From IMG/VR virus record IMGVR_UViG_3300009034_000014, positions 1 through 64,000 of that record: DNA of 64,000 bases; one strand, 5' to 3'. The number at the start of each line of letters is the position of its first letter. Within the stretch, counting starts at the first letter, position 1. A program made the position numbers and the translations under genes. Source of the DNA: a virus. Of this stretch, positions 1 through 64,000 are shown piece after piece. The notes under the pieces are model-generated. The model ran no database searches. It was not told the DNA's origin and saw only the letters and a list, made by a program, of their open reading frames with translations.

Positions 1-355
1 TCCGGATCAGCTTCCGGCAAAATGTTCTGTTGGCGGCGTGGCCGGCGGCCCTGGCGTACCCGGCGGCCCTGGCGTACCTGGCGGCGTACCCGGCGGCGTC
101 CCCGGCGGCCCTGGCGGCGTCCCCGGCGGCGGCGGCCCAGGCGGCGTCCCCGGCGGCCCTGGCGGCGACAACTGCCCCGAGGACCCCGGCGGCGGCCAAC
201 TCTTCATCTGTAGCCTCGCCTCGCAACCAAGCGCGCTTCACGCGGATCGCGTCCCAACTCCGCTTGTCCGGCTCACGCCCGGCCTTGCGCTCTCGCTTCA
301 GCGCCCACTCGGCGCACCAGCACGCAAACTCGTGTAGGATCGGGGCCGGAATCAT
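1..355 (-). pseudogene. 3' half of a frameshifted Ala-rich family gene, runs off the window
   Basis: This is the C-terminal half of the paralog of the gene at 2825-3415, in a different frame from its N-terminal half at 352-564. It can restart at ATG 355, which overlaps the stop of the N-terminal piece and follows a GAGG. It reads MIPAPILHEF, continues through a block nearly identical to the intact copy, then enters a tail made almost wholly of Ala, Gly, Arg and Tyr. The tail ends AANRTFCRKLIR as in the other copy. The DNA of the tail (about 30-180) is extremely GC-rich and repeats units such as CGGCGGCCCTGGCGTAC. Function unknown. Confidence 0.6.
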
Positions 356-564
356 CTCCTCACGAAGCACCACCCAAGCACCACCCAGAACCGATCCACA
401 ATCGGTACTCGCCGCATTCGCAAAATTTCCAGGGCGGTTAGATACTTCTTCCTGCCAAACAGCTCTCGGATATATCTCTCGTTGTAGGGTCCATGCGTCT
501 GCTTGCGCAAACCGCAGGGTTTCCAAGAAATCACATCCGTGACCGTGCAACGTAGCTTCTTCAT
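352..564 (-). pseudogene. N-terminal fragment (70 aa) of the Ala-rich family protein
   Basis: Starts MKKLRCTVTDVISW with GGAGGG just upstream of ATG 564, the same start and ribosome site as the intact paralog (start 3415). The reading frame breaks at a tandem 11 bp duplication (AAGCACCACCC at 365-375 and 376-386) and stops at 352. It keeps eleven codons (RMRRVPIVDRF) that the intact copy lacks. The two pieces are linked by an ATGA overlap, so they could still be translated as two coupled polypeptides. Function unknown. Confidence 0.6.
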
Positions 565-620
565 TTTCCCTCCAGCCTCCGGATCAGCTTCTGGCAAAAA
601 AAAGTACGGTCCGTTTCCAT
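561..620 (-). pseudogene. 19-codon relic of a third Ala-rich family copy
   Basis: A mini-ORF METDRTFFCQKLIRRLEGK carries the family's C-terminal signature (FCxKLIRxLEG), but nothing else of the family lies upstream. Its stop overlaps the ATG at 564 (ATGA). I read it as the tail end of a deleted third tandem copy. The start at 620 sits too close to its GGGAGG to be convincing. Confidence 0.4.
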
Positions 621-630
621 CCTCCCACCA

Positions 631-828
631 CTAGAACAGCCTTCCTTGTCCCAGCTTCGGCGTAAATTCGTCGCAGACCTCGTCATCCTCAATGCGGACC
701 TTACTAGTTGTGGAACACACGCCTATCTGTATTCGTTTACCACCCTCAGTGTGGGTCCCGTAATTATGCTCAAACCCATCGTCCTCAATCATGGTATCTT
801 TCCATGCTTTGCAATCGCCGCAAGTCAA
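631..828 (-). CDS. small Cys-containing hypothetical protein (65 aa)
   Basis: Begins MTCGDCKAWK and has two further cysteines (IGVCSTTS, DDEVCDEF), an arrangement compatible with one metal site. Acidic overall. ATG 828 overlaps the stop of the preceding gene by ATGA, so the two are translationally coupled. I do not recognise the family. Confidence 0.6.
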   Translation of the reverse strand: MTCGDCKAWKDTMIEDDGFEHNYGTHTEGGKRIQIGVCSTTSKVRIEDDEVCDEFTPKLGQGRLF

Positions 829-1046
829 CTTTGCCGCTCCTCCTCTTCCTGCGCGACAATCAGTTCCACGGGCACAACGCCGTAGTCCTTTCTGCTCCCA
901 GGAGCGAGTAGAAGCAGATAGTCAGACATCGCCATCTTGCGTTCTGGGTACAGCATCAAGGTCCCCCGATACCCGAGAGAATCTAGCGGATCGGTGGAGT
1001 CAATTTTCCCGATCATCCACCAGGTTTTTTTGTTGGCTCCGCTCAT
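825..1046 (-). CDS. hypothetical protein (73 aa)
   Basis: Soluble, with no recognisable domain. It begins MSGANKKTWWMIGKID and ends in an acidic stretch (AQEEEERQS). It lies in a chain of tiny, tightly packed genes and is coupled to the next gene by ATGA at 825-828. Function unknown. Confidence 0.6.
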   Translation of the reverse strand: MSGANKKTWWMIGKIDSTDPLDSLGYRGTLMLYPERKMAMSDYLLLLAPGSRKDYGVVPVELIVAQEEEERQS

Positions 1047-1050
1047 GACT

Positions 1051-1272
1051 TCACTTGCTCGGCTCGCGCTTTGCTTTCTTCCGCAACGAACGCGGTTGAG
1101 GTCCGATGAACTGCTTCACGTCGATCCGGAAGTCATCGAGGCCGACCTTTCGCCCAAGATGCTTCTCCGCGACGCGCAGCGCGTCTTCTTTCGCCTCCTT
1201 TGCCGTACGACCAACGCCGGAGTACATGGTTTTGCGATCATAGAGCCTGCAGTTCCAGTACTTAGTTCTCAT
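1051..1272 (-). CDS. small basic hypothetical protein (73 aa)
   Basis: Begins MRTKYWNCRLYDRKTM and ends in a basic tail (RSLRKKAKREPSK). The segment GRTAKEAKEDALRVAEKHL looks helical. ATG 1272 overlaps the upstream stop by ATGA. The basic tail could bind nucleic acid, but this is only inference; family not recognised. Confidence 0.55.
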   Translation of the reverse strand: MRTKYWNCRLYDRKTMYSGVGRTAKEAKEDALRVAEKHLGRKVGLDDFRIDVKQFIGPQPRSLRKKAKREPSK

Positions 1273-1499
1273 TCCCTTACGACCTCCGCGCGTACGATTC
1301 GCGCAACGTCAACGACCTTCTCCGGATCGTTGTCAAGCTGTAGTTCCTGTACACAGTTCACTTCCCGTCCATCCAGTTCGAAATGGGATTCCTTCGTGCC
1401 AGTGAACTCACCGGACAAGTAAACGCCGTCCTTCGTCTCGATGTTCATGTGCCTACCTTGCAGCGGCTTCAGATTCACGTTCCATGCCCATCGTGCCAT
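1269..1499 (-). CDS. possible Sm/LSm-like small protein (76 aa)
   Basis: The start is ATG 1499 (MARWAWN), preceded by GGAGA at good spacing; the frame stays open upstream without a ribosome site. The core resembles an Sm1 motif: short beta strands, an internal DG (TKDGVYLSGEFTG) and a later LDG turn, followed by a short hydrophobic strand (VVDVARIV). Sm/Hfq proteins are RNA-binding rings. The resemblance is by eye only; an unrelated small beta barrel is equally possible. Confidence 0.5.
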   Translation of the reverse strand: MARWAWNVNLKPLQGRHMNIETKDGVYLSGEFTGTKESHFELDGREVNCVQELQLDNDPEKVVDVARIVRAEVVRE

Positions 1500-1522
1500 G
1501 ATAGTTTCTCCTTCCCTGTGGG

Positions 1523-1756
1523 TTAATAGTCGCCAAGGCTTGACAGAAAGAGCGCTATGCTCTCGCATGCCTTGGCGTACTGATCGTAGCATTTCTTGTT
1601 ACAGTAGCGCTTCGGTTTCGGAATCTCCGCGCCACATACCGCGCAGCGATCGCAGCCGAAGAAGGTAATCTCACCGCGCGAACGCAGGCGCTTGAAGAGT
1701 GCGGCTTCCGCAGGATTCATGTACAGACTATCTGATTTTATGAAGCTGTCCATCAT
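1523..1756 (-). CDS. zinc-ribbon-like protein (77 aa)
   Basis: Contains CxxC-x11-CxxxC (CAVCGAEIPKPKRYCNKKC, after an extra Cys in GCDRC), the pattern of a small treble-clef or zinc ribbon. The N-terminal half is helical and charged. A start at ATG 1756 or 1753 is equally possible. One of several small Cys-rich proteins in the early region. Molecular role unknown. Confidence 0.6.
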   Translation of the reverse strand: MMDSFIKSDSLYMNPAEAALFKRLRSRGEITFFGCDRCAVCGAEIPKPKRYCNKKCYDQYAKACESIALFLSSLGDY

Positions 1757-1761
1757 TTACC

Positions 1762-2094
1762 TCAGTCGTTCGCGTAGATCTTCTCCTGGTATCTTCTTTT
1801 CCAGTGCGCGGCCATATCCACCGCGGTGGCCAACTTTCGCTCCACGTTCTCGATCCATTCTACCAAGGTTTCAGATTCGGGATCGTAGTTATGTTTGGCG
1901 GCCGCCTCCTCGATGGATCTCAAGGTTCGCTGTTCTTCGTTCAAGGCAGTGCGGGCTCGATCCAGACTGCGGGCCAAGAACACCATGTAGTCGTGCGCGT
2001 GATTCAGTCCGTCGCGGAGCCCAGGATCCTCCGACCTGCGCTCGGCCTCCTCCGCGCACCAGTCGACTATGCTCATTTTTGGGTCGTCTCCCAT
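1762..2094 (-). CDS. hypothetical helical protein (110 aa)
   Basis: Begins MGDDPKMSIVDWCAEEAERR and is predicted mostly helical from its composition (SLDRARTALNEEQRTLRSIEEAAAKHNYD). The start is ATG 2094, inside a TGATG overlap with the preceding 32-codon gene and 5 nt after GGAG; a GTG three bases upstream is the alternative. Similar helical early proteins are common in phages. Function unknown. Confidence 0.6.
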   Translation of the reverse strand: MGDDPKMSIVDWCAEEAERRSEDPGLRDGLNHAHDYMVFLARSLDRARTALNEEQRTLRSIEEAAAKHNYDPESETLVEWIENVERKLATAVDMAAHWKRRYQEKIYAND

Positions 2095-2192
2095 CACTCA
2101 CTCCTTTTCTGTTTCCCGCCTGATCTCTTCACGTAGATCGTCCAGAAGCGAACAATGTGTTTCTTCGCCCATTCGATCTTGGTCTGGCTCAT
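2094..2192 (-). CDS. tiny basic protein (32 aa)
   Basis: Reads MSQTKIEWAKKHIVRFWTIY and ends in a Lys/Arg-rich tail. ATG 2192 follows GGAGGAG at ideal spacing and overlaps the upstream stop by ATGA; its own stop overlaps the next ATG (TGATG). The double coupling and the strong ribosome site argue that it is translated. Function unknown. Confidence 0.5.
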   Translation of the reverse strand: MSQTKIEWAKKHIVRFWTIYVKRSGGKQKRSE

Positions 2193-2365
2193 GACTCCTC
2201 CCTCCTGAATGCTAGGCGGGGATTCCCCTCGCTCTCTGAAAGAATCATGTAGCCGCAATCACACTCGACGGGCGCGACTCCTCCAGGGGGTAATTCATCC
2301 GCCCAGATCCAGCGCGTCTTGTTCTTGCGCCCACACTCCGGGCAAGTGACTATGTAGGTTGGCAT
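2189..2365 (-). CDS. zinc-ribbon protein (58 aa)
   Basis: MPTYIVTCPECGRKNKTRW followed later by VECDCGYM gives CxxC and CxC pairs, a classic zinc ribbon. The stop overlaps the next start by ATGA. The upstream 29-codon ORF overlaps its first codons in another frame, so translation is probably coupled. Likely a nucleic-acid or protein-binding accessory factor; the role is not defined. Confidence 0.6.
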   Translation of the reverse strand: MPTYIVTCPECGRKNKTRWIWADELPPGGVAPVECDCGYMILSESEGNPRLAFRREES

Positions 2366-2439
2366 TTCTTCGTCCCGTCGATAACTTCCAGCAGTTCGCC
2401 AACACTGTTAGCCCAACTGCTAGCAATATAGATTTTCAT
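2350..2439 (-). CDS. 29-aa ORF resembling the first strand of a deoxyribosyltransferase-like protein
   Basis: Reads MKIYIASSWANSVGELLEVI and stops after 29 codons. The opening MKIYIASSW is the typical first beta strand of phage nucleoside 2-deoxyribosyltransferase-like (Rossmann-like) proteins, which are normally over 100 aa. Here the rest is absent and the frame runs into the zinc-ribbon gene. It is coupled upstream by ATGA. Either a truncated remnant or a leader peptide. Confidence 0.4.
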   Translation of the reverse strand: MKIYIASSWANSVGELLEVIDGTKKCQPT

Positions 2440-2825
2440 ATCCTCATCTCCTGTTGACCGTCGTTTTCCAGTCGGTAGCTGGTATGGCTGAGCAACCCAT
2501 CGCTCTCCACCGTGGTCCAGATCGTACTTATCCCGATCAGTAGCCGCCGGGCCTGGGCCACGTAGGTGCTGACCGTCTTGGCCCGAACCCCCAAGGCTTC
2601 CGCGAGTTCCGACAGGTACATGTACCTGTTTTTTCTCAGAAGCCAGATTAGCCGTTCACTTGGTATTCCTGTCCGCTTCCTGGCCTCTGCGATCTGGCCG
2701 GACTTGAATCCGCGCTCCATGAGCTGCACGTTGTCAAGAGAAGGATCGCTCTGGATCAGAACGGCAATCCGCTCAATCTTCGACTCGCGTTCACGCTTTC
2801 GACAACTTTTATCTTTACCGGCCAT
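2436..2825 (-). CDS. HTH DNA-binding protein (129 aa)
   Basis: The start ATG 2825 has GGGGGAGG upstream and overlaps the stop of the Ala-rich gene (TGATG). The N-terminal half (CRKRERESKIERI, then VQLMERGFKSGQIAEARKRT) matches the short protein at 3441-3650. The C-terminal half contains a helix-turn-helix (MYLSELAEALGVRAKTVSTY, continuing VAQARRLL). A transcription regulator or replication accessory protein is plausible. The long glycine-rich frame upstream of this start is only the antisense of the Ala-rich tail. Confidence 0.65.
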   Translation of the reverse strand: MAGKDKSCRKRERESKIERIAVLIQSDPSLDNVQLMERGFKSGQIAEARKRTGIPSERLIWLLRKNRYMYLSELAEALGVRAKTVSTYVAQARRLLIGISTIWTTVESDGLLSHTSYRLENDGQQEMRI

Positions 2826-3415
2826 CAATTCCTCCCCCGCGGCGGGGAAGGATCCAGCCCGCCGGTTCCCTCCAGCATCCGGATCAGCTTCCGGCAAAAT
2901 GTTCTGTTGGCGGCGTCCCTGGCGGCGTCCGCATCCTCCACCGTCGCCCTCGCCGCCCTCGCCGCCCAAATCGCCGCCATCGCCGCCGGGTCCTCCTCCA
3001 GGGCCGGAGCCGCCGCCAGGGCCGCCGCAACCGCCGCCGCCCTCGCCTCCGCCAACGCCTCCGCCGCCTCCGCCTCCGCCTCCGCCTCCGCCAACTCCTC
3101 GTTGGTAGCAGCCCCGCACAACCAAGCGCGCTTCACGCGGATCGCGTCCCAGCTCCGCTTGTCCGGCTCACGCCCGGCCTTGCGCTCTCGCTTCAGCGCC
3201 CACTCGGCGCACCAGCACGCAAACTCGTGTAGGATCGGGGCCGGAATCATCTCCTCACGAAGCACCACCCACAAAATTTCCAGGGCGGTCAGGTATTTCC
3301 GCCGACCGAACATCTCTCGGATGTACTTTTCATTGTAAGGACCTTCCGCTGGATAGTGTAGCCCGCAGGGTTCCCAGGAAATCACGTCCGTGACCGTGCA
3401 ACGTAGCTTCTTCAT
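2825..3415 (-). CDS. Ala-rich-tail family protein, intact copy (196 aa)
   Basis: The start is ATG 3415 (MKKLRCTVTDVISWEPCGL) with GGAGGG upstream. The N-terminal ~100 residues are conserved with the copy at 352-564. Then comes a low-complexity tail rich in Ala and Glu (EELAEAEAEAEAAEALAEAR), closing with AANRTFCRKLIRMLEG. Compared with the broken copy it lacks 11 codons after TALEIL. Such WCAEWAL...KRAWLxGxATxEEL proteins with Ala repeats occur in many phages, to my knowledge without an assigned role. The tail may form a long helix. Confidence 0.65.
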   Translation of the reverse strand: MKKLRCTVTDVISWEPCGLHYPAEGPYNEKYIREMFGRRKYLTALEILWVVLREEMIPAPILHEFACWCAEWALKRERKAGREPDKRSWDAIRVKRAWLCGAATNEELAEAEAEAEAAEALAEARAAAVAAALAAAPALEEDPAAMAAIWAARAARATVEDADAARDAANRTFCRKLIRMLEGTGGLDPSPPRGRN

Positions 3416-3440
3416 TTTCCCTCCTCTGAACCGCACCTCT

Positions 3441-3650
3441 TCATGCTGCACCATCCATTTCCTCCCGCGTTAACAAAACCGATTGGGGAGGTCTGACTCC
3501 CGTTCGTTGCCTCGCTTCTTCGATCTGCCCGGATCTGAACCCGCGTTCCATGAGCTGCACATTGGTCAGCGAGTGATCACCACGAAGCAGATCAGCAATC
3601 CGCTCGATCCGCTTCTCGCGCTCCTGCTTTCTCCAACTATGATCGGTCAT
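3441..3650 (-). CDS. short paralog of the HTH protein's N-terminal half (69 aa)
   Basis: The start ATG 3650 (MTDHSWRKQEREKRIERIAD) has GAGG upstream. Residues 5-52 align with the first half of the protein at 2436-2825 (VQLMERGFRSGQIEEARQRT), but it ends in a divergent PPQSVLLTREEMDGAA without the helix-turn-helix. It precedes the Ala-rich gene just as its relative follows it, so the locus looks built by segmental duplication. Confidence 0.55.
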   Translation of the reverse strand: MTDHSWRKQEREKRIERIADLLRGDHSLTNVQLMERGFRSGQIEEARQRTGVRPPQSVLLTREEMDGAA

Positions 3651-3692
3651 GCGCTCCTCTACTCGCACCATTCGGATTGATGATCTCGTAAA

Positions 3693-4319
3693 TCATTTTA
3701 CCTCCTCCAGTTTGAAAGCCATTCTGACTAACTCTGGATTGTCCTCGACTCGCTCTCCTGGTTTGCGGTGTAGTTCAGCCCACAGGGAAAAAAAGAATTC
3801 GCGGAATGTCCAATCCTTCGGCACATAGCGCGCGGTTACTGGAATCATCGGTTTTTTGTTTTGGTTTACGATGAGCCGCACTCCTTCTGCTTTCGCCTCT
3901 TCCTCCGTTATATCGTGCAAATGCTCAAGCCTCGCGTCCTCGGTTGCGCGCAGCCAGATACGTGCGTATTTCTTGAACATGAACATAGGTGATCGCCATG
4001 GTCCATGATCGCCTCCGGGTCTGGTCGACCAATAATACTTTGAGAAGTTGTGTGGTGTTTCTCCGCACGGGTAGATCAGTTTCGTTTTTAGTTTGTGTCC
4101 TTGGTGAACTCGATACTCGACGATCCCGCGAACAGTGTGACGACCATAACTTCCCGTACCCTCCTGACACTGGAGCGGACGCCAGGCTTCTTGGATATAG
4201 AGCCTGCGTCCTTTCTTAGTCTTCAGCCATGATCGGTTCAGGCGCCGGGTGACGGTCTTAACCCCATCTAGGATTTCGAGTATCAGGTTATCCCGGAACA
4301 TAATGCCTCGGTCTTTCAT
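3693..4319 (-). CDS. ASCH/PUA-like domain protein (208 aa)
   Basis: The opening (MFRDNLILEILDGVKTVTRR, then LYIQEAWRPL) matches phage ASCH-domain proteins: an N-terminal helix with a basic TxTRR motif, then a beta barrel beginning with a 'QEAWRP' strand. ASCH folds resemble PUA RNA-binding domains. The C-terminal half contains ITEEEAKAEGV and FFFSLWAEL, also seen in phage relatives. ATG 4319 overlaps the upstream stop by ATGA. Probable nucleic-acid binding; substrate unknown. Confidence 0.65.
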   Translation of the reverse strand: MKDRGIMFRDNLILEILDGVKTVTRRLNRSWLKTKKGRRLYIQEAWRPLQCQEGTGSYGRHTVRGIVEYRVHQGHKLKTKLIYPCGETPHNFSKYYWSTRPGGDHGPWRSPMFMFKKYARIWLRATEDARLEHLHDITEEEAKAEGVRLIVNQNKKPMIPVTARYVPKDWTFREFFFSLWAELHRKPGERVEDNPELVRMAFKLEEVK

Positions 4320-4663
4320 GGCGACCAGTACCTCTCTTCCTCGTACTCGTCGTCTTCGGGCTCTGGCTGTAACCGTTTTCGCTGTTGGTCCACAAAGCGA
4401 TCGATGCTCCAGACAACCATGGGATGCGGGCAGTACTTAGCTGCGGCCACCTTGGCTGTTGCTTCGTCCACGATCGTCAACCTGAAAATCGCGTTCTGGC
4501 CCAGCAGCGAGGTATAGCCCGGAGTTTCGTTTCCAGAGTCCACATCCACGCGCACGAAGCTGCACGCACCGATCGTCTGGCCAGTCACTTTGCCCGCGAT
4601 GGTGCCGTGACCAAAGAGTTCAACAACCGCGTATTCGTCGCAGCTCTGTATCTCGCCGTTCAT
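4316..4663 (-). CDS. conserved phage protein, MNGEIQ family (115 aa)
   Basis: Starts MNGEIQSCDEYAVVELFGHG followed by TIAGKVT and a strand-rich body, a recurrent small phage protein I recognise by sequence but without an assigned function. The C-terminus is acidic (PEDDEYEEERYW). I prefer ATG 4663, 9 nt after AGGA; GTG 4669 overlaps the upstream stop and is the alternative. Downstream of leader RNA D in the same transcript. Confidence 0.6.
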   Translation of the reverse strand: MNGEIQSCDEYAVVELFGHGTIAGKVTGQTIGACSFVRVDVDSGNETPGYTSLLGQNAIFRLTIVDEATAKVAAAKYCPHPMVVWSIDRFVDQQRKRLQPEPEDDEYEEERYWSP

Positions 4664-4665
4664 GC

Positions 4666-4884
4666 TCACTGTCCTATCACCGGCTGGAGTATGATCCGGC
4701 CAGGTTTTTCGTTCTCGACGTGCGCCACGATCCAGCTACTGCGTTCTGTCCGCCTCGCACTGCCAGGAAGTTTTCGAACCCAGGTGATCTCAACCTGCGT
4801 GCCTACCGATGGTATAGGCAGCCAGCCCCGTGGTATTTCCTTGGCATCCGAGAATTTCTTAATCTCGCCGGTCTTGGGATCCAT
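4666..4884 (-). CDS. hypothetical small beta protein (72 aa), first gene after leader D
   Basis: MDPKTGEIKKFSDAKEIPRG then alternating strands (VGTQVEITWV, SSWIVAHV, RIILQPV). ATG 4884 follows GAGG at good spacing. It is the first gene of the transcript that begins at the promoter at 5052-5080 and carries a 160 nt structured leader. No family recognised. Confidence 0.6.
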   Translation of the reverse strand: MDPKTGEIKKFSDAKEIPRGWLPIPSVGTQVEITWVRKLPGSARRTERSSWIVAHVENEKPGRIILQPVIGQ

Positions 4885-5045
4885 TTATGCACCTCGTTCC
4901 TAAGCCACTCCACCCCTCTCAACCGGGCCGATGCCCACGGTAGTGGAACCCGGCTGAGAGGGGCTGGTGGCACAAAGTTCCCGAGCTTGACATGCAGACT
5001 CGGAGAGTTGATGCGCGACTTTTTTTTGGATCACCGTGGGCATCG
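4885..5045 (-). ncRNA. structured leader RNA D (loop pairs with the 5' end)
   Basis: In the minus-strand RNA, 4949-4963 pairs with 4913-4927 (15 bp including one G-U; the same pair is A-C on the plus strand). The hairpin loop contains 4929-4941, which is perfectly complementary over 13 nt to 5033-5045. The predicted transcription start is about 5045, so the first 13 nt of the RNA can close a pseudoknot with the loop. No U-tract follows; the ribosome site of the 4884 gene comes next. Not similar to a riboswitch class I know. Confidence 0.5.
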
Positions 5046-5051
5046 TTTTGA

Positions 5052-5080
5052 ATCCTAAATCATTCGATTAGCGATGTCAA
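5052..5080 (-). promoter_or_regulatory. sigma70-like promoter P-D
   Basis: Minus strand: TTGACA (5080-5075), 17 bp spacer, TAGGAT (5057-5052). Predicted start near 5045. It drives the leader and genes from 4884 leftwards. The -35 is a perfect consensus; the -10 matches 4 of 6. Confidence 0.6.
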
Positions 5081-5364
5081 GCTGAAAAGACCTTGTCCTG
5101 AAAAAAATCGACGGTATGGCAGTATCGGAAAAATGACCATCGCAATCCGGTATCGTCTGTTATGATCTCGGTGCGGATGCGCCAGCCCTCTGGACACAGC
5201 TTCCGCGCCCTGGACAACAACGAGGATAGGCTACGCCCGCGACGACCGAATTCTTTTTCCAGCCTTCGGCGGCCGATGGCTCTACCTGTGTTCCGTTTCC
5301 GCTGGAAGTAGCGGATCATCCGTTCAGGTTTTGATAACTTAGTCTTCGTCGTTACTTTAGCCAT
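5077..5364 (-). CDS. small basic, probably DNA-binding protein (95 aa)
   Basis: The start ATG 5364 (MAKVTTKTKLSKPERMIRYF) is the first gene behind promoter P-C; the ribosome site is weak. It contains RRRLEKEFGRRGRSLSSLLS then RARKLCPEGWRI, compatible with a winged-helix recognition helix and wing, and a C-terminal strand (LRWSFFRY). Very rich in Arg/Lys. It ends inside promoter P-D. Function inferred only. Confidence 0.5.
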   Translation of the reverse strand: MAKVTTKTKLSKPERMIRYFQRKRNTGRAIGRRRLEKEFGRRGRSLSSLLSRARKLCPEGWRIRTEIITDDTGLRWSFFRYCHTVDFFQDKVFSA

Positions 5365-5475
5365 TGAAGATCCTAAACCGCCTCTCCCCACTTGGCCGGG
5401 TGACGATCTTGGCAAGGAGCCCCGACCAAGGGGGATCAGCGGAACTGGTTTGAGAATTTGCCAGGATCGTCATCG
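5365..5475 (-). ncRNA. structured leader RNA C (H-type pseudoknot)
   Basis: Stem 1 pairs 5458-5472 with 5401-5415 (14 of 15). The loop segment 5421-5430 can pair with 5391-5400 directly after the stem (10 bp, the one non-Watson-Crick pair being G-U on the minus-strand RNA). Together they give an H-type pseudoknot just upstream of the gene starting at 5364. The predicted transcript start is about 5475, so stem 1 begins within the first few nucleotides. Confidence 0.45.
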
Positions 5476-5481
5476 TTTCGT

Positions 5482-5510
5482 ACCATAGACCACTCAAATG
5501 GTAATGTCAA
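5482..5510 (-). promoter_or_regulatory. sigma70-like promoter P-C
   Basis: Minus strand: TTGACA (5510-5505), 17 bp spacer, TATGGT (5487-5482). It lies immediately after the resolvase gene and upstream of the gene starting at 5364. Flanking sequence (AATGTCAAG) resembles the promoter at 5052-5080. Confidence 0.6.
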
Positions 5511-5519
5511 GTCGAAAGT

Positions 5520-5975
5520 TTAACAATTCCTCCACACGTAAGCCCACCACTGAGCGACGAGCACCGCATCCGCTTCGTCGTCTTCCACTTCCTGCCCGCG
5601 GAAGATACGCGCCAGCTTCTTGATCCCTTCCTTGTCCCCACGCTTCAGCATGTAGTACGCTTGCCAAGTTGCGGGATTGACCACAACGATCTCCATCCCG
5701 CGCAGCTTGGCCAAGATCTCCCAGAGGTACCGGCGGTAGAGCAGAGTCTTGATCCCTTTCGGGTTGCGGGGCTTGCGCTGGCCTTTGTGCGTAATGGTCG
5801 TCGCAATGAATTGATCCTCAATCACCAGAGTCTTGACGAACGAGTATTTCTTGAGCACGTTGAGGATCTTTTCGGTTTCGTCACCGTCCACCACGCCGCT
5901 GCGCTTTATGCAGCCTTCGTAGTACAATGCCCAGCCAGCGCGTTTCCCCGGGTCTATTGCAAGACAACCGCTCAT
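5520..5975 (-). CDS. RuvC-like Holliday junction resolvase (151 aa)
   Basis: RNase H-fold resolvase that would cut branched DNA during recombination or before packaging. Visible motifs are the first acidic residue in LAIDPGKRAGWAL (D8), the second in LVIEDQF (E53) and the terminal acidic cluster VEDDEADAVLVAQ (D133/D136). Length fits the family (150-180 aa). ATG 5975 overlaps the stop of the ATPase gene by ATGA, so it is co-translated with the recombination enzymes. Confidence 0.8.
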   Translation of the reverse strand: MSGCLAIDPGKRAGWALYYEGCIKRSGVVDGDETEKILNVLKKYSFVKTLVIEDQFIATTITHKGQRKPRNPKGIKTLLYRRYLWEILAKLRGMEIVVVNPATWQAYYMLKRGDKEGIKKLARIFRGQEVEDDEADAVLVAQWWAYVWRNC

Positions 5976-7168
5976 GGTCCAACGGCCAACCCATCCTCGA
6001 TCACAACTGCCACATCTCCGGTAGCGTCAATCCGCTCAAGCCACACCTGAGCATCGGCTTCGGCCGCCATCTTCCAGACCAGTTCCAGATTATCGGCGTC
6101 CAGATCGTTGCCGTTACGGATTAGCAAAACACTCAACTTGGGATTCATCGCTAATCCCATCGCTACCGATACACGGATACGCTCTGAAGTACTGGCCTGC
6201 TCGAATGGGATCCCCTGATAAGTGACACCATCGTCGTTCAAGCCAAGACCCTCGACAGGAAACCGCGCCCCTTTGATTTTCTTCTGCTTCAGCTCGTCGA
6301 ATAGTTGTATCTCTGCGGTGAACCCTTCTGCAGCGGCCTGCAGCGTTTCGAGTTCCTTCTTCTTCTCCATGTTCTCTTCTTTTAGCCGGATCCTCATGCT
6401 GATTTCATGGGCGTCCTTCATCCTCTTGACCAGCGGAGCTGGATCCTCGATAGGCTCCAGTTTACCGCCCAACTCCTTAAGATCTTGCCGCGCTTGTTCC
6501 AAATCCTTTGTCAGGGTTTCGACTCTTGACTTGGCGATGGTGTGCTCGCGTTTCGTTCGTTCCCGCTCGTTGTTGCTACGGTTGATCCTATCGATCTCGG
6601 CAGCTAGCTCATCGACGTTAGCTGGTTCACTCGGGGTATCGCTGAAGTCTCCCGCATCCAGCAGCAGCGCCTTGAGCCTCTTGATTTCCCGGTTGGTCTC
6701 GGTGCGCTGCGCGTACAGACTGGCCCGTTGGTTGTCTTGCTTGGCGAAGTCCAGCCCAGCGAGCTGCTTCAGAGTAGCGAGTTGTTTATCGGCCTCCATA
6801 CGGGAGAACTCCAGAGGATCGAAAGTCAACTCGCCGACTAGTGCATCAAGCACTTTCTGCGGTGAGCTATATTTCAGCCCCTCCCTGTTGCTCACCACGA
6901 GCGTTCCCCCGCCATTAGCGTTGATGACTCGCCTTACCACCAAGTCATCTGTTTCACAGACAATCGTTGCCTTATCCTCCCCTTCGCGGACGGGGCGGGC
7001 ACACTGCGCGGATTTCCCAGCAAAGGCATAAGCGATCGAATCCAAAGCGCTAGATTTTCCTTGGCCGTTCTTCCCCGCGATAACGACCACCGGACTACCG
7101 TCTGGTTCGATATGTATGGCCTTCAACTTCTTTACGTTCTCGGCTCTAAGACTTAATATTTTCGACAT
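5972..7168 (-). CDS. SbcC/RecF-like AAA ATPase (398 aa)
   Basis: SMC-superfamily ATPase. Walker A is GKNGQGKSS (about residues 32-40). A long coiled-coil arm follows (TNREIKRLKAL through LEQARQDLKEL). The C-terminal half carries the signature-like STSERIRVSVAMGLAMNP and LSVLLIRNGNDLD. The usual acidic Walker B pair is replaced by RNG, and there is no CxxC zinc hook; both features recur in this phage-specific subfamily. Probably works with the nuclease and annealing protein encoded upstream in the recombination module. The start ATG 7168 has GGGAG upstream. Confidence 0.75.
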   Translation of the reverse strand: MSKILSLRAENVKKLKAIHIEPDGSPVVVIAGKNGQGKSSALDSIAYAFAGKSAQCARPVREGEDKATIVCETDDLVVRRVINANGGGTLVVSNREGLKYSSPQKVLDALVGELTFDPLEFSRMEADKQLATLKQLAGLDFAKQDNQRASLYAQRTETNREIKRLKALLLDAGDFSDTPSEPANVDELAAEIDRINRSNNERERTKREHTIAKSRVETLTKDLEQARQDLKELGGKLEPIEDPAPLVKRMKDAHEISMRIRLKEENMEKKKELETLQAAAEGFTAEIQLFDELKQKKIKGARFPVEGLGLNDDGVTYQGIPFEQASTSERIRVSVAMGLAMNPKLSVLLIRNGNDLDADNLELVWKMAAEADAQVWLERIDATGDVAVVIEDGLAVGP

Positions 7169-7194
7169 CGCTTTCACTCCCATTTCCGACCGGA

Positions 7195-7545
7195 TCAGAT
7201 ATTCGCCTGCCGGTCTTCGTCCTTCAACGCACGGGCATGCACGCGCTCGTTCGTATCGCAGCGGAAGATCACCACCACGCCCTTGTCGAAGTCTTGCTCC
7301 TCGTAGCATTCGATCTCCCTGAACTCACGTTTTGAGCGCACGATGTCTGATAGCTTGTCGAGCCGTTCCTTCAGATCCTTGATCTTGGCGCGATGATCCT
7401 TCGCCGACTTCTTCGCCGCTTCCTCCGTCTCGCCCAGCTCCTCGAACAGCTTCCCGAGCGTTCCGGCGCGCTCCACCATCTCAGGGTCAGTCAATTTAAC
7501 CGGACACTCGTGCTTCACTTTCTTGGTCTGAGATTTGTTAGCCAT
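7195..7545 (-). CDS. conserved phage hypothetical protein (116 aa)
   Basis: MANKSQTKKVKHECPVKLTD, then a helical middle (LGKLFEELGETEEAAKKSA) and a coiled segment (KIKDLKERLDKLSDIVRS). The C-terminal part is strand-rich (KGVVVIFRCDTNERVHAR). It sits between the DnaC-like loader and the SbcC-like ATPase, a common place for this type of protein in phages. Its start overlaps the end of the upstream gene. Function unknown. Confidence 0.6.
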   Translation of the reverse strand: MANKSQTKKVKHECPVKLTDPEMVERAGTLGKLFEELGETEEAAKKSAKDHRAKIKDLKERLDKLSDIVRSKREFREIECYEEQDFDKGVVVIFRCDTNERVHARALKDEDRQANI

Positions 7546-7768
7546 CTTTCAGCGCCTCCCTTTCAAGTTTATCGTAGTCCTTCTTCCTGTCTTCTGATTC
7601 GCGGATCTTGATCACGAACTTTCTTCTCAGTCCGTCGATGAACGCTTCTTCTTCCTCCGGTGTTTTTCCCGTAGCCTTGGCGCCCATGCGCGCGGCCTTC
7701 TCGAACCCCTCCCACCAGGCCTTTCTCTTCTCCTCGTCTGTCGGTAACTTGAAATCGAAGTCGATCAC
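7538..7768 (-). CDS. hypothetical helical protein (76 aa)
   Basis: MIDFDFKLPTDEEKRKAWWE and EEEAFIDGLRRKFVIKIRES; charged and helical. The start codon is GTG 7768, overlapping the DnaC-like stop by GTGA, so translation is coupled to the loader. Possibly a replication accessory protein by position only. Confidence 0.55.
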   Translation of the reverse strand: MIDFDFKLPTDEEKRKAWWEGFEKAARMGAKATGKTPEEEEAFIDGLRRKFVIKIRESEDRKKDYDKLEREALKDG

Positions 7769-8412
7769 TCTGGAACCTTTCTGTCTCTTGGCGTACCTCT
7801 ATAGCTCTGCCAATCGAATACTACTATATCGCAACCGTCCTCTTTTAGCCGATCTATCAGTCGCTCGCTTACGTAGTCGCGTAGCTCTGTCATGCCCAGA
7901 TTGGACACCAGCAGACTGGATAGTTCAGAACCGTACCGTTCGTTGAGAATGTCGAAGATGATTATATGTTCGCTATCGGTCCCGTACTGGGTGCCAACTT
8001 CGTCCAGGATGAGCAGATCGGCCAGAGTATATTTCTCGTAGACTTCCTTTTCAGACTCTTCCGCGCCATGGTTCCAGGCGGAGCGAAAGTGTTGGATCAT
8101 TTTGATCATGGTGGATGCGACTACAATTTTCTTGGCCAGGATTAGCTCGCGGGTGATGCCAGCTACGAGATGGTTCTTGCCGGTGCCGGGTCGACCAGTG
8201 AAGATCGCATTTCTGGGTCTGGAATTGCCCACCGTCTCGGCTATTTCTCTAGCTGTGCCCAGCGCGTGTTTCTGCCCATCTGTTTTCGCCTCGTAGTTGT
8301 CCAGAGTGCGGTTGACAAAACGCTTGGCAATGCCAAAGTCCTTCATGGTCTGGTCGATGTTTTTGATTCGCATACCAGCGCTGAACTCTTCGGACTGCGA
8401 TAGTTTTTTCAT
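7765..8412 (-). CDS. DnaC-like helicase loader ATPase (215 aa)
   Basis: AAA+ ATPase of the DnaC/IstB group. Walker A is GRPGTGKNH (residues 73-81; GKNH is usual in DnaC relatives). Walker B is ADLLILDEVG, and a sensor-like LLVSNLGMTEL and arginine-rich RLIDRLKED follow. It would load the host replicative helicase at the phage origin. Directly downstream of, and coupled by ATGA to, the initiator gene, the same order as lambda O-P or phage-borne dnaC genes. Confidence 0.8.
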   Translation of the reverse strand: MKKLSQSEEFSAGMRIKNIDQTMKDFGIAKRFVNRTLDNYEAKTDGQKHALGTAREIAETVGNSRPRNAIFTGRPGTGKNHLVAGITRELILAKKIVVASTMIKMIQHFRSAWNHGAEESEKEVYEKYTLADLLILDEVGTQYGTDSEHIIIFDILNERYGSELSSLLVSNLGMTELRDYVSERLIDRLKEDGCDIVVFDWQSYRGTPRDRKVPE

Positions 8413-9242
8413 AACTTCCTACTCTTTCCGTAGTCGACTTTGGAGTAGTCTGGTTCTTTCGCTTTTGATTTTTTTCTTTCCTTCTCCCCCCACGAGGCTT
8501 TAAATCCCTGCCAGCCCATCATACAGCACTCTGCCAGCACTTCTTCCAACGTCCTGCCCGCTTTCTTGGCCTCTCGCTTTAGCCCTTCTATAGCCCTCTG
8601 TGTCAGTTTGGCATGTTTCCCCATCCGGAGTGTCACAAAGTCTTTTGCTGTTTGGTCTGAGATGCCTTCCTGAATCAGAATGGCGATCTGCTCTTTTTTG
8701 GTGAAATCGTTCCGTGTACGTTTTTTTTGTTGTGTACTATTCTTTCTTTTAAGATCTGGATCTGGATCCGGATCTGGATCCGGAAACGGAAACGGAGATG
8801 GAGACGGGGCATACCCGACGCATGCTGCTAGCATGCTCGTCGCGTGCTTATCGCATGCAGCGGGCATAGCGGACCTTTGATTTCCATAGTGTTTTTGTAG
8901 AGCAGCTTGCCGGGCACGTTCAGATCTTTCCTTATGTCCGACAATCCACCGCTGGTGTTCGTCCCAATCGTGGAATCTGAAATGAGGACACTCGCCATCC
9001 GGAGAATCCATCAACCGCAGGTCGACAAAGACCTTTAGCATGGCTTCCGCATCCCCTGGGTAGTCCACTTCGTCGGCCATGTCCAGAGCTGTCATGTTCT
9101 CTAAGATTCCATCCGTCCGCATCTCGGCAGCAAATGACCAGAGATCCTCAAGGGCAAGGACCCCATCGGCACCTAGCAGCTTTCGGAGCCGCTTTCGTTT
9201 TCGGTGTCTGCGCCATGTAGTGCTTATCCTGAAGTCTTCCAA
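8409..9242 (-). CDS. replication initiator, lambda O / DnaT-like (277 aa), contains the putative origin
   Basis: The N-terminal ~110 residues (FRISTTWRRHRKRKRLRKLL, then ADGVLALEDLWSFAAEM and FHDWDEHQRWI) form a winged-helix-like domain seen in phage replication proteins. The central linker is low complexity (PSPSPFPFPDPDPDPDPD). The C-terminal domain is helical (KKEQIAILIQEGISDQTAKD) and ends in a basic tail. The start is TTG 9242 with GAGG upstream; no in-frame ATG lies near. The DNA coding for the linker carries 11 bp iterons and GATC hexamers. Expression is probably controlled by leader B. Confidence 0.7.
   Translation of the reverse strand: MEDFRISTTWRRHRKRKRLRKLLGADGVLALEDLWSFAAEMRTDGILENMTALDMADEVDYPGDAEAMLKVFVDLRLMDSPDGECPHFRFHDWDEHQRWIVGHKERSERARQAALQKHYGNQRSAMPAACDKHATSMLAACVGYAPSPSPFPFPDPDPDPDPDLKRKNSTQQKKRTRNDFTKKEQIAILIQEGISDQTAKDFVTLRMGKHAKLTQRAIEGLKREAKKAGRTLEEVLAECCMMGWQGFKASWGEKERKKSKAKEPDYSKVDYGKSRKL
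8753..8806. repeat. nine tandem hexamers, GATC-rich
   Basis: GATCTG, GATCTG, GATCCG, GATCTG, GATCCG, GAAACG, GAAACG, GAGATG, GAGACG in an unbroken row, encoding the DP/FP/SP repeat of the initiator linker. Five units contain a Dam-type GATC. Confidence 0.85.
8809..8874. repeat. six 11 bp iterons (GCATGC core)
   Basis: Cores GCATAC, GCATGC, GCATGC, GCGTGC, GCATGC, GCATAG start every 11 bp from 8809, one helical turn apart and hence on the same face of the DNA. The spacers are not conserved. The translated protein (HATSMLAACVG) shows no matching amino-acid repeat. Confidence 0.8.
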
Positions 9243-9350
9243 TGCACTACCTCAAAAAAAACCCCATCCGCCAGTTGGCACGACGCCACAAGGCATCACC
9301 AACGAATGGGGCCACTTCTATCTGTAGTTGGTTTGTGACGACGTGCCATG
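9243..9350 (-). ncRNA. leader RNA B, attenuator-like, ahead of the initiator gene
   Basis: The minus-strand RNA can form a terminator: 9306-9311 with 9262-9267, 9299-9303 with 9274-9278, and 9292-9297 with 9282-9287 (its one non-Watson-Crick pair is G-U on this strand). Eight U follow (9261-9254), right before the ribosome site of the initiator gene. Competing pairings exist: the 5' end 9342-9348 with the loop 9276-9282 (7 bp), and 9327-9332 with 9298-9303 (6 bp). Confidence 0.55.
9254..9311 (-). terminator. intrinsic terminator in leader B
   Basis: Stem CCCCAT/ATGGGG with inner stem GTTGG/CCAAC and eight T on the minus strand. It stands between promoter P-B and the initiator start, so it would act as an attenuator rather than an operon end. 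Confidence 0.55.
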
Positions 9351-9356
9351 TTGCCT

Positions 9357-9385
9357 TTGGTACCACCCACCGAAACCGATGTCAA
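9357..9385 (-). promoter_or_regulatory. sigma70-like promoter P-B with A-tract
   Basis: Minus strand: TTGACA (9385-9380), 17 bp spacer, TACCAA (9362-9357), with a run of A just upstream resembling an UP element. The -35 is perfect; the -10 is weak. Predicted start near 9350. Confidence 0.5.
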
Positions 9386-9399
9386 GCACTTTTTTTTTC

Positions 9400-10833
9400 T
9401 CACTCCCCATCCCCAGCTAAGTCCGTTTCCCGCTTGTCCAGGATTCTTTCTAGCCGGGAGGCCTGCACCGCGGTCATGCCGTAAACATCCGGCATTGATT
9501 CGCCTTCGCCGAGCACGCGTTCCATCCACTTTCTTGCCTCCTCCTCGTCGTCCCAGCCGATGAGCCCGCTTATTCGCTCAAGGGTACTATCCACGATCTC
9601 CTTCGCTAGGTGCACCACCACGCTCTTGGATTTTTCTTGTTCCGGCGGCGCACTCTCTTCCATTGCCTCCGGTTTCGGCGCATGATCAGCGATCCAGTCC
9701 AGGAGCATGGCGTCAAGGTTGTCCAGCCGTTTCGCTGACTGGGATCGGAGCTGACCATCGTGGATATTCAGGCCCTCCTTCCACTCCGCGATTTGCTCCG
9801 GTGCTATGCCAGCATCGTCGGCGCGGCGCTCGATCTCCACAAGACGCTCCTTCTTTTTGCTGCCAGCGGCGGCGCCTGGCTCCAGCTCCGTCCGGGGAGC
9901 TGTCGCGGGGCTCTGTTCCTCACTCGGTCCCGTTTGCACGGTTTCCGGCATGGCACTCGGGGCAGAGGTGGGCTCTGGAGACGTAGGAACACTCTCAGCG
10001 GCCTTCGGTGTTTGTCCCCCTTTCCCCCGTAGCTTGTCCATGACCGAAGCCGTCCTGGAGCCTCTCTGCGTTTCCGGCGCATCTCCCACGGGTGGGAAGG
10101 CGACCTCGATCTTCACAGAACCTTCGCGAATGGCGTTGAACACACCGCGCAACTTCGAGAGCTCGACGGCCCCTATTTCCTCCGTGCTTTGGATCTCCAA
10201 CGAGGCAAGCAGACTTTCTGTGTCAACGCCGAGTTTATGGAAGGTGTCGAGCATGACGCCTCTGGAATACGCGATGGCCTTCGCGTCCCCGAAAGCCACC
10301 TTCCGAGCCTTTGCGTATACCTCATCCACAATGGAGCGGCTAACGATCACGAAGACAACGTTCCTGTAAGAGATCATGGCCGCGGCATTTCCTGTCATCG
10401 TGATCATGTCGTCAGAGTAGCGGTTGCCACTCCGATCCGTGATTCGACGCCGGACTTCTCGCTGGAATAGGACGTTCTTCTGCATGTCCCACGCAGTCGC
10501 TTGTGCCGTGACGTATTTTTTACCCTCTTCGACAATCCTCGTCTGGCACCGAATGTTGCCCCAACTTGACATAGCGATCTCGGCGAGTCTGACGCTGGCC
10601 CCCTCGATGAGCTTGCCACCTCGCTTGTAGGCGTAGAAGCATGATTCCGCTACTTCTTTGTTCAGGCAGGCCAGGTTTTCCATGTCCTGTTTTACCTGCT
10701 CGATGTTTCTGGGGTAGGCCTTGGCTGTGGCCACCTGCATGTCGAACTCGCTGCGCGAAATCTGGGCAATGACTCCGGCGTCTGCGGCTGGGATGATCTC
10801 GATCTCCGGTCCATTGGTTTGTTCTTCTGTCAT
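9400..10833 (-). CDS. probable phage recombinase / single-strand annealing protein (477 aa)
   Basis: The N-terminal ~250 residues (FDMQVATAKAYPRNIEQVKQ, CFYAYKRGGKLIEGASVRLA, DMITMTGNAAAMISYRNVVF) match a phage family found next to YqaJ-type exonucleases. The position suggests a RecT/Erf-like annealing role, but I infer this from context and cannot name the fold. The C-terminal half is a variable Pro/Ser/Glu linker (SVPTSPEPTSAPSAMPETV) followed by helical segments. ATG 10833 follows AGAGGAG. Downstream of the nuclease in the same transcript. Confidence 0.65.
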   Translation of the reverse strand: MTEEQTNGPEIEIIPAADAGVIAQISRSEFDMQVATAKAYPRNIEQVKQDMENLACLNKEVAESCFYAYKRGGKLIEGASVRLAEIAMSSWGNIRCQTRIVEEGKKYVTAQATAWDMQKNVLFQREVRRRITDRSGNRYSDDMITMTGNAAAMISYRNVVFVIVSRSIVDEVYAKARKVAFGDAKAIAYSRGVMLDTFHKLGVDTESLLASLEIQSTEEIGAVELSKLRGVFNAIREGSVKIEVAFPPVGDAPETQRGSRTASVMDKLRGKGGQTPKAAESVPTSPEPTSAPSAMPETVQTGPSEEQSPATAPRTELEPGAAAGSKKKERLVEIERRADDAGIAPEQIAEWKEGLNIHDGQLRSQSAKRLDNLDAMLLDWIADHAPKPEAMEESAPPEQEKSKSVVVHLAKEIVDSTLERISGLIGWDDEEEARKWMERVLGEGESMPDVYGMTAVQASRLERILDKRETDLAGDGE

Positions 10834-10846
10834 GATTATTTCTCCT

Positions 10847-11845
10847 CTATTTGAAATAGGGTTTGAAAGGCCTAGAACCAGGCGAAACTTTCCTGAATTT
10901 TTCCAATGCCTCTGGCTTATTCTGACGGAACCATTCGGCCATTCCATTGGCATCCCATGACTCGCGGTCCTTGCTTAGCCGCCAGAGTATCTTTCCCCAG
11001 TGTCCGGAAACGCCGGAGGAATCACCGATGAATTCCTTGATCGTGTTCTCCTGAAAACGCGTCACCTCCTCCATACTCTTGATCGCGTCCCTGGCTTCCT
11101 GCAATTTTACGGCAGCAACATCTATCTCTGAATTTGATTGCCGTAAGTTTTCGGTAGAATGCCTTGGGTGGGTCTTTGCGAGATAAGCGGCGAAATCCTT
11201 GGACCCGTCGATGGGCGGAGGCTCCTGCTTTATCACGTACTCCCAGAATTTCTCGGTCTTGGCCAGCAGCAGATCGAACATCTCGGGATTGAAACTCAGG
11301 CGGTAGACCCAGAGGTCCCGGCCGATAAGCGGACCTACGAGCCCCTCCTGTTTTTCCAGTGCGCCCATCTGCCATTGCACCTGTGGGAGGTAGTATTCTG
11401 GAACTCCATCGGAAACTTCCAGTGGGCTTATCCAGTCGCGGGCAGTGAATGGCCCCGGGCTCTTGACCTCGGCCACGCACACGGCTTCCGACGCTTTCTC
11501 GCGTAACTCCGAGAAATCCCGAGGCAACTCGCCGTCGAACGCCAGTCCATCTGGCGTAGCTAAGACCAGTTCATGTTTCGGGTTCTGGAAAGTGATCGCT
11601 TTCTTCCCAGTGTTATGAAATATCTTGGTTTCTGTCCGCCGGCCCATCCAATTCAGGAGTGCGTCTTCTAGTTCATTCCCGCGCTCCTGATCGACCGTAG
11701 CCTCCTCGTCTTCCTCTGGCTCCTGAACTTTTTCCTCCCAGACCCTGATCGGGCTCTTCCACGGACTGAGCCCGCAAATAGCTGGGATGTCGCTCGCGGA
11801 TACGCCGCGACGGCGGAATTCTTTCTGCTCCAACGTCAATGACAT
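10847..11845 (-). CDS. YqaJ-family viral exonuclease (332 aa)
   Basis: PD-(D/E)XK nuclease of the YqaJ/lambda-exo type. GVSASDIPAICGLSPWKSPI is the usual N-terminal signature; E56 in ERGNELEDALL, ATPDGLAF and CVAEVKSPG form the catalytic set, and PEYYLPQVQWQMGAL is the conserved QVQWQM helix. It resects double-strand ends for the annealing protein just downstream. ATG 11845 has GGAGG at ideal spacing. First gene behind promoter P-A and leader A. Confidence 0.85.
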   Translation of the reverse strand: MSLTLEQKEFRRRGVSASDIPAICGLSPWKSPIRVWEEKVQEPEEDEEATVDQERGNELEDALLNWMGRRTETKIFHNTGKKAITFQNPKHELVLATPDGLAFDGELPRDFSELREKASEAVCVAEVKSPGPFTARDWISPLEVSDGVPEYYLPQVQWQMGALEKQEGLVGPLIGRDLWVYRLSFNPEMFDLLLAKTEKFWEYVIKQEPPPIDGSKDFAAYLAKTHPRHSTENLRQSNSEIDVAAVKLQEARDAIKSMEEVTRFQENTIKEFIGDSSGVSGHWGKILWRLSKDRESWDANGMAEWFRQNKPEALEKFRKVSPGSRPFKPYFK

Positions 11846-12013
11846 GTCTTACCTCCGAGCAATAGAGTAACATCTTGGTCTGACAAAAAAAAACGAGTTG
11901 CAGCCTCGCCCCCGTCGACCCAGGCAATTTGCTCGCGGGGACGAGCGCCCAGGCCTTGTTAGAGAAGGGCTGCAACTCGAACTTCAACTTTTCTGGATTT
12001 CCCGCGAGCATTG
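11846..12013 (-). ncRNA. leader RNA A, attenuator-like, ahead of the exonuclease gene
   Basis: A perfect 12 bp stem (11968-11979 with 11894-11905) is followed by nine U (11893-11885) on the minus-strand RNA. The 62 nt loop contains 11930-11939, perfectly complementary over 10 nt to 12001-12010, which lies 3-12 nt after the predicted start. A competing local hairpin (GCTCG/CGAGC) uses the same loop sequence. Confidence 0.6.
11885..11979 (-). terminator. intrinsic terminator in leader A
   Basis: Perfect 12 bp stem CGAGTTGCAGCC/GGCTGCAACTCG with nine T on the minus strand, placed between promoter P-A and the exonuclease start. The position implies attenuation rather than an operon end. Confidence 0.65.
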
Positions 12014-12019
12014 AACGGC

Positions 12020-12048
12020 AGCCTAGCAGGGCTAGAATACCTTGTCAA
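12020..12048 (-). promoter_or_regulatory. sigma70-like promoter P-A with A-tract
   Basis: Minus strand: TTGACA (12048-12043), 17 bp spacer, TAGGCT (12025-12020); eight A at 12060-12053 resemble an UP element. It drives the exonuclease-recombinase genes. Confidence 0.6.
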
Positions 12049-12108
12049 GATCTTTTTTTTCGATTTTCTTGAAAGCTCCCACAGAATGAAAATCGTCTGT
12101 GAGGAGGT

Positions 12109-12168
12109 GTGACAGGAAGGGGGGTCTTCGTGTCACGCTGACCGCCGTTAATAGTGAGTTAATGTCAC
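12109..12168. promoter_or_regulatory. candidate operator cluster
   Basis: GTGACA (12109-12114), TGTCAC (12131-12136) and the palindrome GTGAGTTAATGTCAC (12154-12168) lie just upstream of promoter P-A and downstream of a ribbon-helix-helix gene. They could bind that protein. Seen only as sequence symmetry. Confidence 0.3.
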
Positions 12169-12173
12169 CTTCC

Positions 12174-12217
12174 AAAAAAAAGGTGGGAGAAACGAACCCT
12201 TGATCCCCGCCTTTTTT
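12174..12217. terminator. bidirectional intrinsic terminator
   Basis: A8-GGTGGG (12174-12187) pairs with CCCGCC-T6 (12206-12217) around an 18 nt loop. It can end the minus-strand transcript after the ribbon-helix-helix gene and also works on the plus strand, where the one non-Watson-Crick pair is G-U. It separates the zinc/RHH gene from promoter P-A. Confidence 0.65.
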
Positions 12218-12228
12218 CTCTTTCTCTG

Positions 12229-12444
12229 TCAGTCAGTCCTCGATTTGCTGAGCAGCGTTTCCCGGATCAGCGCTGCCACGGTCTTGCCCATCTTCGCTGC
12301 CTTCTTCTTCAGCTTCTCCCGGTCCTCATCCGTTAGCAGCATGGTGAACTTCGTGCGGTCCGGAGTCTCAGGCGACTGCCGTGTACCGCACTTTTGGCAG
12401 AAAAGTACCTTGCCGCAGATCCGGCATTTTTTTACTCGTCCCAT
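12229..12444 (-). CDS. zinc-ribbon + ribbon-helix-helix protein (71 aa)
   Basis: N-terminal CRICGKVLFCQKC gives two CxxC knuckles. The C-terminal half (FTMLLTDEDREKLKKKAAKM, then GKTVAALIRETLL) matches an Arc/MetJ-type ribbon-helix-helix: a beta strand followed by two helices. Such proteins are dimeric DNA-binding repressors. ATG 12444 has GGAGGTATC upstream. It stands just before the promoter of the recombination genes, so it may regulate them. Confidence 0.65.
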   Translation of the reverse strand: MGRVKKCRICGKVLFCQKCGTRQSPETPDRTKFTMLLTDEDREKLKKKAAKMGKTVAALIRETLLSKSRTD

Positions 12445-12464
12445 GGTGGATACCTCCTTTCTAA

Positions 12465-12728
12465 CTACAGAGTCTTCTTGCTTCTTTTCTTATTCTGTGC
12501 GAGTTTAGTTTTCCTTAACTCCTCATTCAGTTCAGCGACGCGCTTTCTGAGATTATTATTATCCTCGATCCTTTCTTTGATCTCTCTGGTGAATCCATCG
12601 GTCTTGCCCTTCAACCGCTCAACTTCTTTCTCAAGTTGTTGCGTCTTTCTCAGTAGAGTTGCTACCATCATTGCAAGTGACTCGGGGATCATTTCTCCCC
12701 ATGCTGAAAACGGAATTCCGCACATCAT
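12465..12728 (-). CDS. coiled-coil protein (87 aa)
   Basis: The start ATG 12728 (MMCGIPFSAWGEMIPESLAM) has GGAG upstream. It continues as one long heptad-rich helix (LLRKTQQLEKEVERLKGK, then RIEDNNNLRKRVAELNEEL) and ends in a very basic tail (NKKRSKKTL). Probably an oligomeric accessory protein. Family not recognised. Confidence 0.55.
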   Translation of the reverse strand: MMCGIPFSAWGEMIPESLAMMVATLLRKTQQLEKEVERLKGKTDGFTREIKERIEDNNNLRKRVAELNEELRKTKLAQNKKRSKKTL

Positions 12729-12744
12729 CAGTTTTCTCCTTTCT

Positions 12745-13338
12745 TTAGAATGGTACGTCCGGATCCTCTTCGTTTTCATTACCAGGATGTTTTGGGGGTG
12801 GAAAACGAAAGGCTCGGCGTACTTTCTCTCGGTTCATCTCACTGAAGTCTTGATTCATCTCATCAGCTTTCGGGACGAACATTGTCCCTTTGGCCAGTCT
12901 CTCCAGCGTGACTTCCGCTACGATCTTATCAATCCACTTTTGTTGCTGGCGCAGGATTTCAAGTGCGGCACGGCGTCTTCCCTCTGCTCGCTTCTCACAC
13001 CACGCAATCACGGCGTTGATCTGCCGGATCATCCGCCAGACCCGACGTGGCTGGTCACCGGTCCAATTGAGCAACGAAGAAATTGCCTCTTCGAAAGGGA
13101 GCGGAGTGAGATAGACAGTTCTAACATTATTTGGCCACGGAATGTCTGCGAGCGAACACGGGACCAGAGATCCGGGTGCGCCTCCGCGCACCGGCCAGTA
13201 GAGCCTTCCGATCTTGAAGACCCGTGGCCTTCCGAGCGGAACATGCGGAGTGGTTGGAAAGTGGAAGCGAGCTTCTGCTGCTCGCAATCGTTCGAATGCG
13301 ATCTCCAGCACTTTCCAATTGTTGTCTTTGATTGACAT
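12745..13338 (-). CDS. hypothetical protein of the MoxR-VWA operon (197 aa)
   Basis: MSIKDNNWKVLEIAFERLRA, then a strand-rich middle (PRVFKIGRLYWPV) and a basic helical part (RVWRMIRQINAVIAWCEKRA). ATG 13338 overlaps the VWA stop (TGATG), so it is the third coupled gene after MoxR and VWA and may be a partner or target of that pair. No domain recognised. Confidence 0.55.
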   Translation of the reverse strand: MSIKDNNWKVLEIAFERLRAAEARFHFPTTPHVPLGRPRVFKIGRLYWPVRGGAPGSLVPCSLADIPWPNNVRTVYLTPLPFEEAISSLLNWTGDQPRRVWRMIRQINAVIAWCEKRAEGRRRAALEILRQQQKWIDKIVAEVTLERLAKGTMFVPKADEMNQDFSEMNREKVRRAFRFPPPKHPGNENEEDPDVPF

Positions 13339-14663
13339 CAGTCCACGATCACCTTCCGCGCCCATTCGGGCACGTCGTCAGTGTTTCGATCCTCGCCCAC
13401 GAGTGCCACGATGACTTTGAACCCGCGCGGCTTCTCCTCTGGGTAAGGGGTAAATCCATCTGTTAAAATAATCGCGATGTCCGGGCGCGGCCACAACTTC
13501 TCAGCGGCTTTCAGCGCCTCGCGCATATCCGTACCACCACCTCCGATCAGATCCACATCGCGTGCGGAGGCAACTTGGCTTGCAGCGGCTGCTGCGGCGT
13601 CGCAGGGCATGAACTTGGTTCTGGCGTGCCCGACGGTGCGGAGTACTCCGCGCAGTTCCCGGATCACGATACCAAGGTCGTGCCCCGACATGCTCCCCGA
13701 GGTATCACCCACCACCAGGACCTCTGGCTGTGGTCTACGCATGGCTGGAAAAATGATCCCGTTGCGGCTCGCGGCCTGCCTCCGACTCGGACGAGAATAA
13801 GAGTAGTCCACGCAACCAGCAACGTGCGACAGCGAGGAACGCACCGCGCCAGCGAGTTGCTTTCGCCAGTCCACTCGCGGAGGCTCGAGCAACTCCTCGG
13901 CCCAGCGGCGAACGCCAGCGGGCATGCTGCCCCTGCTCTTCGCGTACTCGCGCACTTGCCGGGCAACCTCACGGCGTATCAGCCCGGCTTCCGCGGGCTT
14001 GACTGATGGAACCTTGCTACCAGACGGTGGAAGCTCCCACGGCTCCGGCTGTCCGTGCGCGCACGATCCGCAGTTTCCAGCGCCTGGCCGGGGCAGCTCG
14101 GTGTCCGGTGTGCCCTGCGATTGCCCGCTGCCGTCGCCAGCCGAACTCGTAGCCGAAGAGGACGCGGGAGGCTGCGACCCCGAAGCCGCGCCGTCGCAAA
14201 TAGCGCCAGCGTCGCCGCCACCAGATACCGAGCTACTATCTGCCCCGACCAGTCGATGATAGTATTCTTCCGCCAGCAGATCGCGCGGGAAACCGAAATG
14301 ATCTGGAAGCAGCGGATCCGGTAGAGAGATCTCCTCGCGAACCAGATCGTCGTTGATCTCGCAGTCTACGGCCAAACCCCAACGACTGCGCTCCGCGCGT
14401 CCTACACCCGCACGCTTCGCACGCTCCGGATGCTCGCGCAGCAGGTGCCAGACCTCGTGGATCCAGATCCCGGCAAGGTGTGTCGTGGTCTGCGCGGAAA
14501 CGAATTCCGGGTCGTAGTACAGGCGCCAGTGCTGATCCACGCCAAGCTTCCCAACGCGATCACTCTTTACCTGGCTGAGAGCCCAGAGCGCGACAGCGAG
14601 GTACGGCCGTTTTTCCGCCGCGGCGAGCCTCGCGGCCATCAACTTTGTTTCCGCATCGCTCAT
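13338..14663 (-). CDS. VWA-like / putative metallopeptidase protein (441 aa)
   Basis: N-terminal domain with HEVWH (69-73, IWIHEVWHLLREH), an HExxH zinc-protease signature, as in DUF2201-type proteins. The middle is a Ser/Gly-rich linker with a Cys pair. The C-terminal VWA domain has a MIDAS motif DTSGSMS (320-326) and IILTDGFTPYPEE. In cellular genomes such proteins partner MoxR ATPases in remodelling or chaperone tasks. ATGA coupling to the MoxR gene supports the pair here. Whether the peptidase is active is unknown. Confidence 0.75.
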   Translation of the reverse strand: MSDAETKLMAARLAAAEKRPYLAVALWALSQVKSDRVGKLGVDQHWRLYYDPEFVSAQTTTHLAGIWIHEVWHLLREHPERAKRAGVGRAERSRWGLAVDCEINDDLVREEISLPDPLLPDHFGFPRDLLAEEYYHRLVGADSSSVSGGGDAGAICDGAASGSQPPASSSATSSAGDGSGQSQGTPDTELPRPGAGNCGSCAHGQPEPWELPPSGSKVPSVKPAEAGLIRREVARQVREYAKSRGSMPAGVRRWAEELLEPPRVDWRKQLAGAVRSSLSHVAGCVDYSYSRPSRRQAASRNGIIFPAMRRPQPEVLVVGDTSGSMSGHDLGIVIRELRGVLRTVGHARTKFMPCDAAAAAASQVASARDVDLIGGGGTDMREALKAAEKLWPRPDIAIILTDGFTPYPEEKPRGFKVIVALVGEDRNTDDVPEWARKVIVD

Positions 14664-15757
14664 GCCGCACCCTTCGCCAGTTTAAGAATATCCGTGAAGA
14701 TCCGAGCTTCCTCCGGAGCCTCCGCACCCTGGGGACGGAGGCTCGCGAGCCCACGCGCGGCACTCGTCGTAACATCGAGCTGGATCTTCGCCGCACGCGC
14801 AAGCACGCGCCAGCCAGCGTTCCAGCGGTTGATCTGCGCCCGCTTCTTTCCCTCACTCTTCGCGCTGGCGATCATGGCCACCACTGCCCCGAGTGCCGCG
14901 AAAAGTCGATCCCCACGCTCGGGCAATCTCTCCGAATCCGGATCTTCCAACAGCTTCAGAGGATCGGGGAGATCTTGTTCTTCCACCCATGCGAAATATT
15001 CCAGGGCCGCGGCCTCGCCAACGGATCCAGATAATAATTCAGTACGTACCTCGCCGTTGACACCGCCAGCTATGCACGCGGCAATCAGGCGCGCGGCCAT
15101 CTCCCAACTTCTGGGGCTAGGCCATGCACGACCAGCAGCGCTTTCGTCTGTCGGCTGCTGGAGCAGGAGACCAGGCCGGTGGTGAATGAATGCAGCCACG
15201 AGAGATCTGGACTGCGGCGTAGATCGTTCCCAGTTCACCGGGAGCTGGTTGATCTTCGGGGCAGGCCAACCCGCGATCATGCCCTCTGCCCACGCTTGGG
15301 CATCGAGGTGAAACTGCAGATGCAGGAATCGGTTGGCCAGCTCCGGAGTCAAGTCCCATTTGCCGCTGGATCTCTCCGGTGGATTCGCCATCGCGATCAC
15401 GGCCAGATCCGGAGGCAGCTTGCAATCTCCGACCACTCGCTCCAGCACCACGCGGAGCAGGGCTTGCATTGTTGCCGGGCTGCACGAGTTGATCTCGTCA
15501 AATACTAGAACACCGTCTCCTACCGCCGCTAGACGCTTCGCCCAGTCTGGCGGCGCGAGCTTGACGCCATCGATTTCCAGATATGGCAGTCCACCGAAGT
15601 CCGACGGCTCGCGGATAGACGCGATCACGATCTCGCTATGCAGCTTCATCGCTGAGATCAGCGCCTTGACTGTTTCCGTCTTGCCCACTCCGGGCGGTCC
15701 CCAGATGAGCACGGGAGTCCTCGTCAGTACAGCGATTTGCAGGGCTTGGGTATTCAT
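14660..15757 (-). CDS. MoxR-like AAA+ ATPase (365 aa)
   Basis: Walker A is GPPGVGKTE (20-28); Walker B is GVLVFDEINSC; AVIAMANPPERSSGKWDL and ELANRFLHLQF supply the sensor-1 and arginine-finger regions typical of MoxR/RavA-like AAA+ proteins. Would form a hexamer acting on the VWA protein encoded next. The start ATG 15757 follows AAGGAG. The C-terminal ~120 residues are alanine-rich and helical. Confidence 0.8.
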   Translation of the reverse strand: MNTQALQIAVLTRTPVLIWGPPGVGKTETVKALISAMKLHSEIVIASIREPSDFGGLPYLEIDGVKLAPPDWAKRLAAVGDGVLVFDEINSCSPATMQALLRVVLERVVGDCKLPPDLAVIAMANPPERSSGKWDLTPELANRFLHLQFHLDAQAWAEGMIAGWPAPKINQLPVNWERSTPQSRSLVAAFIHHRPGLLLQQPTDESAAGRAWPSPRSWEMAARLIAACIAGGVNGEVRTELLSGSVGEAAALEYFAWVEEQDLPDPLKLLEDPDSERLPERGDRLFAALGAVVAMIASAKSEGKKRAQINRWNAGWRVLARAAKIQLDVTTSAARGLASLRPQGAEAPEEARIFTDILKLAKGAA

Positions 15758-15807
15758 TCGCGATCTCCTTTATTCTTACATTGAATGTCGAAACTTATCA
15801 TCGGGGC

Positions 15808-16599
15808 TCAATCCAGCCAGCGCGTCAATCGCCAACGTAGTCCCTGTCGCTTGCCCGCCTCCGGCGGGCGTATTATCGCAGTGCAATCGTACACATCGTA
15901 GCCCTTGCCTTGGCGCACTGCGCGGATCAGTAAGGCATTTGCTGGCACCTTGTGCTTCGCTCGGCAATCACGTTCTTCGTATTCGTTTAAGATCTCTAGC
16001 ACAACACGATTTTCGCCACGCTCCGTTACGTGTCGACCGAGTTTATGCTGAGCCATCAAAAACCTTGCGGGTTGCACGATCAGATTCCACGTTATCTGCT
16101 GGGCAGACCAAGGCTTTTTCTCGTGCCATACTTTTTCCACGGTCGCAGATGCCGAGCCGAAGTTCACTTCCCAATCGACTTCAACGCTACACCTGCCGGA
16201 ATTTTCCACCCAACTAGAACCGCCCTCGCGGTAGTCTGCTGATATCATAACTCCGCGAGCCCGGTTCGTCGCACGCTGGCCCATTTGACCGTGGAAAGTA
16301 GGTGGCGGTCTGCGATTTCTTTCCGCTCGTCGCCTCTTGTGCTTATTGCCAGCAACTATCGCACTGTCCGTGAGCATGCTCGGCAGTTCTGAACTGTGTA
16401 GTTGCGTCCTGCACGCAACCCGCCACAGATTCAGCACCTCCCAACACCGGCAACCTGCGCCATCCAACTGGACCAACGCCTCCTCTCGACTTAGCCACCC
16501 TCTGGCATGATCCGGGAAGTGCAGGCGTCCTCGCCCGTCAAGTTCTATCCGGTGCATGTGCCCACTGCAGCGGACGCGGCATGTGGCAATCGCAGTCAT
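15808..16599 (-). CDS. hypothetical protein (263 aa)
   Basis: MTAIATCRVRCSGHMHRIEL then VQLDGAGCRCWEVLNLW; contains several Cys/His near the N-terminus and a basic stretch (KHKRRRAERNRR). The C-terminal half has WNLIVQPARFLMAQHKLGRH and RVVLEILNEYEERDC. Coupled to the preceding gene by overlap. No family recognised. Confidence 0.5.
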   Translation of the reverse strand: MTAIATCRVRCSGHMHRIELDGRGRLHFPDHARGWLSREEALVQLDGAGCRCWEVLNLWRVACRTQLHSSELPSMLTDSAIVAGNKHKRRRAERNRRPPPTFHGQMGQRATNRARGVMISADYREGGSSWVENSGRCSVEVDWEVNFGSASATVEKVWHEKKPWSAQQITWNLIVQPARFLMAQHKLGRHVTERGENRVVLEILNEYEERDCRAKHKVPANALLIRAVRQGKGYDVYDCTAIIRPPEAGKRQGLRWRLTRWLD

Positions 16600-16787
16600 T
16601 CCGCAGGGCGAATCCACGGCTCCAGAAGCCGCAGGATCGCATTATCGATGATCTCCACATCGGCGTCCGAACAAGTGTTTCGATCTATATATAATTGATC
16701 AACCGCCGGGATAATGCACTCCGGTACTCCGTAGTCTGCCTCGCGTCCTGGCTGCGGGACGCGGAGATCCAATATGGTCCTGACCAT
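16596..16787 (-). CDS. hypothetical acidic protein (63 aa)
   Basis: The start ATG 16787 (MVRTILDLRVPQPGREADYG) has AGGAGGTG at ideal spacing. Continues VPECIIPAVDQLYIDRNTCS and ends EPWIRPAE. Overlaps the next gene by 4 nt. Function unknown. Confidence 0.55.
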   Translation of the reverse strand: MVRTILDLRVPQPGREADYGVPECIIPAVDQLYIDRNTCSDADVEIIDNAILRLLEPWIRPAE

Positions 16788-16788
16788 C

Positions 16789-16968
16789 TCACACCTCCTC
16801 TCGGACGTATTCTGCCTCTGTGCGCTCCTCCGCACTCGGGACGGTACCATGACGCACCACGATCCCCTCACAGTCGCACTCTGCTCGGAGGCATTCCCAC
16901 CACTGATTGCCCATTTCGTCTTCGCATTCTCGGCCATCCGCCTCTCGAATCCAATATCTGATTTTCAT
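16789..16968 (-). CDS. hypothetical acidic protein (59 aa)
   Basis: Reads MKIRYWIREADGRECEDEMG, NQWWECLRAECDCEGIVV and ends EERTEAEYVREEV. Contains four cysteines in a possible metal site. ATG 16968 overlaps the SNF2 stop by ATGA; one base separates its stop from the next ATG. Function unknown. Confidence 0.55.
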   Translation of the reverse strand: MKIRYWIREADGRECEDEMGNQWWECLRAECDCEGIVVRHGTVPSAEERTEAEYVREEV

Positions 16969-19121
16969 TTCGAGACTCCTTTCAGTTCGGCGATCAACTT
17001 CTCGCCGATCTGTCTGTGGTATTTCGGCAAAATCCTACGAGCCAGCCAGACCTGGCCATCGGTCAGCGGATCGGTCAATGATTTCTCGGCCAGTTCCTTG
17101 CCCACTCTGGTGTCGATCTTGTTGAATCCGCAGCCGTCCAGCGCCCGCGCGCCGTCACAACCTTCAGCTAGCATCTGTAGACCTTTCGCTGCGGCCTCTC
17201 GCTGAGCGTCCGTGGCTTTCGGGTAACTCTTCGGCCGCGCCGCACGCTTCCGATCATCGGTCGGTACCACGATGTCGGTCGAGTTGTCCAGCGCAGCGTC
17301 GGCCACCTCCTGTTTCTCGACCAGGACGTGGGCCATCCTTGCGTCGAGGCTGCCGTCCACCACCAGGTGCTGCACGAGCACCGACTCGGTCTGACCGATC
17401 CGGTGCGTCCGGTCCTCAGCCTGCGTCACATTCGCCGGCACCCAATCCAGCTCCGCGAATACCACATGGCTGGCTGCCGTGAGAGTGAGCCCTACGCCAG
17501 CGGCCGTGATCGACCCGATGAAAACCTTCACCGCCGAATCACTCTGGAATCGATCCACCGCGGTCTGCCGATCGGCTTGGCTCGTGTCTCCGGTCAGCCG
17601 CACGGCGCTGTCGCCGTAGTGCTCGGCCAGCGCCGCGATCACGTCCTTGTGGTGCGCGAAGGCCACGATCTTCTCGACGCCGGATTCTAGCGCGCCGTCG
17701 ATGTGGTCAATGACGGCCGGGATCTTGGCCACGGCCACGGCGTGCCGCAGTTTCGAGATCTCGGTGAAGGCTGCCTTCGCCGCCTCGCTCAGTTTCCCGA
17801 CCGCGGCCCGGTACGATTTGTCATCCCCCGCCGCGTGCGCGAGGTCAGCCTCGTCCCGTAGCTCGGCCAGCCGGTCCTCGTGCTGACGGAAGGCCTTCTG
17901 CTCCGCGCGCACTGCCGCGCCAGCGCCATTCGGCGCCAGCTCGACCACCTGGCGTCGCTTCGCCGGCAGCTCTGAGAGCACGTCTTTTTTCAACCGCCTC
18001 ACCATCACCAGCGCCCGGAGCCGCGCCTGTAGCTCGTCGAGATGAGACGCGCCGCTGAAGGACCAGCCGAATCGATTCTGCTGCGCGTCGCAGTAGCGTT
18101 TCGCGAAGCGAAAGAAGTTTCCAAACTCGCTCGGCAGCATCGCCGCCAGCACGGGCTGGATCTCAATCGGCCGATTCAGGAGGGGCGTCCCCGTAAGAAA
18201 GAGCTTGCGCTTGCAGCGGTCGACCAGACCGGGCTTGCGCTCATCGTCCTTCTTGCGGGGCGGCACTCCGAGCACGCGCTTCGTCCGCTGTGCTTTCTGA
18301 GATTTTACCTTGTGGGCCTCGTCCACGATCAAGAGATCCCACTCCCGCGCCATCAGCGCGTCAAAAACCTTGCCCTTCACGCGATCATAATTGCAGATCA
18401 CGATCTGGGCGTCGTCCGGGATCGGGTTGCCGTTCTCGACGACGTGGATCCGGAATTCCCGGACCAGCCACTTCTCCGCCTCGCGCCGCCAGTTGATCCG
18501 GAGGCTGGCGGGGACGATGACCAGCACCGTCCGAATTTCAGGACTGGCATTAATGACGCCAAGAGCCTGGATCGTCTTACCAAGTCCCATGGTATCGGCC
18601 AGGAGTGTCGATTCTCGCGCCATCGCATAGGCGATTCCAGCGCGCTGAAATGGCAGATACTCCAGCCCCTCTGGCGCGGGCACGTCGATCTCTGCGTCAG
18701 CGGCTCTGGACTGCTCGACAGCCTGCTCAGTCTCGGATAGCCGATCTCGCACGGCATCGACAGCGTACTGTATCAGCCGGACAGCGATAGCGCGATCAGA
18801 GGTCCACCACCGCTTCTTGTCGCGATCCCACCGGAATCCGGCCTGTTTCGGAATCTCACGGTGATCGTAGTCACAGCGGCAGACGTAGCGATCACCGTCC
18901 AGCACGATCCGCGCCACAGGGGCCAGCACGCAGAGGAAGCTCTCCACTCCATCGGCCGCGCCCTTCTCTTCGTCAGACAGCTCCGGGCCGTCCTGTGGCG
19001 CGGTCTGCGGGCACGACACGTGCCGTGCGGGCTGGCCACGGCTCCACTCGATCTCCGCACCGACCGCGATCTCCTCTCCGCAGTCGGCGCAAACACCGCT
19101 ATATTTCGCGCGGATGACCAT
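16965..19121 (-). CDS. SNF2-family helicase with N-terminal zinc ribbon (718 aa)
   Basis: Order: zinc ribbon with CADCGEEIAVGAEIEWSRG and HVSC (residues 11-37); a short domain with GFRWDRDKKRWWT (DUF5710-like by eye, 95-108); then a full SNF2 ATPase with Walker A TMGLGKTIQ (about 177-185), DEAH (267-270), LFLTGTPLLNRP, and the C-lobe AAGVGLTLTAASHVVFAELD plus QAEDRTHRIGQ. Resembles SMARCAL1-like remodelling or annealing helicases. ATG 19121 overlaps the upstream stop (TGATG). Role in the phage unknown; may act on forks or protein-DNA complexes. Confidence 0.85.
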   Translation of the reverse strand: MVIRAKYSGVCADCGEEIAVGAEIEWSRGQPARHVSCPQTAPQDGPELSDEEKGAADGVESFLCVLAPVARIVLDGDRYVCRCDYDHREIPKQAGFRWDRDKKRWWTSDRAIAVRLIQYAVDAVRDRLSETEQAVEQSRAADAEIDVPAPEGLEYLPFQRAGIAYAMARESTLLADTMGLGKTIQALGVINASPEIRTVLVIVPASLRINWRREAEKWLVREFRIHVVENGNPIPDDAQIVICNYDRVKGKVFDALMAREWDLLIVDEAHKVKSQKAQRTKRVLGVPPRKKDDERKPGLVDRCKRKLFLTGTPLLNRPIEIQPVLAAMLPSEFGNFFRFAKRYCDAQQNRFGWSFSGASHLDELQARLRALVMVRRLKKDVLSELPAKRRQVVELAPNGAGAAVRAEQKAFRQHEDRLAELRDEADLAHAAGDDKSYRAAVGKLSEAAKAAFTEISKLRHAVAVAKIPAVIDHIDGALESGVEKIVAFAHHKDVIAALAEHYGDSAVRLTGDTSQADRQTAVDRFQSDSAVKVFIGSITAAGVGLTLTAASHVVFAELDWVPANVTQAEDRTHRIGQTESVLVQHLVVDGSLDARMAHVLVEKQEVADAALDNSTDIVVPTDDRKRAARPKSYPKATDAQREAAAKGLQMLAEGCDGARALDGCGFNKIDTRVGKELAEKSLTDPLTDGQVWLARRILPKYHRQIGEKLIAELKGVSK

Positions 19122-19321
19122 CACACCGCGCCGCAACGAGGGCATTCCCAGCCCTCATCTGTGGAGAGCCACAGCTCCCCGCAATACGCACATGTGCCAT
19201 CTGCGGGGACCACTGTCCATCGCCCCCCACACGGACAGTGCATCTCTTGTAGACCGGGAGAAAACCCGGCATCGATGTCCAAGATCTCGTCACCACATTT
19301 GTCACATCTTGATTTCGCCAT
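19121..19321 (-). CDS. double zinc-ribbon protein (66 aa)
   Basis: The start ATG 19321 (MAKSRCDKCGDEILDIDAGF) follows GGGAGG. Three Cys pairs are visible: CDKC, CPC with CAYC, and CPRC at the C-terminus. Consistent with two small zinc ribbons. Coupled to the SNF2 gene by TGATG, so a partner of the helicase is possible. Confidence 0.6.
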   Translation of the reverse strand: MAKSRCDKCGDEILDIDAGFSPGLQEMHCPCGGRWTVVPADGTCAYCGELWLSTDEGWECPRCGAV

Positions 19322-19367
19322 CGTACACCTCCCGCGCCCTCCAGGGCGCAAAGTCTGGGGCACTCGG

Positions 19368-19616
19368 TCAGCACCCGCAGTAGCTATCCGACCATTCCCC
19401 ATCCGGGGTCATGTCGGAAAATGTGAAATTCCGGCCGCACTCCCAGCAGTTTTTCGTCTCTGCTGAACGCCGGCGGGGAGCGCGGGTGGTCGTACTCGAT
19501 CCGGCGCAGTCTACGTGCCGAGCACCGCCGCTCTTGCTCCACTCGATCCGGTCACCGACGCTGATCGCGCCGCCGCACACTCGGCAGGTCCCTCGATATT
19601 TCGCCGTGATCGTCAT
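19368..19616 (-). CDS. zinc-ribbon protein sharing the SNF2 N-terminal domain (82 aa)
   Basis: The start ATG 19616 (MTITAKYRGTCRVCGGAISV) has GGAGGAGT upstream. Residues 5-37 match the zinc ribbon of the SNF2 protein (AKYxGxCxxCGxxIxVGxxI, EWSxGxxARHVxC). A second Cys pair (CWECG) and a terminal CGC follow. A stand-alone duplicate of the helicase's recognition module. Confidence 0.6.
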   Translation of the reverse strand: MTITAKYRGTCRVCGGAISVGDRIEWSKSGGARHVDCAGSSTTTRAPRRRSAETKNCWECGRNFTFSDMTPDGEWSDSYCGC

Positions 19617-19852
19617 GACTCCTCCTCGTCGTCGTCCAGCCCGTCCTCGCGGTACAGATCCAGCTCGCACCGCGGAGCGCAGTCACCGCAGAGCCATCCC
19701 GCCGTACTCCCGTCTTCTCTAAGGATCCGGCGAAAAGCCTCGCGGCGGCCTTCGGCCCGGCCGCACGACATGCAGACGACGACGGGGTGAGATGACACGT
19801 GAGTGTCCCCGCCGCCGCCTGCAATTTGAGTTTTTTTGCTTGTCCGTGTCAT
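19613..19852 (-). CDS. small zinc-ribbon protein (79 aa)
   Basis: MTRTSKKTQIAGGGGDTHVS, then CMSCGRAEGRREAF and WLCGDCAPRCELD, giving two CxxC pairs, and an acidic tail (GLDDDEEES). First gene after the 447 bp gap, with a possible promoter directly upstream. Coupled to the next gene by 4 nt overlap. Confidence 0.6.
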   Translation of the reverse strand: MTRTSKKTQIAGGGGDTHVSSHPVVVCMSCGRAEGRREAFRRILREDGSTAGWLCGDCAPRCELDLYREDGLDDDEEES

Positions 19853-20299
19853 CTCGGTTTATTATTACTGCAAATAACGTGCCGTAGCAAATCTGTGTAG
19901 AATCAATGACTTATGCGGCGCTCACTGTCCCCATTTAGACACACACCTATGCAAGCTTTTCACTTATGTAATGATTTCACTGAACTTAGCTGCTATGCAG
20001 TATTTTACCATATACGAAATTATTACATAGTTTTTCGAAGCGTTTACAGGCCGCGTGAGCCTCTGTTTCGGATCGAGGCATAGTCTACTATTCATCGACC
20101 GAAACGCGCGCGCTGTGGGCGCCGCTATCGATTCAGTATGTACCTGATATCTGTAGCGTTTTTCGGCCTATCGCGAACAGAGGCATTCTGGTGCTTCTCT
20201 CTGGTGATCCGGCGAAATGAGGTGATTTGTAAACCACTAATATTACGTAGGTATTTCTGATGCGTAGGATTATGATTTGGAGGGGGATGGGGAGGGCTA
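19853..20299. other. 447 bp AT-rich non-coding gap between late and early halves
   Basis: No convincing gene on either strand: the open frames here lack ribosome sites and resemble nothing. It contains a 9 bp inverted repeat (GCCTCTGTT 20059-20067, AACAGAGGC 20176-20184) and several TATNAT-like hexamers. I see no hairpin with a U-tract. Confidence 0.5.
19862..19890 (-). promoter_or_regulatory. possible promoter for the zinc-ribbon/SNF2 genes
   Basis: Minus strand: TTGCTA (19890-19885), 17 bp, TAATAA (19867-19862). The start would fall only a few bases from ATG 19852, implying a nearly leaderless message with no Shine-Dalgarno. Weak evidence. Confidence 0.3.
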
Positions 20300-20680
20300 T
20301 CAGGTCAAGGAGTCCAGCCTCGCCTGGTAGGCGTCGATCACGGCCTGGAGCATGAGCACGTTCCGGATGACCAAGGCCTGGCCTTGCTTGAAGCGCATAA
20401 ATTCCTCGGTTGCTTCCAGTTGACTGCGGATCTTCCACTCGGAAATTTTCCGATCCCGATCTAGCAGCGCGCTGGAATACACAGCTCGCCACTGTCGATA
20501 CTCGGCATCGATCAGGATCTCCTGCTCGCGTGCTCCCGCGAGCGCGAGGCCGAAGGAGAGTATCTCGCCAGCCAACGCTTCCGGATTTTTCTCCCGCGCG
20601 ATCTCCAGCGGGAACGGAATCCGGATATCCTTTTCTCCGATTCGGATAACGATTTCGGAGCTACTCTTGTCAGCCTTCAT
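20300..20680 (-). CDS. hypothetical helical protein at the end of the late operon (126 aa)
   Basis: Begins with a short beta section (EIVIRIGEKDIRIPFPLEIA) and continues as helices (FGLALAGAREQEILIDAEYR, IRNVLMLQAVIDAYQARLD). Lies after the lysis cassette, last gene before the non-coding gap. Function unknown. Confidence 0.55.
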   Translation of the reverse strand: MKADKSSSEIVIRIGEKDIRIPFPLEIAREKNPEALAGEILSFGLALAGAREQEILIDAEYRQWRAVYSSALLDRDRKISEWKIRSQLEATEEFMRFKQGQALVIRNVLMLQAVIDAYQARLDSLT

Positions 20681-20933
20681 CCTCGCATACCTTTCTCTTA
20701 TCGCGGTTATTGCGTGAGCAGATCTTGTTTTTCAAAGTTTTTAATTTCTGGATCTGCGCGTCGATGTCGTCGAGGCACATCTTGCTCTTGCTGTCATGGC
20801 GATGACACTGCTTCGCGCGCTCGCCCCGCACTTTCATGCCGTGATTCTCGTAACGATCCGGGAAGTCTTCGGCGTCGCCGTCACCGTCGTCGCTATTGGA
20901 ACGCTTACGCAGGAAACTCCAGGGCCACCACAT
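20670..20933 (-). CDS. charged hypothetical protein (87 aa)
   Basis: The start ATG 20933 (MWWPWSFLRKRSNSDDGDGD) follows GGGGAG. The Trp-rich first residues could touch a membrane. The rest is hydrophilic with scattered Cys (QCHRHDSKSKMCLDD). Sits directly behind a small membrane protein of the lysis cassette. Function unknown. Confidence 0.5.
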   Translation of the reverse strand: MWWPWSFLRKRSNSDDGDGDAEDFPDRYENHGMKVRGERAKQCHRHDSKSKMCLDDIDAQIQKLKTLKNKICSRNNRDKRKVCEDEG

Positions 20934-20937
20934 TGGA

Positions 20938-21153
20938 TCACTCCCCTTCTCCGACGGCATCGGTCAGCGCCGCTATCGTCTCGTTCAGCTCGGTGGATAG
21001 CGAAGTGTACTTCGCCAGATACTTTTCTGTCTTTGCCTCTAGACGATCATATAGCCGGGTTACCTGCCGATCTTTTCGGATAGCGAACCAGATCGCGATT
21101 ACGGCTATTCCCGCGAGCCCCGTCTGTCTGAGGATTTCAAGCAGAGTGTTCAT
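20938..21153 (-). CDS. small one-TM membrane protein, holin or accessory candidate (71 aa)
   Basis: One transmembrane segment (TGLAGIAVIAIWFAI, residues 11-25), then a basic and helical cytoplasmic tail (TRLYDRLEAKTEKYLAKYTS). This is the topology of BhlA-like small holins. ATGA coupling with the next membrane gene upstream. Lysis role inferred from position beside the endolysin. Confidence 0.55.
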   Translation of the reverse strand: MNTLLEILRQTGLAGIAVIAIWFAIRKDRQVTRLYDRLEAKTEKYLAKYTSLSTELNETIAALTDAVGEGE

Positions 21154-21536
21154 CTCAGCGCCTTGGTGAGCTCGGCGCCAGCGAAGAACACGGCGACCGT
21201 GACGCCAACACCAACGATGAAACCGAGAAGACGATTGAACTCAGACGTTGCATACCATTTCTCCGGTCGGGTTGCCGCCTCCAACTTCGTAGTATAAACC
21301 TTCTCCACTTCGAGAACAAGGTTCTCCTGAATGCGAAGTCGCGCCTCCAACTCTTCGATCTGTAGCTCTAGATCCAGATACTCGGTGAAGCGGCTCTCTG
21401 GCACGAGTATGCCAGAAAATGGCGCGGGCTGTTTCTTCAGTATCGGAGCGTTGTCCTGTGGTGGTGTGGCGAGGTCCTGCGCGAAGATCGGGGCGGAGAG
21501 CAGCAACGCGATCAGGATCATGGCGATCAACTTCAT
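21150..21536 (-). CDS. exported membrane protein of the lysis cassette (128 aa)
   Basis: N-terminal signal peptide MKLIAMILIALLLSAPIFA with a plausible cleavage before QDL, a helical middle (EYLDLELQIEELEARLRIQE) and a C-terminal transmembrane helix (LLGFIVGVGVTVAVFFAGAE). A spanin-like or holin-modulating part is possible but I see no lipobox. Coupled at both ends by overlaps. Confidence 0.55.
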   Translation of the reverse strand: MKLIAMILIALLLSAPIFAQDLATPPQDNAPILKKQPAPFSGILVPESRFTEYLDLELQIEELEARLRIQENLVLEVEKVYTTKLEAATRPEKWYATSEFNRLLGFIVGVGVTVAVFFAGAELTKALR

Positions 21537-21832
21537 CGCGCCCTCCGTCTGTTCGAGAACATGGACAAGGCATGAAGACGTGTTGCCTCATCGGGGATTG
21601 CTTTGATCCCATCCAACTCCTTTCGACGTTGCCGCATTTCTCGGCTGAGCTTTTGGTACTTGGTCTCCGCCGCATCCTTGAGTCTGGCCGCTTCCCTCTT
21701 CGCTTGGACGAAGAGATCGCGCTTGCTCTTCCTCGGGAGAATCCTGGTTAGCAGGTAGAGCCCCGCAGCCAGGATCAAGAGGATCCACAAACCCCAGCGT
21801 CGTACCCAGTCGCAGAAGGAGTTGGCTGCCAT
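21533..21832 (-). CDS. one-TM coiled-coil protein, i-spanin-like (99 aa)
   Basis: The start ATG 21832 overlaps the upstream stop (TGATG). One transmembrane helix near the N-terminus (LWILLILAAGLYLLTRI), then a long basic coiled coil (FVQAKREAARLKDAAETKYQ, KLSREMRQRRKELDG). Inner-membrane spanins have this layout. The assignment rests on topology and neighbours only. Confidence 0.5.
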   Translation of the reverse strand: MAANSFCDWVRRWGLWILLILAAGLYLLTRILPRKSKRDLFVQAKREAARLKDAAETKYQKLSREMRQRRKELDGIKAIPDEATRLHALSMFSNRRRAR

Positions 21833-22425
21833 CAAACCATCCCAGGCTTCTTCTTGTCCGCGTTTCCGGCCGTGAGAAGATTGTGCAGCCCGACCGACGC
21901 CAGCGCGGTGACCGCAGCGAAGACGCCGGCGATCACAGCCTTCCACCATTCGGTTCCTGCGGCGAGCGCGGTGAGGCAAGCCAGGATCCCGCCGAGTCCA
22001 GCCGCGACCCAGGGCTTGTACTTCTTCCACCCCTTCTTCTCAAGCCACGCGTTCAGGGGCTTGAACCGGAGCACGAGCATCAGCAGACCGATCAGGGAAA
22101 TGAATCCAGCGAGCAGACCAACACCGCGGAAATCGGTCACGACCTTCTCCAGCGACTTGAACAGCTCGTCAAGTGTGACTTCTCCCTCTTCTGCCGAACT
22201 GCCCTCTCCGCTCGATTCCGAGCCCTCTGAGGCGTTCCCTTCTCCGGACGGTTCAGCCATCGCAGACGTAGCCTCCGGTTCATCCTGCGTGGCTAGAGCG
22301 AGCATGGCATGTGTTTCTGTGCCTGTGGCGTGCGCAAGATCTGTCGACTCCGCTAAAGCCAGACCGCCGAGAGCGAGAAGTGTGCATAATCCCAGGATCA
22401 GCGCTACGGTTTTTGATTGTCTCAT
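21832..22425 (-). CDS. probable holin with signal peptide (197 aa)
   Basis: Signal sequence (VALILGLCTLLALGGLALA), a Ser/Glu-rich low-complexity segment (EGNASEGSESSGEGSSAEEG), then three transmembrane helices (VGLLAGFISLIGLLMLVLRF, PWVAAGLGGILACLTALAAG, KAVIAGVFAAVTALASVGLH). Immediately downstream of the endolysin gene. Holin by topology and position; the acidic linker is unusual. Confidence 0.55.
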   Translation of the reverse strand: MRQSKTVALILGLCTLLALGGLALAESTDLAHATGTETHAMLALATQDEPEATSAMAEPSGEGNASEGSESSGEGSSAEEGEVTLDELFKSLEKVVTDFRGVGLLAGFISLIGLLMLVLRFKPLNAWLEKKGWKKYKPWVAAGLGGILACLTALAAGTEWWKAVIAGVFAAVTALASVGLHNLLTAGNADKKKPGMV

Positions 22426-22452
22426 GATATGTCTCCTTTTTTTTAAAAGAGG

Positions 22453-23148
22453 TTAAATTCCAGTCGCTAGCTGAAAATGCATGGGATCCAGAATCCGCCA
22501 GCGGCCCCCCCACTTCCAGCCGTGGCGCTCGAAGACATCCACGATGCCGGGGTGGAGGTTGCCGCGTGTGCCCGGCTGGTTCGTCGCTTGGTTGATGTCC
22601 ACAGCCACTCCATACGAGTGCAGGGACAGTCCCCATCGCGGGTCATGGAACTTATGGCGCGGGCACCAGGACCCGAACTGGAGGATATCGCGGTCGAGGC
22701 CCCGCTTCTCGATCTCCACCAGCACCGAGGTCAGGACAGGCTCTAGTTTCTGGTGCAGGAGCTGCCGGCCAACGACCGGGAAGTTGAACTCAGATATGTA
22801 GTCCGCGAAGTTGTTCACGATGCGCACGTACCCGCCTTCGGTATCTTCGAACTCGATGTGGCCGAACTGCTTCTCCACCTCGGCCAGACCGTGAGGAACA
22901 GGTAGCAGTATGTTCTCGTCACGATTCGCCCACGCAGCTACAGCCTCGGTCACAGCACACTCCGTCTTCTCGTCAACGATCCCATCGCAAAAGTAACGCT
23001 CCTGGAACGCGAACACAGCATCACGCGTGCGCCACCCGAACTCGCCGTCCACCAGGTGAGGATAGAACCCTAGAGCCTTGAGGTTCTCCTGCAGCCTGCG
23101 GACGGGCTCGCCGCGACTGCCGATCGTCGCTGGCTTGATCAGGCTCAC
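22453..23148 (-). CDS. endolysin: peptidoglycan-binding + M15 peptidase (231 aa)
   Basis: N-terminal PG_binding_1 domain (GSRGEPVRRLQENLKALGFY, DGEFGWRTRDAVFAFQ) and a C-terminal VanY-like LD/DD-carboxypeptidase. Zinc ligands H177 and D184 in SLHSYGVAVDIN and H224 in DPMHFQ are all present. It would cleave peptide stems of the host wall at lysis. The start codon is GTG 23148, overlapping the upstream stop by GTGA. Next to membrane proteins that form the rest of the cassette. Confidence 0.85.
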   Translation of the reverse strand: MSLIKPATIGSRGEPVRRLQENLKALGFYPHLVDGEFGWRTRDAVFAFQERYFCDGIVDEKTECAVTEAVAAWANRDENILLPVPHGLAEVEKQFGHIEFEDTEGGYVRIVNNFADYISEFNFPVVGRQLLHQKLEPVLTSVLVEIEKRGLDRDILQFGSWCPRHKFHDPRWGLSLHSYGVAVDINQATNQPGTRGNLHPGIVDVFERHGWKWGGRWRILDPMHFQLATGI

Positions 23149-23561
23149 TCTTTCACCTCGCCTTTTTCTTCCGGCTCCGTGGTGTCCAGGAGATTACCAT
23201 CGTTGTCCACAGCCTCGATCTTGTCCGCTTTGAACGACTCTTTCAGCTCGTTCAGATTCATACCCACAGATTCGTCGCCTGGCACCACCTTCAGCTCCGG
23301 AGTCGTCGCGCGTGCTTCCTCAGCCGAGATCAGGATCTGTGCGAACGCGTCGCGCTGGCCACTCATGCGCAATAGCTGCGCCTTCAGCGCTTCAAGCTGC
23401 TGGGCCGATGTCTGTACCTTCTGCTGAGTCTGCGTGACTTGCTGGTTTACCTCGTTGAATTTCTTCAACGCCATGGTCTCCAGCTCGGTCGGTAGCGCGC
23501 GCTTGCCAGCCAGCACTCCTTGCAGGTACTCGTTGATTTCCTTCTCGTTCATTTTCCTCAT
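23145..23561 (-). CDS. coiled-coil hypothetical protein (138 aa)
   Basis: Starts MRKMNEKEINEYLQGVLAGK at ATG 23561, 10 nt after GGAGG; the ATG three codons later is the alternative. The middle is a Gln-rich coiled coil (QVTQTQQKVQTSAQQLEALK). The tail is acidic (TTEPEEKGEVKE). Between fibre and endolysin; could be a fibre chaperone or virion protein. Unproven. Confidence 0.5.
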   Translation of the reverse strand: MRKMNEKEINEYLQGVLAGKRALPTELETMALKKFNEVNQQVTQTQQKVQTSAQQLEALKAQLLRMSGQRDAFAQILISAEEARATTPELKVVPGDESVGMNLNELKESFKADKIEAVDNDGNLLDTTEPEEKGEVKE

Positions 23562-23622
23562 GGGCTTCGTGCCTCCTTTCTCTTGGACTAGATAGTAACA
23601 ATCCTGGATCATGAAAGCAAGA

Positions 23623-26028
23623 TCAAGGCGCGTTCGTAGTCCAGAAAGGCATCCATCTCGTGTCCGTAGCGACAAAGATCTTCAGCCAGCCTATAGAATC
23701 CGCGTTGTTCGCCGTATCCATTTTCACAGTCCCGGTCCCTGATGACACTGCAGATGTTGTTACGCCGGTGAAGGTGACTGATGAACTTGAACCGCTACCG
23801 GGATCGGCAGATACTCGGGCTTGCGAAGCAATCATGTTCCCGGATAGATTCGCATTACCCCACCGATTGCCAGTGGTTCCGAGATCCCCACCGCCGTCAC
23901 TGCCACAGTGCAGATTCCCATATACCAGGAGCGAGGCAAACGCAGTGCCAGAACCGCGGATGAATTTCAGAACGTCGGCGCCAGCTCCCGCAGCATCCGT
24001 CAGCGTTACTAACTTGAGATCCCCACCGCCATCGTCCGTGGTCGTCAACCTCCAGCGGCCCTCGTTTGTGCCTATCCCAGTTTCGAAAGTGATCATATCC
24101 AAGAAGAAGGTATTACCTGAAGATCCTTCTATTATTAGCGGTAGCGCTGAGATCGTCAGTAGCGGGACAAAAAACTGCACATCGTGCACCGTATAGACAT
24201 CTCCTGTATCGCGATGAATGTGTATCGCTGGATTAGAATCACTTTTGTCGTTGTTATATGCGGAGATGATTAGATCCCCAATTGACGCAGCAATGCCCCA
24301 GTTTTCTCTTGCATCCGACTGATCTAATTCCTCTAGGTAGACTCTTGGGACGCCAGAAGTTATGCGTGCGCGAATCTCCTGCCCGATTATCTCTCCCCAC
24401 GGTCGATCGCTGGCTCCCAATGAATAGTTGCCTCCACCAGCTACGCGTTCTACGATGGACTGCGCGAACAGCGAGTCGTTGAGGTAAGTCGGTTCGTAAA
24501 TATCGATCTGCGTTACTGCTGTTGCCGTTCCGCGCGTAACTTTCATGAATACTGAACCAGTGGCACCGATGTCTGTGAGTGTCGTGAATTCCAGATCATC
24601 ACCGGTATCCACGCGAATTGCCCAGAGCTTCTCATTGGATGCCGCGCCCGTATCGTAGATTTGAATCGTCGGCGCCGCGCTTCGTACGGATAACTTCTCG
24701 CCGTAAATCGCCTGGAAGAGATCTGTCGTTGATCCAATATCCACTGAACCGATGGGCAGCAGATTTCCAGTCATACCCATGCTGCCCGTTACCTTCAGCG
24801 CATTGGTTCCATCATAAGCACCACCTATTCCGATCCGGCCCGTATCGCCGTCTATAGCGAAGGCCGTAGCGACTCCACCATCGGTGCTGTGCGTCCACTC
24901 GCCTTGAATAGCGTGCGTATCCGTGTCCGCATCGCCCGCCGTGAGGTTATCTGTGATGGTCTCGGACGAATTAACCTGTACCACGTCCTCCTGCGTGGTC
25001 GTGCCTTTTACCGTCAAGTCACCTTCCATGGTGACATCCCCGGCTTCGTTGACCTTGAACATAACGCCGGTCCCGAGCTTCGTGACTCGGATCTGATCAA
25101 CTCCGGACTCACCGGCAAGTGCTTGCACGTCAATTTTGAGCCTGTCTGGAGGAACGCTTTCATACCTTGTGATCTGTGTTAGATCGGAAAGCGGGATGGC
25201 CATGAGATTTTGTTCCGTGGTGTCGAATGTAGACGGTGGGTTGCCAGCCCCAGCCCCGGTCACATTCCCGACGTAACACCATGCGGGTAAAGTCCTCAGA
25301 TCCGTGCCACGGCTTACGCGCGGGCCGATCAGAACCACTACGTAGTCCCCCGTGGTTGTCGATGGTGAGTCCTGTCCGAAATCACCAGCGCCGCCCGTGG
25401 CCCACGTAGTGGTAGTAATCTTGTTATCCGTAGCGTCCCAGACCACGGTGCAGATCTCCAGGGCCTTGGCGTAGACTACCGCGGATTTCTCCAGCACTTT
25501 CTTGTACACCGCGACTTTCCGCCCCGCATTGGATATGTTTGGCGTACCATCCTCCGTAACGCGGTTGACCTTGAACGTCATCGTCCCGTTTAAGTTGTCT
25601 ACAACACCGTCTGGCGTGCCCTCCCAGCCAACAACCTCCTCCATTCGATCCCAGTGCGGCACTCCGTCCGCTGGTGAGACAGCGAGGCTCTCGGGTAGTA
25701 TCTCTGCCTTCATACCAACGTGGTAAGTCACAGTGACTTGGTTCTCAAACTTGATATCCACGAAATCAGCGGAACGCGCATCGAGATCCAGGAAGTTGCC
25801 TGCACCATCGATCCCCACGATCCCCTTGCCCGAAAATCCGGAGATATCGAATTCATCCGCCCCGCTCGCTATGAGAGTAAGCGCGTCGAAGACACCAGAG
25901 CTGGCGAAGACGGAAGCCACGATGTCTTTATCGTGGTTGCGCAGGAAGTCCAGGAACTCGGTTTTGAACCGGTCAACGCCAAGAATTCGATTGACCGAGA
26001 GGTTCACGTACTTGTCAGCGGTAGCCAT
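23623..26028 (-). CDS. tail fibre / receptor-binding protein (801 aa)
   Basis: The start ATG 26028 (MATADKYVNLSVNRILGVDR) follows GGAGTGAG. After a globular N-terminal part, the protein is strand-rich with repeated motifs typical of trimeric fibres and spikes (GRIGIGGAYDGTNALKVTG, SVDIGSTTDLFQAIYGEKL, GGDLGTTGNRWGNANLSG). Last of the baseplate-proximal structural genes, where host-recognition proteins usually lie. Receptor unknown; no depolymerase motif seen. Confidence 0.65.
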   Translation of the reverse strand: MATADKYVNLSVNRILGVDRFKTEFLDFLRNHDKDIVASVFASSGVFDALTLIASGADEFDISGFSGKGIVGIDGAGNFLDLDARSADFVDIKFENQVTVTYHVGMKAEILPESLAVSPADGVPHWDRMEEVVGWEGTPDGVVDNLNGTMTFKVNRVTEDGTPNISNAGRKVAVYKKVLEKSAVVYAKALEICTVVWDATDNKITTTTWATGGAGDFGQDSPSTTTGDYVVVLIGPRVSRGTDLRTLPAWCYVGNVTGAGAGNPPSTFDTTEQNLMAIPLSDLTQITRYESVPPDRLKIDVQALAGESGVDQIRVTKLGTGVMFKVNEAGDVTMEGDLTVKGTTTQEDVVQVNSSETITDNLTAGDADTDTHAIQGEWTHSTDGGVATAFAIDGDTGRIGIGGAYDGTNALKVTGSMGMTGNLLPIGSVDIGSTTDLFQAIYGEKLSVRSAAPTIQIYDTGAASNEKLWAIRVDTGDDLEFTTLTDIGATGSVFMKVTRGTATAVTQIDIYEPTYLNDSLFAQSIVERVAGGGNYSLGASDRPWGEIIGQEIRARITSGVPRVYLEELDQSDARENWGIAASIGDLIISAYNNDKSDSNPAIHIHRDTGDVYTVHDVQFFVPLLTISALPLIIEGSSGNTFFLDMITFETGIGTNEGRWRLTTTDDGGGDLKLVTLTDAAGAGADVLKFIRGSGTAFASLLVYGNLHCGSDGGGDLGTTGNRWGNANLSGNMIASQARVSADPGSGSSSSVTFTGVTTSAVSSGTGTVKMDTANNADSIGWLKIFVATDTRWMPFWTTNAP

Positions 26029-26046
26029 TATTCTCACTCCTCAAAG

Positions 26047-27225
26047 CTAGTAGTTGATTTCCACCGTCTCGGTCTCCACCGGAAGACCAAGGACCTCGAT
26101 CTCATCGAACTCTGCCTTTACAGTCCCGCCGTAGGGACCCACTGAGCCCTTTGTCCACGTTGCGTCCGTCGTGTTGATCAATTCCATTCCGTTCCAATAG
26201 ACCACGATCCTGTTCGTTGCGCCCCCGGGTGAGCCCTCGGGCGAGATCTGAATACGCAGGCCATACCAAACATTTTCTTGCAGTGCGTAGGGCATGCCGC
26301 TGAAGTCGTAGGTAACGAGCGTCGCTGGCGTTCCGCCAGTCAGCTTATAGAGACGTAGCCGATTCTGTGCAACATTCAGCGCGGCATAGTACCCATCTTT
26401 CAGCGTTGCGTCTAAGTAGAACAGAAGCCCGAAGTCTCCAGCGGTGCCAATACAGCGTGTCCGAGTGAACGCGACGTAACTGTCCCAGTCAGCACTACCA
26501 GCGACATTCGCTGCCAGATACTGCTCTTGCGTTGCGTTCTGCAGCTTCAGTGCGCCGTCTGCGACGATGGGCGAATCGCCTACCACGGAATCCCACTGGC
26601 TCCAATCGCCTAGGATGTTGAATAAATCCAGGAGTGCAAGATACACGATCCTGTAGCGCTCCCCGCACGGACGCATGAGGTTCAGGATGTCTTTAACCAT
26701 CGTTCGGTCGGCAGTGCCTGTGTCCACGATGCGCACATTAGACCAGTACTCCCGACCCTCGGTCGGACCCGGGAAGTACACCATCCACGGATCGCGGCCC
26801 TGATGTTCTTCCGAAAGTATCGTCTCGTTCGTCACCCACCGGAAGTCAAACCAGTTCCAGATCCGGCTACGACCCGGCACAAGCAGGCTCACCACGCGGA
26901 TGATCGAGTCCTCGGTACTCCGCGCTTTCCAGATGGGAATCGATGCGGCGATCAGTCTTCGCAGAGTCTCCGCGTCCATTTCGGCAGTTATCCCGTCCAG
27001 ATCTGGCGTCCAGCCGACAATCAGCTTCAGGTACTTGAGGTAATCGTCCGGGCAGTCGGTCACGGACCACAGATTCTTTATCGACTCAATCTTGTCGATG
27101 ATCGTCTGCCAGACTGCCTGCCCGCCTTGCAGGAGACGGCGGACGAACTCGTTGCCCTTCTGCACGTCCTGATCCCTGATCGGTTTGATCAGGAAATCAT
27201 ACATATCGAGATCCAAGGTCGGCAT
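26047..27225 (-). CDS. P2 gpI-like baseplate protein with C-terminal LamG-like domain (392 aa)
   Basis: The N-terminal ~190 residues (LYDFLIKPIRDQ-type start; CPDDYLKYLKLIVGWTPDLD; RRLIAASIPIWKARSTEDSI) match tail protein I, which links wedge and fibres. The C-terminal ~190 residues (WSQWDSVVGDSPIVADGALK, NRIVVYWNGMELINTTDATW) form a concanavalin/LamG-like beta sandwich, often carbohydrate-binding. The gene follows the gpJ-like protein as in P2. Confidence 0.7.
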   Translation of the reverse strand: MPTLDLDMYDFLIKPIRDQDVQKGNEFVRRLLQGGQAVWQTIIDKIESIKNLWSVTDCPDDYLKYLKLIVGWTPDLDGITAEMDAETLRRLIAASIPIWKARSTEDSIIRVVSLLVPGRSRIWNWFDFRWVTNETILSEEHQGRDPWMVYFPGPTEGREYWSNVRIVDTGTADRTMVKDILNLMRPCGERYRIVYLALLDLFNILGDWSQWDSVVGDSPIVADGALKLQNATQEQYLAANVAGSADWDSYVAFTRTRCIGTAGDFGLLFYLDATLKDGYYAALNVAQNRLRLYKLTGGTPATLVTYDFSGMPYALQENVWYGLRIQISPEGSPGGATNRIVVYWNGMELINTTDATWTKGSVGPYGGTVKAEFDEIEVLGLPVETETVEINY

Positions 27226-27229
27226 CTTA

Positions 27230-29800
27230 TTAGCTCACTATAGTGATGCTTACCGTTCCAAGCTTCGGCAGCTCTCTGGCCGCGAGAACAACATCCGAGG
27301 CCGGGGCAGTGAGAACAACTTTCGTTATATCTTCGTCCGCCTCGAATATCTCATGGCTTATGCGGGACACAGGCACATCGGCGCCGAACTCCCACTCCCA
27401 GCTTACCCCGTCTTCCTTAAGCGCCTCGGGCTGGATCACCGTCGCCAGCCTCGCTTCGATAGCGGCAGCCGCGACCTCACCATAGACGGTAGCGGTTATA
27501 TCGATCGTTTTCGGCACGAAGTTCACGGCCGTGACTTCCTGGTTCGCTACAAGATGCTTTTCCTTCACGGGATATGAATAGGGATCTCCGTTGAAGTGCT
27601 CTTCGATCTCCGCGAGCTGAGAAGCGGTAGCCTGCGCGCCGCCCTTCGCGACAACAACCAACTCAATCGTCTTCGGTCCGAAACCTTCTTCTATAGCTTT
27701 CGCGCGAGAGAACGGCTTTGACCCGGCCGCGTCGACGTAGCTCTTCGCCAAGGTCTCTACGTCACTTGGCCCAAGTGCGATGTCCTTGACCCTCAGTGTA
27801 GCCGGTCCAGCGATCTTCGCCTGCTCCAGGCTCGCCTCGTCCGCGCCTTCCGCCTTCGACCACCCAGAGGCGGGGCGCGGGTTCCAGATCCTGTTCACGT
27901 ACGTGAGACTAGTTTTGTCCACGGTGATCGTATCCGCACCGACATTGCCATCGAGGTCCGCACCATAACGATAGTCAGCCGCAACGTTGTCAACGCCCAC
28001 GGGTGGGATCTTGCCCTTGATTCCGTCACCGGTCACGACCGTAGCCCGATCATCTTCACCGATTTCCACGATGCAATGTTTGTCCGTTGGAGCAGAGAAC
28101 AAGAAGTTGTCCACCTCCGCCCACAGCTCTCCTTCTACCTCGAACTCCATTGTGCCCGAGATGTAGTTGTCCCTCGTGGTCTCGAATCGCTGGTCTGCTG
28201 TCCCGTCCGATGACGCTAGAGGATCGTCGCTCTGCGTGCGGCCCTGGGTAGAAGTTGCCAGAGCGTACTGCTTGCCCTGGTCAAGCCGGCCGTACTGGAA
28301 GGTGGGGAGATCCACAACTGCGTCCACGCTTATTACCCTATAGCGCAACCATTGGGCATCGACTCCGTTCACGGTACCGATTTTCCAATCGCGAGTTAGC
28401 GTCTGCGGGAGAGAGAACTCGACGTTACCGTCCTGGGAGAGCAGCGCCGATCCGTCAACAAGATCCTGAACCTCCTCCCAATCGCTTCCCACTGTGTAGT
28501 CAGAAGTAACAGTGCTCGGCGTTGTCTGCCCGAGATAGGAATCTACCACGCAGTAATTCTTCGCCACAGAAAAACCGCTACCGCTAGGAATACCGAAAGC
28601 ACTTTCAACATCCGAGTATGCCGCTGAGACATTCAAGCGTACACGAATCTGCGTTCCGCTCTTAACAGCGCTGCCGAGATAGTCGGTAAGATCGAAAAGG
28701 AGCTTCCCCGCCGATGGCACATCGATCTTCACTTCCGTCGGTTCCGTTTTATCGAAGTTCCCGTCGTAGTACTCCCAGATACCCTTGATACCATCGGTAC
28801 CACCGGACATGCCCGCTACTGTAAAATTCACATTAGTCACGTTCTCGGTGACCGCCTTGTTGCCCTCAGTGCCGAAATTGTCATGCGTCAGTGTAACCAC
28901 GTTACCGGAACCGCTCGCTGTAATGAGTAGACTGGCACCAACACCGTTGATTGCCGTCCTGACCGTGGTGGCAACCTCGCTCGAAGTGGTATCACCGGAT
29001 ATGTCCACCTCGATGTTCGTCGAATTGTAACCGCCCGGAGGTGTGTAAATGCCAGTCACATTGAACCAGAAATTAACAGCCGGGTTCGTGCCGTCGTCCA
29101 GCGTGAAGTAGTCGCCATCGCCCATCCAACTCTGGATAATGCAGTTTATAGTTCCGGTTGGCTTCGTGCCAGCCATGGGCGTCGTGAACCACAGCCCGAG
29201 CTTATCCCACATGATGTGCTTGTGGCCGAAGTAGATCGCGTCCTTCGTAGCCACCGCACCGGTCCACGGTGTCCAGTCGTCGGCTGGTGTCGTCTGTGAG
29301 TTTGCCTTGTCCGTGTAGTCCGTGTACGTCGATCCCTCCAGACCGAATACGTAGGAGAATTGATCCGTGCGGTCGATTGTCACCGCCGTGGGCCGCTCGA
29401 AGATCACTGGATCAACGCCGGTCTCCCGCTCGGTGGAAGTGAGTGCGCCCTCTGGAATCAACTCGTATGCGGAGGTAAAGACCTTGCTGAGTTCGTAGAC
29501 GATATCCGCTGAGGCCGGGCTCGCGGTTGCCAGCTCGTAGTCGATGAGACGGAGCATGTTCCTCACGCTTTCCGTTAACTGCGCGGTTGGAAGCGTGGCT
29601 TCATTGGCCACCAGATCCAGAAGGCAGTTGTTGATGTGCCCGACCAGAGCCTGCATGCGCAGGAACTGCATGAAGGGATCGTACTCGCTCTCATCCGTGT
29701 GCTCCGGTAAATTCTGTCTCTTATAGGTGGTCAGCGCATCAAGGATTTTCGCGTAGTAGAAAGCGGAAAATTCAAAATCTGGGATCTGTATGGTTGTCAT
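27230..29800 (-). CDS. baseplate J-like protein with inserted beta domain (856 aa)
   Basis: N-terminal helical part (YYAKILDALTTYKRQNLPEH) and a typical gpJ core with LEQAKIAGPATLRVKDIALG, VETLAKSYVDAAGSKPFSRA and the C-terminal AIEARLATVIQPEALKEDGV. Around residues 230-330 sits an inserted domain (DDGTNPAVNFWFNVTG ... VDISGDTTSSEVATTVRTAI) that is also present in the connector protein at 43971-45071. Forms the baseplate wedge. ATG 29800 follows GGAG. Confidence 0.8.
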   Translation of the reverse strand: MTTIQIPDFEFSAFYYAKILDALTTYKRQNLPEHTDESEYDPFMQFLRMQALVGHINNCLLDLVANEATLPTAQLTESVRNMLRLIDYELATASPASADIVYELSKVFTSAYELIPEGALTSTERETGVDPVIFERPTAVTIDRTDQFSYVFGLEGSTYTDYTDKANSQTTPADDWTPWTGAVATKDAIYFGHKHIMWDKLGLWFTTPMAGTKPTGTINCIIQSWMGDGDYFTLDDGTNPAVNFWFNVTGIYTPPGGYNSTNIEVDISGDTTSSEVATTVRTAINGVGASLLITASGSGNVVTLTHDNFGTEGNKAVTENVTNVNFTVAGMSGGTDGIKGIWEYYDGNFDKTEPTEVKIDVPSAGKLLFDLTDYLGSAVKSGTQIRVRLNVSAAYSDVESAFGIPSGSGFSVAKNYCVVDSYLGQTTPSTVTSDYTVGSDWEEVQDLVDGSALLSQDGNVEFSLPQTLTRDWKIGTVNGVDAQWLRYRVISVDAVVDLPTFQYGRLDQGKQYALATSTQGRTQSDDPLASSDGTADQRFETTRDNYISGTMEFEVEGELWAEVDNFLFSAPTDKHCIVEIGEDDRATVVTGDGIKGKIPPVGVDNVAADYRYGADLDGNVGADTITVDKTSLTYVNRIWNPRPASGWSKAEGADEASLEQAKIAGPATLRVKDIALGPSDVETLAKSYVDAAGSKPFSRAKAIEEGFGPKTIELVVVAKGGAQATASQLAEIEEHFNGDPYSYPVKEKHLVANQEVTAVNFVPKTIDITATVYGEVAAAAIEARLATVIQPEALKEDGVSWEWEFGADVPVSRISHEIFEADEDITKVVLTAPASDVVLAARELPKLGTVSITIVS

Positions 29801-29814
29801 GGGGATAGCTCCTT

Positions 29815-30186
29815 CTACTTGCTCGTAAACGTCCGCGCAAACGGGCGATCCTCATCGCTCTCGATATCGTGGTAAATGAATTCCAACGTCAGTTCGCCTT
29901 CGTCCGTAGTCCAGCGGAGAGTATCCGTCAGAAGCCGGAAGCGGTGCAGCGCTTCAAAGCGGTCGAAGATGGATCTAACTTTCCGCAGGATTCTGGCCCG
30001 TGAAATGGGATCGCTGATGTCGAATATCATATCCACGCCGAGCCCGATATCCTGCTGAAAAGCGTGGTCGTTGTCGCAGTCGGAGAGCGCTGCCATGATA
30101 ACCTGCTTGTTATCGTCTTCTCCCTCCACCATCGCCGCCCCGCCCATCGAGTCAACACCCACCGGAAGTTTCAGACCCTTGGCCAT
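29815..30186 (-). CDS. gp25/gpW-like baseplate wedge protein (123 aa)
   Basis: Contains AALSDCDNDHAFQQDIGLGV and RKVRSIFDRFEALHRFRLLT, the pattern of T4 gp25 / P2 gpW wedge initiators with the conserved core of helices and a C-terminal beta hairpin (LRWTTDEGELTLEFIYHDIE). It precedes gpJ as in P2 (V-W-J-I order). Confidence 0.7.
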   Translation of the reverse strand: MAKGLKLPVGVDSMGGAAMVEGEDDNKQVIMAALSDCDNDHAFQQDIGLGVDMIFDISDPISRARILRKVRSIFDRFEALHRFRLLTDTLRWTTDEGELTLEFIYHDIESDEDRPFARTFTSK

Positions 30187-30203
30187 TGATCAGCACCTCT
30201 CTC

Positions 30204-30530
30204 TCAATCCAGCGCACACGGTGGAATGAGTGGCAATGCGGGCAGCGCGGGCACAGCCGGTACCCCGGGCGGTATCGGGATCGGAAGTTTCAAAGTCGGT
30301 AGTGGGGGCACCACCAGCACATCCGGAAGCTGGGGAAGTGCGGGCAACTTTGGTATCGCCGGAATACCTGGTGGTACAGGAAACGGAAGTTTCAGCGGAG
30401 GCAGTGGAGGCACTACCAGCACATCTGGAAGCTTGGGTAGCGGCGGTAGCTTCGGAATCGCGGGCACGCCCGGAGGTATGGGGAAAGGCAGCTTCGGAAT
30501 CGGTATCTCTGGGAATATGCATTTGCTCAT
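30204..30530 (-). CDS. proline-rich tandem-repeat protein between spike and wedge genes (108 aa)
   Basis: Almost entirely built from a ~34-residue unit: LPFPIPPGVPAIPKLPPLP, then KLPDVLVVPPLPPLK, repeated about 2.7 times. One Cys is near each end (residues 4 and 104). ATG 30530 lies just after the spike gene's stop with only a weak GAGA site. Proline density implies an extended polyproline rod. By position (spike, this protein, gp25) it may form or decorate the tail tip. The antisense Gly/Ser-rich frame has no ribosome site. Confidence 0.55.
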   Translation of the reverse strand: MSKCIFPEIPIPKLPFPIPPGVPAIPKLPPLPKLPDVLVVPPLPPLKLPFPVPPGIPAIPKLPALPQLPDVLVVPPLPTLKLPIPIPPGVPAVPALPALPLIPPCALD

Positions 30531-30534
30531 AGTC

Positions 30535-31410
30535 TCATTTCGTTTTCACCACTGTACTCAATGAGGTCGGTGGTGGTGTAACTGTCGGAGGAGAAGACGG
30601 CGAACCAGAACCGCCAGAGGTGTGTATATGCGTCTCTGCCCAAGCGTACCATTCTGTTCCGCGAATTATCGGCTGATCCGCACCGTCGCCCAAGTTCACA
30701 GAACCGGCCTTTAAGTCGCAGTTCTTGCAACTAACGGTCACCGCTTTCTGTCCCAGAATCTGGATCGCGCCCTGCTTCATGTCGATAATATTTCCGTGCT
30801 TGTCGATCAGCCGAAGTCCTACTTCATCTGAAGCAATCAGATTCCCGTTCTCGTCAACGATCGTTATCGCCCCGTTCTTCGCGTCAATATAGACTAGCGA
30901 GCCAGTCTTGTTCTGCATGACGACGGATCCATCGGCATCGAACGCGATATAGGAATACTTATCCTCGTTGTCCTCCTTTGCGTGCCAGGTGAGACGGACT
31001 TGCTGCGCTCCATCAGTATCGTCGAACATTAGAATATGACCATTGGGTGTGGCGAATCCACGGCGCTTGCCGTAGGTAGTCTCCTGTTTGAAATCATCAT
31101 GTACAGGAGTCGGTGCCTCTTCAGCTTCGTGGTAAAATCTTTTTCCTCTCCAAGTGATCTGCGGGTTCATGATCATGCTCTGTCCCGGCACCTCATCGTC
31201 GTCTGTAGAGACCACCCCCTCTATCTCCACATGCTCGTCCACATCTGGAACGTAGAACCAACCCCAGTCCAGAAGCGGCTCAATCCATCCCGGGAGCACG
31301 GCTTCTGGATCGCCTGTCAGATCGGCGCAGGTGACCTTAATTCTTCCTCTGAACTCGGAATCGTTGTTCGCTACGACTTTCGCGATGTACTTCTCTATGA
31401 CATTCGGCAT
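30535..31410 (-). CDS. baseplate spike / gpV-like protein with OB fold (291 aa)
   Basis: The start ATG 31410 (MPNVIEKYIAKVVANNDSEF) has GAGGG upstream. The N-terminal OB-fold (RGRIKVTCADLTGDPEAVLP, GWFYVPDVDEHVEIE) is followed by a beta-helix-forming stretch (SVVMQNKTGSLVYIDAKNGA, ITIVDENGNLIASDEVGLRL) and LKAGSVNLGDGADQPIIRGT. This is the central membrane-piercing spike as in T4 gp5 or P2 gpV; the C-terminus is Ser/Pro/Thr-rich. No lysozyme domain visible. Confidence 0.75.
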   Translation of the reverse strand: MPNVIEKYIAKVVANNDSEFRGRIKVTCADLTGDPEAVLPGWIEPLLDWGWFYVPDVDEHVEIEGVVSTDDDEVPGQSMIMNPQITWRGKRFYHEAEEAPTPVHDDFKQETTYGKRRGFATPNGHILMFDDTDGAQQVRLTWHAKEDNEDKYSYIAFDADGSVVMQNKTGSLVYIDAKNGAITIVDENGNLIASDEVGLRLIDKHGNIIDMKQGAIQILGQKAVTVSCKNCDLKAGSVNLGDGADQPIIRGTEWYAWAETHIHTSGGSGSPSSPPTVTPPPTSLSTVVKTK

Positions 31411-31415
31411 CCGAA

Positions 31416-32657
31416 CTAACCCTCCAGTATCTTTCTGGCCGAAAACTGGCAACGATAACCAGACTCAGTTTCCATGATATGGCGAACCTTGGAAAAGTAG
31501 TACTTTCCGTCGTAGGGAATCCCCATCCCTTCAAGACGATGCACTTGTCTTGCAAGCAGACTCTCCATACCGATGACTGTTCCGCTGCCGACTATGAATT
31601 GCTCTCGCATTCGCCGGTACCACTGGGACGCCCATACTTCCAAATCCTTTTTGTTTCGGAATACCACATTTGTTTTTGTGGTAAAGCTAAAATTGCCGAT
31701 GAAAAACTTTACAGCCTCGGCGCTTTCTGGTGCTTTTTCCATCTCCTCTATTGCGCCGGTGTGCTGGAGATCCGCTTCGAGACCAAGTTCTTCATGAATT
31801 TCCGCTTCCAAGGGCCAGCCAAAACGAAGGCCAGCGGGGTGTCTATTCGCAGTTTGAACCCGTATGCTCGTAAAGTGTTCCCGAAAAACCATCTCGGGTA
31901 CAAAGTTCAGGAGAGTAGTTTTATCACCTTGATTATATCGAAAAGTATATACACGATCCTGGACACCAAGGGGTTCTGTAGGATCCCTGAAGTGTAGTGT
32001 CCAACCAGTTTCGTAGTCGTAGTCCACCCAAAAAAGATAACCTGTCAAGTTCGCTAGCCCTTGCACAAGCTGATAGTCCGACATCATTGAAGGTTGCTGG
32101 ATCTCGCCCTTTATGAACGGCGTGGGGTCGATATCTGGATAAAACTGATACCCTGACGATCGTTCATCGACGACTTTATCGACCGTCGTGTCTCTGAAAA
32201 CAATAGTACCTCGTGCCCGTTTGAGCACGGCCTTCCATCTTAGTTTCTCTTCCCACTTCTTGGCTCGGCTGAGTCTCGCTTCGATCTCCTTGATTCGTTT
32301 TTTCCCACCTGGATCGGGTTTCTGCTCCTGCATCAGATAGTCTTTGGTATAGCCGGTTACCTCCACAATAGGTATACCATCGGTAGGAAATGAGACTCTT
32401 GGAGTCATGAGAATAACACGCCCAACTCTGCTAACGAGTCCACCATAACCCATCCAAATATCCATCTCATTCCCGGGAGCAAGCACCTTGGATTTGGACA
32501 GCAAAAAATCCGGATTAAAAGCCGTAATCCTGGCCGTATCGACAATTCCATCCGCACTCTCGTATTCTACTCGTTGAATGAACTGGGTGATATCGGATCG
32601 AAGTTCATGGCCCGCAACTTCCAAGCTATAATGCGGCGCTAAATCCTCACCTGCCAT
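31416..32657 (-). CDS. baseplate hub, gp27 / gpD-like (413 aa)
   Basis: Begins MAGEDLAPHYSLEVAGHELR, DITQFIQRVEYESADGIVDT, typical of late-control gene D / gp27 hub proteins. Further landmarks are WMGYGGLVSRVGRVILMTPR and EVTGYTKDYLMQEQKPD. It forms the ring that joins tube and spike and is followed directly by the spike gene. Confidence 0.75.
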   Translation of the reverse strand: MAGEDLAPHYSLEVAGHELRSDITQFIQRVEYESADGIVDTARITAFNPDFLLSKSKVLAPGNEMDIWMGYGGLVSRVGRVILMTPRVSFPTDGIPIVEVTGYTKDYLMQEQKPDPGGKKRIKEIEARLSRAKKWEEKLRWKAVLKRARGTIVFRDTTVDKVVDERSSGYQFYPDIDPTPFIKGEIQQPSMMSDYQLVQGLANLTGYLFWVDYDYETGWTLHFRDPTEPLGVQDRVYTFRYNQGDKTTLLNFVPEMVFREHFTSIRVQTANRHPAGLRFGWPLEAEIHEELGLEADLQHTGAIEEMEKAPESAEAVKFFIGNFSFTTKTNVVFRNKKDLEVWASQWYRRMREQFIVGSGTVIGMESLLARQVHRLEGMGIPYDGKYYFSKVRHIMETESGYRCQFSARKILEG

Positions 32658-32662
32658 CTTTT

Positions 32663-33421
32663 CTACTCCAGAACAACGTGCGAAGTGCTCTCCACATTCA
32701 GCCTGTCGAATGCTTCAACACGCAGATCCCTCTGAGGTGTAGCCTTTCTACCATAGGCGGTCCTCAGTGCAATTGATGTGGGCTGTGCCCTTTCTTTCCT
32801 CAGTGTTTCAGCGCTTGGAAGCTTCACGACATCACCAGCCTCAAGCAGCGCCTGATCCGGATGTCTGCTTCTGATCACGACGCCCATTAGCGGATTGTCG
32901 TACTCCCGCTGACATAGCCATTCGTAGTAGTCGTGATCTCGCGCACGGTGGTACCGGGTCTCGCCCCCGGCTTCGACTAGAAGAGAGAACGGTACATATT
33001 CGCGGAGATGCACGGTGAAGCTAATATCCCTAGGGCTTCCATCACTGCGGAAGCTAGCATAGGAAATGTCTGATAGTGCTTCGAGAAGACACTGGTCCAC
33101 TTTCAAGGTAGAGTCCCCAACCCAGAAATGCAGAATCGGTGGGCGGAACAGATCGGGATCTCGCTTTGTCCAGGATTGAAGTAACCTAAGTGGTTTGGTC
33201 AGATCGTCGGTTATGACCTCTGCGTAGAGCCTGCCACGAAAGCTAACTGTCTCCGCATTGCCGTGCAGGAACTGCGTGATCGGGTGCTGGCGATTCAGTG
33301 GGCTTTCCGCTGCGTAGGCCGCGCTCAGCTCCTGAGTCGTGTCCTCGGGTGGGAACTGTCCCTCGATCTTATCGTCGGTATCCAGATTGTACAGGAACCA
33401 TGAAACTTGCTTTCCAGCCAT
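32663..33421 (-). CDS. LysM-type baseplate / tail tube-terminal protein (252 aa)
   Basis: The start ATG 33421 (MAGKQVSWFLYNLDTDDKIE). The N-terminal domain (GQFPPEDTTQELSAAYAAES, FLHGNAETVSFRGRLYAEVI) resembles contractile-injection-system tube/T4 gp53-like proteins. Near the C-terminus a degenerate LysM (HPDQALLEAGDVVKLPS) is visible. Located between tape measure and hub, as for XkdP-type proteins. Confidence 0.65.
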   Translation of the reverse strand: MAGKQVSWFLYNLDTDDKIEGQFPPEDTTQELSAAYAAESPLNRQHPITQFLHGNAETVSFRGRLYAEVITDDLTKPLRLLQSWTKRDPDLFRPPILHFWVGDSTLKVDQCLLEALSDISYASFRSDGSPRDISFTVHLREYVPFSLLVEAGGETRYHRARDHDYYEWLCQREYDNPLMGVVIRSRHPDQALLEAGDVVKLPSAETLRKERAQPTSIALRTAYGRKATPQRDLRVEAFDRLNVESTSHVVLE

Positions 33422-33423
33422 TA

Positions 33424-35505
33424 TCAGGAACCTCTCACCGTAGCGGGCATTGCGCCGTGTTCCAAAACCATTCTCCGCTGCCACGGCGTGGACTTGAAAC
33501 CAGCGCGTTCTTTGACTTCTTGTTGGTGTCTGGACATCCTCTGGCTCACCTCGCGGCCATCGATGTCAACACGATTACGGATGTCGATACTAAACTTGGG
33601 TCTAGGCGGTACAGCGGCGGCGGTTTCCTTCGCTGCTCTTGCTGCCTCTGTAGCCGCTTTGGCTGGAGCAACGCCGACCTCGGTCTGTGCCTGCCCTAGT
33701 TTGTTGATTTCTTCCAGCCTTGCATGGAATGCTTCTCGCTCCTTCCGCCTTTTTTCCTTAATAAGTCTATCAGCAAACGTCGCCGCTCTTACCTCACGGG
33801 CTGCAGTCTCCTCGCTAATGATCCCAAGCGCCGCTAGGCCTTTAGCCCCCGTTGCATGAGCCGAGGCAATTCCCCTCTCGAAAGAACTGCGCCACTCTTC
33901 CATCGCAGTGCGCAGAAGTTCAAAGACGAAGGCCAAACCCTTGATTATAGTTGTCAGCATTTTTGCTACCATTGAACCAAAAGCTCTGAAATAACTCATC
34001 GACTCACCGGTTGCTGATTTGGTCGCGGGACCAAGCCAGCCAAAAAGCGTCTCGAATAGTTGACCAAGCGTGTTAACCAAAGTCTCAATAGCCGATCTCA
34101 ACGGCGCAAAGTAATCCATGAATCCCCTGAAGTACTCGCCTATCGTAGCGTCCAGAAATGCAAACACCGTCCCGACTACAGTCTTCAATGCTGTCCACGC
34201 CGCTTTAATAATGTCGATCGCTCCTGATACCCATTGCGCAACTCTCACCGTGTCTTTACCGTACTTCTTGGTCAGTTCCGTAACCCTTCGTTGCGCTTGC
34301 TCCGCATCGCTCCAGTCCACATCCAAGACCTCATCCAAAGCCTGACGGAAGTTTGAGATACTGCCCGCGAGATCATCGAAGGTGCCATCAAAAGATTTCA
34401 GCAACCGCAGACCTAGCTGCTTGCCCAAATTCGCGACCGAAGTGGTCATCCTCTTCCACTGATGCGTCGAGGTCTCTGACGCTTTTCGGAACGCTTCTTC
34501 TGTGGCTCCCGCGCCCTGCCGCATTCCTTCCATGGCCTCCGTAAAATTAGCGAAACCTTCCTGGCTAACCAGGTTGAGAATCGTGTTCCCCGCTTCCACT
34601 GAACCAAATAATTTATCGATAGCTACTTTGTCGCCTTTGGTTATTTCTACCAGATCAGCGAGGAACTTCGCCCAGCCCTTCGTCTGGACAGCGGCTGTGC
34701 TAAAATCTTTTTCAAGATCCCCGATCACCTCCTCAGCAGCTTTTGTCGGATGAGCTATTCCCGCAAGCACTGCCTTGAGCCCACTCATGGTTTCTGCCGT
34801 GACAACGCCACCCTTGGTAACAGCCACGATCGTGGAGAGCAGTTCGTCATAACTCAGTCCAGCTCCCTTGGCAACGGCTGCTGCGCGCCCCACGGAACGC
34901 GAGACCTCTTCGAATGTGGTTACGCCCTTTTTATTTGCGATGTTTATTGAATCAGCAACGCGCAATGCTTCTGGTGCCGTCTTCAAACCCCAGACATTCA
35001 TGACCGTGGTGAGTCCGGATACAGCCGTCTTCACATCAGTGTAGCCTCCTACAGCGGCTTTCGACGCAACTTCCATGAAACCCAGTGACTCTTCCTGCTT
35101 CACACCTGCGGATATCGCCTGAAACGTCGCATCGGTCATATCCTTCGTCGCCATGCCGTATTTGTCGGACAAGCGGAGAATATCCTTCGTCATCATCTGC
35201 ATCTGACCAGGCACGACATCCAGCAAGGTGCTGATCCGCGCCATGCCGGTTTCCAACTCCCCAGCGGACGTTATCATCTTCTTGAACGCAGCTGCTATGC
35301 CGGTTACTACCGCAGCTATACCCAACGTCGGCAAAAGCTTTCCAAAACTGCTGAACGCGTTTCCGGTCCGCCGCATCGCTGGTTGGACTTTATCGCTCGA
35401 CTCCACGAAGCGGTTAAATGAACCTTGGGCTTTCTTCAAGCCACCAACGGCAGGTTTCTCGTCGAACGTAAGAATTCCACCGAGACCAAGGCGTTCGAAA
35501 GCCAT
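33424..35505 (-). CDS. tail tape measure protein, TP901-like (693 aa)
   Basis: The N-terminal region (GGLKKAQGSFNRFVESSDKV) and the TP901 core (ATKDMTDATFQAISAGVKQE, TAVSGLTTVMNVWGLKTAPE, TFEEVSRSVGRAAAVAKGAG) are clear. Several hydrophobic segments (TLGIAAVVTGIAAAFKKMI; VFAFLDATIGEYFRGFM) follow, then a coiled, Ala/Lys-rich C-terminus. At about 0.15 nm per residue the length suggests a tail of roughly 100 nm. Confidence 0.85.
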   Translation of the reverse strand: MAFERLGLGGILTFDEKPAVGGLKKAQGSFNRFVESSDKVQPAMRRTGNAFSSFGKLLPTLGIAAVVTGIAAAFKKMITSAGELETGMARISTLLDVVPGQMQMMTKDILRLSDKYGMATKDMTDATFQAISAGVKQEESLGFMEVASKAAVGGYTDVKTAVSGLTTVMNVWGLKTAPEALRVADSINIANKKGVTTFEEVSRSVGRAAAVAKGAGLSYDELLSTIVAVTKGGVVTAETMSGLKAVLAGIAHPTKAAEEVIGDLEKDFSTAAVQTKGWAKFLADLVEITKGDKVAIDKLFGSVEAGNTILNLVSQEGFANFTEAMEGMRQGAGATEEAFRKASETSTHQWKRMTTSVANLGKQLGLRLLKSFDGTFDDLAGSISNFRQALDEVLDVDWSDAEQAQRRVTELTKKYGKDTVRVAQWVSGAIDIIKAAWTALKTVVGTVFAFLDATIGEYFRGFMDYFAPLRSAIETLVNTLGQLFETLFGWLGPATKSATGESMSYFRAFGSMVAKMLTTIIKGLAFVFELLRTAMEEWRSSFERGIASAHATGAKGLAALGIISEETAAREVRAATFADRLIKEKRRKEREAFHARLEEINKLGQAQTEVGVAPAKAATEAARAAKETAAAVPPRPKFSIDIRNRVDIDGREVSQRMSRHQQEVKERAGFKSTPWQRRMVLEHGAMPATVRGS

Positions 35506-35511
35506 CCGTCA

Positions 35512-35721
35512 TCACCTCTTGGGTTTAATTGCTGCCCTCTCCTTCTCGTACTGTTTGACCAATCGCTTCATAAGCCATGACCGATCACTCCAAGTCAGAT
35601 CCTCGACCTCGCTCCAGGTGAGCCCGCCTTTCATCCCGTATGTCAATAAGAAAGCTTCCTCCCTTAAGATCGCATCGCTGTCGATCGGGAGGACACTCCG
35701 AAAAAATCTTCTGATGCCCAT
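35512..35721 (-). CDS. tail assembly chaperone, frameshift extension (GT-type)
   Basis: The 69-codon frame overlaps the end of the upstream chaperone in the -1 frame and lies just before the tape measure gene, the classical place of the lambda G/GT or P2 E/E' pair. ATG 35721 has no Shine-Dalgarno. The slippery T TTT TTC at 35706-35700 would fuse codons 8-69 (RSVLPIDSDAILREEAFLLT...) to residue 279 of the upstream protein, giving a 341-aa product. Confidence 0.7.
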   Translation of the reverse strand: MGIRRFFRSVLPIDSDAILREEAFLLTYGMKGGLTWSEVEDLTWSDRSWLMKRLVKQYEKERAAIKPKR

Positions 35722-36536
35722 TCTATGGAAGTTCGTATTTGCCTACTGCAAGCAGAACAATCCAGTTCCACCATTAGATCCGGACCCACCGACTGGGCAT
35801 CGATATCTGCGGTCAACGTCTCGAAATCCAACTTCGTTAGCTCATCGAATTCGTGCGGGGCTAACGGCAATGGCTCCATATCACCGGCTGCGTAGACCGA
35901 ACTATGGATCATAGATGCCTTCAACTCGCCGAAGTTACCACCGTCACTGCCAGCACTCTTCAACGCAGACCAGCGAGGCGGCCTGATTAGGAGATCTACT
36001 ATCTCTTGATTCCGGATCTCGATCGGGGTTGCAAGCTTGTAACGCCATTCCGAGTCCTCAACTCTATCAACGGATCTAACTTCCAAGCTATCGAGGTCCG
36101 CTTTGAAGGGGATTTTCTCGCGACAGCGGGGACAGCTCAGTTGGATCGGTAATTCCGTACCCATGGACTGAACGCGAAGCCATAGGTAAGCGAACAGCAC
36201 GTCGCCCATGTACATATCGTTGACAATCGCCAGTCTCTCCGAAAGAAGTTTCTTGTTGACGATCTTGTCCTTTACCACTTTGGATCCGAAATCATGGTGA
36301 CCCAACTGTGTGCACATATGCGCGAGGACGATCGCTACGTACTGCCCGAATCTGGCGCTCTGCTGATGTTTTACCAGCGTGCCAAGTTCGCGTTCCTCTC
36401 TCAATTTCCACGCCCGCACCAAAATATCTTTGTGATATTTACCACTGGTATCGATCATACCAATGGGCAGGTGCGGACCCTGATCGATCAGAGGAACTTT
36501 TCGTAGTCCGTTATTTTTGGTTTCCGAGTCTTCCAC
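35664..36536 (-). CDS. tail assembly chaperone, G-type frame (290 aa)
   Basis: The start is GTG 36536 with GGAGGTGA upstream. It contains two CxxC pairs (LSCPRCREKIPF, LDCSACSRQIRT) and a helical middle. It resembles T4-type baseplate/tail chaperones that bind the tape measure. Near the end, GAT TTT TTC GGA holds the heptamer T TTT TTC for -1 frameshifting into the short frame at 35512-35721; unshifted ribosomes add only 11 more residues before stopping. Confidence 0.7.
   Translation of the reverse strand: MEDSETKNNGLRKVPLIDQGPHLPIGMIDTSGKYHKDILVRAWKLREERELGTLVKHQQSARFGQYVAIVLAHMCTQLGHHDFGSKVVKDKIVNKKLLSERLAIVNDMYMGDVLFAYLWLRVQSMGTELPIQLSCPRCREKIPFKADLDSLEVRSVDRVEDSEWRYKLATPIEIRNQEIVDLLIRPPRWSALKSAGSDGGNFGELKASMIHSSVYAAGDMEPLPLAPHEFDELTKLDFETLTADIDAQSVGPDLMVELDCSACSRQIRTSIEWASEDFFGVSSRSTAMRS
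35700..35706 (-). other. programmed -1 frameshift site (T TTT TTC)
   Basis: The canonical X XXY YYZ heptamer in the correct frame of the chaperone gene (codons 278-279, Phe-Phe). A small hairpin (GGAG/CTCC) and another (GATCG/CGATC) follow closely and could stimulate slippage. Confidence 0.7.
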
Positions 36537-36618
36537 GGTTCACCTCCAGTCGGTTCCGGTAACAATCGAAACCCTGTTAGGCCCAACCACTGGGCAGAGG
36601 TTAGAATTGCATTACTAC

Positions 36619-37056
36619 TCAACCAAGCCAGAGTATCTCGTCTGCCTTGAACGTCCACTCCATGACGGCCAGCTCGCCTTCGTTCTCCATCGAGAGATCG
36701 GGCAATCCGCGCTTGAAGGGGTAAGTGCCGAGGACAGAGTACGAACGCAGGATATTTCCCGAGATACTCTGCAAGAGGAGCGTGCCAACTTTCTTGGACA
36801 GTGGATCCCCGGCCTTACAAAGTTGAAACCAGAGTTCAAGCGCGGCGATCTGCACCGTTTCGTGTAACGGAATTTTAATGGAGTATTCCGTGGGCATGCT
36901 GTCGCCTGTGGTAGCAGTCGTCTTGTCCGGGAGTTCCGTGGTCTGCAGTTCCTCCTCGATTCCGGAGATCTCCGTGATCGTGAGCGGAGGCAGTCCAAGG
37001 AACAGGAGCTGGTACTCACTGACTGGGATGTGATCCGCTGATATAACGCCTTTCAT
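36619..37056 (-). CDS. tail tube protein (145 aa)
   Basis: MKGVISADHIPVSEYQLLFL, IPLHETVQIAALELWFQLCK, SVLGTYPFKRGLPDLSMENE and VMEWTFKADEILWLG match the small tube proteins of contractile tails (gp19/FII-like). Between sheath and chaperone genes. The start ATG 37056 has GGAAGGTG upstream. Confidence 0.65.
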   Translation of the reverse strand: MKGVISADHIPVSEYQLLFLGLPPLTITEISGIEEELQTTELPDKTTATTGDSMPTEYSIKIPLHETVQIAALELWFQLCKAGDPLSKKVGTLLLQSISGNILRSYSVLGTYPFKRGLPDLSMENEGELAVMEWTFKADEILWLG

Positions 37057-37101
37057 AGTTCACCTTCCTTTAGGTTCTACAGCGTCATCGAAAGCCGGAT
37101 G

Positions 37102-37821
37102 CTAGTTGCCATACGCTTCCCACACGACGTAATCTGTGGCCGCTAGCGTGGAGGTGGCGTCGAAGTCGAACTCCAGATAGTCCCCGTTGATCACGCACTC
37201 CCCCTTGCCAGCGATGGGTAACCCAGATGCGTTGAACGCAGACCAGGCAAGTACCGCTGGGGTGAACGGCAATTCTAGCGTGAACAATGACGCAAGGCTC
37301 TCGGCCGTGATCACGATAACGCCGCGAGCGACTTGTTTGTACGCCGGTGCCCCAGACTCGTTTAAGTTCGCGACGTTCCAAACATCTGCCGCATCGGCCA
37401 GCGTCTCGGAGACGGCAATGCTCGTTCCCGCCCCGATCTGCGGTGTGCCGCCTGTCCGGTCGGCGGGCTGGATGCGGACGCTGGTCGCTGGCGTGGTTGG
37501 CTGATCAGCCACCACCAGCTCGGTGCCCTCGTTGTTGATCGCGATGACGAGATTCGCCCGCGACTCGGCCGCGCTCGCGCCCTTCAGCACGTTGATGTTC
37601 GCGCCGACGCCCTCGAACTCATACACGTCCGATCCGATGGTCACGGTGTTGGTGTCCGTCGGCAACGTCGCGAGGAACAGACACGCCTGCGCGACGTGCC
37701 CTGTGTCCTCCGGCAGCTTGTTCACCTGCGTCACGATCGCGTTGATGCGATCGATGTTCCGCTTGTTGTGCGCATCGACGAGGTCCGTTCCCGGTTTCTG
37801 TTCCAATGCTAGTAAAGTCAT
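37102..37821 (-). CDS. structural protein of unknown role (239 aa)
   Basis: Helical N-terminus (DLVDAHNKRNIDRINAIVTQ), then strand-rich domains (TNTVTIGSDVYEFEGVGANI, SRANLVIAINNEGTELVVAD). Between sheath/homing endonuclease and tube genes. The TxTVTIGxxxYxF type of beta domain recurs in phage virion proteins, so a virion component is likely. ATG 37821 has GGAGGTAG upstream. Confidence 0.55.
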   Translation of the reverse strand: MTLLALEQKPGTDLVDAHNKRNIDRINAIVTQVNKLPEDTGHVAQACLFLATLPTDTNTVTIGSDVYEFEGVGANINVLKGASAAESRANLVIAINNEGTELVVADQPTTPATSVRIQPADRTGGTPQIGAGTSIAVSETLADAADVWNVANLNESGAPAYKQVARGVIVITAESLASLFTLELPFTPAVLAWSAFNASGLPIAGKGECVINGDYLEFDFDATSTLAATDYVVWEAYGN

Positions 37822-37833
37822 GTTTGCTACCTC

Positions 37834-38544
37834 CTATGAGATTGAAAGGTTTGAATTACGTCTCTTGCAAGTATTTGCCCGCGTCAAAATGATGCGTTCG
37901 GCTTCGCCCTCTGCTAATTCATGCTCCCAAATTCGAAGCACACTCCAGCCCTCTTTCTCAGCAGCAGCGTCGTAGAGTCGGTGCTTATGGCCTAATCGTG
38001 CCCATCGCCGACGATTACGCTCCGCTTGCTTCTCTCGCTCACCCGGACGCTCGAAACGACGCTTCTGGGCCGCTCGCATTTTCTGCTTGGTCGCCTCGGA
38101 GCGTTTGCGGCCTTTGTTGTGCTTACCATGGCCGATGCGTTTCAGAGTCTCGGAACGCTTTCGACGGGTCTCGGCAGATTGTTTTCTTCCAAGACTTATC
38201 TCGCGGAGTTTCTGTCGGTGCGCCCTGCTTTTGGGTCTGCCCTTATGAGCCTTAGAAATTTTTGCCTTGTGCTCTTCCGAGAGCCAACCTCTCCTGCTAG
38301 ATGCCATATCAAGACAGGCTAAGATCTTCTTCCGCTCTTCGGGATTCTGCATCCGGCGTTGAACAATCGTTGCGCGCTTTTCGCAAAGCTCATCAGATTC
38401 CTTTAGCCCGCGACGAGTCTCCCAAGCCTTTGCAGCAGCACGCCGAAGTTGCTTACGCCCCTCTGGTGTAGCCAGACGGCGATGCGCCGCTTCACACATC
38501 TTGCATTTCGTCGCTTCAGAAAGCTTACTGCCCTTTATCGACAT
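37834..38544 (-). CDS. NUMOD3 repeat protein with partial Vsr-like end, homing endonuclease relic (236 aa)
   Basis: Many basic NUMOD3-type helices (SEEHKAKISKAHKGRPKSRA, SAETRRKRSETLKRIGHGKH, SEATKQKMRAAQKRR). The C-terminus (GWSVLRIWEHELAEGEAERI) matches only the end of a Vsr-like PD-(D/E)XK nuclease; the catalytic Asp and His regions are missing. Free-standing between sheath and virion gene, with its own AGGAG. Probably a degenerate or non-catalytic homing gene. Confidence 0.65.
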   Translation of the reverse strand: MSIKGSKLSEATKCKMCEAAHRRLATPEGRKQLRRAAAKAWETRRGLKESDELCEKRATIVQRRMQNPEERKKILACLDMASSRRGWLSEEHKAKISKAHKGRPKSRAHRQKLREISLGRKQSAETRRKRSETLKRIGHGKHNKGRKRSEATKQKMRAAQKRRFERPGEREKQAERNRRRWARLGHKHRLYDAAAEKEGWSVLRIWEHELAEGEAERIILTRANTCKRRNSNLSIS

Positions 38545-38552
38545 CGGTACTC

Positions 38553-40847
38553 CTATGCTGTGACCGACTCAAAAATTCCTCTTTTCGACATGACGATTAT
38601 GAAACGTTCAATCGTGTCCGCGAGCCAGAGTGATAGCTGCGCGTACGCATCTCCTGCTGCCGTTGTGACCGGGGTGTTGATCTCCGAATCCACCTTGATT
38701 ATGGCGGCTTCGTCTAACGACCTACCCTGGAGGGCGCGCTTTCTCCACTCGGGCAGGAAGTAAGCTTTCAGCGTTGTGAGCGCCTTCTTCCACTCGATTG
38801 GATCGTTGATTGCGTAGATGATCCAATCGAAGTTCTCACGCAACACGTTCTCTGTATGGCACATGTACTCTCGCTGATGCTTCCACTTCCACTCCGGGCT
38901 CAGGTTCGCGGTGCGGTCTCCCCAGATCACGAAGTTGCCCTTCACCTTCTTGATGATCGCTACGCCCAGCGGGTTCAGTATCTCGTGGTCGAGAATGGCC
39001 TCGCCCGTCGGGATCTTCAGGATCGCTGGCAAGATCTGATCTTCGCCCGCCTCTGCTTTGTGGTATCCGCCCCAGTCATTTGCGGTACGGGCTTCGCGCC
39101 CGTGGATCATCCCCGTGTTGGATACCAGCTTCAGCCTGCCCTGGCCCTGGCCCTCTGGATCAGTCACGTAAGCATAGGACGGAAAAGCGTAGACCGAGAA
39201 CTCGCTACGGCCGATCGTGTCGTTCACGTAAGTCTGAACCGCGTCTTCTGTAACCGTAGCGCTCGGGATCTCAACGCGGTACTGATGGTTCTTGGCATCC
39301 GCGTACGCGATACCCGCCTTCTGCACCGCTGTCGACGTAACGCCCGGCGTGGCCATCTTGACCAGTCCGAGGTTGCGGCCGAGAATGCGGTCGAATGGCG
39401 AACTGCCTAAGTTCCAAGCCTGCTGGTTGTAGTCCGCATCCGTGAGATCCGCGATACCGTCCTTTCCTTCCTCCATCTCCAGCGGAGCCTGGAGCATGAA
39501 GAAGTCGTCAATGGCACCGGCTGTGGTCAGATCCGAGCCCGGCGCTGCGGTCACTGTCTTGTGATCGTTGTCCACGATACGGTATTTCTCACGCGGAGAG
39601 TTCACCTTGTCTGGCCAGACGTAGCCGTTGATCAAGGCGTCTTTGACGAACGGGCGATAGACCAGCGTTGCCACGTCGCTGACCTCCCAAGCGGTGCTTC
39701 CGGCTGTGAGAGTGAACGGCGGAGACCAGTCGTTGTTCGGCGTATACAGCACCCCGACCGTACCATCCGCGCCCAACGATCCAAACTTGTCGCTGACGAC
39801 GGTGAATGTCGTGGGTGCAGTGAACGTGAGAGTGATGGTCTGATCTACCATATCGTCGGTGGTGGTACCCAGCGCGCAGGTTCCGTTACCATCGCCCACT
39901 ACATCCGGATCGAAGTCGTTGATGTAACAGGTTAGCACCGTGGCGGTCACGGCCGAGATTTTCCCGTAGTAGTTCGCGGGCCGATCATCGGCGGTGAGCG
40001 CTCCGGACAGGAGGTCTTCTACTACTACCTCGTCGTTGTTGCCATCGTTGTTTATGATGTTTTCCCAGAATCGAGAGTCTGTCGGTTCAACGGAAAGATT
40101 CGTCCATGAATTAACCAGCGCGCCATCCACGTAAACGAAGATCCCGAACTCCGTGTCCGGCTTCTCCTCGCCGTCCCGCACTTCCACGGAAAGCGCCTTG
40201 CTCTCGTTCTCCAGATAGACGTAAAAGCGCTTGTTCGCGTAGGTGGGGTCCGCTGCCGTCCAGTCGTCTTTCATGGTGGAATTGGAAGCCACGGTGATCA
40301 CGCCGAGAGCTGTATTGCTCACGATGGGGTACAGTGTGTTTGCGACGGCGTCGAGCCTGATCCACCCACCCTTCCATTGATCCTTCGTGAAGTCCGTGGT
40401 GTTCTCGGTATCAAGGGTTGTGTTCGTGACCTTGGTATCCGATGTCACATCGTCGGTGTACTTCCGCTGCTTGCCGCCCCATCGACCGCCGTTCTTGGCC
40501 TTGATGGTTCCCATCGCTGCGCGGGGAACGCGGCGGCTGTACAGATTCATGACGGCCTGTTCCTCGTTCCCGTCCGTGATGCGCGTGAGCAGGAGCCCAC
40601 CACGGCCCTGTGCCAGGCCGTAGTAATCGAGACACGCATCCGGAAGCAGGCTGTCCGGGAGGTAGCTCCCGCACTTCTTCAGAAACCGCGTTCGGTTCTG
40701 AGCTACAATCAACTCACCGACTTCGCCCTTCTCCAGAATCCCGGCGTAGCCAGCCCAGCCCAGTGCACCAGGTTCGATCTGTGGTTGACCTTCCAACTCC
40801 TCAATAACGGTTCCGGCTCCTCTCACCGGTCCTATTCTGCGTACCAT
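38553..40847 (-). CDS. tail sheath protein (764 aa)
   Basis: MVRRIGPVRGAGTVIEELEG, the long polymorphic insert (about residues 100-450) and the conserved C-terminal part (HEILNPLGVAIIKKVKGNFV, IWGDRTANLSPEWKWKHQRE, SLWLADTIERFIIVMSKR) identify a contractile sheath. The size is large for a sheath because of extra exposed beta domains. ATG 40847 follows GAGG. The gene is followed by tube and chaperone genes as expected. Confidence 0.8.
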   Translation of the reverse strand: MVRRIGPVRGAGTVIEELEGQPQIEPGALGWAGYAGILEKGEVGELIVAQNRTRFLKKCGSYLPDSLLPDACLDYYGLAQGRGGLLLTRITDGNEEQAVMNLYSRRVPRAAMGTIKAKNGGRWGGKQRKYTDDVTSDTKVTNTTLDTENTTDFTKDQWKGGWIRLDAVANTLYPIVSNTALGVITVASNSTMKDDWTAADPTYANKRFYVYLENESKALSVEVRDGEEKPDTEFGIFVYVDGALVNSWTNLSVEPTDSRFWENIINNDGNNDEVVVEDLLSGALTADDRPANYYGKISAVTATVLTCYINDFDPDVVGDGNGTCALGTTTDDMVDQTITLTFTAPTTFTVVSDKFGSLGADGTVGVLYTPNNDWSPPFTLTAGSTAWEVSDVATLVYRPFVKDALINGYVWPDKVNSPREKYRIVDNDHKTVTAAPGSDLTTAGAIDDFFMLQAPLEMEEGKDGIADLTDADYNQQAWNLGSSPFDRILGRNLGLVKMATPGVTSTAVQKAGIAYADAKNHQYRVEIPSATVTEDAVQTYVNDTIGRSEFSVYAFPSYAYVTDPEGQGQGRLKLVSNTGMIHGREARTANDWGGYHKAEAGEDQILPAILKIPTGEAILDHEILNPLGVAIIKKVKGNFVIWGDRTANLSPEWKWKHQREYMCHTENVLRENFDWIIYAINDPIEWKKALTTLKAYFLPEWRKRALQGRSLDEAAIIKVDSEINTPVTTAAGDAYAQLSLWLADTIERFIIVMSKRGIFESVTA

Positions 40848-40861
40848 TGGCTAACCTCCTC

Positions 40862-42106
40862 TTACGGTGGAACAATAACGTCCATATCTCCAGTTAGGTG
40901 GAACTTCTTGATCCCATATCCGTCCACGGCGTCCCGTAGGTAGTAGCGTACGCCCACGATGCTAAATCGAAGGCGGCCCGTGTGGATGTCTCCACGGTTC
41001 GCGGCGGTTGTCATATCGAATTCATCCAGCACCCATAGTCTGTACTCTTCGTCCGTGCCAACCGAACGTAGGAGCGGGTTGTTTGCGAAGAAGCGTTTTA
41101 CCTCCGTCGCCAACCGCTGGAGATCCACGCCCTTATCTGTCAATAGATGCATGAGAATTTCCAGATCTCCAACAAGTGGGCGCTGGAGAGTTACCGCTGT
41201 GCCGTCATTGCGATTGACCACACTTTCCTTCTGACCGCGAACCGAAGCATCCACCAGATTTATGTCGTCGAGTACGATTGCCGGAACCTTCTCGACCTCG
41301 GAATAGTCCTGACTGGTTGTGACCGCCACTTCCGGTTCCCACAGGAAATCAACCCACACGGTCTTGCCCTGCGCGATGGTGGATGTGAGCGTGATCACCT
41401 TCGTGCTCGGGGTGTAGGTGTCCAGCAGATCCGTGAGGTGGTTCGGATCATCCGTGTCGTTGAACACGGCGTCCACATCTACGATATTGTACGGCGTCTC
41501 GATTCCAAGATCGTCGAGGTCGAAGGTATCCGTTGTGGTGGCTGCGGTGAACGGCACACGCGCTCTCGGTCGGACACCATCGCGCAGCGCTGGAACCAGA
41601 GAGCGATAGATGATATCCTCCTGGAACTCGATCGCCGAAGCGTAGAGTACCTTGATGGCCAGGACCTTCGGCGTAGCCACTTTATCGGTGGTCTTCAGAT
41701 TCAGGATCACCTGCAACTTGCGTTCCGTAACCGGATAGGTCCCGATATTGGCTGCGACTTCCTCCTCCGTGTTCCAGTCGCTAGCTCCGGCAGCGACCCA
41801 CGCAGCCCCGCTCCAGTACCGGTCTGTCGTCCCGTCAGATATCTGGTAGCCGACGCTAGTGACCTGCACCGTGTTCACTTTCGTGTGCAGTACTTCAGCC
41901 TCGAATCCGATCCACTGCTTGACGCTCTCCGGATTAGAAACCCATGTCTTCGCGTAGAGATCCGAGGTCAGCGGATACCCATCGGAGCCAGCTTTCAACT
42001 GTAGCCAGTGCTCGTCCGGGTTCAGGCGCACGTCTGTCCCGAGCGTGATCTTCGCCCTCACGTCCTCTGAGAAACGGAACTCCTTGATGAGCTTAAGCAA
42101 CCTCAT
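40862..42106 (-). CDS. virion protein near the tail completion genes (414 aa)
   Basis: Begins MRLLKLIKEFRFSEDVRAKI; largely beta (TKVNTVQVTSVGYQISDGTT, RARVPFTAATTTDTFDLDDL). Sits between the sheath and the gpS-like completion protein, so a neck/tail terminator or decoration role is likely. The start overlaps the upstream stop by ATGA. No family recognised. Confidence 0.55.
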   Translation of the reverse strand: MRLLKLIKEFRFSEDVRAKITLGTDVRLNPDEHWLQLKAGSDGYPLTSDLYAKTWVSNPESVKQWIGFEAEVLHTKVNTVQVTSVGYQISDGTTDRYWSGAAWVAAGASDWNTEEEVAANIGTYPVTERKLQVILNLKTTDKVATPKVLAIKVLYASAIEFQEDIIYRSLVPALRDGVRPRARVPFTAATTTDTFDLDDLGIETPYNIVDVDAVFNDTDDPNHLTDLLDTYTPSTKVITLTSTIAQGKTVWVDFLWEPEVAVTTSQDYSEVEKVPAIVLDDINLVDASVRGQKESVVNRNDGTAVTLQRPLVGDLEILMHLLTDKGVDLQRLATEVKRFFANNPLLRSVGTDEEYRLWVLDEFDMTTAANRGDIHTGRLRFSIVGVRYYLRDAVDGYGIKKFHLTGDMDVIVPP

Positions 42107-42711
42107 CTCGCCAACTCCCGGAGTGTCTTTGCTATAGCCACTTCCCAGTTACGTTGCGCTTGCTTATGCAGCGCTGGATCGTCAAACGCGATCTCGATGA
42201 ACGGCCGTTTCGGGTTGATGATCGCTGGCTTCTCAAGCCTTCGCCACGGACCCTTGAAACGCTCCCACAACTCGGCAGCGCGACCAGTAAGATTCAAATC
42301 CGGGCGGTGCTGTTTGAGCCAGAGATAGTAGAACATCGCACGCATCTTCTTAGTGACTGTGATGACTACCCGTTCGTGCACTGTCATCGCAATGTTGTAC
42401 AGCTTGTCCATCTTGAGCACACCGACGAACGCTGTGAAATCGTCGATCAGTTTGTGCGTGATTGCCTGCCTCATGTCGCCGGTGTCGACAAGCGGTCTCT
42501 TACCCGCGCCCTTGATTGCCACGGATAGCTCGGCGTTCGGCTTGACATCGCCTTTTGTAATCGCTTGACGGATGCCACGCACGGCCAGCAGCGCGTTGAT
42601 GCCCGTGGCACGACGCATGTGTTTGCGTGAGGTGGCACGAAATACCCGTGGATCCAGTGCCCTCTTGAACTCCTTCCACTTACCAGTCTTTTTGAAACGA
42701 GTGCGCGCCAT
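42103..42711 (-). CDS. virion morphogenesis / tail completion protein, gpS-like (202 aa)
   Basis: The start ATG 42711 (MARTRFKKTGKWKEFKRALD). RPLVDTGDMRQAITHKLID is the 'VDTGxLRxS' motif typical of tail completion proteins, and RPFIEIAFDDPALHKQAQRN resembles the C-terminal 'RPF' segment of P2 gpS-like proteins. Works at the head-tail junction. Confidence 0.65.
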   Translation of the reverse strand: MARTRFKKTGKWKEFKRALDPRVFRATSRKHMRRATGINALLAVRGIRQAITKGDVKPNAELSVAIKGAGKRPLVDTGDMRQAITHKLIDDFTAFVGVLKMDKLYNIAMTVHERVVITVTKKMRAMFYYLWLKQHRPDLNLTGRAAELWERFKGPWRRLEKPAIINPKRPFIEIAFDDPALHKQAQRNWEVAIAKTLRELAR

Positions 42712-42712
42712 C

Positions 42713-43126
42713 TCAAGCCACCCCGCGCGTTTGCTTCGCTGGCTGCCTGTCCGAAAAGTGGGCCTTGACCAGAGTCGGTCCGCCCGCAGAGGGATAGTGT
42801 GAATTAAATTCCAAGCGATCAACGTACAAATCGCAGTCAACATCGCCGAGCTGCTTGAAGCAATCGTTATCCTGTAATGTCACACCAGCGGCTTCCAGAT
42901 CAACACGCCGGAACAGCACGTAACCGACTGCGCCCTCGCGCGGTCCACCCTTAGACGGCTCCAAGCCCAACTGTGTTCCCCATTTCACCTGACCGGGTAT
43001 GACTACGATGGTTTTCCTGGCGGCGCCCTGCGCGGGCTCTCTAGCGTCCTCGTCGTAGTACGTACCAGCCCTGTCTATTTTTTCTACGTACACATCCACG
43101 GGGTGTAGCAAGCGAGGCAGGGTCAT
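42713..43126 (-). CDS. head-tail connector-like protein (137 aa)
   Basis: MTLPRLLHPVDVYVEKIDRA and QVKWGTQLGLEPSKGGPREG, then strands. Small, between the connector and the gpS-like gene, typical of a second connector or stopper. ATG 43126 overlaps the stop of the homing endonuclease by ATGA. Confidence 0.5.
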   Translation of the reverse strand: MTLPRLLHPVDVYVEKIDRAGTYYDEDAREPAQGAARKTIVVIPGQVKWGTQLGLEPSKGGPREGAVGYVLFRRVDLEAAGVTLQDNDCFKQLGDVDCDLYVDRLEFNSHYPSAGGPTLVKAHFSDRQPAKQTRGVA

Positions 43127-43974
43127 GACTTTCTCCTCGCATTGTAACGCAGAAGCCCTTCTCGAATTTTTGTCTTGCTTTCCGCACTGTGCCGTTTCCC
43201 TCTGTGAGACAGGCTCATTTTCTTTCGCGTCGCGTCGCTGTGCTTCTTTCCTAAATGTGCTCTGCGGATTTTTTCCCGCGTCTCGGTGGAGGTCTCGTGA
43301 GTCAGGCCCATGTGAGCAGCAGCCATATTGGCCCGGGCTTCTTCTGAATGTTTCCTACCGAGATTGGATTGCCGCAGCTTTTCGATGGTCTCGGGGCTTA
43401 CGATCTTGCCCCGATGAGCGTCGCCGATTTTTCTTTTGGTGGCATCCGTGTGTTTACGCCCACGATGAATTTTGCTTAGCTTCGCCTTTGTCTCCGCGCT
43501 GTATTTTTTACCCAGATTGGCTTGGCGCAACTTCTCGCGTGTGGCCGCAGTGACTTCATGACCCATCTGCGATGCACGAAGTTTTTCACAAGATTCCTTG
43601 GACCATTTGGTACCCTTGAATCTTCCCTTGATCTTAGCCTTTTGTTCCTTAGTCCACTTGTAGCCTCGACTCCCGATCTGCCCGCCCTCCACTGCGTTGG
43701 TCAATTTGTTACCGATCTCTTTTTTGAGATAGGCGATCCATGCCCTTTCGGCATCTCCAAGTGTTGAGGGACTGAGATGTTCTTCGAGAACCTCAATCCC
43801 GTACTTCAACCCAGCATCGCGGAGGTTTTGGATCCAGCAGCTTTTGTGGTCCTGTCCCTTGCGGTACCAATGGGCACGGGCGCGTACGTGTCCAGTCGTG
43901 CTCATACCAATATACCGGATCAATCCGCTACGAGGATCGGTCAGACCGTAAACTATGTATTTGCTCATGCTCAT
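43123..43974 (-). CDS. GIY-YIG homing endonuclease with NUMOD3 repeats (283 aa)
   Basis: N-terminal GIY-YIG core: YIVYGLTDPRSGLIRYIGMS, RARAHWYRKGQ, and the catalytic Glu region ERAWIAYLKKEIGNKLTNAV followed by EGGQIG. Then six or more NUMOD3 DNA-binding repeats (SAETKAKLSKIHRGRKHTDA and similar). The start at 43974 overlaps the connector stop (ATGA). An invasive gene inserted cleanly between two essential connector genes. Confidence 0.85.
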   Translation of the reverse strand: MSMSKYIVYGLTDPRSGLIRYIGMSTTGHVRARAHWYRKGQDHKSCWIQNLRDAGLKYGIEVLEEHLSPSTLGDAERAWIAYLKKEIGNKLTNAVEGGQIGSRGYKWTKEQKAKIKGRFKGTKWSKESCEKLRASQMGHEVTAATREKLRQANLGKKYSAETKAKLSKIHRGRKHTDATKRKIGDAHRGKIVSPETIEKLRQSNLGRKHSEEARANMAAAHMGLTHETSTETREKIRRAHLGKKHSDATRKKMSLSHRGKRHSAESKTKIREGLLRYNARRKS

Positions 43975-45071
43975 GTGTACGACCATGCGACTGGCGACGC
44001 CACCCCGAGTGGCGCACGATATAGAGTAATGATGTCCAAAATCTCCGGATCGCTCGTGATGCCGCTCAGCCCCGGCTTGCGCTCTCCGAACCCGCCGCCA
44101 GCCGGCTGATAGCGGATTTCATGTCCGTCAGTTTTTTCGCTCAAGATTGCACCCAGCGCCGACGGGGATGGCGTTACAGCACCGCCACCATACATCGGGC
44201 TCGTCAGCTTCTCGATAACCAGTTTGATCAGGGCGCGTACGATTGCGTACGGAACGCCACCACCGACCATTCCATAAGCAGCGAATCCAGTATCGGCTAC
44301 TGTCTCCGTGATCGCCTGGTTCCCGGTGGTGCCGCCCGCGTCGTTCTCCAAGCGAAGAAGCCCGCCGGTCTCGATGGTGCCCGCCGTGATGTCCAGCGCA
44401 GCGGCCCCGTTGATCGCGGTCTTAGCCGTGGCCGCGACTTCGTCCGCCGTGGTATCGCCAGACACATCCACGCGCACGTTCGTTGCATCGTATCCGCTAG
44501 GCGGTACGTAAGATCCAGAGACATCGAAATAGAACGTGACTGCCGGATTCGTGCCGTCGGGGAGCACGAAGGTCTCGCCATCGACTAGTTCCGCCTTCGT
44601 AACGAACTGAACGGCACCATGCGCCGGGATACCGTCTTCCACGTAACCGAACGCGCCTTTCACTTCCTGGTTCTTTCGGCCGAGATGAAACTTCAGACGT
44701 CCGTAAGTGAGTGGAGCTGTATAGATGTCTCGCACAGCATCAGGGCTAACCAGCGAGATCTTGGGATTCCTACGATTGTCTGGGTAGGACTTTTCGGAGT
44801 AGACCTTGTACAGGCTGGCGTCAAGCGCGGCGGTAGAGCCGTTCAGTTTCAGATGCTCTACCGAGATGATCGGCACGCCGAAGAAGAGGGTATCAGAATC
44901 GTTGCCATCGAGCAGGAGAGTGAGCGTTCGTGACTCAAACCACTGCCGACATGCTCTGTCCAGCAATTCCTGCCAGGTTCGGATGTAGTCCACGACCTTC
45001 TTGTCCGGATACTTCGTGATATCCGTCAAGCCCTCGTCGCGAACGTCCTGCACTGTTACGTAGGCGCCCAA
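43971..45071 (-). CDS. head-tail connector with inserted beta domain (366 aa)
   Basis: The N-terminal half (VTVQDVRDEGLTDITKYPDK, VVDYIRTWQELLDRACRQWF, ISVEHLKLNGSTAALDASLY) is a gp6-type connector. Residues ~158-262 hold a domain (PDGTNPAVTFYFDVSG ... VDVSGDTTADEVAATAKTAI) shared with the baseplate J-like protein. The C-terminus resumes the connector fold. Overlaps the homing endonuclease start. Confidence 0.65.
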   Translation of the reverse strand: MGAYVTVQDVRDEGLTDITKYPDKKVVDYIRTWQELLDRACRQWFESRTLTLLLDGNDSDTLFFGVPIISVEHLKLNGSTAALDASLYKVYSEKSYPDNRRNPKISLVSPDAVRDIYTAPLTYGRLKFHLGRKNQEVKGAFGYVEDGIPAHGAVQFVTKAELVDGETFVLPDGTNPAVTFYFDVSGSYVPPSGYDATNVRVDVSGDTTADEVAATAKTAINGAAALDITAGTIETGGLLRLENDAGGTTGNQAITETVADTGFAAYGMVGGGVPYAIVRALIKLVIEKLTSPMYGGGAVTPSPSALGAILSEKTDGHEIRYQPAGGGFGERKPGLSGITSDPEILDIITLYRAPLGVASPVAWSYT

Positions 45072-45467
45072 TCAGACGGCCCCCTTCCAAAAGTCGTCGG
45101 CCAGCCGCTTCCGCAACTCGGCTCTCTTGGTCCATGATGTCTTTCGCTCGACCTCCGTCGCGCCGCCGAAGGTGAACACTCCGTTCGCACCTCGCGTGTA
45201 CGAAAGCTGGTAGTGCGTGCTCGGATCGTGCAGCTCATCCTCTTTCGTGAACCAGTTTATGCAGGCCACGATTCTATCGGCGTAGACTTCGTTGATCCAG
45301 AGATGCCGAGGCTTCTTCGGAAGTTCCAACCCCTTGAAGTGCTCTGTCAGAGCGCGGTCCATCTTCTCGTTGAACTCGCCGATCGATTCCTGATTTCGTA
45401 GAGGTAGGTCAGCCTTCTCGACCATTACCACCGTTCCGACCTGAGCTTTTTCGGTTTCGTCGTTCAC
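45072..45467 (-). CDS. hypothetical head protein (131 aa)
   Basis: MNDETEKAQVGTVVMVEKAD, RHLWINEVYADRIVACINWF, then HYQLSYTRGANGVFTFGGAT followed by EVERKTSW. The pattern 'YxxxxVYxxxV... Y.. dgVtF... EVe' recalls domains of phage capsid proteases. Start codon GTG 45467 with GAGGTGAGG. Between the capsid and connector genes. Confidence 0.5.
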   Translation of the reverse strand: MNDETEKAQVGTVVMVEKADLPLRNQESIGEFNEKMDRALTEHFKGLELPKKPRHLWINEVYADRIVACINWFTKEDELHDPSTHYQLSYTRGANGVFTFGGATEVERKTSWTKRAELRKRLADDFWKGAV

Positions 45468-45471
45468 TGCC

Positions 45472-45831
45472 TCACCTCTGTTCCGGATCGAATCTGCGTC
45501 GTCCCGGCTTTGAGAGTGCGATACGCACGTTTGCGATCTGCTCCCGGTGGACCATTACCGACAGCCGCACGTCGTCCGCGAAGCACAGCAGCCTTTCTCC
45601 GCCCTTGTTCCTGCGCCCATTGTTGACGACTGGCTCGGCCGTCAAGACCACCTGACGAAAATCCCCTGGACGCGGAAGCGAGTACGTTATGCCGTTGTGA
45701 GAAACGGTCAGGCCCGTGATGGCCTCCCGAAATGCCGGGTCTTTCAACCTCTCCAACCATGAACGCGCTTGCTCCTCGTCCTCAAGATCGATCTCCACCG
45801 TTCGTCCGTCAGCGCTGTGAACCCGGAGCAC
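45472..45831 (-). CDS. hypothetical protein (119 aa)
   Basis: VHSADGRTVEIDLEDEEQAR, SWLERLKDPAFREAITGLTV; then strands and a basic C-terminus (SKPGRRRFDPEQR). The only in-frame start is GTG 45831, 9 nt after GGAGG. Packed between head genes; function unknown. Confidence 0.5.
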   Translation of the reverse strand: MLRVHSADGRTVEIDLEDEEQARSWLERLKDPAFREAITGLTVSHNGITYSLPRPGDFRQVVLTAEPVVNNGRRNKGGERLLCFADDVRLSVMVHREQIANVRIALSKPGRRRFDPEQR

Positions 45832-45875
45832 CTCCGAAGACCTCCAGCCCGTGCTTCAGGCTGTCAGAGCGAGAG

Positions 45876-46229
45876 TCAGTCTTCCTTCTCGCGGTTGCTG
45901 CGCCGACGCCGAGAACGCGGTCTCGCCTCTTCCGGTGTTGGTTCGACTGCCTTGGGCTCCGGATCCTCGGATAAATCCGGAGGTGCGGCTGGTTCGGGCT
46001 CGGACTTTGATGTGGGAACGTCCGCCAGCTTCTTGCTGAGTACTCGGAGGTTTCTGGCCGTGTCCGGACGCTGGTCAAGAATAAAGCGGAACTCGTCGTC
46101 GGTAATCCATGTCGCGGAACCAGGCCGGAAGTGCAGAGCGCCCTTCACGGAACGCTTCGCGCCCGCAGGGAAACCATCCACCTGTTGAGGGAAGGAAGTC
46201 TCTTTCAGTTGTACGAGAACTTCGCCCAT
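45876..46229 (-). CDS. hypothetical protein with acidic/Pro-rich tail (117 aa)
   Basis: MGEVLVQLKETSFPQQVDGF, ALHFRPGSATWITDDEFRFI, then a low-complexity Pro/Glu tail ending in arginines (RPRSRRRRSNREKED). I prefer ATG 46229 (GAGGTG 7 nt before); GTG 46238 is the alternative. Function unknown. Confidence 0.5.
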   Translation of the reverse strand: MGEVLVQLKETSFPQQVDGFPAGAKRSVKGALHFRPGSATWITDDEFRFILDQRPDTARNLRVLSKKLADVPTSKSEPEPAAPPDLSEDPEPKAVEPTPEEARPRSRRRRSNREKED

Positions 46230-46240
46230 TTCGCTCACCT

Positions 46241-46507
46241 CTACGGCTTGGCCTTCCTTCTTGGTCTACCGCCCTTGTTCACCGACTCCGGCTTCGTTTC
46301 CGCAGCCTTGGCAGAGGCGGATTCAATCTCCGCTTTCCGCGCCGCCTCCTCCGCTTCAAGATCCGTCATGGTGAAGAACCCACAGTTGCGCACCAGCTTG
46401 ATCAGCTCGGGATCGGTCAAGGTCTGGGGTGTGCCCCTCACGAACGATGGTCCGTTGCGAAAGGAGTACGACGAACCTTCTTTTAACTCTGCTCTCACTC
46501 GTGCCAT
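46241..46507 (-). CDS. hypothetical protein near the capsid gene (88 aa)
   Basis: MARVRAELKEGSSYSFRNGP, TPQTLTDPELIKLVRNCGFF and a basic Lys/Arg tail (GGRPRRKAKP). ATG 46507 has GGAGGTTTC upstream. It resembles small proteins downstream of phage capsid genes that help head completion; this is only by position. Confidence 0.5.
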   Translation of the reverse strand: MARVRAELKEGSSYSFRNGPSFVRGTPQTLTDPELIKLVRNCGFFTMTDLEAEEAARKAEIESASAKAAETKPESVNKGGRPRRKAKP

Positions 46508-46576
46508 CTTGAGAAACCTCCTGTTTCCAATCGATAGCGTTTCAGATTTTCAAAAGCATCCGGTAGCTACTACCTA

Positions 46577-47770
46577 CTAGATGCTGCTGCCGATGTTGAT
46601 CCCCTTGACCAGCGCGGTGTCCTCCTCGAACTCGCAGGCAACCGACGCATGAATGGCGTATTGGTCAAGACGGGCGAAAATTCGGCGGTCACGTTCTATG
46701 GAAATGCTTGTATTTATTGCAGAAATGTAGTTCATATAGTGTGTTAGCACGATCTGCGGGTTCGCCTTGTACGTGACCTTCACGGTCGCACCGGATCCGA
46801 TAGTGCTTCCGCCTGCTCGTGCGATCGTACCTGCGGTGTAGTCCACCACGTAGTCGGTGTCCTCGGTATATGCGTCTTCCGGAGTCGCGCCCAGCGTCGA
46901 AGTCGTCACGACCACGCTGCTAATCGGGCCGTAGCGCAGGGCCGTGGCAGCGGTACCGGTCAGGACCACGTGCTCGACTACCGGCGGCAGGAGGTCCAGC
47001 AGCGGGACTTCCACCAGCGGGATGCCTAGGGGTGCGTGCGGTGCGCCGCCGGCCGTTGCATCGCCGAGCGCGGTCGACCGCGACGCCAGCTTCTCGTAGT
47101 AGAGGCTGGCCAGATCGGGCGAGATGAAAAACCGGAGATCTCGTTTGTTGCGCCGGAACTTCGTCGGCATCTTTCGGACCATTCCGCCGAATACGGAAAT
47201 GCCTATGTTGGCTCCCTGCGCGTCGAACGAGTTCCCGCCGTCGGCCAGACGGAACCAGCCGTCGAACAGCGCCATGAGCGAGTCTTTGCGGTACCTGGTG
47301 GCGTCTGCGCCGCCTGGGTAGTTGCTTTCGAGGATGGCGTGTCCGTTGGTATCGCCGTTGATGTAGAGTTCCTCCCAGTTGTTGGCGAAGGCCTTGGCCA
47401 TCATTTTCACCACATGGTCCGCCACATTCTCCTCGATGCTCCGCTCCTTGAAGAGATCGCCGATCTCGAAGGGCACCATAACCGCCTTGGGGGTCAGAGT
47501 GACCTTGGAAGTCGTGACGCCGATCCTTACGCCCGGATCCGTCGCTTCCGTGAACGGGACCATGACGCGTGCGCCGACTCCGATCTTGTCGATGTCCAGT
47601 GCTTCGTTCCGGAAGCGCTCGATTCTCGCGTTGTTCTTCAGGATCGTCTCGTCCACCACGTAGTCGATGAATCGGTCGGCCTGCTTGGGGTTCAGCTTCC
47701 CAGACGTTGCAAGGGTGTCCAGCAGGATCGCTGCCTTGCGCAACAGTTCTTCGTTTGAAATACCGCCCAT
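46577..47770 (-). CDS. major capsid protein (397 aa)
   Basis: LNPKQADRFIDYVVDETILK, PGVRIGVTTSKVTLTPKAVM, AKAFANNWEELYINGDTNGH, RRNKRDLRFFISPDLASLYY and a beta insert (STIGSGATVKVTYK) match HK97-fold capsid proteins of the P2/Mu-like branch. Directly downstream of the scaffold-like gene. The strong GGAGGAGGAG ribosome site suits high expression. Confidence 0.75.
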   Translation of the reverse strand: MGGISNEELLRKAAILLDTLATSGKLNPKQADRFIDYVVDETILKNNARIERFRNEALDIDKIGVGARVMVPFTEATDPGVRIGVTTSKVTLTPKAVMVPFEIGDLFKERSIEENVADHVVKMMAKAFANNWEELYINGDTNGHAILESNYPGGADATRYRKDSLMALFDGWFRLADGGNSFDAQGANIGISVFGGMVRKMPTKFRRNKRDLRFFISPDLASLYYEKLASRSTALGDATAGGAPHAPLGIPLVEVPLLDLLPPVVEHVVLTGTAATALRYGPISSVVVTTSTLGATPEDAYTEDTDYVVDYTAGTIARAGGSTIGSGATVKVTYKANPQIVLTHYMNYISAINTSISIERDRRIFARLDQYAIHASVACEFEEDTALVKGINIGSSI

Positions 47771-47833
47771 GGTCTCCTCCTCCTATTCTTAGAGAAAGTT
47801 TGTTATCCTGTGCTACGAGGCCAGATGAGTCTT

Positions 47834-49021
47834 TCAGATCACGCCGCCCCAGAACCCATCCTCCTCCTTCTTCTCAACTCGTGCGGCTGCGGTGCCGTCT
47901 TCGATACCTGATCCAGCCTTCCGCTCCTTCACCACTTCTTCTAGTTGCTTGGTCACATCGGCGAGCTGCTTGCGCAGCTCCTCGACTTCGGGTTCCAGCT
48001 CCGACTTCTGGGCACCAACGGCCTGGACCCCTTGGGCTGCGGGCTCTGCCGCACCCGTGAGCGCCTTCAGCGCATCACCGAGCGCCTTTCTGGTATCCTC
48101 GTCTCCGACTTCGCCCAGCAGCTTGATCATCTGCAGAGCCGTGTCCTTGATCGCGCCGATTCTTGAAGCGGTGAACTTCTTCCCCTTGCTCACGGCCTGG
48201 CCCTTGACGATCACGCTCCCATCATCCATGACTTGTACCGCGGGGATCTCCGCATCCGCGCCCGGATCAGCCACATCGTCAGACTTCTTGGCAGGCGCTG
48301 GATACCCGCCAGCGCCACCGGCAGCGCCCGGCTTCGGGTACGGATATTGACCGCCCACGACTTTGTTCAGGAAGGACACGACGCGCTTGATCGCCGACGC
48401 GAGATCTGCGGGCACGGCCTTCGCGACCTCGTCCTTTTCCGCTTCCGGGATCGGAAGCTTGCCGTTGGCGGCCTTGGCCATGAACTCCGCGACGCTCTTG
48501 ATCGCCTTCTCCAACTCCTCGGTCAGCGCCTTCTTCGCCTCCTCTTCCGTCGGGATGTCCTCGGCCTTGCCAACCGGCTTCGGGTACGGGTATTTTCCTC
48601 CGACCACCTTGCCCAGGAAAGTCAGAACCCGCGCGATGGCCGGACCGGGCGCGCCCTTCATGCGCGAAAGGCGCTTCATCCACGCCGATACATCGCGGAT
48701 CGCCTTGGCCAGATCGGCTGGTAGCGCTTTTGTGATCTCCTCGTTGTCCGACTCCCAGAACGATCCTGGATCGCCCTCGGTTTCGGGCAGTGCCTTTTCG
48801 ACTTCGGCGATGCCCTCGAAGATAGGCTTGAAGTCTCCGCCATCCTCGTTCTTCAGCAGTGCGTCCACTTCCGCTTGAAATGCGCCCATTTCTTCCTCCT
48901 TGAGTCGTTTGATGATCAGAAATTTACGGAGGTTCGCTGCGCGATCTACCAGCGATACCTCCCGAACGTCTACGTCGAGAATCCTGCGTGGGTTGTCCTT
49001 ATCGTTTTCCGTCTCGCCCAT
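47834..49021 (-). CDS. scaffold-like protein with the C-terminal motif of an XkdF protease at its N-terminus (395 aa)
   Basis: Residues 14-39 (LDVDVREVSLVDRAANLRKF, LIIKR) are the segment that normally follows the XkdF protease core. The rest is acidic and helical with internal repeats (FLGKVVGGKYPYPKP and FLNKVVGGQYPYPKP; ALPADLAKAIRD and AVPADLASAIKR) and a C-terminal coiled coil (EVEELRKQLADVTKQLEEVV). Typical of a scaffolding protein placed before the capsid gene. Preceded by an intrinsic terminator. Confidence 0.65.
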   Translation of the reverse strand: MGETENDKDNPRRILDVDVREVSLVDRAANLRKFLIIKRLKEEEMGAFQAEVDALLKNEDGGDFKPIFEGIAEVEKALPETEGDPGSFWESDNEEITKALPADLAKAIRDVSAWMKRLSRMKGAPGPAIARVLTFLGKVVGGKYPYPKPVGKAEDIPTEEEAKKALTEELEKAIKSVAEFMAKAANGKLPIPEAEKDEVAKAVPADLASAIKRVVSFLNKVVGGQYPYPKPGAAGGAGGYPAPAKKSDDVADPGADAEIPAVQVMDDGSVIVKGQAVSKGKKFTASRIGAIKDTALQMIKLLGEVGDEDTRKALGDALKALTGAAEPAAQGVQAVGAQKSELEPEVEELRKQLADVTKQLEEVVKERKAGSGIEDGTAAARVEKKEEDGFWGGVI

Positions 49022-49045
49022 CCGACTAACTCCCCTTTGGAACGC

Positions 49046-49076
49046 AAAAACCCCGGACGGCTTATGCCATCCGGGG
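49046..49076 (-). terminator. strong intrinsic terminator before the scaffold gene
   Basis: On the minus strand CCCCGGATGGC-ATAA-GCCGTCCGGGG (one G-U-type mismatch) is followed by TTTTT. It lies between the small gene ending at 49113 and the scaffold start at 49021, so transcripts from the protease side would be reduced before the scaffold and capsid genes. No clear promoter between it and the scaffold. Confidence 0.75.
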
Positions 49077-49112
49077 TCCGGTTTTCTCCGATACCTCGTT
49101 TTTTTGAGTCGT

Positions 49113-49343
49113 CTACTTGTTGCCTAACTCGCTCCCCAGCTCTTCTAGCCGCGTCCAACCGCGACTCTCGTTGACGTAGACGACTTTGCCTGCTTCAAAT
49201 TTCAAAGTAACCTGACCGAAAAAACCACGCTGCTTCAGGCTCTCAAAGTACAAACCTAGAAGATTGCATTGGGTCTTTCCGTTCTCATGCCTCAATTGTG
49301 ACAAACTGTTGTTCTTGCTGTCAAGAGATTTATTTTTGTTCAT
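49113..49343 (-). CDS. DUF2292-like small protein (76 aa)
   Basis: The start ATG 49343 overlaps the stop of the giant ligase-protease gene (ATGA). It is Asn/Lys-rich at the start. The second half (YFESLKQRGFFGQVTLKFEA, GKVVYVNESRG) resembles DUF2292-type small proteins, where a short strand-turn-strand follows a helix. Sits between the XkdF protease domain and the terminator. Function unknown. Confidence 0.55.
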   Translation of the reverse strand: MNKNKSLDSKNNSLSQLRHENGKTQCNLLGLYFESLKQRGFFGQVTLKFEAGKVVYVNESRGWTRLEELGSELGNK

Positions 49344-52300
49344 ATTACGGTTGCCACTCCCTGAATAGAAAATCCGGTGATTTCCCCCTTCTTCACCTTC
49401 TTCCATAGCGTGTCGTCGTTAATCTTGTTCGACATGAGCCACGTACCCTTTGTCACCTTCTGATCGCCGAGTTTGAAACTCGTTTTTGCTATCCAGGACT
49501 CGACCAACTCCACGCCTATCTCTCCGAACATCGTGTGCAGCACCCCGAGCTGAGTCTCGCGGTTGTAGCTCGCCAGAAACTTGTGTGCTGCGCGCTCGAT
49601 GGCCTCAGCATCGATTGTATCGCCCTGCGCGTCCACCTCGTCCGGTTCTAGGACTATGCCGGTGACGATTCGCTTTTCCTTGTCCACCTTCGCGATCACG
49701 GTCTCGTTGACGAACGCCGCTTTGAATACCTCTGCCATTTCTCCAGCCTCCTTCTTCACCTCCGGACCCGGGACAGAAGGCTGCCACAACCAGTCGCCGT
49801 CCGAGCGCTTAGCCTCGTACAAGCCTTTCAGTAGCTCGCCCTTGATCTGCACCTTCAGAAACTTGTCGCTGTAGGACAGGACCGAGGCTTTTCCGGAATC
49901 CAGGATCTCGATGTTTGAAGGCGTGGCCTTCGTCGGGTTCAGATAGTGACTCGGCTTGATCTCGCCCTCGAATTTCATGCTCTCCTTGTGCGGATCGTCC
50001 TTCACGTCCGCCGCGAGCCGCTTGTTGTCCAGCGGGTTCAAGTACATCTCGACGACGATCAGTTCCGGTCGACCAACATCCAGCCGTAGGTGCCAGAGCG
50101 TTCGGGACGGACCGACGCGGATCTGGATCGGACCTCGCCAGGTCTGCTCTTGAAGCACGAATCGTGCGTCGAGCATGCTGGCCTTCGTGGTTCGCCGCTT
50201 GTACGGCGCGGTGTAGTCGATCTCCACGTCTTTCGCCTTGATCGCCAGTTGCAGCGCGTCACGAGTCTGCTTGGCCTTGGCAGCTGTCTTGCTTTTCCAG
50301 TAGCGGTACTCGACCGGCACCTGCTTGCGGATAGCCTTTGGCAGCGCTGAGATTCCCACCGGAGGCATCCAACCTTTTTTTACGGCGTCGCGGTCGAGCA
50401 CATAGGGAGTCTGATCGTCTGGACGGATACACAGCCAAACAGGTCCAGGCAACTCAGACTCCTCTGAAGGTGGGAGTACCGCTTTACTCAGCACCTCGCC
50501 TTTCAGGTTTTCAGGTAGATCCTCATCGTCTGGAGTGCCGTCTTTCTTCAACCGAAGCTGGCGGAAGAAGATCCGGTAGTTGAGCGCCTTGCCGACCATT
50601 GCATACTCGTGGAGCCAAACTTTTTGAGCCAAGTATTCAGCCTCGCCCTGGTCCACGATCTGGAACACGCCAGGGAACTCTCGCGTCCCTCCCACGGGTG
50701 GCGGCTTGCCCTCCTCAGGCATCTTAGTGGCACCTTCGACATTGAGCCAATCGTACGGCTCCGCTGCCTTCCGAACCGAGTTGATTGAAGTGCGAACTGG
50801 CTCTTTCACACCGCGCTTGCGCCTCTTCGCCCACTCTCCGGTGTTCCAGTTGATCTTGGAAATCTCATCCATGCGCGTTCGGCTCAGCGCCCGAGCCTGC
50901 GATAGCTTGGTGACGGGTTCTTTGATCTCTCCCTTGATGCCGGTGAGCAACGTCCAGCCGATTAGCAGACGCTTCGGTCGCAGTACAATGCGGAGATCCG
51001 AATGCATAGATTTTCCGCGAAAATGATGCTGCACAGAATAGGCATAAGGCGCCTTGTCTTCGTCCGGGATCTCCATGTACGGATCGGCTTGTTTCTCTAC
51101 CGCGCGGGTTGGGAGGTATTCGATGTTCCCTTCTTCGTCGATCTCCTTGACTTGGAGCACGAGGTTGCGCTTCGCGCGTGCCGCAGCCGAATCAACGGTA
51201 TCAGTCTTGTCAGTCCACGGCCCGATCACACGCGGCACCCAGACGGACATGCGCTCGCCCTCTGGCTTGCGCTCGATGTTGATCGTCTCTCCCTCGATCA
51301 GGATGGGATCGCCTTCCGCGAAGTCAAGCTTAGTCGCGAAAGTGTCGCCTACCGGAGTGACTGTCTTCCCCTTCACCTGAACGGTCTTGATCGGCTTCGC
51401 CTTCCCGGGTAGCACGCCATATTGGTAGACCCAGACTCCGCCCTTAGTCTTCTCCCGTCCGAGAACGATCCCGCGCACTATGCTGGAGTTGTGAAATTTG
51501 GTCCAGAGATCGAGCGTCACGACCTTGAGCGGGTATGGGCTGTCCGCCTGCTTCGCGACCACGCCTTCCGACCCTGGCAGCTCGCGGATCTTGCGGACGG
51601 CGCGTTCCAGTTCTTCCAGATCATGGGCCTTGGTTCCTGGTACAGCATTCAGCCTGTGTTTCAGATCCGGAGCACCCATGGTGCTCTGCTCGACTCCCAG
51701 CTTCCCAAGAAGCTCCAGTCTGCGGAACACCGGCCACTTGTGAACGTCGCCGTCCTCGCCGTGGTAGAGCACGTCGAACACGTTGGTCACGACGTTTGAG
51801 TCGTCTGGCTCGTCCTTTGCATGCAGGTAGCCAGCTATCGCCTCGCGCGGGAGGTGCTGGCGTCCCTTCCACAATTCGATCTCACAGTCGAAGACCAACT
51901 TGTCGACCTTGAGTTTTCGGATCTCCTCGACCGTCTGCGGAAGCCTCGCCGTGTTGTCCTCGCCGTCTTCAGAGAAGATCTTGACCGTGTCGCCGTCCTT
52001 GTGGACCTGGTGGCGGGCACCGTCAAATTTTTTCTGGACATGGGTCGGGAGCCATTCATCGGCTCGTTCGCGGTAGAGCGAAAGAAAGCGCTCAATGGTC
52101 TGAAGTTCCTCCGGGAATGCTGGCCGCGTCGGCTTCGGCTGATAGAAGAACTCGCCAAGGGTGAGTTTGTCGTTCTTCTCGGCGCGCTCGGCCTGCACTA
52201 GGAACTTCCCAGTGGGGTCGCGTGACACAAGGGCGACGGACTTCTTCACCGACCGCAGGCTGCTCAGGAAGGCCTTCGCGACGGCTGACGCGAGCGGCAC

Positions 52301-53212
52301 CGGCACGCAGTCGCCGAGCAGCCCCCGGACCCCCGTCCATGTGCTCACGGCGAACTTGTATGAGTCAGGGATGCCCTGGATGCGGGCCGTCTCGCGGAGC
52401 GTGAGCCAGCGCTTCCCACCCCAGTGAATGAACGCGCCCTGCGCGATCAAGGTCGGCGCCGGCTTGTCCGGGCTCCGGATCAGGACGTCGCCCTGATGAA
52501 TGGATGACAGGCGCCCAGCCCGGAGTTCCGCCTCTGGGCTTTTGCCCTCTCGTAGGATCTGGACGAAGAGCTTCAGCCTGTCTGACAGCGGAGGAGGTGC
52601 AGAGTGAAGTCCCTCGCCTCCGGGCGGACCGAGCCCGCTGAGCACGTCACGGACGGAGCGCGGCCGGGAGCGAGGCACCCCGTCCTGCTCTGGTAGCTGA
52701 CCGCCCTTGACCCCAACGAAGAACGCGCGCTGCCTGATCGTCGCGGCACCATGTTCGCTTGCCCTCAGGACCCAGACGGCGGTCTTGTAGCCCAGCCTCT
52801 CAGCGCGCGCCCTAGCCCGCTTCCAGCGCTCTGACTTCACCGCGCCCGGCACGTTCTCAAACACGAAGCCCCGCGCGCCGAGGGCGACCACGAGGTTGAT
52901 CGCATAGTTGATAAGACCCCTCCTAGAGTCGTTCTCCTTCGGGCTGAAGCGGTTGATCGCTGAGAACGGCTCACAGGGCACGCCGCCGACTACGATGTCC
53001 ACGCGCCCGATCGCCTTGCCGATCTCGGGGATGCTGAACTTGCGGCAGTCCCCGAGAAGCACTGCGGCGTCGGGGCGGTTCATTGCGAAAGTGCCCGCGG
53101 CTGGCCTCTCCGATTCAACGCCGAGAACGGAGACGCAGCCCTCCTTCTCGAAGCCGATGGAGAGCGCCCCCATCCCGCAAAAAACGTCCAGCATCCTCAG
53201 TTTTTCTGGCAT
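49340..53212 (-). CDS. giant fusion: C5 DNA methyltransferase + ATP-dependent DNA ligase + LigD-like phosphoesterase regions + XkdF protease (1290 aa)
   Basis: Residues 1-340: Dcm-type cytosine methyltransferase with motif I DVFCGMGALSIGF, catalytic GGVPCEPFS (C80), FENVPG (118-123), QRAFFVGV. Residues 345-670: ATP-dependent ligase with KFDGAR (lysine 395), FDCEIELW, SEGVVAKQ and DLWTKFHN plus an OB region. Residues 722-760: YSVQHHFRGKSMHSDLRI, like the LigD 3'-phosphoesterase motif; a second similar stretch lies at 1017-1060. Residues 1160-1290: XkdF prohead protease (GVLHTMFG, GTWLMSNKI, GEITGFSIQG). ATG 53212 is the methyltransferase start; the ligase-protease part has no start of its own. 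Confidence 0.75.
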   Translation of the reverse strand: MPEKLRMLDVFCGMGALSIGFEKEGCVSVLGVESERPAAGTFAMNRPDAAVLLGDCRKFSIPEIGKAIGRVDIVVGGVPCEPFSAINRFSPKENDSRRGLINYAINLVVALGARGFVFENVPGAVKSERWKRARARAERLGYKTAVWVLRASEHGAATIRQRAFFVGVKGGQLPEQDGVPRSRPRSVRDVLSGLGPPGGEGLHSAPPPLSDRLKLFVQILREGKSPEAELRAGRLSSIHQGDVLIRSPDKPAPTLIAQGAFIHWGGKRWLTLRETARIQGIPDSYKFAVSTWTGVRGLLGDCVPVPLASAVAKAFLSSLRSVKKSVALVSRDPTGKFLVQAERAEKNDKLTLGEFFYQPKPTRPAFPEELQTIERFLSLYRERADEWLPTHVQKKFDGARHQVHKDGDTVKIFSEDGEDNTARLPQTVEEIRKLKVDKLVFDCEIELWKGRQHLPREAIAGYLHAKDEPDDSNVVTNVFDVLYHGEDGDVHKWPVFRRLELLGKLGVEQSTMGAPDLKHRLNAVPGTKAHDLEELERAVRKIRELPGSEGVVAKQADSPYPLKVVTLDLWTKFHNSSIVRGIVLGREKTKGGVWVYQYGVLPGKAKPIKTVQVKGKTVTPVGDTFATKLDFAEGDPILIEGETINIERKPEGERMSVWVPRVIGPWTDKTDTVDSAAARAKRNLVLQVKEIDEEGNIEYLPTRAVEKQADPYMEIPDEDKAPYAYSVQHHFRGKSMHSDLRIVLRPKRLLIGWTLLTGIKGEIKEPVTKLSQARALSRTRMDEISKINWNTGEWAKRRKRGVKEPVRTSINSVRKAAEPYDWLNVEGATKMPEEGKPPPVGGTREFPGVFQIVDQGEAEYLAQKVWLHEYAMVGKALNYRIFFRQLRLKKDGTPDDEDLPENLKGEVLSKAVLPPSEESELPGPVWLCIRPDDQTPYVLDRDAVKKGWMPPVGISALPKAIRKQVPVEYRYWKSKTAAKAKQTRDALQLAIKAKDVEIDYTAPYKRRTTKASMLDARFVLQEQTWRGPIQIRVGPSRTLWHLRLDVGRPELIVVEMYLNPLDNKRLAADVKDDPHKESMKFEGEIKPSHYLNPTKATPSNIEILDSGKASVLSYSDKFLKVQIKGELLKGLYEAKRSDGDWLWQPSVPGPEVKKEAGEMAEVFKAAFVNETVIAKVDKEKRIVTGIVLEPDEVDAQGDTIDAEAIERAAHKFLASYNRETQLGVLHTMFGEIGVELVESWIAKTSFKLGDQKVTKGTWLMSNKINDDTLWKKVKKGEITGFSIQGVATVI

Positions 53213-53223
53213 GACAAAAGTCC

Positions 53224-53253
53224 TTGACGCCGCGTCTCATGACGCGATAGGTT
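53224..53253 (+). promoter_or_regulatory. possible promoter for vsr
   Basis: Plus strand: TTGACG (53224-53229), 18 bp spacer, TAGGTT (53248-53253). The start would coincide with the A of ATG 53260, so the message may be leaderless; no Shine-Dalgarno is present. Weak evidence. Confidence 0.3.
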
Positions 53254-53259
53254 GCGATC

Positions 53260-53688
53260 ATGACCCGTGAGGAGAGATCGAAGCACATGGCAAAGATCAG
53301 GGGCGATGACCTCAGGCCCGAGACGGCGGTCGCCACCGCCTTCCAGAGGCTGCGACGTCGACCAGAACGGAACGTGGCCGACCTGCCTGGCCGCCCTGAC
53401 TTCGTGCTCCGCCGGTCGCGCGTCGCGGTGTTCGTGCACGGCTGCTTCTGGCACGGCTGCCGGGCGCACTACCGGGCACCCAAGTCGAACCGGCCCTTCT
53501 GGCGTCGCAAGCTGAACACGAACCGCCGGCGGGACGCGCGCGTCGAGCGCAGCCTCCGCCGCGCGGGATGGTCCGTGCTCACGGTGTGGGAGCACGACAC
53601 TCGGCAGGGCGTGGGTCACCTGGTCAATCTCCTTTCCTACCGACTCCGCGCCGCTTCAGGAAGGCGCGAAGGTCGTCGACGGACGTGA
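53260..53688 (+). CDS. vsr: very short patch repair endonuclease Vsr (142 aa)
   Basis: The only plus-strand gene. It nicks T:G mismatches that arise when methylated cytosine is deaminated. RSKHMAKIRGDDLRPE (E21), GRPDFVLRRSRVAVFVHGCF (D47, H60) and WHGC (H65) carry the catalytic residues; FWRRKLNTNRRRD and GWSVLTVWEHD complete the family pattern. Divergent from the adjacent cytosine methyltransferase, the usual dcm-vsr pairing. Its 3' end overlaps the end of the Dam-fusion gene by 65 nt. The region is more GC-rich than its surroundings. Confidence 0.85.
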   Translation: MTREERSKHMAKIRGDDLRPETAVATAFQRLRRRPERNVADLPGRPDFVLRRSRVAVFVHGCFWHGCRAHYRAPKSNRPFWRRKLNTNRRRDARVERSLRRAGWSVLTVWEHDTRQGVGHLVNLLSYRLRAASGRREGRRRT

Positions 53689-56527
53689 CCACGTTCGGCG
53701 GCAAATCTGCCGCCGCCATCTCCTTCACCTCGTTCTGAGGGTTCACCCGCTCGAAGGTCAGATCGTAGAGCGGCACGTTGTTGGTGAATGGCCCGTGGAA
53801 ATTGTCGAAGTGGATTTCCAACCGCTCTGACAACTCAGGCGGAAGCGCTCGCCCGAGACGGAAGTGCACCACATGCTTGAAGTCCTCTGGCAGTTCCTCG
53901 GTGTCCTTCACAAGGATATCGATGTCCCCTTCCGTAGCGCCGCGGTTCGCGAGTCCGCCTACCAGATAGACGTATGGCTGGCGCAACTTGAACGTCTTGA
54001 AATACGGGAGCACATCGTCCAGCTTGATCTCCGGACCGCGCTTCACTCCAGACGAGTGTATGAAAGCGTAGTCTCGCTTGCTCACCTTCTCCCACGGTGG
54101 GACGTCGTAATCCGGTTGCTTCTCCTCGTGGCGCTCGAAATCCTCTGACACGTCGTCCAGTCCGTCGCCAGGCGGAGGCGGGTGCAGCACCTTTCGCTCG
54201 AACAGCTCGTCTGTGATCAGTGCGTGCAGATTGGAAACGTCCTCTACGCTGAATCCAGCCCGGCGTCGGTCCTCGGCGGGTCCGCGCCAGAGCTTGTGCA
54301 GCCTCCAGTGGGCCTCGGTAAGGTCCGCCGTGGTCATCTCTCCAGCGTCTAGGTCTGGTGCGAGTTCCACGCGCTTGAGCATGACTTCCGGGAGCTTCAC
54401 TTCACGGGCAACGCGTTCCCAGAATTCGCGCACGCTCGGCTTCATGCCCTTGGGGTTGAAGCGAACAACCTCCGGGCCACGGCGAACGGCTTCCTTCAGG
54501 ATCTTGCGCAGCAGCAGTTCAATGGTCTCAAGGTCGTACTTGAAGCCCTTGGGATCTTTCTTCCAGTTGGCGTAGTACGCGAGAGTCAGCCGGTGGTCAT
54601 CGCGGAGCACGGCGTCGGAAACCTTGCTCGCATCGTAGGTCTTCGGGTCGCGGATCTTCTTGGCTTCCTGGACCGTGTAGTTCTGGTAAAGAATCTGCGT
54701 ACTCTCAAGGCCACCAAAGCCCGGCGTAGTGCGGGTAAGTTTGCGCTTAGTCCATCCCGAGCCGAGATCTAGATTGCCTTGGTACGAAAGCAGAACCCGG
54801 CCCTTTAGTTTCTTCACAGCATCAAGGAACTTATCCGCATCAAAATTTTTCCAGTGATCCGTTTTGCTTTCTGCCTTCCATGGCGGATCGAGGTAGAAGA
54901 AAGTTGCCGTCGAATCCAATTTTTTGATTAGTTTTAGCGCATCGCCCTCAACAATTTTCGTATTGCTCAGCCGCTCTCGGAATTTCTCAAGATTGTCGAG
55001 AAACCGCTTGCCGGTTACCGTCTGAGCGCCTGAGAATTCAGTCGCCCGGCCGCGTTGGCTGTGCAGATTAAGATACTTATGGCGAAAGGCACGGGCTCTG
55101 AGAGAGTTTGGCTTCAATTCCAACAAGCGCGCAAATCGTTCAGGACTCCCCCTCCATTCCTGTTGCCGGATCCATTTAAAATCGGCATCGCTACCAGTTT
55201 TCAGGAAACGGTACACAGCAATGATCTCAGGATCGATATCGCAGAGAACTTCCTGCTCCGAGGGCTCTTTTGCCCAAAACAAGGTCGCTCCACCTGCATA
55301 CGGCTCTACATAGACCTTATGCTTCGGTACACGCTTCAATAGGTCATCTGCCCAAGGATCCTTGCCACCAGGGGATCTAAATGGTTTCGCCACCCGCTTC
55401 TCGGTGCCGCGCAGGCCAAGCTCATTGATATCCGAGTGTACGAGTTCGATCTTCTCGATCTTGAACGCGGCATCGAGCACCGGTAACTTATCGATCCTGG
55501 CTCCGACAGGTAAGTAGGCGAGTGTGGCGTGCGGGACGAAGCCGTGTGTCTGGTCCTCGATTTCCGTGAACCCGGCCTTGCTCAGCACCGCCTTGATCTC
55601 GGTGTGCAGTTCTGCGAGCCCAGGTGCGTCTACCAGCGCGACCAGAGCAGTCGCAGCCTCTCCATCCTTGCTTGCGCCGTCGAAGAAGCCCCACCCCTGG
55701 AACTTCGCGTCGATAGGCTTTGCCTTGTCGAGCACCTTCTGCACAGCACTTAGCGCGTCTTCCTTGTCGCTCTCCGAGTACTCGCCTTTGCTCGGCACGT
55801 ATAAAACGGTGATGTGGTCCGCGTCGTCGGCCTCGGCGAAGTCTACGCCCTTCAGTAGCTCGCCGGATAGCTCCATCAACTTCTTCCTGATCTCATCTGG
55901 AAGCCTAGCGCAGAAAAACAGGTGCGTCGGGTCGGTGTGGATCTGTTTCTCTACCGATTTCAGCTCCACATCCCGGGCCAACACCTGCGGACCGGGACCG
56001 ATGTTGGTCTCAGCCGGCGCATCGAACTTGCTTTCCATTTTAACGGGCCAGGCGTAGAACGGTCCTTTCTTCCAGCCCTTCTGCGCCTTGGCCCACTCCG
56101 AACGCAGATCCTCGGAAATGAGATGTTGATCGATTGTGCGCTTCAGCTCGTCCAGATCCACATCCCGCAGCTTGCCAAGAGTCACGACGCCCAATGCCTT
56201 GCGCTCACTGATCAACAAGTAGCGCTTGCCCGCGATCTCAAATGGCCGCGTCTTCACGATCAGGGTCTTGCGGCCATCCAGCACGGCCTCGGCCATCCAC
56301 GCCGGCGACACGATCAACCCGTCGGTCGGTAGCTCCGCCTCGCCGCTGTAGTCCTCGATGCGCGGCAGTCTTGGTTCCTTCTCGTCAAGTGGGATCCCGC
56401 TCTCTCCAAACCCGGCTGGGTAGAGTTTACCACCGTCCTCCAGTTCTGGAAGACCGATTGCTTTTCTGACCGGAGTGCTTTGCTCGCCCTTTGGAACCAT
56501 ACTGCATGGTGGTCTTTTACGTGGCAT
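53624..56527 (-). CDS. giant fusion: PUA/ASCH-like + 2H phosphoesterase + Dam methyltransferase + nucleotidyltransferase (967 aa)
   Basis: Residues 70-165: ASCH/PUA-like (SPAWMAEAVLDGRKTLIVKT, YLLISERKALGVVTL). 195-365: 2H phosphoesterase with HITVLYV (H238) and HATLAYL (H333). 380-620: D12-class adenine methyltransferase with EPYAGGATLFW (408-418) and FFYLDPPW (DPPW 547-550). 820-930: pol-beta-type nucleotidyltransferase (LVGGLANRGATEGDIDILV). Start ATG 56527 or 56530, with GGGAG upstream; the longer frame has no ribosome site. Between the MuF gene and the XkdF fusion, where a head-protease polyprotein would be expected. Confidence 0.75.
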   Translation of the reverse strand: MPRKRPPCSMVPKGEQSTPVRKAIGLPELEDGGKLYPAGFGESGIPLDEKEPRLPRIEDYSGEAELPTDGLIVSPAWMAEAVLDGRKTLIVKTRPFEIAGKRYLLISERKALGVVTLGKLRDVDLDELKRTIDQHLISEDLRSEWAKAQKGWKKGPFYAWPVKMESKFDAPAETNIGPGPQVLARDVELKSVEKQIHTDPTHLFFCARLPDEIRKKLMELSGELLKGVDFAEADDADHITVLYVPSKGEYSESDKEDALSAVQKVLDKAKPIDAKFQGWGFFDGASKDGEAATALVALVDAPGLAELHTEIKAVLSKAGFTEIEDQTHGFVPHATLAYLPVGARIDKLPVLDAAFKIEKIELVHSDINELGLRGTEKRVAKPFRSPGGKDPWADDLLKRVPKHKVYVEPYAGGATLFWAKEPSEQEVLCDIDPEIIAVYRFLKTGSDADFKWIRQQEWRGSPERFARLLELKPNSLRARAFRHKYLNLHSQRGRATEFSGAQTVTGKRFLDNLEKFRERLSNTKIVEGDALKLIKKLDSTATFFYLDPPWKAESKTDHWKNFDADKFLDAVKKLKGRVLLSYQGNLDLGSGWTKRKLTRTTPGFGGLESTQILYQNYTVQEAKKIRDPKTYDASKVSDAVLRDDHRLTLAYYANWKKDPKGFKYDLETIELLLRKILKEAVRRGPEVVRFNPKGMKPSVREFWERVAREVKLPEVMLKRVELAPDLDAGEMTTADLTEAHWRLHKLWRGPAEDRRRAGFSVEDVSNLHALITDELFERKVLHPPPPGDGLDDVSEDFERHEEKQPDYDVPPWEKVSKRDYAFIHSSGVKRGPEIKLDDVLPYFKTFKLRQPYVYLVGGLANRGATEGDIDILVKDTEELPEDFKHVVHFRLGRALPPELSERLEIHFDNFHGPFTNNVPLYDLTFERVNPQNEVKEMAAADLPPNVVTSVDDLRAFLKRRGVGRKGD

Positions 56528-56574
56528 CATATCTCCCAGGAGCCCGCCTCGACCGAGACGTCGACAGTGCAACG

Positions 56575-57588
56575 TCAGCGGAAATGGTAACTCGGCAAAG
56601 CCACGCCAGCGCCTGCCAGCGCCGCTGACTCCTTCATAGGTCCGCGTCCCTTGGTCGGCGATAGCGATCTCAACCAGCCGAGTCTTTCCTTTGATTCTCC
56701 AATGAACGGGTGCGCACGCTTTACGCCCTCTGGTGATCGCGCTCTGAGTTCCCGTTGCATCACGCCCATCCCTTGCTCGACCGTGAACACTTTTCCATCC
56801 ATATGCGAGCAGATCTGACACGTCCTAGCGTCCATCACGGCTGAAATCTCGTATCGCACCGCACCGTAATCCGCCATGCTCCTGATCTGCCCGAACGCCC
56901 TCGCAGTCGTCGCAGCATTCGCAGCCACGCCCTCGAAGTACTGCGCAGCCGACCCGTGCCAGCCTCCGGGAGTGGAGAACACGCCGAGCGATTCAGTAAG
57001 ACGTTCCCTAATTAGCGAACCAGCGAGTCGGCGATCCGTCCCCGCTTCAACCATGGTCTCCTTCGCTGTGTTCGCTATTGTGCTACCTATGTTCTCGTCG
57101 TAGTGTTCACCGATCCAGAAAGTCTGGTGATCGGCGAGTGTGGCTGCCGCCTCTTCGTCCACGAGATCAAAAGCGGGCATGACCTCGGAGAATACCGGCT
57201 CTGCCTTGGCCACCTCCGCTTGTAGGTTGGCCGTCGAGTACGCCAGTGGTGCGCGGGTGTGCTTGGTGGCCTTCTTCCACCCCGCGATGCGCGCTAATCG
57301 GTAGATCTTTTGCTGCGTCTCGATGTGACGGGGCAAGACTTCTTTCGCCCATTTATCCATCTCGCGCTCGACGGCCTTGGCGATCACCGAAGCGGGCTTC
57401 AGTTGTGCGGCGAGTGCGGTAGCTTGCTTGACGGCCTTGCGGGAGTGCGCGTTCCACTTGGCCAGCAGGTAGCGTCTGAGTTGAGTTTCGAGCCGGGCGA
57501 TGCGTGCGACTTCGGATAGCCGAAGGGCTTTGGTCAGCAGGTCATCGACGGCCATGACTCCGTCGTAGTATGTGTCCAGCGCAGTCAT
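56575..57588 (-). CDS. MuF / SPP1 gp7-like head morphogenesis protein (337 aa)
   Basis: A long helical N-terminal part (LRLSEVARIARLETQLRRYL), then the MuF core: MVEAGTDRRLAGSLIRERLT, YEISAVMDARTCQICSHMDG, KVFTVEQGMGV. The DARTCxxCxxMDGKVF signature is diagnostic. Minor head protein next to the portal, ejected or structural. Follows the portal gene as in SPP1 and Mu-like phages. Confidence 0.8.
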   Translation of the reverse strand: MTALDTYYDGVMAVDDLLTKALRLSEVARIARLETQLRRYLLAKWNAHSRKAVKQATALAAQLKPASVIAKAVEREMDKWAKEVLPRHIETQQKIYRLARIAGWKKATKHTRAPLAYSTANLQAEVAKAEPVFSEVMPAFDLVDEEAAATLADHQTFWIGEHYDENIGSTIANTAKETMVEAGTDRRLAGSLIRERLTESLGVFSTPGGWHGSAAQYFEGVAANAATTARAFGQIRSMADYGAVRYEISAVMDARTCQICSHMDGKVFTVEQGMGVMQRELRARSPEGVKRAHPFIGESKERLGWLRSLSPTKGRGPMKESAALAGAGVALPSYHFR

Positions 57589-57599
57589 CTAGTCTTGCC

Positions 57600-57905
57600 T
57601 CAGACTTCAGCCGATTCAAGCATTCCGATTTCCAACAGCGACTTGCCGAAATGTTTACGTGCCAAACCGTCAAGATGCCGCAATACCCGCTCGAGGCTCC
57701 CGAAGAGAATCCAGTAGCCCGGAAAGTGCTCAGCAACGCCATGAGTGGTCATCCGGTCCTCCATCTCCCGCAGCAGATCGAACCGGTAAGACGCCGATTC
57801 CGTGAAGCGCACGATCTGTCTGATGCCGAGCCATTCGGATCGTGGTTCTTCTTCGGAGATTTCAACGCCGATCCGTGCCAGAGCTTTCGTTTCGATCTCG
57901 TCCAT
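57600..57905 (-). CDS. hypothetical protein after the portal (101 aa)
   Basis: The start ATG 57905 (MDEIETKALARIGVEISEEE) lies two bases from the portal stop, with GAGGAAGG upstream. ASYRFDLLREMEDRMTTHGV and YWILFGSLERVLRHLDGLAR suggest a helical protein. Function unknown; head accessory by position. Confidence 0.5.
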   Translation of the reverse strand: MDEIETKALARIGVEISEEEPRSEWLGIRQIVRFTESASYRFDLLREMEDRMTTHGVAEHFPGYWILFGSLERVLRHLDGLARKHFGKSLLEIGMLESAEV

Positions 57906-57906
57906 C

Positions 57907-59694
57907 TCAGCCTTCCTCGGTCGCTTCCTCAACCTCTTTCCGCCAGCGCTCCTCCATCTCGTCGCGCATCTTCATCAGCCGTTCCACAAGCTCCTCATCG
58001 CTGGCTCCGCGATCGAATAGCGGGATGTCGGCGCTGGTCAACTTCTCTATAACCTCAAGAGCTTTCAGCGCAGTTACAGTTTGTCCCGGCTCAGATGCGT
58101 CACCTAAGTTTTTCACACGTTCTGCCATGGTCAGGCTGAATGGCACGTCCTGCGGGAAATCATCCGGGAATGGTGGGAGCTCAATACCGAAGATGTCCTC
58201 TAGAGCTTTGCGTGCGATCCTTGGCGTCATGCCTCCGGTTTTCTCCGCACCGGCCAGAATGCGTACCAGCTCCGTGTTGTCCGTGGTGTTCGGGCTGTTG
58301 CTCTTGAATAAGTGGTAGCGCACGTCCATTGCCGGAAAGATCCTCCGATTAATTAACCTATCGAACTCGTCTCGCTCGGGTGCGAAGACCTGTTCATCGG
58401 CCAACCTCCGTGATACTTCAGCCGTAGCGCGATTGAAAGTTTCCATTGCTCCGAGGAATAGTTGCGAAAGCCTGAATGCCCGCCGGATCTTCTCGCGGTT
58501 GTTCTTGCTGTACTCCTGGAACAAGGCGTCCTTAATCTGAGCCTGTGTGAGCGGCTTCGCTTCGAGCTTCACCTGGCCAGGCTGCTCGCCATCTGTATCT
58601 GGAGATTCGGCCTCGACCACGATGAACTTAGAATAATTATCCGATCCCTGAACATGGCTCTGGGCGAAATCAGTGAGTCGATCTATGCTCGCCTGCGTCA
58701 ACTGCCCACCTGAGACTAGGACAAACATGCTCGGCATATTGTTGTTCCGAATCGTCACGAAGTTAATTTCCTCCCCAGCGCGATCTCCGAAGATGGAAAG
58801 AAGATTCCCGATGGTATGCGGTAGCCCGTAGGGGCTGCGCGGGGAGTAGAGCTTCAGGTGAACTACCTCGTTCGCTCGGCGATCTTCAGGAATCGGTGTT
58901 TTGCCGCTTACCAGCTTGCCTGTCTCGTCCTGTATCAGCTCGCCGTTCTCGTTGTCGTAGATCCGGGGATCCCCGAATTCCTTGAACCAGCGCGTCTCCA
59001 GGCTTCCGGTAACAGAGAGGTTGCGCCGCGTAGTTAGCCGCGTCTGCACAAAGCGCCGGAAGCGCTTCCAGGTTGGAACGGTCTCGATATCCACAGCGCC
59101 GTTGCCGAGGATGCGGTAGATTGGGATCCTGACCTTTATGGGATCTCGATCTTCCGGGCTAAGGTGCATCTGGTAGCTCGGGAGGTGGTTGAATGCCTGG
59201 ATCTTGCCCGCTACGTTCCGTATGATCTCGAACTCCGCGTTGCCAGTGGTTTCGAGATCTACGCGTAGCTTCCTTCGGAACATGACGAAAGAGTCGTCAC
59301 CGGCCGCGTACAGAAAGAAGTTCTCCAACTCAAGCCGTTCCTTCTCGATCTTCTTGGCAAGATCCTTGGCATCGCTGATCTGCTCCGGCTTCAGGCGCGA
59401 CACCAGACGGTGACCGAAGCCCTCGATATTCACTTCCATGGCGGAGATACACGGTCCTAGCTCCGTGTTCGTCTCCAGGAGCATGGCGAGCTGTAGCAAG
59501 TCGAAAGGCGGCTCTACGATCTGCCCGGCGTCTATCAGCGACTCGATGTAGTCCTCGGGCAACTCCTTGGTCTTGCCCGGCTCGGTTTCTCGTTCCTGCT
59601 TCACCATCGGGATCACCAGGGCGCGGATCTTCGTTAGATTCTGCTCCGCGCTCTCGTTCACGAACTCTCGAACTTGCGCTTTGGATTCAGTCAT
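57907..59694 (-). CDS. portal protein (595 aa)
   Basis: PFDLLQLAMLLETNTELGPC, ISAMEVNIEGFGHRLVSRL, VHLKLYSPRSPYGLPHTIGN and GEEINFVTIRNNNMPSMFVL are characteristic of PBSX/P2-type portal proteins; the C-terminal part is helical with an acidic end (TEEG). Forms the dodecameric vertex for DNA entry. Between terminase and the MuF gene. Confidence 0.8.
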   Translation of the reverse strand: MTESKAQVREFVNESAEQNLTKIRALVIPMVKQERETEPGKTKELPEDYIESLIDAGQIVEPPFDLLQLAMLLETNTELGPCISAMEVNIEGFGHRLVSRLKPEQISDAKDLAKKIEKERLELENFFLYAAGDDSFVMFRRKLRVDLETTGNAEFEIIRNVAGKIQAFNHLPSYQMHLSPEDRDPIKVRIPIYRILGNGAVDIETVPTWKRFRRFVQTRLTTRRNLSVTGSLETRWFKEFGDPRIYDNENGELIQDETGKLVSGKTPIPEDRRANEVVHLKLYSPRSPYGLPHTIGNLLSIFGDRAGEEINFVTIRNNNMPSMFVLVSGGQLTQASIDRLTDFAQSHVQGSDNYSKFIVVEAESPDTDGEQPGQVKLEAKPLTQAQIKDALFQEYSKNNREKIRRAFRLSQLFLGAMETFNRATAEVSRRLADEQVFAPERDEFDRLINRRIFPAMDVRYHLFKSNSPNTTDNTELVRILAGAEKTGGMTPRIARKALEDIFGIELPPFPDDFPQDVPFSLTMAERVKNLGDASEPGQTVTALKALEVIEKLTSADIPLFDRGASDEELVERLMKMRDEMEERWRKEVEEATEEG

Positions 59695-59738
59695 TGCCGA
59701 ACGCCTCCTCCTCGGCTATTGCAGTTGATCATACGATA

Positions 59739-61220
59739 TCATATCAAGCCGGGTTCTGTCTCGCGAACTTTTTTTCTTCTTCCCTTCTTCTTTCTTGCCC
59801 GGTTGGCCAAGTCAAATGCGTCAAGCCCGTCCCGGTAACGGTAGCCAGGAAACAAGACGAACTGGTCGATCAGTGGATCCATGTTCTTACGGAAGAAAAC
59901 GCGCTTCTCATCGAACAACGGCGTGAGCTTCAGAGCGCGTGTCATCTTGTCCTTGTCGGTGTGGATCGGCACGAAACGGTAGTCCTTGTCCAAGTGCTTC
60001 ACCTGCTGGTAGAACGCCTTCTGGTACGCGTTGGACTCCACGCCGGCGCGTATAGGATCGTGCTTCTCGTACATCTTGATCCCGCGTTCTATTTGCTTCG
60101 GGAATCCGATGTGCTTTAGGTAGTAGTCCAGTACGTAGATGTTCCCGGCCTTGTCCTCGCCGATAGTCACGTTCGCGTACTGCGCGTTGTCCCGTTGGTC
60201 TGTCTCGCTCACGGCCAGATCGTTGCCCTGGAAAATCATCAGGTCGTCTGGTATCTGGGAATCATCGATCTGCTGGCAATCGTCATAGTGGAATACCTCG
60301 CCCTTCATTGCGTCGGTGTCGTTTTGATATTGGGAGTTGAATACGATCAAGCCAGACTTCCGACGCTTTTCATCAAACCATGTAGGTGGATGTTTCTCCG
60401 GCCACGGAGATCTTCCCTTCGCGTCAAGTCCTAGAATAATCTGATGGTGAACAGCCAGTTCATTGCAGATCAGATGTCCATACAGATCGTCGTAGTGGTA
60501 GCGCGTGCCGAGTCGATGGTGCTCACCTCGATGAGGAACGCTTGGGTCTGGAGGCTCCAGACAGGGATCTAGCGTCTTATAGTACCAGGTCCGAACTTTG
60601 TCCCGCATGTACTTCGTGCGACTATTCTCATCGTCCACCAGATCGTCAGATATAATTACGTCGTAGTGCTTGGAAACGATGGTGCCGTCGACGCCCGCGC
60701 AGGTGATGGAAGCTTCTTTCGCCGCGATCGTACGCGGGACGACCTCTATTTCCGATTCGTCCCACTTCGCGACCTTCTGCGGATTATAGTATTCGCCGAA
60801 GACTTCCAGCAGCCGCTTGTTGTTCTCGAAGTGAGCCTTCACCTCCTTGAGAAAACCCTTGCTGTTAGTCGTGGTCTTGCTCGCGAAAAGAATTCTCAGA
60901 TTGGGATTTTTCAAAAGGTAGTGAATTGTTTTCGCGATCGTGCAAGTGGTGGTTTTTCCAGAGCCACGATACGAAAGTTGCAGGCTGTCTGGGTGCCTGA
61001 ACTGGAACTTCTGCATCGCGAGGTGGAAGGGCTGCACCTCGTAGCCCAGCACCTCGGTGGACAGCAGATCTATCCGGTTGTGATCGACGATCGCCCGGCG
61101 TAGGACCTCATTACCTATCGAACGGTAGTGCTGGTAGATCTCGACTAGCTGTTCCCGGTCTGCATTCTGGAGAGCAGCCGGATCCCCGGAGATCAGCGGA
61201 GCGGCGGATTCCGATACCAC
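59739..61220 (-). CDS. terL: terminase large subunit (493 aa)
   Basis: ATPase domain with Walker A SYRGSGKTT (83-91), Walker B DVIISDDLVDDENS, and a coupling motif region (HHRLGTRYHYDDLYGHLI). The nuclease domain has acidic residues in GNDLAVSETD, AGVESNAYQKAF and DGLDAFDLA. Drives DNA packaging and cuts the concatemer. The start at GTG 61220 has no clear ribosome site, so the true start is uncertain. No small terminase gene is recognisable next to it. Confidence 0.85.
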   Translation of the reverse strand: MVSESAAPLISGDPAALQNADREQLVEIYQHYRSIGNEVLRRAIVDHNRIDLLSTEVLGYEVQPFHLAMQKFQFRHPDSLQLSYRGSGKTTTCTIAKTIHYLLKNPNLRILFASKTTTNSKGFLKEVKAHFENNKRLLEVFGEYYNPQKVAKWDESEIEVVPRTIAAKEASITCAGVDGTIVSKHYDVIISDDLVDDENSRTKYMRDKVRTWYYKTLDPCLEPPDPSVPHRGEHHRLGTRYHYDDLYGHLICNELAVHHQIILGLDAKGRSPWPEKHPPTWFDEKRRKSGLIVFNSQYQNDTDAMKGEVFHYDDCQQIDDSQIPDDLMIFQGNDLAVSETDQRDNAQYANVTIGEDKAGNIYVLDYYLKHIGFPKQIERGIKMYEKHDPIRAGVESNAYQKAFYQQVKHLDKDYRFVPIHTDKDKMTRALKLTPLFDEKRVFFRKNMDPLIDQFVLFPGYRYRDGLDAFDLANRARKKKGRRKKVRETEPGLI

Positions 61221-61234
61221 AGGGAATAGACCTG

Positions 61235-61618
61235 CTACTTACGCCGCTCATTGAAGCCCGATACGTAGATCCGGCAGTCCTGGGTCGCCGCCACTCCAGC
61301 GATCACGGAAACGAACATGACTCGCCCGTTGCATTCCACCGTAACCTCGTAGGGCTCGCCCGCGCCCTTGCCCGCGAAGGCCAGAGCCGAGTGCTCGCTG
61401 ACGAATGCCGCCGCCTTCTCGCTCCAGAAAAAGACTTCGATCGACGGATTAGGATCATTCGCGTCCGGGATGACTTGGATATTCGCGCTCTGGAATCCAT
61501 GCATGTTGATTCCGTGAGCCTTGACCGTTTCCGGCGGGGTATCGTTCGCGTCCTTCACGTACCGATGGAGAGCGTAGTCCGGCGCGTGCGAAGGTGACCT
61601 CTTGGTTTCTTCTGACAT
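61235..61618 (-). CDS. hypothetical protein upstream of terL (127 aa)
   Basis: SPSHAPDYALHRYVKDANDT, AHGINMHGFQSANIQVIPDA, then strands (PSIEVFFWSEKAAAFVS). Mostly beta, so not an obvious small terminase. ATG 61618 has TAGGAGGTT upstream. Could be a virion or capsid-associated protein. Confidence 0.5.
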   Translation of the reverse strand: MSEETKRSPSHAPDYALHRYVKDANDTPPETVKAHGINMHGFQSANIQVIPDANDPNPSIEVFFWSEKAAAFVSEHSALAFAGKGAGEPYEVTVECNGRVMFVSVIAGVAATQDCRIYVSGFNERRK

Positions 61619-61657
61619 GTCTTGAACCTCCTACCTAGTGAGTCACCGAGGCTCACC

Positions 61658-61719
61658 GAGACGGACTGGCGCGGGGAAGAGAAAGAAAGCCGCAAAGAAA
61701 CCCCACGCCAGCCCGTCTC
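61658..61719 (-). other. 19 bp RNA hairpin between two late genes
   Basis: Arms 61701-61719 and 61658-61676 pair over all 19 positions in the minus-strand RNA with two G-U pairs; on the plus strand the same two are A-C mismatches. The 24 nt loop is pyrimidine-rich. No U-tract follows, so it may be a processing site or stabiliser rather than a terminator. Confidence 0.6.
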
Positions 61720-61737
61720 CCCGAGCCAGGGTCGCTG

Positions 61738-62043
61738 CTACTCGTGCGCCTCGTAGTGGCACAGTTCGCCAGCCACATTCAGATCCGTGTCTGCCCCGAA
61801 CGTGAAGCCGTTGGCCCGCGGCGTGATGCCCAGCGAGGTCAGTACGCTGATGTCGCCGTCGACCGAGGTCTTGACGCCTGCTGCGTCGGCCATGCCGCGG
61901 AACCACTCGATCCGGACCTTGCCACCGGACGCCACATTGACCACGCGCACCAACTTGGGCCTGAAGCCCACCTTGTCGATGTTGAGAGCGGCCCCCGTGC
62001 CGTGGAATGCGCCTTGCGCGACTCTGTTTATTCCGGAACCCAT
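61738..62043 (-). CDS. small virion-like protein, paralog 1 (101 aa)
   Basis: MGSGINRVAQGAFHGTGAAL, VGFRPKLVRVVNVASGGKVR; beta-rich. About two thirds identical to the next gene upstream over the full length, so a tandem duplicate. Start ATG 62043 (GGAGG 6 nt before); a preceding in-frame ATG is the alternative. Probably a capsid decoration or appendage protein. Confidence 0.6.
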   Translation of the reverse strand: MGSGINRVAQGAFHGTGAALNIDKVGFRPKLVRVVNVASGGKVRIEWFRGMADAAGVKTSVDGDISVLTSLGITPRANGFTFGADTDLNVAGELCHYEAHE

Positions 62044-62060
62044 CATACACCTCCTACGCC

Positions 62061-62366
62061 CTACTCGTGGGCCTCGTAGTAGATGATCTCACCGGAAATG
62101 TTCACGTTCGCATCCGCTCCGATCGTGAACCCCCGAGCCCTCGGCGTGATTCCGTCTGCGGCAATCACGCTGATGGTTCCGTTGGTGACTGTCTTCACCG
62201 CCGCGGCGTCGGCCATGCCCGCGAACCACTCGAAGCGCGACAGTCCGGTCGCTCCCGCGTTCACGACACGGACAAGCTTCGGGCGGAAACCCACCGTATC
62301 AACGTTCATGGCCGAACCAGTACCGATCACGGCACCCACTACGATCCTGTTTACTCCTGAACCCAT
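62061..62366 (-). CDS. small virion-like protein, paralog 2 (101 aa)
   Basis: MGSGVNRIVVGAVIGTGSAM, SRFEWFAGMADAAAVKTVTN, ending YYEAHE as in the neighbour. GGAGGTGAACG precedes ATG 62366. Paralog of the gene at 61738-62043; the pair may have diverged for two positions in the particle. Confidence 0.6.
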   Translation of the reverse strand: MGSGVNRIVVGAVIGTGSAMNVDTVGFRPKLVRVVNAGATGLSRFEWFAGMADAAAVKTVTNGTISVIAADGITPRARGFTIGADANVNISGEIIYYEAHE

Positions 62367-62469
62367 CGTTCACCTCCTATTAGTGAATCGCCCTCTTGAC
62401 AGCGTTGACACTGGGTATCAGATGCCAAGCCTGTGCCCACATGAGCACTGGAGGACTGGTTAACAAACA

Positions 62470-64000
62470 TCAATACGGCCTCCCATTCTGATTACAATTA
62501 CACGGAGGTTGCCCCGAGCTGAAGCCTTTATTCGGCCACACGAAAGCGCCGGACGGATATGGACTCAGATGGATCTCTGAATTGTGTCCATCGATAGCCC
62601 CGCTATACCCGACTAGAATCTCGCTTCCAGCCCCATCCTGCACACTGGCACCTGCTACGCTCCAGTCGTACCAAGTGTCGTTGGCCCTGTTGTAGTGGTG
62701 CCCAATGGCGGTGCTCGCATTATCATGACAAACCTCTATATATTTCCAATCACCAGCCGTAAATTCTGTATTTGTCACTGCTAGTACGGATTGCACCGAT
62801 ACGCCGAGGCTATTATACACACGAAACCTCAGAACATTATCAGGTGCATCTCGGATAAACCACAGGTTGTTGTTCCCGGCAGTCCCTACCGCATATAAGA
62901 AATATGTGGTTGCTCCCGGCTCCCACCAATCAGTGTACGCCCATATCGCTGCACAGAACCCGTTCTCCCACCCGTACTCTGCGTCGATATCCGACCAACG
63001 AGCCAGAGGATTATCAAACCGGTAGTCGCGAGCATTGTATGTCGTCGTCCCAGCACCTGTCGGGTTCTCGACCCAAGGGGTGTGATACAGCGCTGCCTTC
63101 AACGAAAAACTATCCACCAGTATGTCTGCCGCGCCGACGGACAAGACTACCAGTCGGCAACCGACGGTGCTAGCGTCTGTCGTGAATCCGCCTCCGTAGT
63201 AGTTCCAGATCGCCTCGGGGATGTCTTTGTCTTGAAAAATGTAGTTCGTGGTCACCAACGTCGTGCACGATGCGCCGCTGTATTCCTGTACCGCGAAATC
63301 CACGCTGGAAACATTCTTCCTCATCTCCTTGAAATCCGCGTACGCGAAGTACGCCGTGGATCCCGAGCAAGCCACGCACTGATCTATTTGAGCGTTGGAA
63401 GTGGTGCCCGTGGTCTTCAATCGGAACGCGAGATCTCCGTGCTTCGTGTCGGCGCGGTACGCGGAGATCGCGCTCGTCCCGTCTCCCGCGACTTCCGTCT
63501 CCGTCCAGTCCGGCCAGTCTGGCGCGTCGTCTCCGCCAGATGGAGACTCCCCTGAGTTGTCCACGATGGTCTCGGTGTACTGCCCGTACGTCGCCATCGT
63601 GCCCGTGCCCTCGGCTTGGCAAGCTACGGGTGTTCCCGAGCGACATTTCTGCGTTGAGCAGGTAGAGTGAGATGCTGCCTGGGTGCAAGTGCTGACATAA
63701 AATCCATCGCCATGAGATGTGCCGGGAAAATACGGGTTGTTCCATTTGTTAGACTCAACGTCAGTAAGAGGTTTGTCCCAATAGGCGCATTCAAGATAAT
63801 CGCCATATCCTGGATTAGCACCATTGCTTTCAGCACCAACCACGAGTGCGAGACTACTATCCCGTATAGGCCCCTGACCAACCAGGTCAGAACCTACCGC
63901 TGCGTTATTCATATACAAGTACACATTGCTCGATCCATCCCCCAAAAACTTATAGGTGCCCACAAATGATGTTAGTGCATTTTGTACCAGAACATTACTA
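62470..64000 (-). CDS. LamG/concanavalin-like surface protein, 5' end outside the window
   Basis: The frame is open to the window edge. It shows two or more beta-sandwich modules: YKFLGDGSSNVYLYMNNAAV with VVGAESNGANPGYGDYLECA, and later WDKPLTDVESNKW plus a second unit ENGFCAAIWAYTDWWEPGAT with WKYIEVCHDNASTAIGHHYN. Such LamG-like domains bind sugars or proteins on appendages. Cys-rich middle (CTQAASHSTCSTQKC). At least 509 residues are visible. Role: probably head or fibre appendage. Confidence 0.6.
   Translation of the reverse strand, partial: SNVLVQNALTSFVGTYKFLGDGSSNVYLYMNNAAVGSDLVGQGPIRDSSLALVVGAESNGANPGYGDYLECAYWDKPLTDVESNKWNNPYFPGTSHGDGFYVSTCTQAASHSTCSTQKCRSGTPVACQAEGTGTMATYGQYTETIVDNSGESPSGGDDAPDWPDWTETEVAGDGTSAISAYRADTKHGDLAFRLKTTGTTSNAQIDQCVACSGSTAYFAYADFKEMRKNVSSVDFAVQEYSGASCTTLVTTNYIFQDKDIPEAIWNYYGGGFTTDASTVGCRLVVLSVGAADILVDSFSLKAALYHTPWVENPTGAGTTTYNARDYRFDNPLARWSDIDAEYGWENGFCAAIWAYTDWWEPGATTYFLYAVGTAGNNNLWFIRDAPDNVLRFRVYNSLGVSVQSVLAVTNTEFTAGDWKYIEVCHDNASTAIGHHYNRANDTWYDWSVAGASVQDGAGSEILVGYSGAIDGHNSEIHLSPYPSGAFVWPNKGFSSGQPPCNCNQNGRPY

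Follow-up and report, generated by a model that had tools for sequence, protein, structure and literature searches.

In the window (the 64,000-nt stretch analysed, positions 1 to 64,000 of the uncultured phage record IMGVR_UViG_3300009034_000014), five early promoters are each followed by a leader, A to E, that reads on the minus (transcribed) strand as a pseudoknot of a single topology. The strands follow one another in the order a–L1–b–L2–a'–L3–b', with a and a' forming helix S1 and b and b' forming helix S2; a sixth copy, F, lies in a distantly related phage, L010. Strand a of S1 spans 10–15 bp, stems overall 10–17 bp, and in all six leaders strand a begins 5–9 nt past the -10 box, which corresponds to +1 to +3 when all transcription starts are placed at their predicted positions. 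L1 is 21–22 nt long in A, B, C, and E, 67 nt in D, and 28 nt in F; L2 is 5–7 nt across the leaders, and L3 is 0–1 nt except in A, where it is 3 nt. Strands a' and b' are mostly contiguous, with exact abutment of the helices in B, C, and D (L3 = 0), and S1 and S2 have no base in common in B to F. The ribosome-binding site lies outside the knot in every leader but E, and a U-tract follows A and B alone, being absent behind C, D, E, and F.

All feature coordinates below refer to the minus strand. Promoter A (TTGACA-N17-TAGGCT, 12020 to 12048) ranks in the top three of the record's minus-strand promoters by strength. Its leader has S1 strands TGCTCGCGGG (a, 12001 to 12010, beginning 9 nt past the -10 box) and CCCGCGAGCA (a', 11930 to 11939), together with an interrupted S2, the outer portion of which, S2b, pairs CGAGTTGCAGCC (11967 to 11979) with GGCTGCAACTCG (11894 to 11906) and is followed by a terminator-like U9 tract (11885 to 11893). 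The remaining portion, S2a (11946 to 11955, partner 11917 to 11926), is a weak helix with several G-U pairs. Leader A also has a strong competing nested fold, which outscores the pseudoknot when only S2a is counted with S1 and may be exclusive with the pseudoknot helices. Promoter B (TTGACA-N17-TACCAA, 9357 to 9385) is followed by S1 strands at 9333 to 9348 (a, 8 nt past the -10 box) and 9276 to 9291 (a') and by S2 strands at 9298 to 9311 (CCCCATTCGTTGGT) and 9262 to 9275, the latter directly abutting a' (L3 = 0). S2 of this leader depends on G-U pairs. Downstream lie a U8 tract (9254 to 9261) and then the Shine-Dalgarno sequence of the replication-initiator gene.

Promoter C (TTGACA-N17-TATGGT, 5482 to 5510) precedes S1 strands at 5458 to 5472 (a, 9 nt past the -10 box) and 5401 to 5415 (a') and S2 strands at 5421 to 5435 (b) and 5386 to 5400 (b'), and promoter D (TTGACA-N17-TAGGAT, 5052 to 5080) precedes S1 strands at 5032 to 5045 (a, CGATGCCCACGGTG, 6 nt past the -10 box) and 4929 to 4942 (a') and S2 strands at 4948 to 4964 (b) and 4912 to 4928 (b'); b' abuts a' in both (L3 = 0). 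The fifth pseudoknot, E (19855 to 19771, promoter at about 19890), lies outside the interval originally noted. Its probable promoter (TTGCTA-N18-AATAAT or N17-TAATAA, 19861 to 19890) is followed by S1 strands at 19845 to 19855 (a, GAGATGACACG) and 19789 to 19799 (a'), the second of which overlaps a GTG that may be the start codon of a zinc-ribbon open reading frame, and by a 17-bp S2 with three G-U pairs (19807 to 19823 and 19771 to 19787, L3 = 1). Leader F lies directly downstream of a near-consensus promoter (TTTACA-N16-TATAAT), with S1 6 nt past the -10 box, an L1 of 28 nt, an L2 of 5 nt, and an L3 of 0. An SSB-like gene ends immediately ahead of this leader.

The preliminary observation is confirmed, and the case for it is stronger than first stated. 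The preliminary description had placed TTGACA promoters with a 17-nt spacer at 12048, 9385, 5510, and 5080 on the minus strand, and all four are present, that at 9385 with a poor -10 box (TACCAA). Its observation that a 5' segment pairs with the loop of a downstream hairpin was borne out in A (10 bp), B (15/16 pairs overall, 7 of them contiguous), and D (13 bp plus G-U). Leader C is an H-type pseudoknot, as had been recognized; what had been missed is that A, B, and D share its crossing topology. The G-U pairs claimed for the transcribed strand were found, as were the U-tracts that follow A and B, and the leader sequences are indeed unrelated, with no significant pairwise match to each other and none to the HK022 genome.

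CTTGACA-N14-20-TANNNT occurs three times in the window versus 0.32 expected, and the top five promoter-linked matches to crossing helices in the 83,438-nt record are leaders A to E. With the start of S1 confined to the first few nucleotides of the transcript, none of 1,000 shuffles matched any of leaders A to E or F. In a scan of intergenic regions, B, C, and D lay about 8 to 11 standard deviations beyond local shuffles and E about 4 (each 0/200 shuffles), leader A reached a P value of 0.025, and no crossing helices of such strength turned up elsewhere in the record's intergenic regions. A match at 19037 to 18903 was not counted, since it lies within the helicase reading frame. Internal appositions on the transcribed strand comprised about 17 G-U versus 1 A-C, or 9 versus 1 when A S2a and B S2, helices called thanks to G-U, were left out. 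When charged a rough penalty of 9 kcal, the pseudoknot beat the best nested fold in B, C, E, and F and tied with it in D. These data support the view that the leaders are functional structured RNAs behind early promoters, and it is highly probable that A to E form the pseudoknot as RNA.

Searches of phage records and related phages found no close homologs of any leader. A DNA search of phage records gave no match, phages λ, T7, HK022, and Mae-JY30 had no comparable structure, and Rfam covariance models gave no match at the gathering score, with only chance-level ones at E values up to 5. The RecE-like, DnaC-like, and SbcC-like proteins had no close relatives in IMG/VR. Terminase relatives (63 to 81% identical) exist; the nine terminase records searched had no SbcC-like or RecE-like genes, and the 62-kb record among them differs in its early region. 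Energy-only unrestricted scans of the relatives' loci were swamped by GC-rich coding sequence and repeats, and the whole-locus promoter-linked scan of relatives was run at a raised threshold. In another 28 stretches from related phages, promoter-linked matches stayed at shuffle level, and the related-phage stretches scanned, F apart, gave only chance-level matches. Two individual matches were rejected, one in L100 with a perfect promoter (within a structural gene, with weak helices) and one in L090 at 3231 (no promoter). Relatives of L010 near leader F, sought for covariation, were not found.

Because strand a begins 5 to 9 nt past the -10 box, the 5' terminus of the mRNA would be paired, with fewer than about 2 to 4 unpaired nt ahead of the helix at the predicted starts, and the two helices can stack because L3 is 0 to 1 nt (3 nt in A); in B, C, and D they can form together, since they abut exactly and share no base. 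Judged from their sequences, the five early promoters appear each to start an mRNA with its first bases locked in a long-stemmed knot. Our main reading, to which we assign a probability of about 0.45, is that the pseudoknot buries the 5' end and that its main role is end protection. Every early transcript would start with the 5' strand of the pseudoknot, at or no more than about 3 nt from the predicted start, and S1 and S2 would stack into a quasi-continuous A-form duplex of roughly 24 to 31 bp (with S2 interrupted in A), in which the second strand, b and then a, would have a single nick, the mRNA 5' terminus itself. The triphosphate end would then be buried in the helix with no single-stranded 5' tail, so that neither RNA pyrophosphohydrolase (RppH) nor RNases that depend on the 5' end (RNase E or, where the host has it, RNase J) could start. 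Replication and recombination mRNAs would be stabilized, while the downstream ribosome-binding site would be left free except in E.

Known 5'-terminal stabilizers are simple terminal hairpins. The leaders described here resemble these stabilizers and Escherichia coli ompA-type leaders in pairing at or a few nucleotides from the 5' end with a free ribosome-binding site, and differ from ompA-type leaders in that a crossing pseudoknot with long stems has the 5' end at its nick and recurs at five promoters of a single phage. A plain terminal hairpin would also protect a 5' end, and so protection alone does not explain the use of a knot. Also counted against protection are the interrupted S2 and stronger nested fold in A, the poor -10 box and G-U-reliant S2 in B, the lack of close homologs of any leader in the searches made, and the finding, F apart, of nothing above chance level in the other related-phage stretches scanned. 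Bacillus subtilis RppH requires two or more unpaired nucleotides at the 5' end, and RNase E decay is governed by 5'-terminal pairing (PMC3997798); RNase J1 is blocked by folded knot-type RNA (PMC5760640). The exoribonuclease-resistant RNAs (xrRNAs) of flaviviruses are likewise knotted and block 5'-3' exonucleases, among them, in vitro, bacterial RNase J1; however, an xrRNA encircles an internal strand as a ring and halts a running enzyme, whereas here the 5' terminus itself would be paired.

Several other roles were weighed against end protection. The pseudoknots might be shape-specific operators at which a phage protein (a single-strand DNA-binding or annealing protein, or a nearby small basic or zinc-ribbon protein) would act to repress translation or to coordinate the early operons, much as gp32 represses translation via the T4 gene 32 leader, which has short stems; in the classical H-type fold, stacking occurs at the S2-5'/S1-3' junction. 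The T4 operator is a 5' leader pseudoknot with two coaxial helices (PMC3014915), and the present leaders resemble the T4/T2 gene 32 leader as phage mRNA leader pseudoknots, a defining feature of a gp32-type operator, with two stacked helices upstream of DNA metabolism genes. The genes that would be controlled encode an exonuclease, a replication initiator, and small basic or zinc-ribbon proteins, and the position of the SSB-like gene of L010, just ahead of leader F, is also in keeping with an operator. However, an L3 of 0 to 1 nt, stems of 10 to 17 bp, and unrelated sequences set these leaders apart, and recognition would necessarily be by shape alone. A gp32-type operator further needs unstructured repeats rich in A+U that separate the knot from the ribosome-binding site (PMC3014915), whereas the stretch downstream of C, D, and E has no such repeat, and only in E does the knot take in the ribosome-binding site. 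We regard an operator role as rather doubtful.

It is unlikely, too, that the stacked duplex of about 24 to 31 bp is an RNase III processing site at which cleavage trims the leader and so sets when, or in what ratio, the early gene products are made, like the RNase III sites in early mRNAs of T7 and lambda. RNase III requires a helix of roughly 20 to 22 bp, which the combined helix exceeds provided that the helices stack; sequence conservation would be unnecessary, and the helix is located in the 5' leaders of early genes. Plain long hairpins would do as well, however, and the fixed 5'-terminal start, the L1 of 21 to 22 nt, and the L3 of 0 to 1 nt are of no obvious use for recognition.

The preliminary description had likened these leaders to attenuation or put-type antitermination; of its interpretation, the functional structured RNA at early promoters is supported, put-type antitermination is not, and neither is attenuation as a mechanism common to all leaders. 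An S2 acting as a terminator tuned by pairing of the 5' segment with the loop, or a put-like RNA modifying RNA polymerase, is improbable. Leaders A and B do resemble attenuators or intrinsic terminators in having a GC-rich helix followed by U8-9, and these two could additionally terminate transcription; the strong competing nested fold in A and the promoter-proximal location also suit attenuation. Yet attenuation does not fit the set as a whole, given that U-tracts are lacking in C, D, and E (and in F) and that the helices are free of overlap: S1 and S2 are compatible rather than mutually exclusive in B to F, with no shared base and with an L3 of 0 in B, C, and D and 1 in E. HK022 put RNAs are also structured and lie near downstream of early phage promoters, but they are about 70 nt long with two stem-loops, putL and putR are similar in sequence, and they act with the zinc-binding domain of the RNA polymerase beta' subunit (PMC9378689); the present leaders are single crossing pseudoknots, not of about 70 nt, with no similarity to one another or significant match to the HK022 genome. 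Inverted repeats acting at the DNA level (operators, an origin, or recombination sites) or arising by chance, with no RNA function, are very improbable, for although such repeats are frequent near phage promoters and origins, none of the 1,000 shuffles matched any leader, G-U exceeds A-C on the transcribed strand, the start is fixed relative to the -10 box with constant L1, L2, and L3, and the remaining intergenic regions of the record contain nothing of equal strength.

Protection of the 5' end is the reading we favor, and, more tentatively, the leaders may represent a new cap-like class of phage RNA: a long-stem pseudoknot with a zero-length L3, in which the transcript's own 5' terminus nicks a continuous duplex, recurring at five promoters and in one distant phage and evolving without sequence conservation, as a sequence-independent armor against 5'-end-dependent host nucleases or RNA-sensing defenses. 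If the 5' end is truly buried, phages would have a protein-free counterpart of the cap for which conserved sequence is unnecessary and which searches by homology or with covariance models would therefore miss. The geometry itself provides a search rule (S1 at +1, an L1 of about 21 nt, an L2 of 5 to 7 nt, and an L3 of 0 to 1 nt) and yields predictions that are testable with short synthetic RNAs.

The predicted minus-strand RNA leaders shared their position, pseudoknot topology, and loop lengths, with no sequence conservation. In a whole-record scan of both strands for pairs of crossing helices, leaders D, B, C, and A ranked first, second, fifth, and eighth, respectively, on the transcribed (minus) strand; with the geometry imposed, D, B, and C ranked first, second, and fourth, and an additional site, leader E, was found at 19855-19771. 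The preliminary description had rightly given C a pseudoknot but had set A, B, and D apart from it, whereas the crossing-helix scan gave all four the order a–L1–b–L2–a'–L3–b', in which a/a' forms helix S1, b/b' forms helix S2, and L1 to L3 are linkers. L1 was 21 nt in A, B (with a CCCC core taken as the start of S2), and E, 22 nt in C, and 67 nt in D, with a small hairpin inside; L2 was 6 nt in A and B, 5 nt in C and D, and 7 nt in E; and L3 was 3 nt in A, 1 nt in E, and 0 nt in B, C, and D, in which the 3' strands a' and b' directly adjoin. Leader A was the least regular, with an internal loop breaking S2 and a strong competing nested fold. Leader E had an AT-rich promoter-like sequence upstream and an S2 of 17 bp with three G·U pairs.

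The four promoters described previously, at 12048 (A), 9385 (B), 5510 (C), and 5080 (D), were all present in the sequence; as read there, those of C and D were near consensus, that of A was good, and that of B had a poor -10 element. The window contained three instances of CTTGACA followed by TANNNT, where chance alone would give 0.32. The window belongs to a viral record of 83,438 bases; all recognised genes read leftward. The stretch bearing leaders A to D is the replication and recombination module, containing genes for a RecE/YqaJ-like exonuclease (10847-11845), a replication initiator (8409-9242), a phrog_3657 recombinase-like protein, a DnaC-like loader, an SbcC-like ATPase, a RuvC-like resolvase, and small proteins. 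The sequence upstream of promoter A (12060-12228, minus strand) held three GTGACA/TGTCAC elements, another small pseudoknot of the H type (about 12101-12061, minus strand; CACAGA, CGATTTTC, TCTGTG, and GAAAATCG), and a hairpin that resembles a terminator and carries T8 (about 12215-12174); this region is possibly an operator or the end of the previous transcript. Elsewhere on the minus strand, one gene was present in two diverged copies (352-597 and 2825-3454), both with MKKLRCTVTDVISW.

The chance tests were devised after the sites had been seen, and their p-values thus indicate strength and do not constitute a blind test. When the record's 20 intergenic stretches that were 90 nt or longer were compared with shuffles, the scores were -31.1 for D (shuffle mean, -13.7; s.d., 1.7), -25.9 for C (-13.2; 1.6), -28.5 for B (-12.7; 1.4), and -21.3 for E (-14.8; 1.6), and p was 0.025 for A. 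Among these 20 stretches, the geometry was significant nowhere beyond A to E on the transcribed strand; on the opposite strand one stretch (42804-43162) also passed, with a weaker structure. When S1 had to begin within 6 nt of the predicted transcript's 5' end, none of 1000 dinucleotide shuffles matched A, B, C, D, or E, and the top five promoter-linked matches across the record were D, B, C, E, and A. An identical scan of λ, T7, HK022, and Mae-JY30 gave no promoter-linked site of comparable kind.

DNA and Rfam searches found no relatives of the leaders, and IMG/VR single-protein searches with three early proteins found no relatives either. A terminase search gave ten matches, most 63-81% identical, and the SbcC-like and RecE-like genes were absent from the matched records searched. 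The loci reached by alignment with Microcystis phage Mae-JY30, 65 viral and 12 from genomes, had identities of 45% or less. On a 62-kb contig (L093-L096), the long record among the terminase matches, the structural genes were closely related (mostly about 40-75% protein identity) and the early region was entirely different, which suggests modular replacement of the leader-carrying replication module. A scan of 92 sequences on both strands (promoter score of at least 8, both helices at -16 or stronger) gave six matches, namely, B, C, D, E, leader F, and one weak match (related-phage stretch L078), and a single shuffle of 91 of the 92 gave zero; 28 more related-phage stretches gave chance-level matches only. 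Leader F, like E a scan discovery unnamed in the preliminary description, lies in related-phage stretch L010, one of the loci reached through Mae-JY30, behind the promoter TTTACA-N16-TATAAT, with S1 at 6600-6612/6657-6669, starting 6 nt past the -10 element, S2 at 6641-6651/6670-6680, and L1, L2, and L3 of 28, 5, and 0 nt. A Shine-Dalgarno sequence and ATG follow at 6707, with a replication-initiator-like gene further downstream; no close relative of L010 was found for covariation comparison. Near leader F, a DnaB-like helicase gene (L010, 8013-10463) carries an intein-like insertion. GGTCTA/GGTCTG hexamer-like repeat tracts were seen in two separately found phage contigs (L064, 8098-8298; L093, 81-634).

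The leaders, known from their sequence and predicted starts, would act as RNA rather than DNA elements, as suggested by G·U excess, S1 position, and fold stability. On the transcribed strand, the helices contained about 17 internal G·U appositions versus one A·C, or 9 to 1 without S2a of A and S2 of B, which were identified through G·U. At each site S1 began 5-9 nt past the -10 hexamer, which corresponds to roughly +1 to +3 of the predicted transcript. With energies taken as stacking sums and a rough 9-kcal penalty, the pseudoknot beat the best nested fold in B, C, E, and F and was about equal to it in D.

Alternatives to protection of the 5' end are that RNase III may process the leaders, that they may be an operator like that of gp32, or that at A and B they may control termination. 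The put RNAs (PMC9378689), the gene 32 operator (PMC3014915), ompA-type terminal hairpins, and xrRNAs each have one aspect in common with the leaders, not the whole set, and the whole arrangement was not found described in the literature searched, the coverage of which was incomplete. Attenuation, proposed earlier, is disfavoured as a common purpose because the helices in B to D adjoin without overlap and can thus form simultaneously.

We infer that S1 is stacked on S2; the a'b' strand would then lie opposite b followed by a, the only nick being that at the transcript 5' terminus, and the leader would offer zero unpaired 5' nucleotides. Bacillus subtilis RppH requires at least two unpaired 5' nucleotides, RNase E decay is governed by 5'-terminal pairing (PMC3997798), and RNase J1, an unrelated bacterial exonuclease, is mechanically stopped by a folded viral RNA (PMC5760640). 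Leader E runs over the beginning of a zinc-ribbon open reading frame (19613-19852, minus strand), and with the Shine-Dalgarno-like GGCGGGG in S2 and GTG in S1, its knot, uniquely, could block translation initiation. Ribosome-binding sites lie outside the knot in A to D and F. Together with the predicted lack of unpaired 5' nucleotides and the published behaviour of these three enzymes, this leads us to favour protection of early-mRNA 5' ends as the function of the leaders.

Follow-up and report, generated by a model that had tools for sequence, protein, structure and literature searches.

The window analysed here is a stretch of 64,000 nucleotides, positions 1 to 64,000 of an IMG/VR virus record of 83,438 bases. 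A gene on its minus strand (8409..9242), a strand that the initial annotation left unsaid, starts with TTG downstream of a GAGG motif and encodes a protein of 277 aa. It had been called a phage replication initiator, and its PHROG matches agree: phrog_678, 6451 and 12556 at the C-terminal part, phrog_9474 and 3926 at the N-terminal part. The protein consists of an N-terminal DNA-binding domain, a linker encoded by the proposed origin and an O-like C-terminal domain. The N-terminal winged-helix domain, the presumed iteron binder, covers residues 1-122 approximately (8877..9242, minus strand), with the phrog_9474 match (E 2.6e-8) spanning residues 5-125. The C-terminal domain, of about residues 165-269 (8436..8750, minus strand), is presumed to contact the loader or the helicase; it matches phrog_678 (E 6.9e-16) and, in tblastn, the O-like proteins of phages. 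The linker between them, of about residues 123-164, is predicted to be disordered (pLDDT about 50-58), and its DNA holds the iterons and hexamers described below.

We modelled the N-terminal domain with AlphaFold (AF2), at a pLDDT of 91.6. Structurally it comes closest to the N-terminal domains (NTDs) of staphylococcal RepA_N plasmid initiators (4pql, 4pt7, 5kbj and 4pta), in weak matches with Z of 7.2-6.3 (below 8) and Foldseek E > 0.04; the DnaD NTD follows at Z 5.4. Foldseek with the full-length model returned weak winged-helix matches only. The model is suggestive of a resemblance to RepA_N/DnaD winged-helix domains. At the level of sequence, none of 31 members matches RepA_N (PF06970) at E<=1; weak matches point to Phage_rep_org_N (9 members) and Lin1244_N (5 members).

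The adjoining gene (7765..8412, minus strand) overlaps the initiator stop and encodes a DnaC-like AAA+ helicase loader, as initially proposed (phrog_50, E 1.6e-55; Pfam IstB_IS21, E 5.7e-13). A DnaC-like loader also follows the initiator in loci L202 and L204; the same place is taken by a DnaB helicase in L213, a primase-helicase in L196 and L208, and a primase in L207. Around the initiator extends a recombination cluster (5520-11845, minus strand), with a RuvC-like resolvase (5520-5975), an SbcC/RecF-like ATPase (5972-7309) and a RecE/YqaJ exonuclease (10847-11845), all on the minus strand. Just ahead of the initiator ribosome-binding site, a strong G+C-rich hairpin followed by U8 lies at 9260-9313 (minus strand; MFE -34.8 kcal/mol, z -2.25). 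This leader hairpin is terminator-like and could be a terminator or an attenuator.

Inside the initiator gene, at 8809..8869, lies an array of six GCATGC-like palindromic cores. On the plus strand they read GCATAC (8809), GCATGC (8820), GCATGC (8831), GCGTGC (8842), GCATGC (8853) and GCATAG (8864): three are perfect, those at 8809 and 8842 carry one mismatch each and the last one two. The pitch is exactly 11 bp throughout, so that all six positions given by the initial annotation are borne out. Scored against six GCATGC in an 11-bp ladder, position 8809 reaches 32/36; the runner-up at this spacing in the 64-kb window attains 21, and with spacings of 7-10 and 12-20 the score never exceeds 23 anywhere in it. 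Synonymous recoding of the local peptide attains 32 with P ~0.0025, a value that understates the effect because the repeat has already left its mark on the peptide itself (A-C, H-A, x-M-x). Together with the excess of lag 11 in relatives (see below), these results support the proposal, made earlier from the out-of-frame spacing, that the repeats are a DNA element under selection as DNA. A search of Rfam gave no match. GC skew, suggested as a check, does not change sign at the array, but is uninformative here because it is negative throughout and the window covers only 64 of the record's 83 kb.

The array is flanked by a tract of nine 6-bp units (8753..8806, minus strand), which read, in order of position, GATCTG, GATCTG, GATCCG, GATCTG, GATCCG, GAAACG, GAAACG, GAGATG and GAGACG. 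On the coding strand this amounts to TCC or TTC every 6 bp, encoding a PSPSPFPFPDPDPDPDPD linker, with a bias for T before CC and a conserved junction to the array, ATGCCCC-N-TCTCC. Past the hexamers comes a tract of 79% A+T (8720..8752, minus strand), A-rich on the coding strand and T-rich on the plus strand, a candidate DNA unwinding element. The coding strand is thus ordered from iterons to hexamers to A-rich tract. Both the hexamers and the T-rich tract had been noticed before; the hexamers, however, are not a mere neighbour of the iterons but part of a conserved module. In the window, the 45 bp past the hexamer tract lie at the 98th percentile of the gene for A+T, whereas in relatives the A+T content there is raised only modestly (top quartile in 14/29). 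We weighed whether a hairpin past the tract is a constant component and discarded the idea: a stem of at least 7 bp occurs in 18/48 loci, beats synonymous recoding in 13/48 and is absent from the window. Separately, a minority of loci, L125, L148, L008 and L298 for example, have a stem of 9-10 bp directly past the tract.

We scanned 2.9 million viral contigs (IMG/VR) for the pattern GCATGC-N5-GCRTGC-N5-GCATGC. It occurs at 31 loci, and in 17 of them the array lies at a winged-helix initiator ORF. A control pattern with a 10-bp pitch found eight loci, one at such an ORF; with a 12-bp pitch there were 39 loci, mostly in-frame protein repeats of the PGMPPGMP type, and 0/39 at an initiator ORF. 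As the initiator profile was built partly from the 11-bp loci, two tests without the iteron pattern were added.

In one, 62 initiator loci were chosen by protein homology alone and lags of 7 to 17 were compared with a synonymous-recoding null. Lag 11 stands out, with z>2 in 22/62 loci and z>3 in 9/62, against at most 9/62 and 1/62, respectively, for any other lag; these relatives are a non-random sample of phage initiators, because the homology profile was seeded with the proteins of iteron-bearing loci. Within this set, 14 of 22 close relatives exceed the null at lag 11. In the other test, the viral contigs were scanned for the tract junction, AATGCCCCNTCTCCNNCTCC, a pattern that contains no ladder. 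It returned 39 distinct loci, 36 of them inside initiator ORFs, and the cores upstream of the junction are spaced mainly by 11, 22, 33, 44 and 55 bp. GCA stands in 11-bp register with the junction at a frequency of 0.249, against 0.114 expected (sd 0.016) and a maximum of 0.171 over 1000 recodings.

At the DNA level no close relative of the window turned up; in the distant relatives in which the spacing was tested, it survives while codons, and even cores, vary, the point that the initial annotation had wanted an alignment to check. Lag 11 is absent from many distant initiators (DUF1376 and Firmicutes types). No relative was confirmed in a single-protein scan of the viral contigs with the window protein, and a Pfam search for DUF1376 in eight genomes gave no match.

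These results bear on whether the array might be mainly an operator, through which the initiator or another phage regulator controls transcription of the loader and downstream genes, the origin lying elsewhere. Palindromic cores of 6 bp are typical of repressor sites, autoregulation frequently accompanies iteron binding, and the terminator-like leader hairpin suggests a regulated gene. Yet the array sits some 400 bp inside the gene, away from a promoter, and a search for a promoter-like site within it found none. It is moreover followed by the phased tract, whose junction falls in initiator genes at nearly every locus where it was found. We regard an operator as unlikely.

Other repeats were encountered in the course of these scans. 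A genome-wide search for GCATGC ladders gave 108 matches, nearly all of them chance or ordinary coding DNA and set aside as such; five lie at a profile-positive ORF, and only L125 and L136 were accepted after inspection. GCATGC cores at 11 bp also occur outside initiators, at L010:875, L011:3022, L028:6321 and L029:1722; the four arrays have their surroundings in common, namely similar flanks and short ORFs on large phage contigs. In L193 and L194 the winged-helix domain is followed by HNH-like sequence, and both iterons and tract are missing. Among Firmicutes and other initiators, L224, L225, L239, L245 and L272 have other low-complexity DNA at the array's place, either of the AGAGTAGACAAG type (RVDKTRVDK) or purine-rich (REEKRRED), with a lag of 10 or 15, not 11. 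The O-like initiator of Acinetobacter phage TRS1 (L227) has repeats with 83% match at lag 22, that of Aggregatibacter phage S1249 (L229) in-frame repeats of 21 bp. In L217 (Rac-SA53 ydaU), GATACAGATACAGATC hexamers come after the DUF1376 domain of the Rac prophage initiator gene; the Rac prophage has an active origin, oriJ (PMC3945230).

The tract is, as far as codon choice and unit length tell, constrained as DNA and not as protein. In 29 loci with a P-x-P-x linker, T is the last base of 145 of the 175 codons that precede proline, against 49.8 expected from the same genes (locus-level binomial P 3.7e-9). The bias spans S, T, A, I, N, D, F and V, and serine is encoded by TCT in 98/107 cases. 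Units measure 5 bp in L203 and L213 and 4 bp in L195, with peptides that are not similarly repetitive. In L205, L207 and L210 the array lies beyond the end of the initiator ORF: the iterons, a CCTTAT-type tract and the AT-rich DNA (ATATATATAATATATTATAAT in L207) are all non-coding there and stand between the initiator stop and the following gene, which in L207 encodes a primase. Past the stop, L205 and L207 have a frame that is still similar to the coding version, and the stop may be recent; in L210 this frame is lost.

The same observations speak to a neutral origin of the repeats, by tandem duplication and slippage in a disordered linker. Such a process would fit the low pLDDT of the linker and the near identity of hexamers within one locus. 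It is at odds with a pitch of 11 bp, which is out of frame, and with cores that are conserved while the spacers between them are not. Nor does it fit the T-ending codons, found across different amino acids, the tracts of period 4 or 5 with non-repetitive peptides, or the arrays that persist without coding. We consider this explanation largely refuted and highly improbable.

The cores themselves change from phage to phage: they are GCAATGC in L208, AACGACCGTT in L211 and L212, and ACCGAATCGGT in L201, each time with a pitch of 11 bp. The pitch is conserved while cores and codons change. When the consensus 11-mer was tested for palindromicity by permutation, no overall significance emerged (median P 0.23; 3/30 below 0.05), so that we restrict the term to cores in which palindromy is visible, GCATGC/GCAATGC and AACGxxCGTT. 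GCATGC is a common restriction and methylation palindrome, and host DnaA or IHF assist many origins; a host factor (a nucleoid protein, a DNA methyltransferase or a restriction-related mark) might accordingly bind the sites in place of the phage initiator. A core that varies at constant pitch and position is better explained by a co-evolving phage binder, however, and GCATGC is under-represented in the window (12 found, 21 expected). We regard a host factor as very improbable here.

Similar arrays are also found behind a different N-terminal family (DUF1376, PF07120), in L007, L024 and L030. Among cultured relatives, Pseudomonas phage AH02 has an architecture of this type. After the array come C-terminal domains of several kinds: Phg_2220_C in L012, a sub-threshold match to DnaT in L022 and the O-like domain in the window. 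As the array is paired with varied families on both sides, the proposed origin coincides with a joint at which initiators exchange domains.

Altogether, the locus is very probably a theta-type phage origin, set within the coding DNA for the interdomain linker of its own initiator. This reading starts from the observed anatomy, recurrence, DNA-level constraint, domain-joint position and replication-gene neighbourhood; from these we infer core binding, melting, loader recruitment and the role of the tract. The winged-helix N-terminal domain would bind the GCATGC palindromes; at a pitch of 11 bp, all bound copies would lie on one face of the helix and form a cooperative filament or looped complex, which would strain and melt the AT-rich DNA next to it. 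Between the iterons and this AT-rich DNA, the phased pyrimidine tract would probably be exposed as a single strand and serve as a landing strip, where the helicase would be placed by the C-terminal domain together with the DnaC-like loader. Lambda and pSK41 are precedents for binding inside the gene, and lambda also for opening and helicase recruitment.

A more tentative proposal, which we hold to be possible but somewhat less probable than its contrary, is that the phased pyrimidine tract is an unrecognised single-strand loading element of phage origins and forms, with iterons of conserved pitch and variable core, a portable cassette. The TCC units, which recur every 4-6 bp in fixed register to the last iteron, would be recognised by the AAA+ loader or by the C-terminus of the initiator, and the cassette would occupy the point of domain exchange in phage initiators. 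In function the tract would correspond to the DnaA-trio of oriC, where DnaA boxes, which are double-strand sites, are followed by a short phased trio tract leading into the unwinding region. The DnaA-trio has a period of 3 nt and is bound by the AAA+ protein DnaA, whereas the phage tract has a period of 4-6 bp.

The layout recurs in many unrelated phages and seems to be undescribed as a class: a search of the open-access literature found no description of an 11-bp ladder with a phased tract, while in-gene origins are known from lambda (PMC7466680, PMC5043065), SPP1 (PMC6316719), TP901-1 (PMC8965321), pSK41 (PMC5703833) and KIRK. It supplies a rule by which candidate origins can be located in many uncultivated phages, namely an 11-bp palindrome ladder that ends in ATGCCCC-N-TCTCC within a winged-helix initiator gene. 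It also explains why phage replication proteins have PSPSPS and DPDPDP linkers, puzzling until now: these arise as by-products of a DNA function. Finally, with the tract one can test whether a phased single-strand element is used by phage loaders in the manner of DnaA.

In the window and its relatives, multiple sites are phased with the helix, a general feature of iteron origins. The origin of lambda lies inside its initiator gene as well (PMC7466680, PMC5043065), and shares with the window iterons and an A-rich coding strand within that gene and a loader gene next to it; an AT-rich region is present in both, yet in the window hexamers separate it from the iterons. The differences concern the family. 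BLAST of the window initiator against lambda O found no similarity. The N-terminus of the lambda O type is phrog_277/2365, while that of the window protein matches phrog_9474/3926 and not phrog_277; phrog_678 is matched by the N-terminal half of lambda O but by the C-terminal half of the window protein. Lambda has 18-bp iterons 20-24 bp apart (annotated at 39034, 39054, 39078 and 39101), a P-type loader and no phased hexamer tract, unlike the 6-7 bp palindromic cores at 11-bp pitch, the hexamers and the DnaC-like loader found here.

By their published descriptions, other phages too have an origin of direct repeats inside the initiator gene: SPP1, with oriL in gene 38, an AT-rich DUE and a separate loader (PMC6316719), and the lactococcal phages TP901-1 and Tuc2009, in their replisome organizers (PMC8965321). 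For these three, the open-access literature searched describes no GCATGC/11-bp array or TCC tract. In the staphylococcal RepA_N plasmid pSK41, the winged-helix NTD of Rep binds four boxes in the centre of its own gene; the linker encoded by this ori is dispensable for replication and is followed by a distinct C-terminal domain (PMC5703833). The three-part initiator, with the ori between N- and C-terminal domains, is the same as here. In pPR9, a phage-derived hybrid, the N-terminal domain and the origin have been exchanged as one unit for phage-type sequence (PMC5703833); in the phages studied here, too, N-terminal domain and origin occur with different C-terminal domains. The iterons of RepA_N origins, in most characterised cases, are semi-palindromes that converge on poly-A (PMC7145576), as opposed to palindromes of 6-7 bp at 11-bp pitch with a TCC tract after them. 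The label 'lambda-type', given to the locus initially, holds for the working principle and not for the family, as N-terminal domain, iterons and loader differ. The best reading is that of an origin that works like lambda ori, served by an initiator with a RepA_N/DnaD-like N-terminus, in an architecture closest to that of pSK41 rep.
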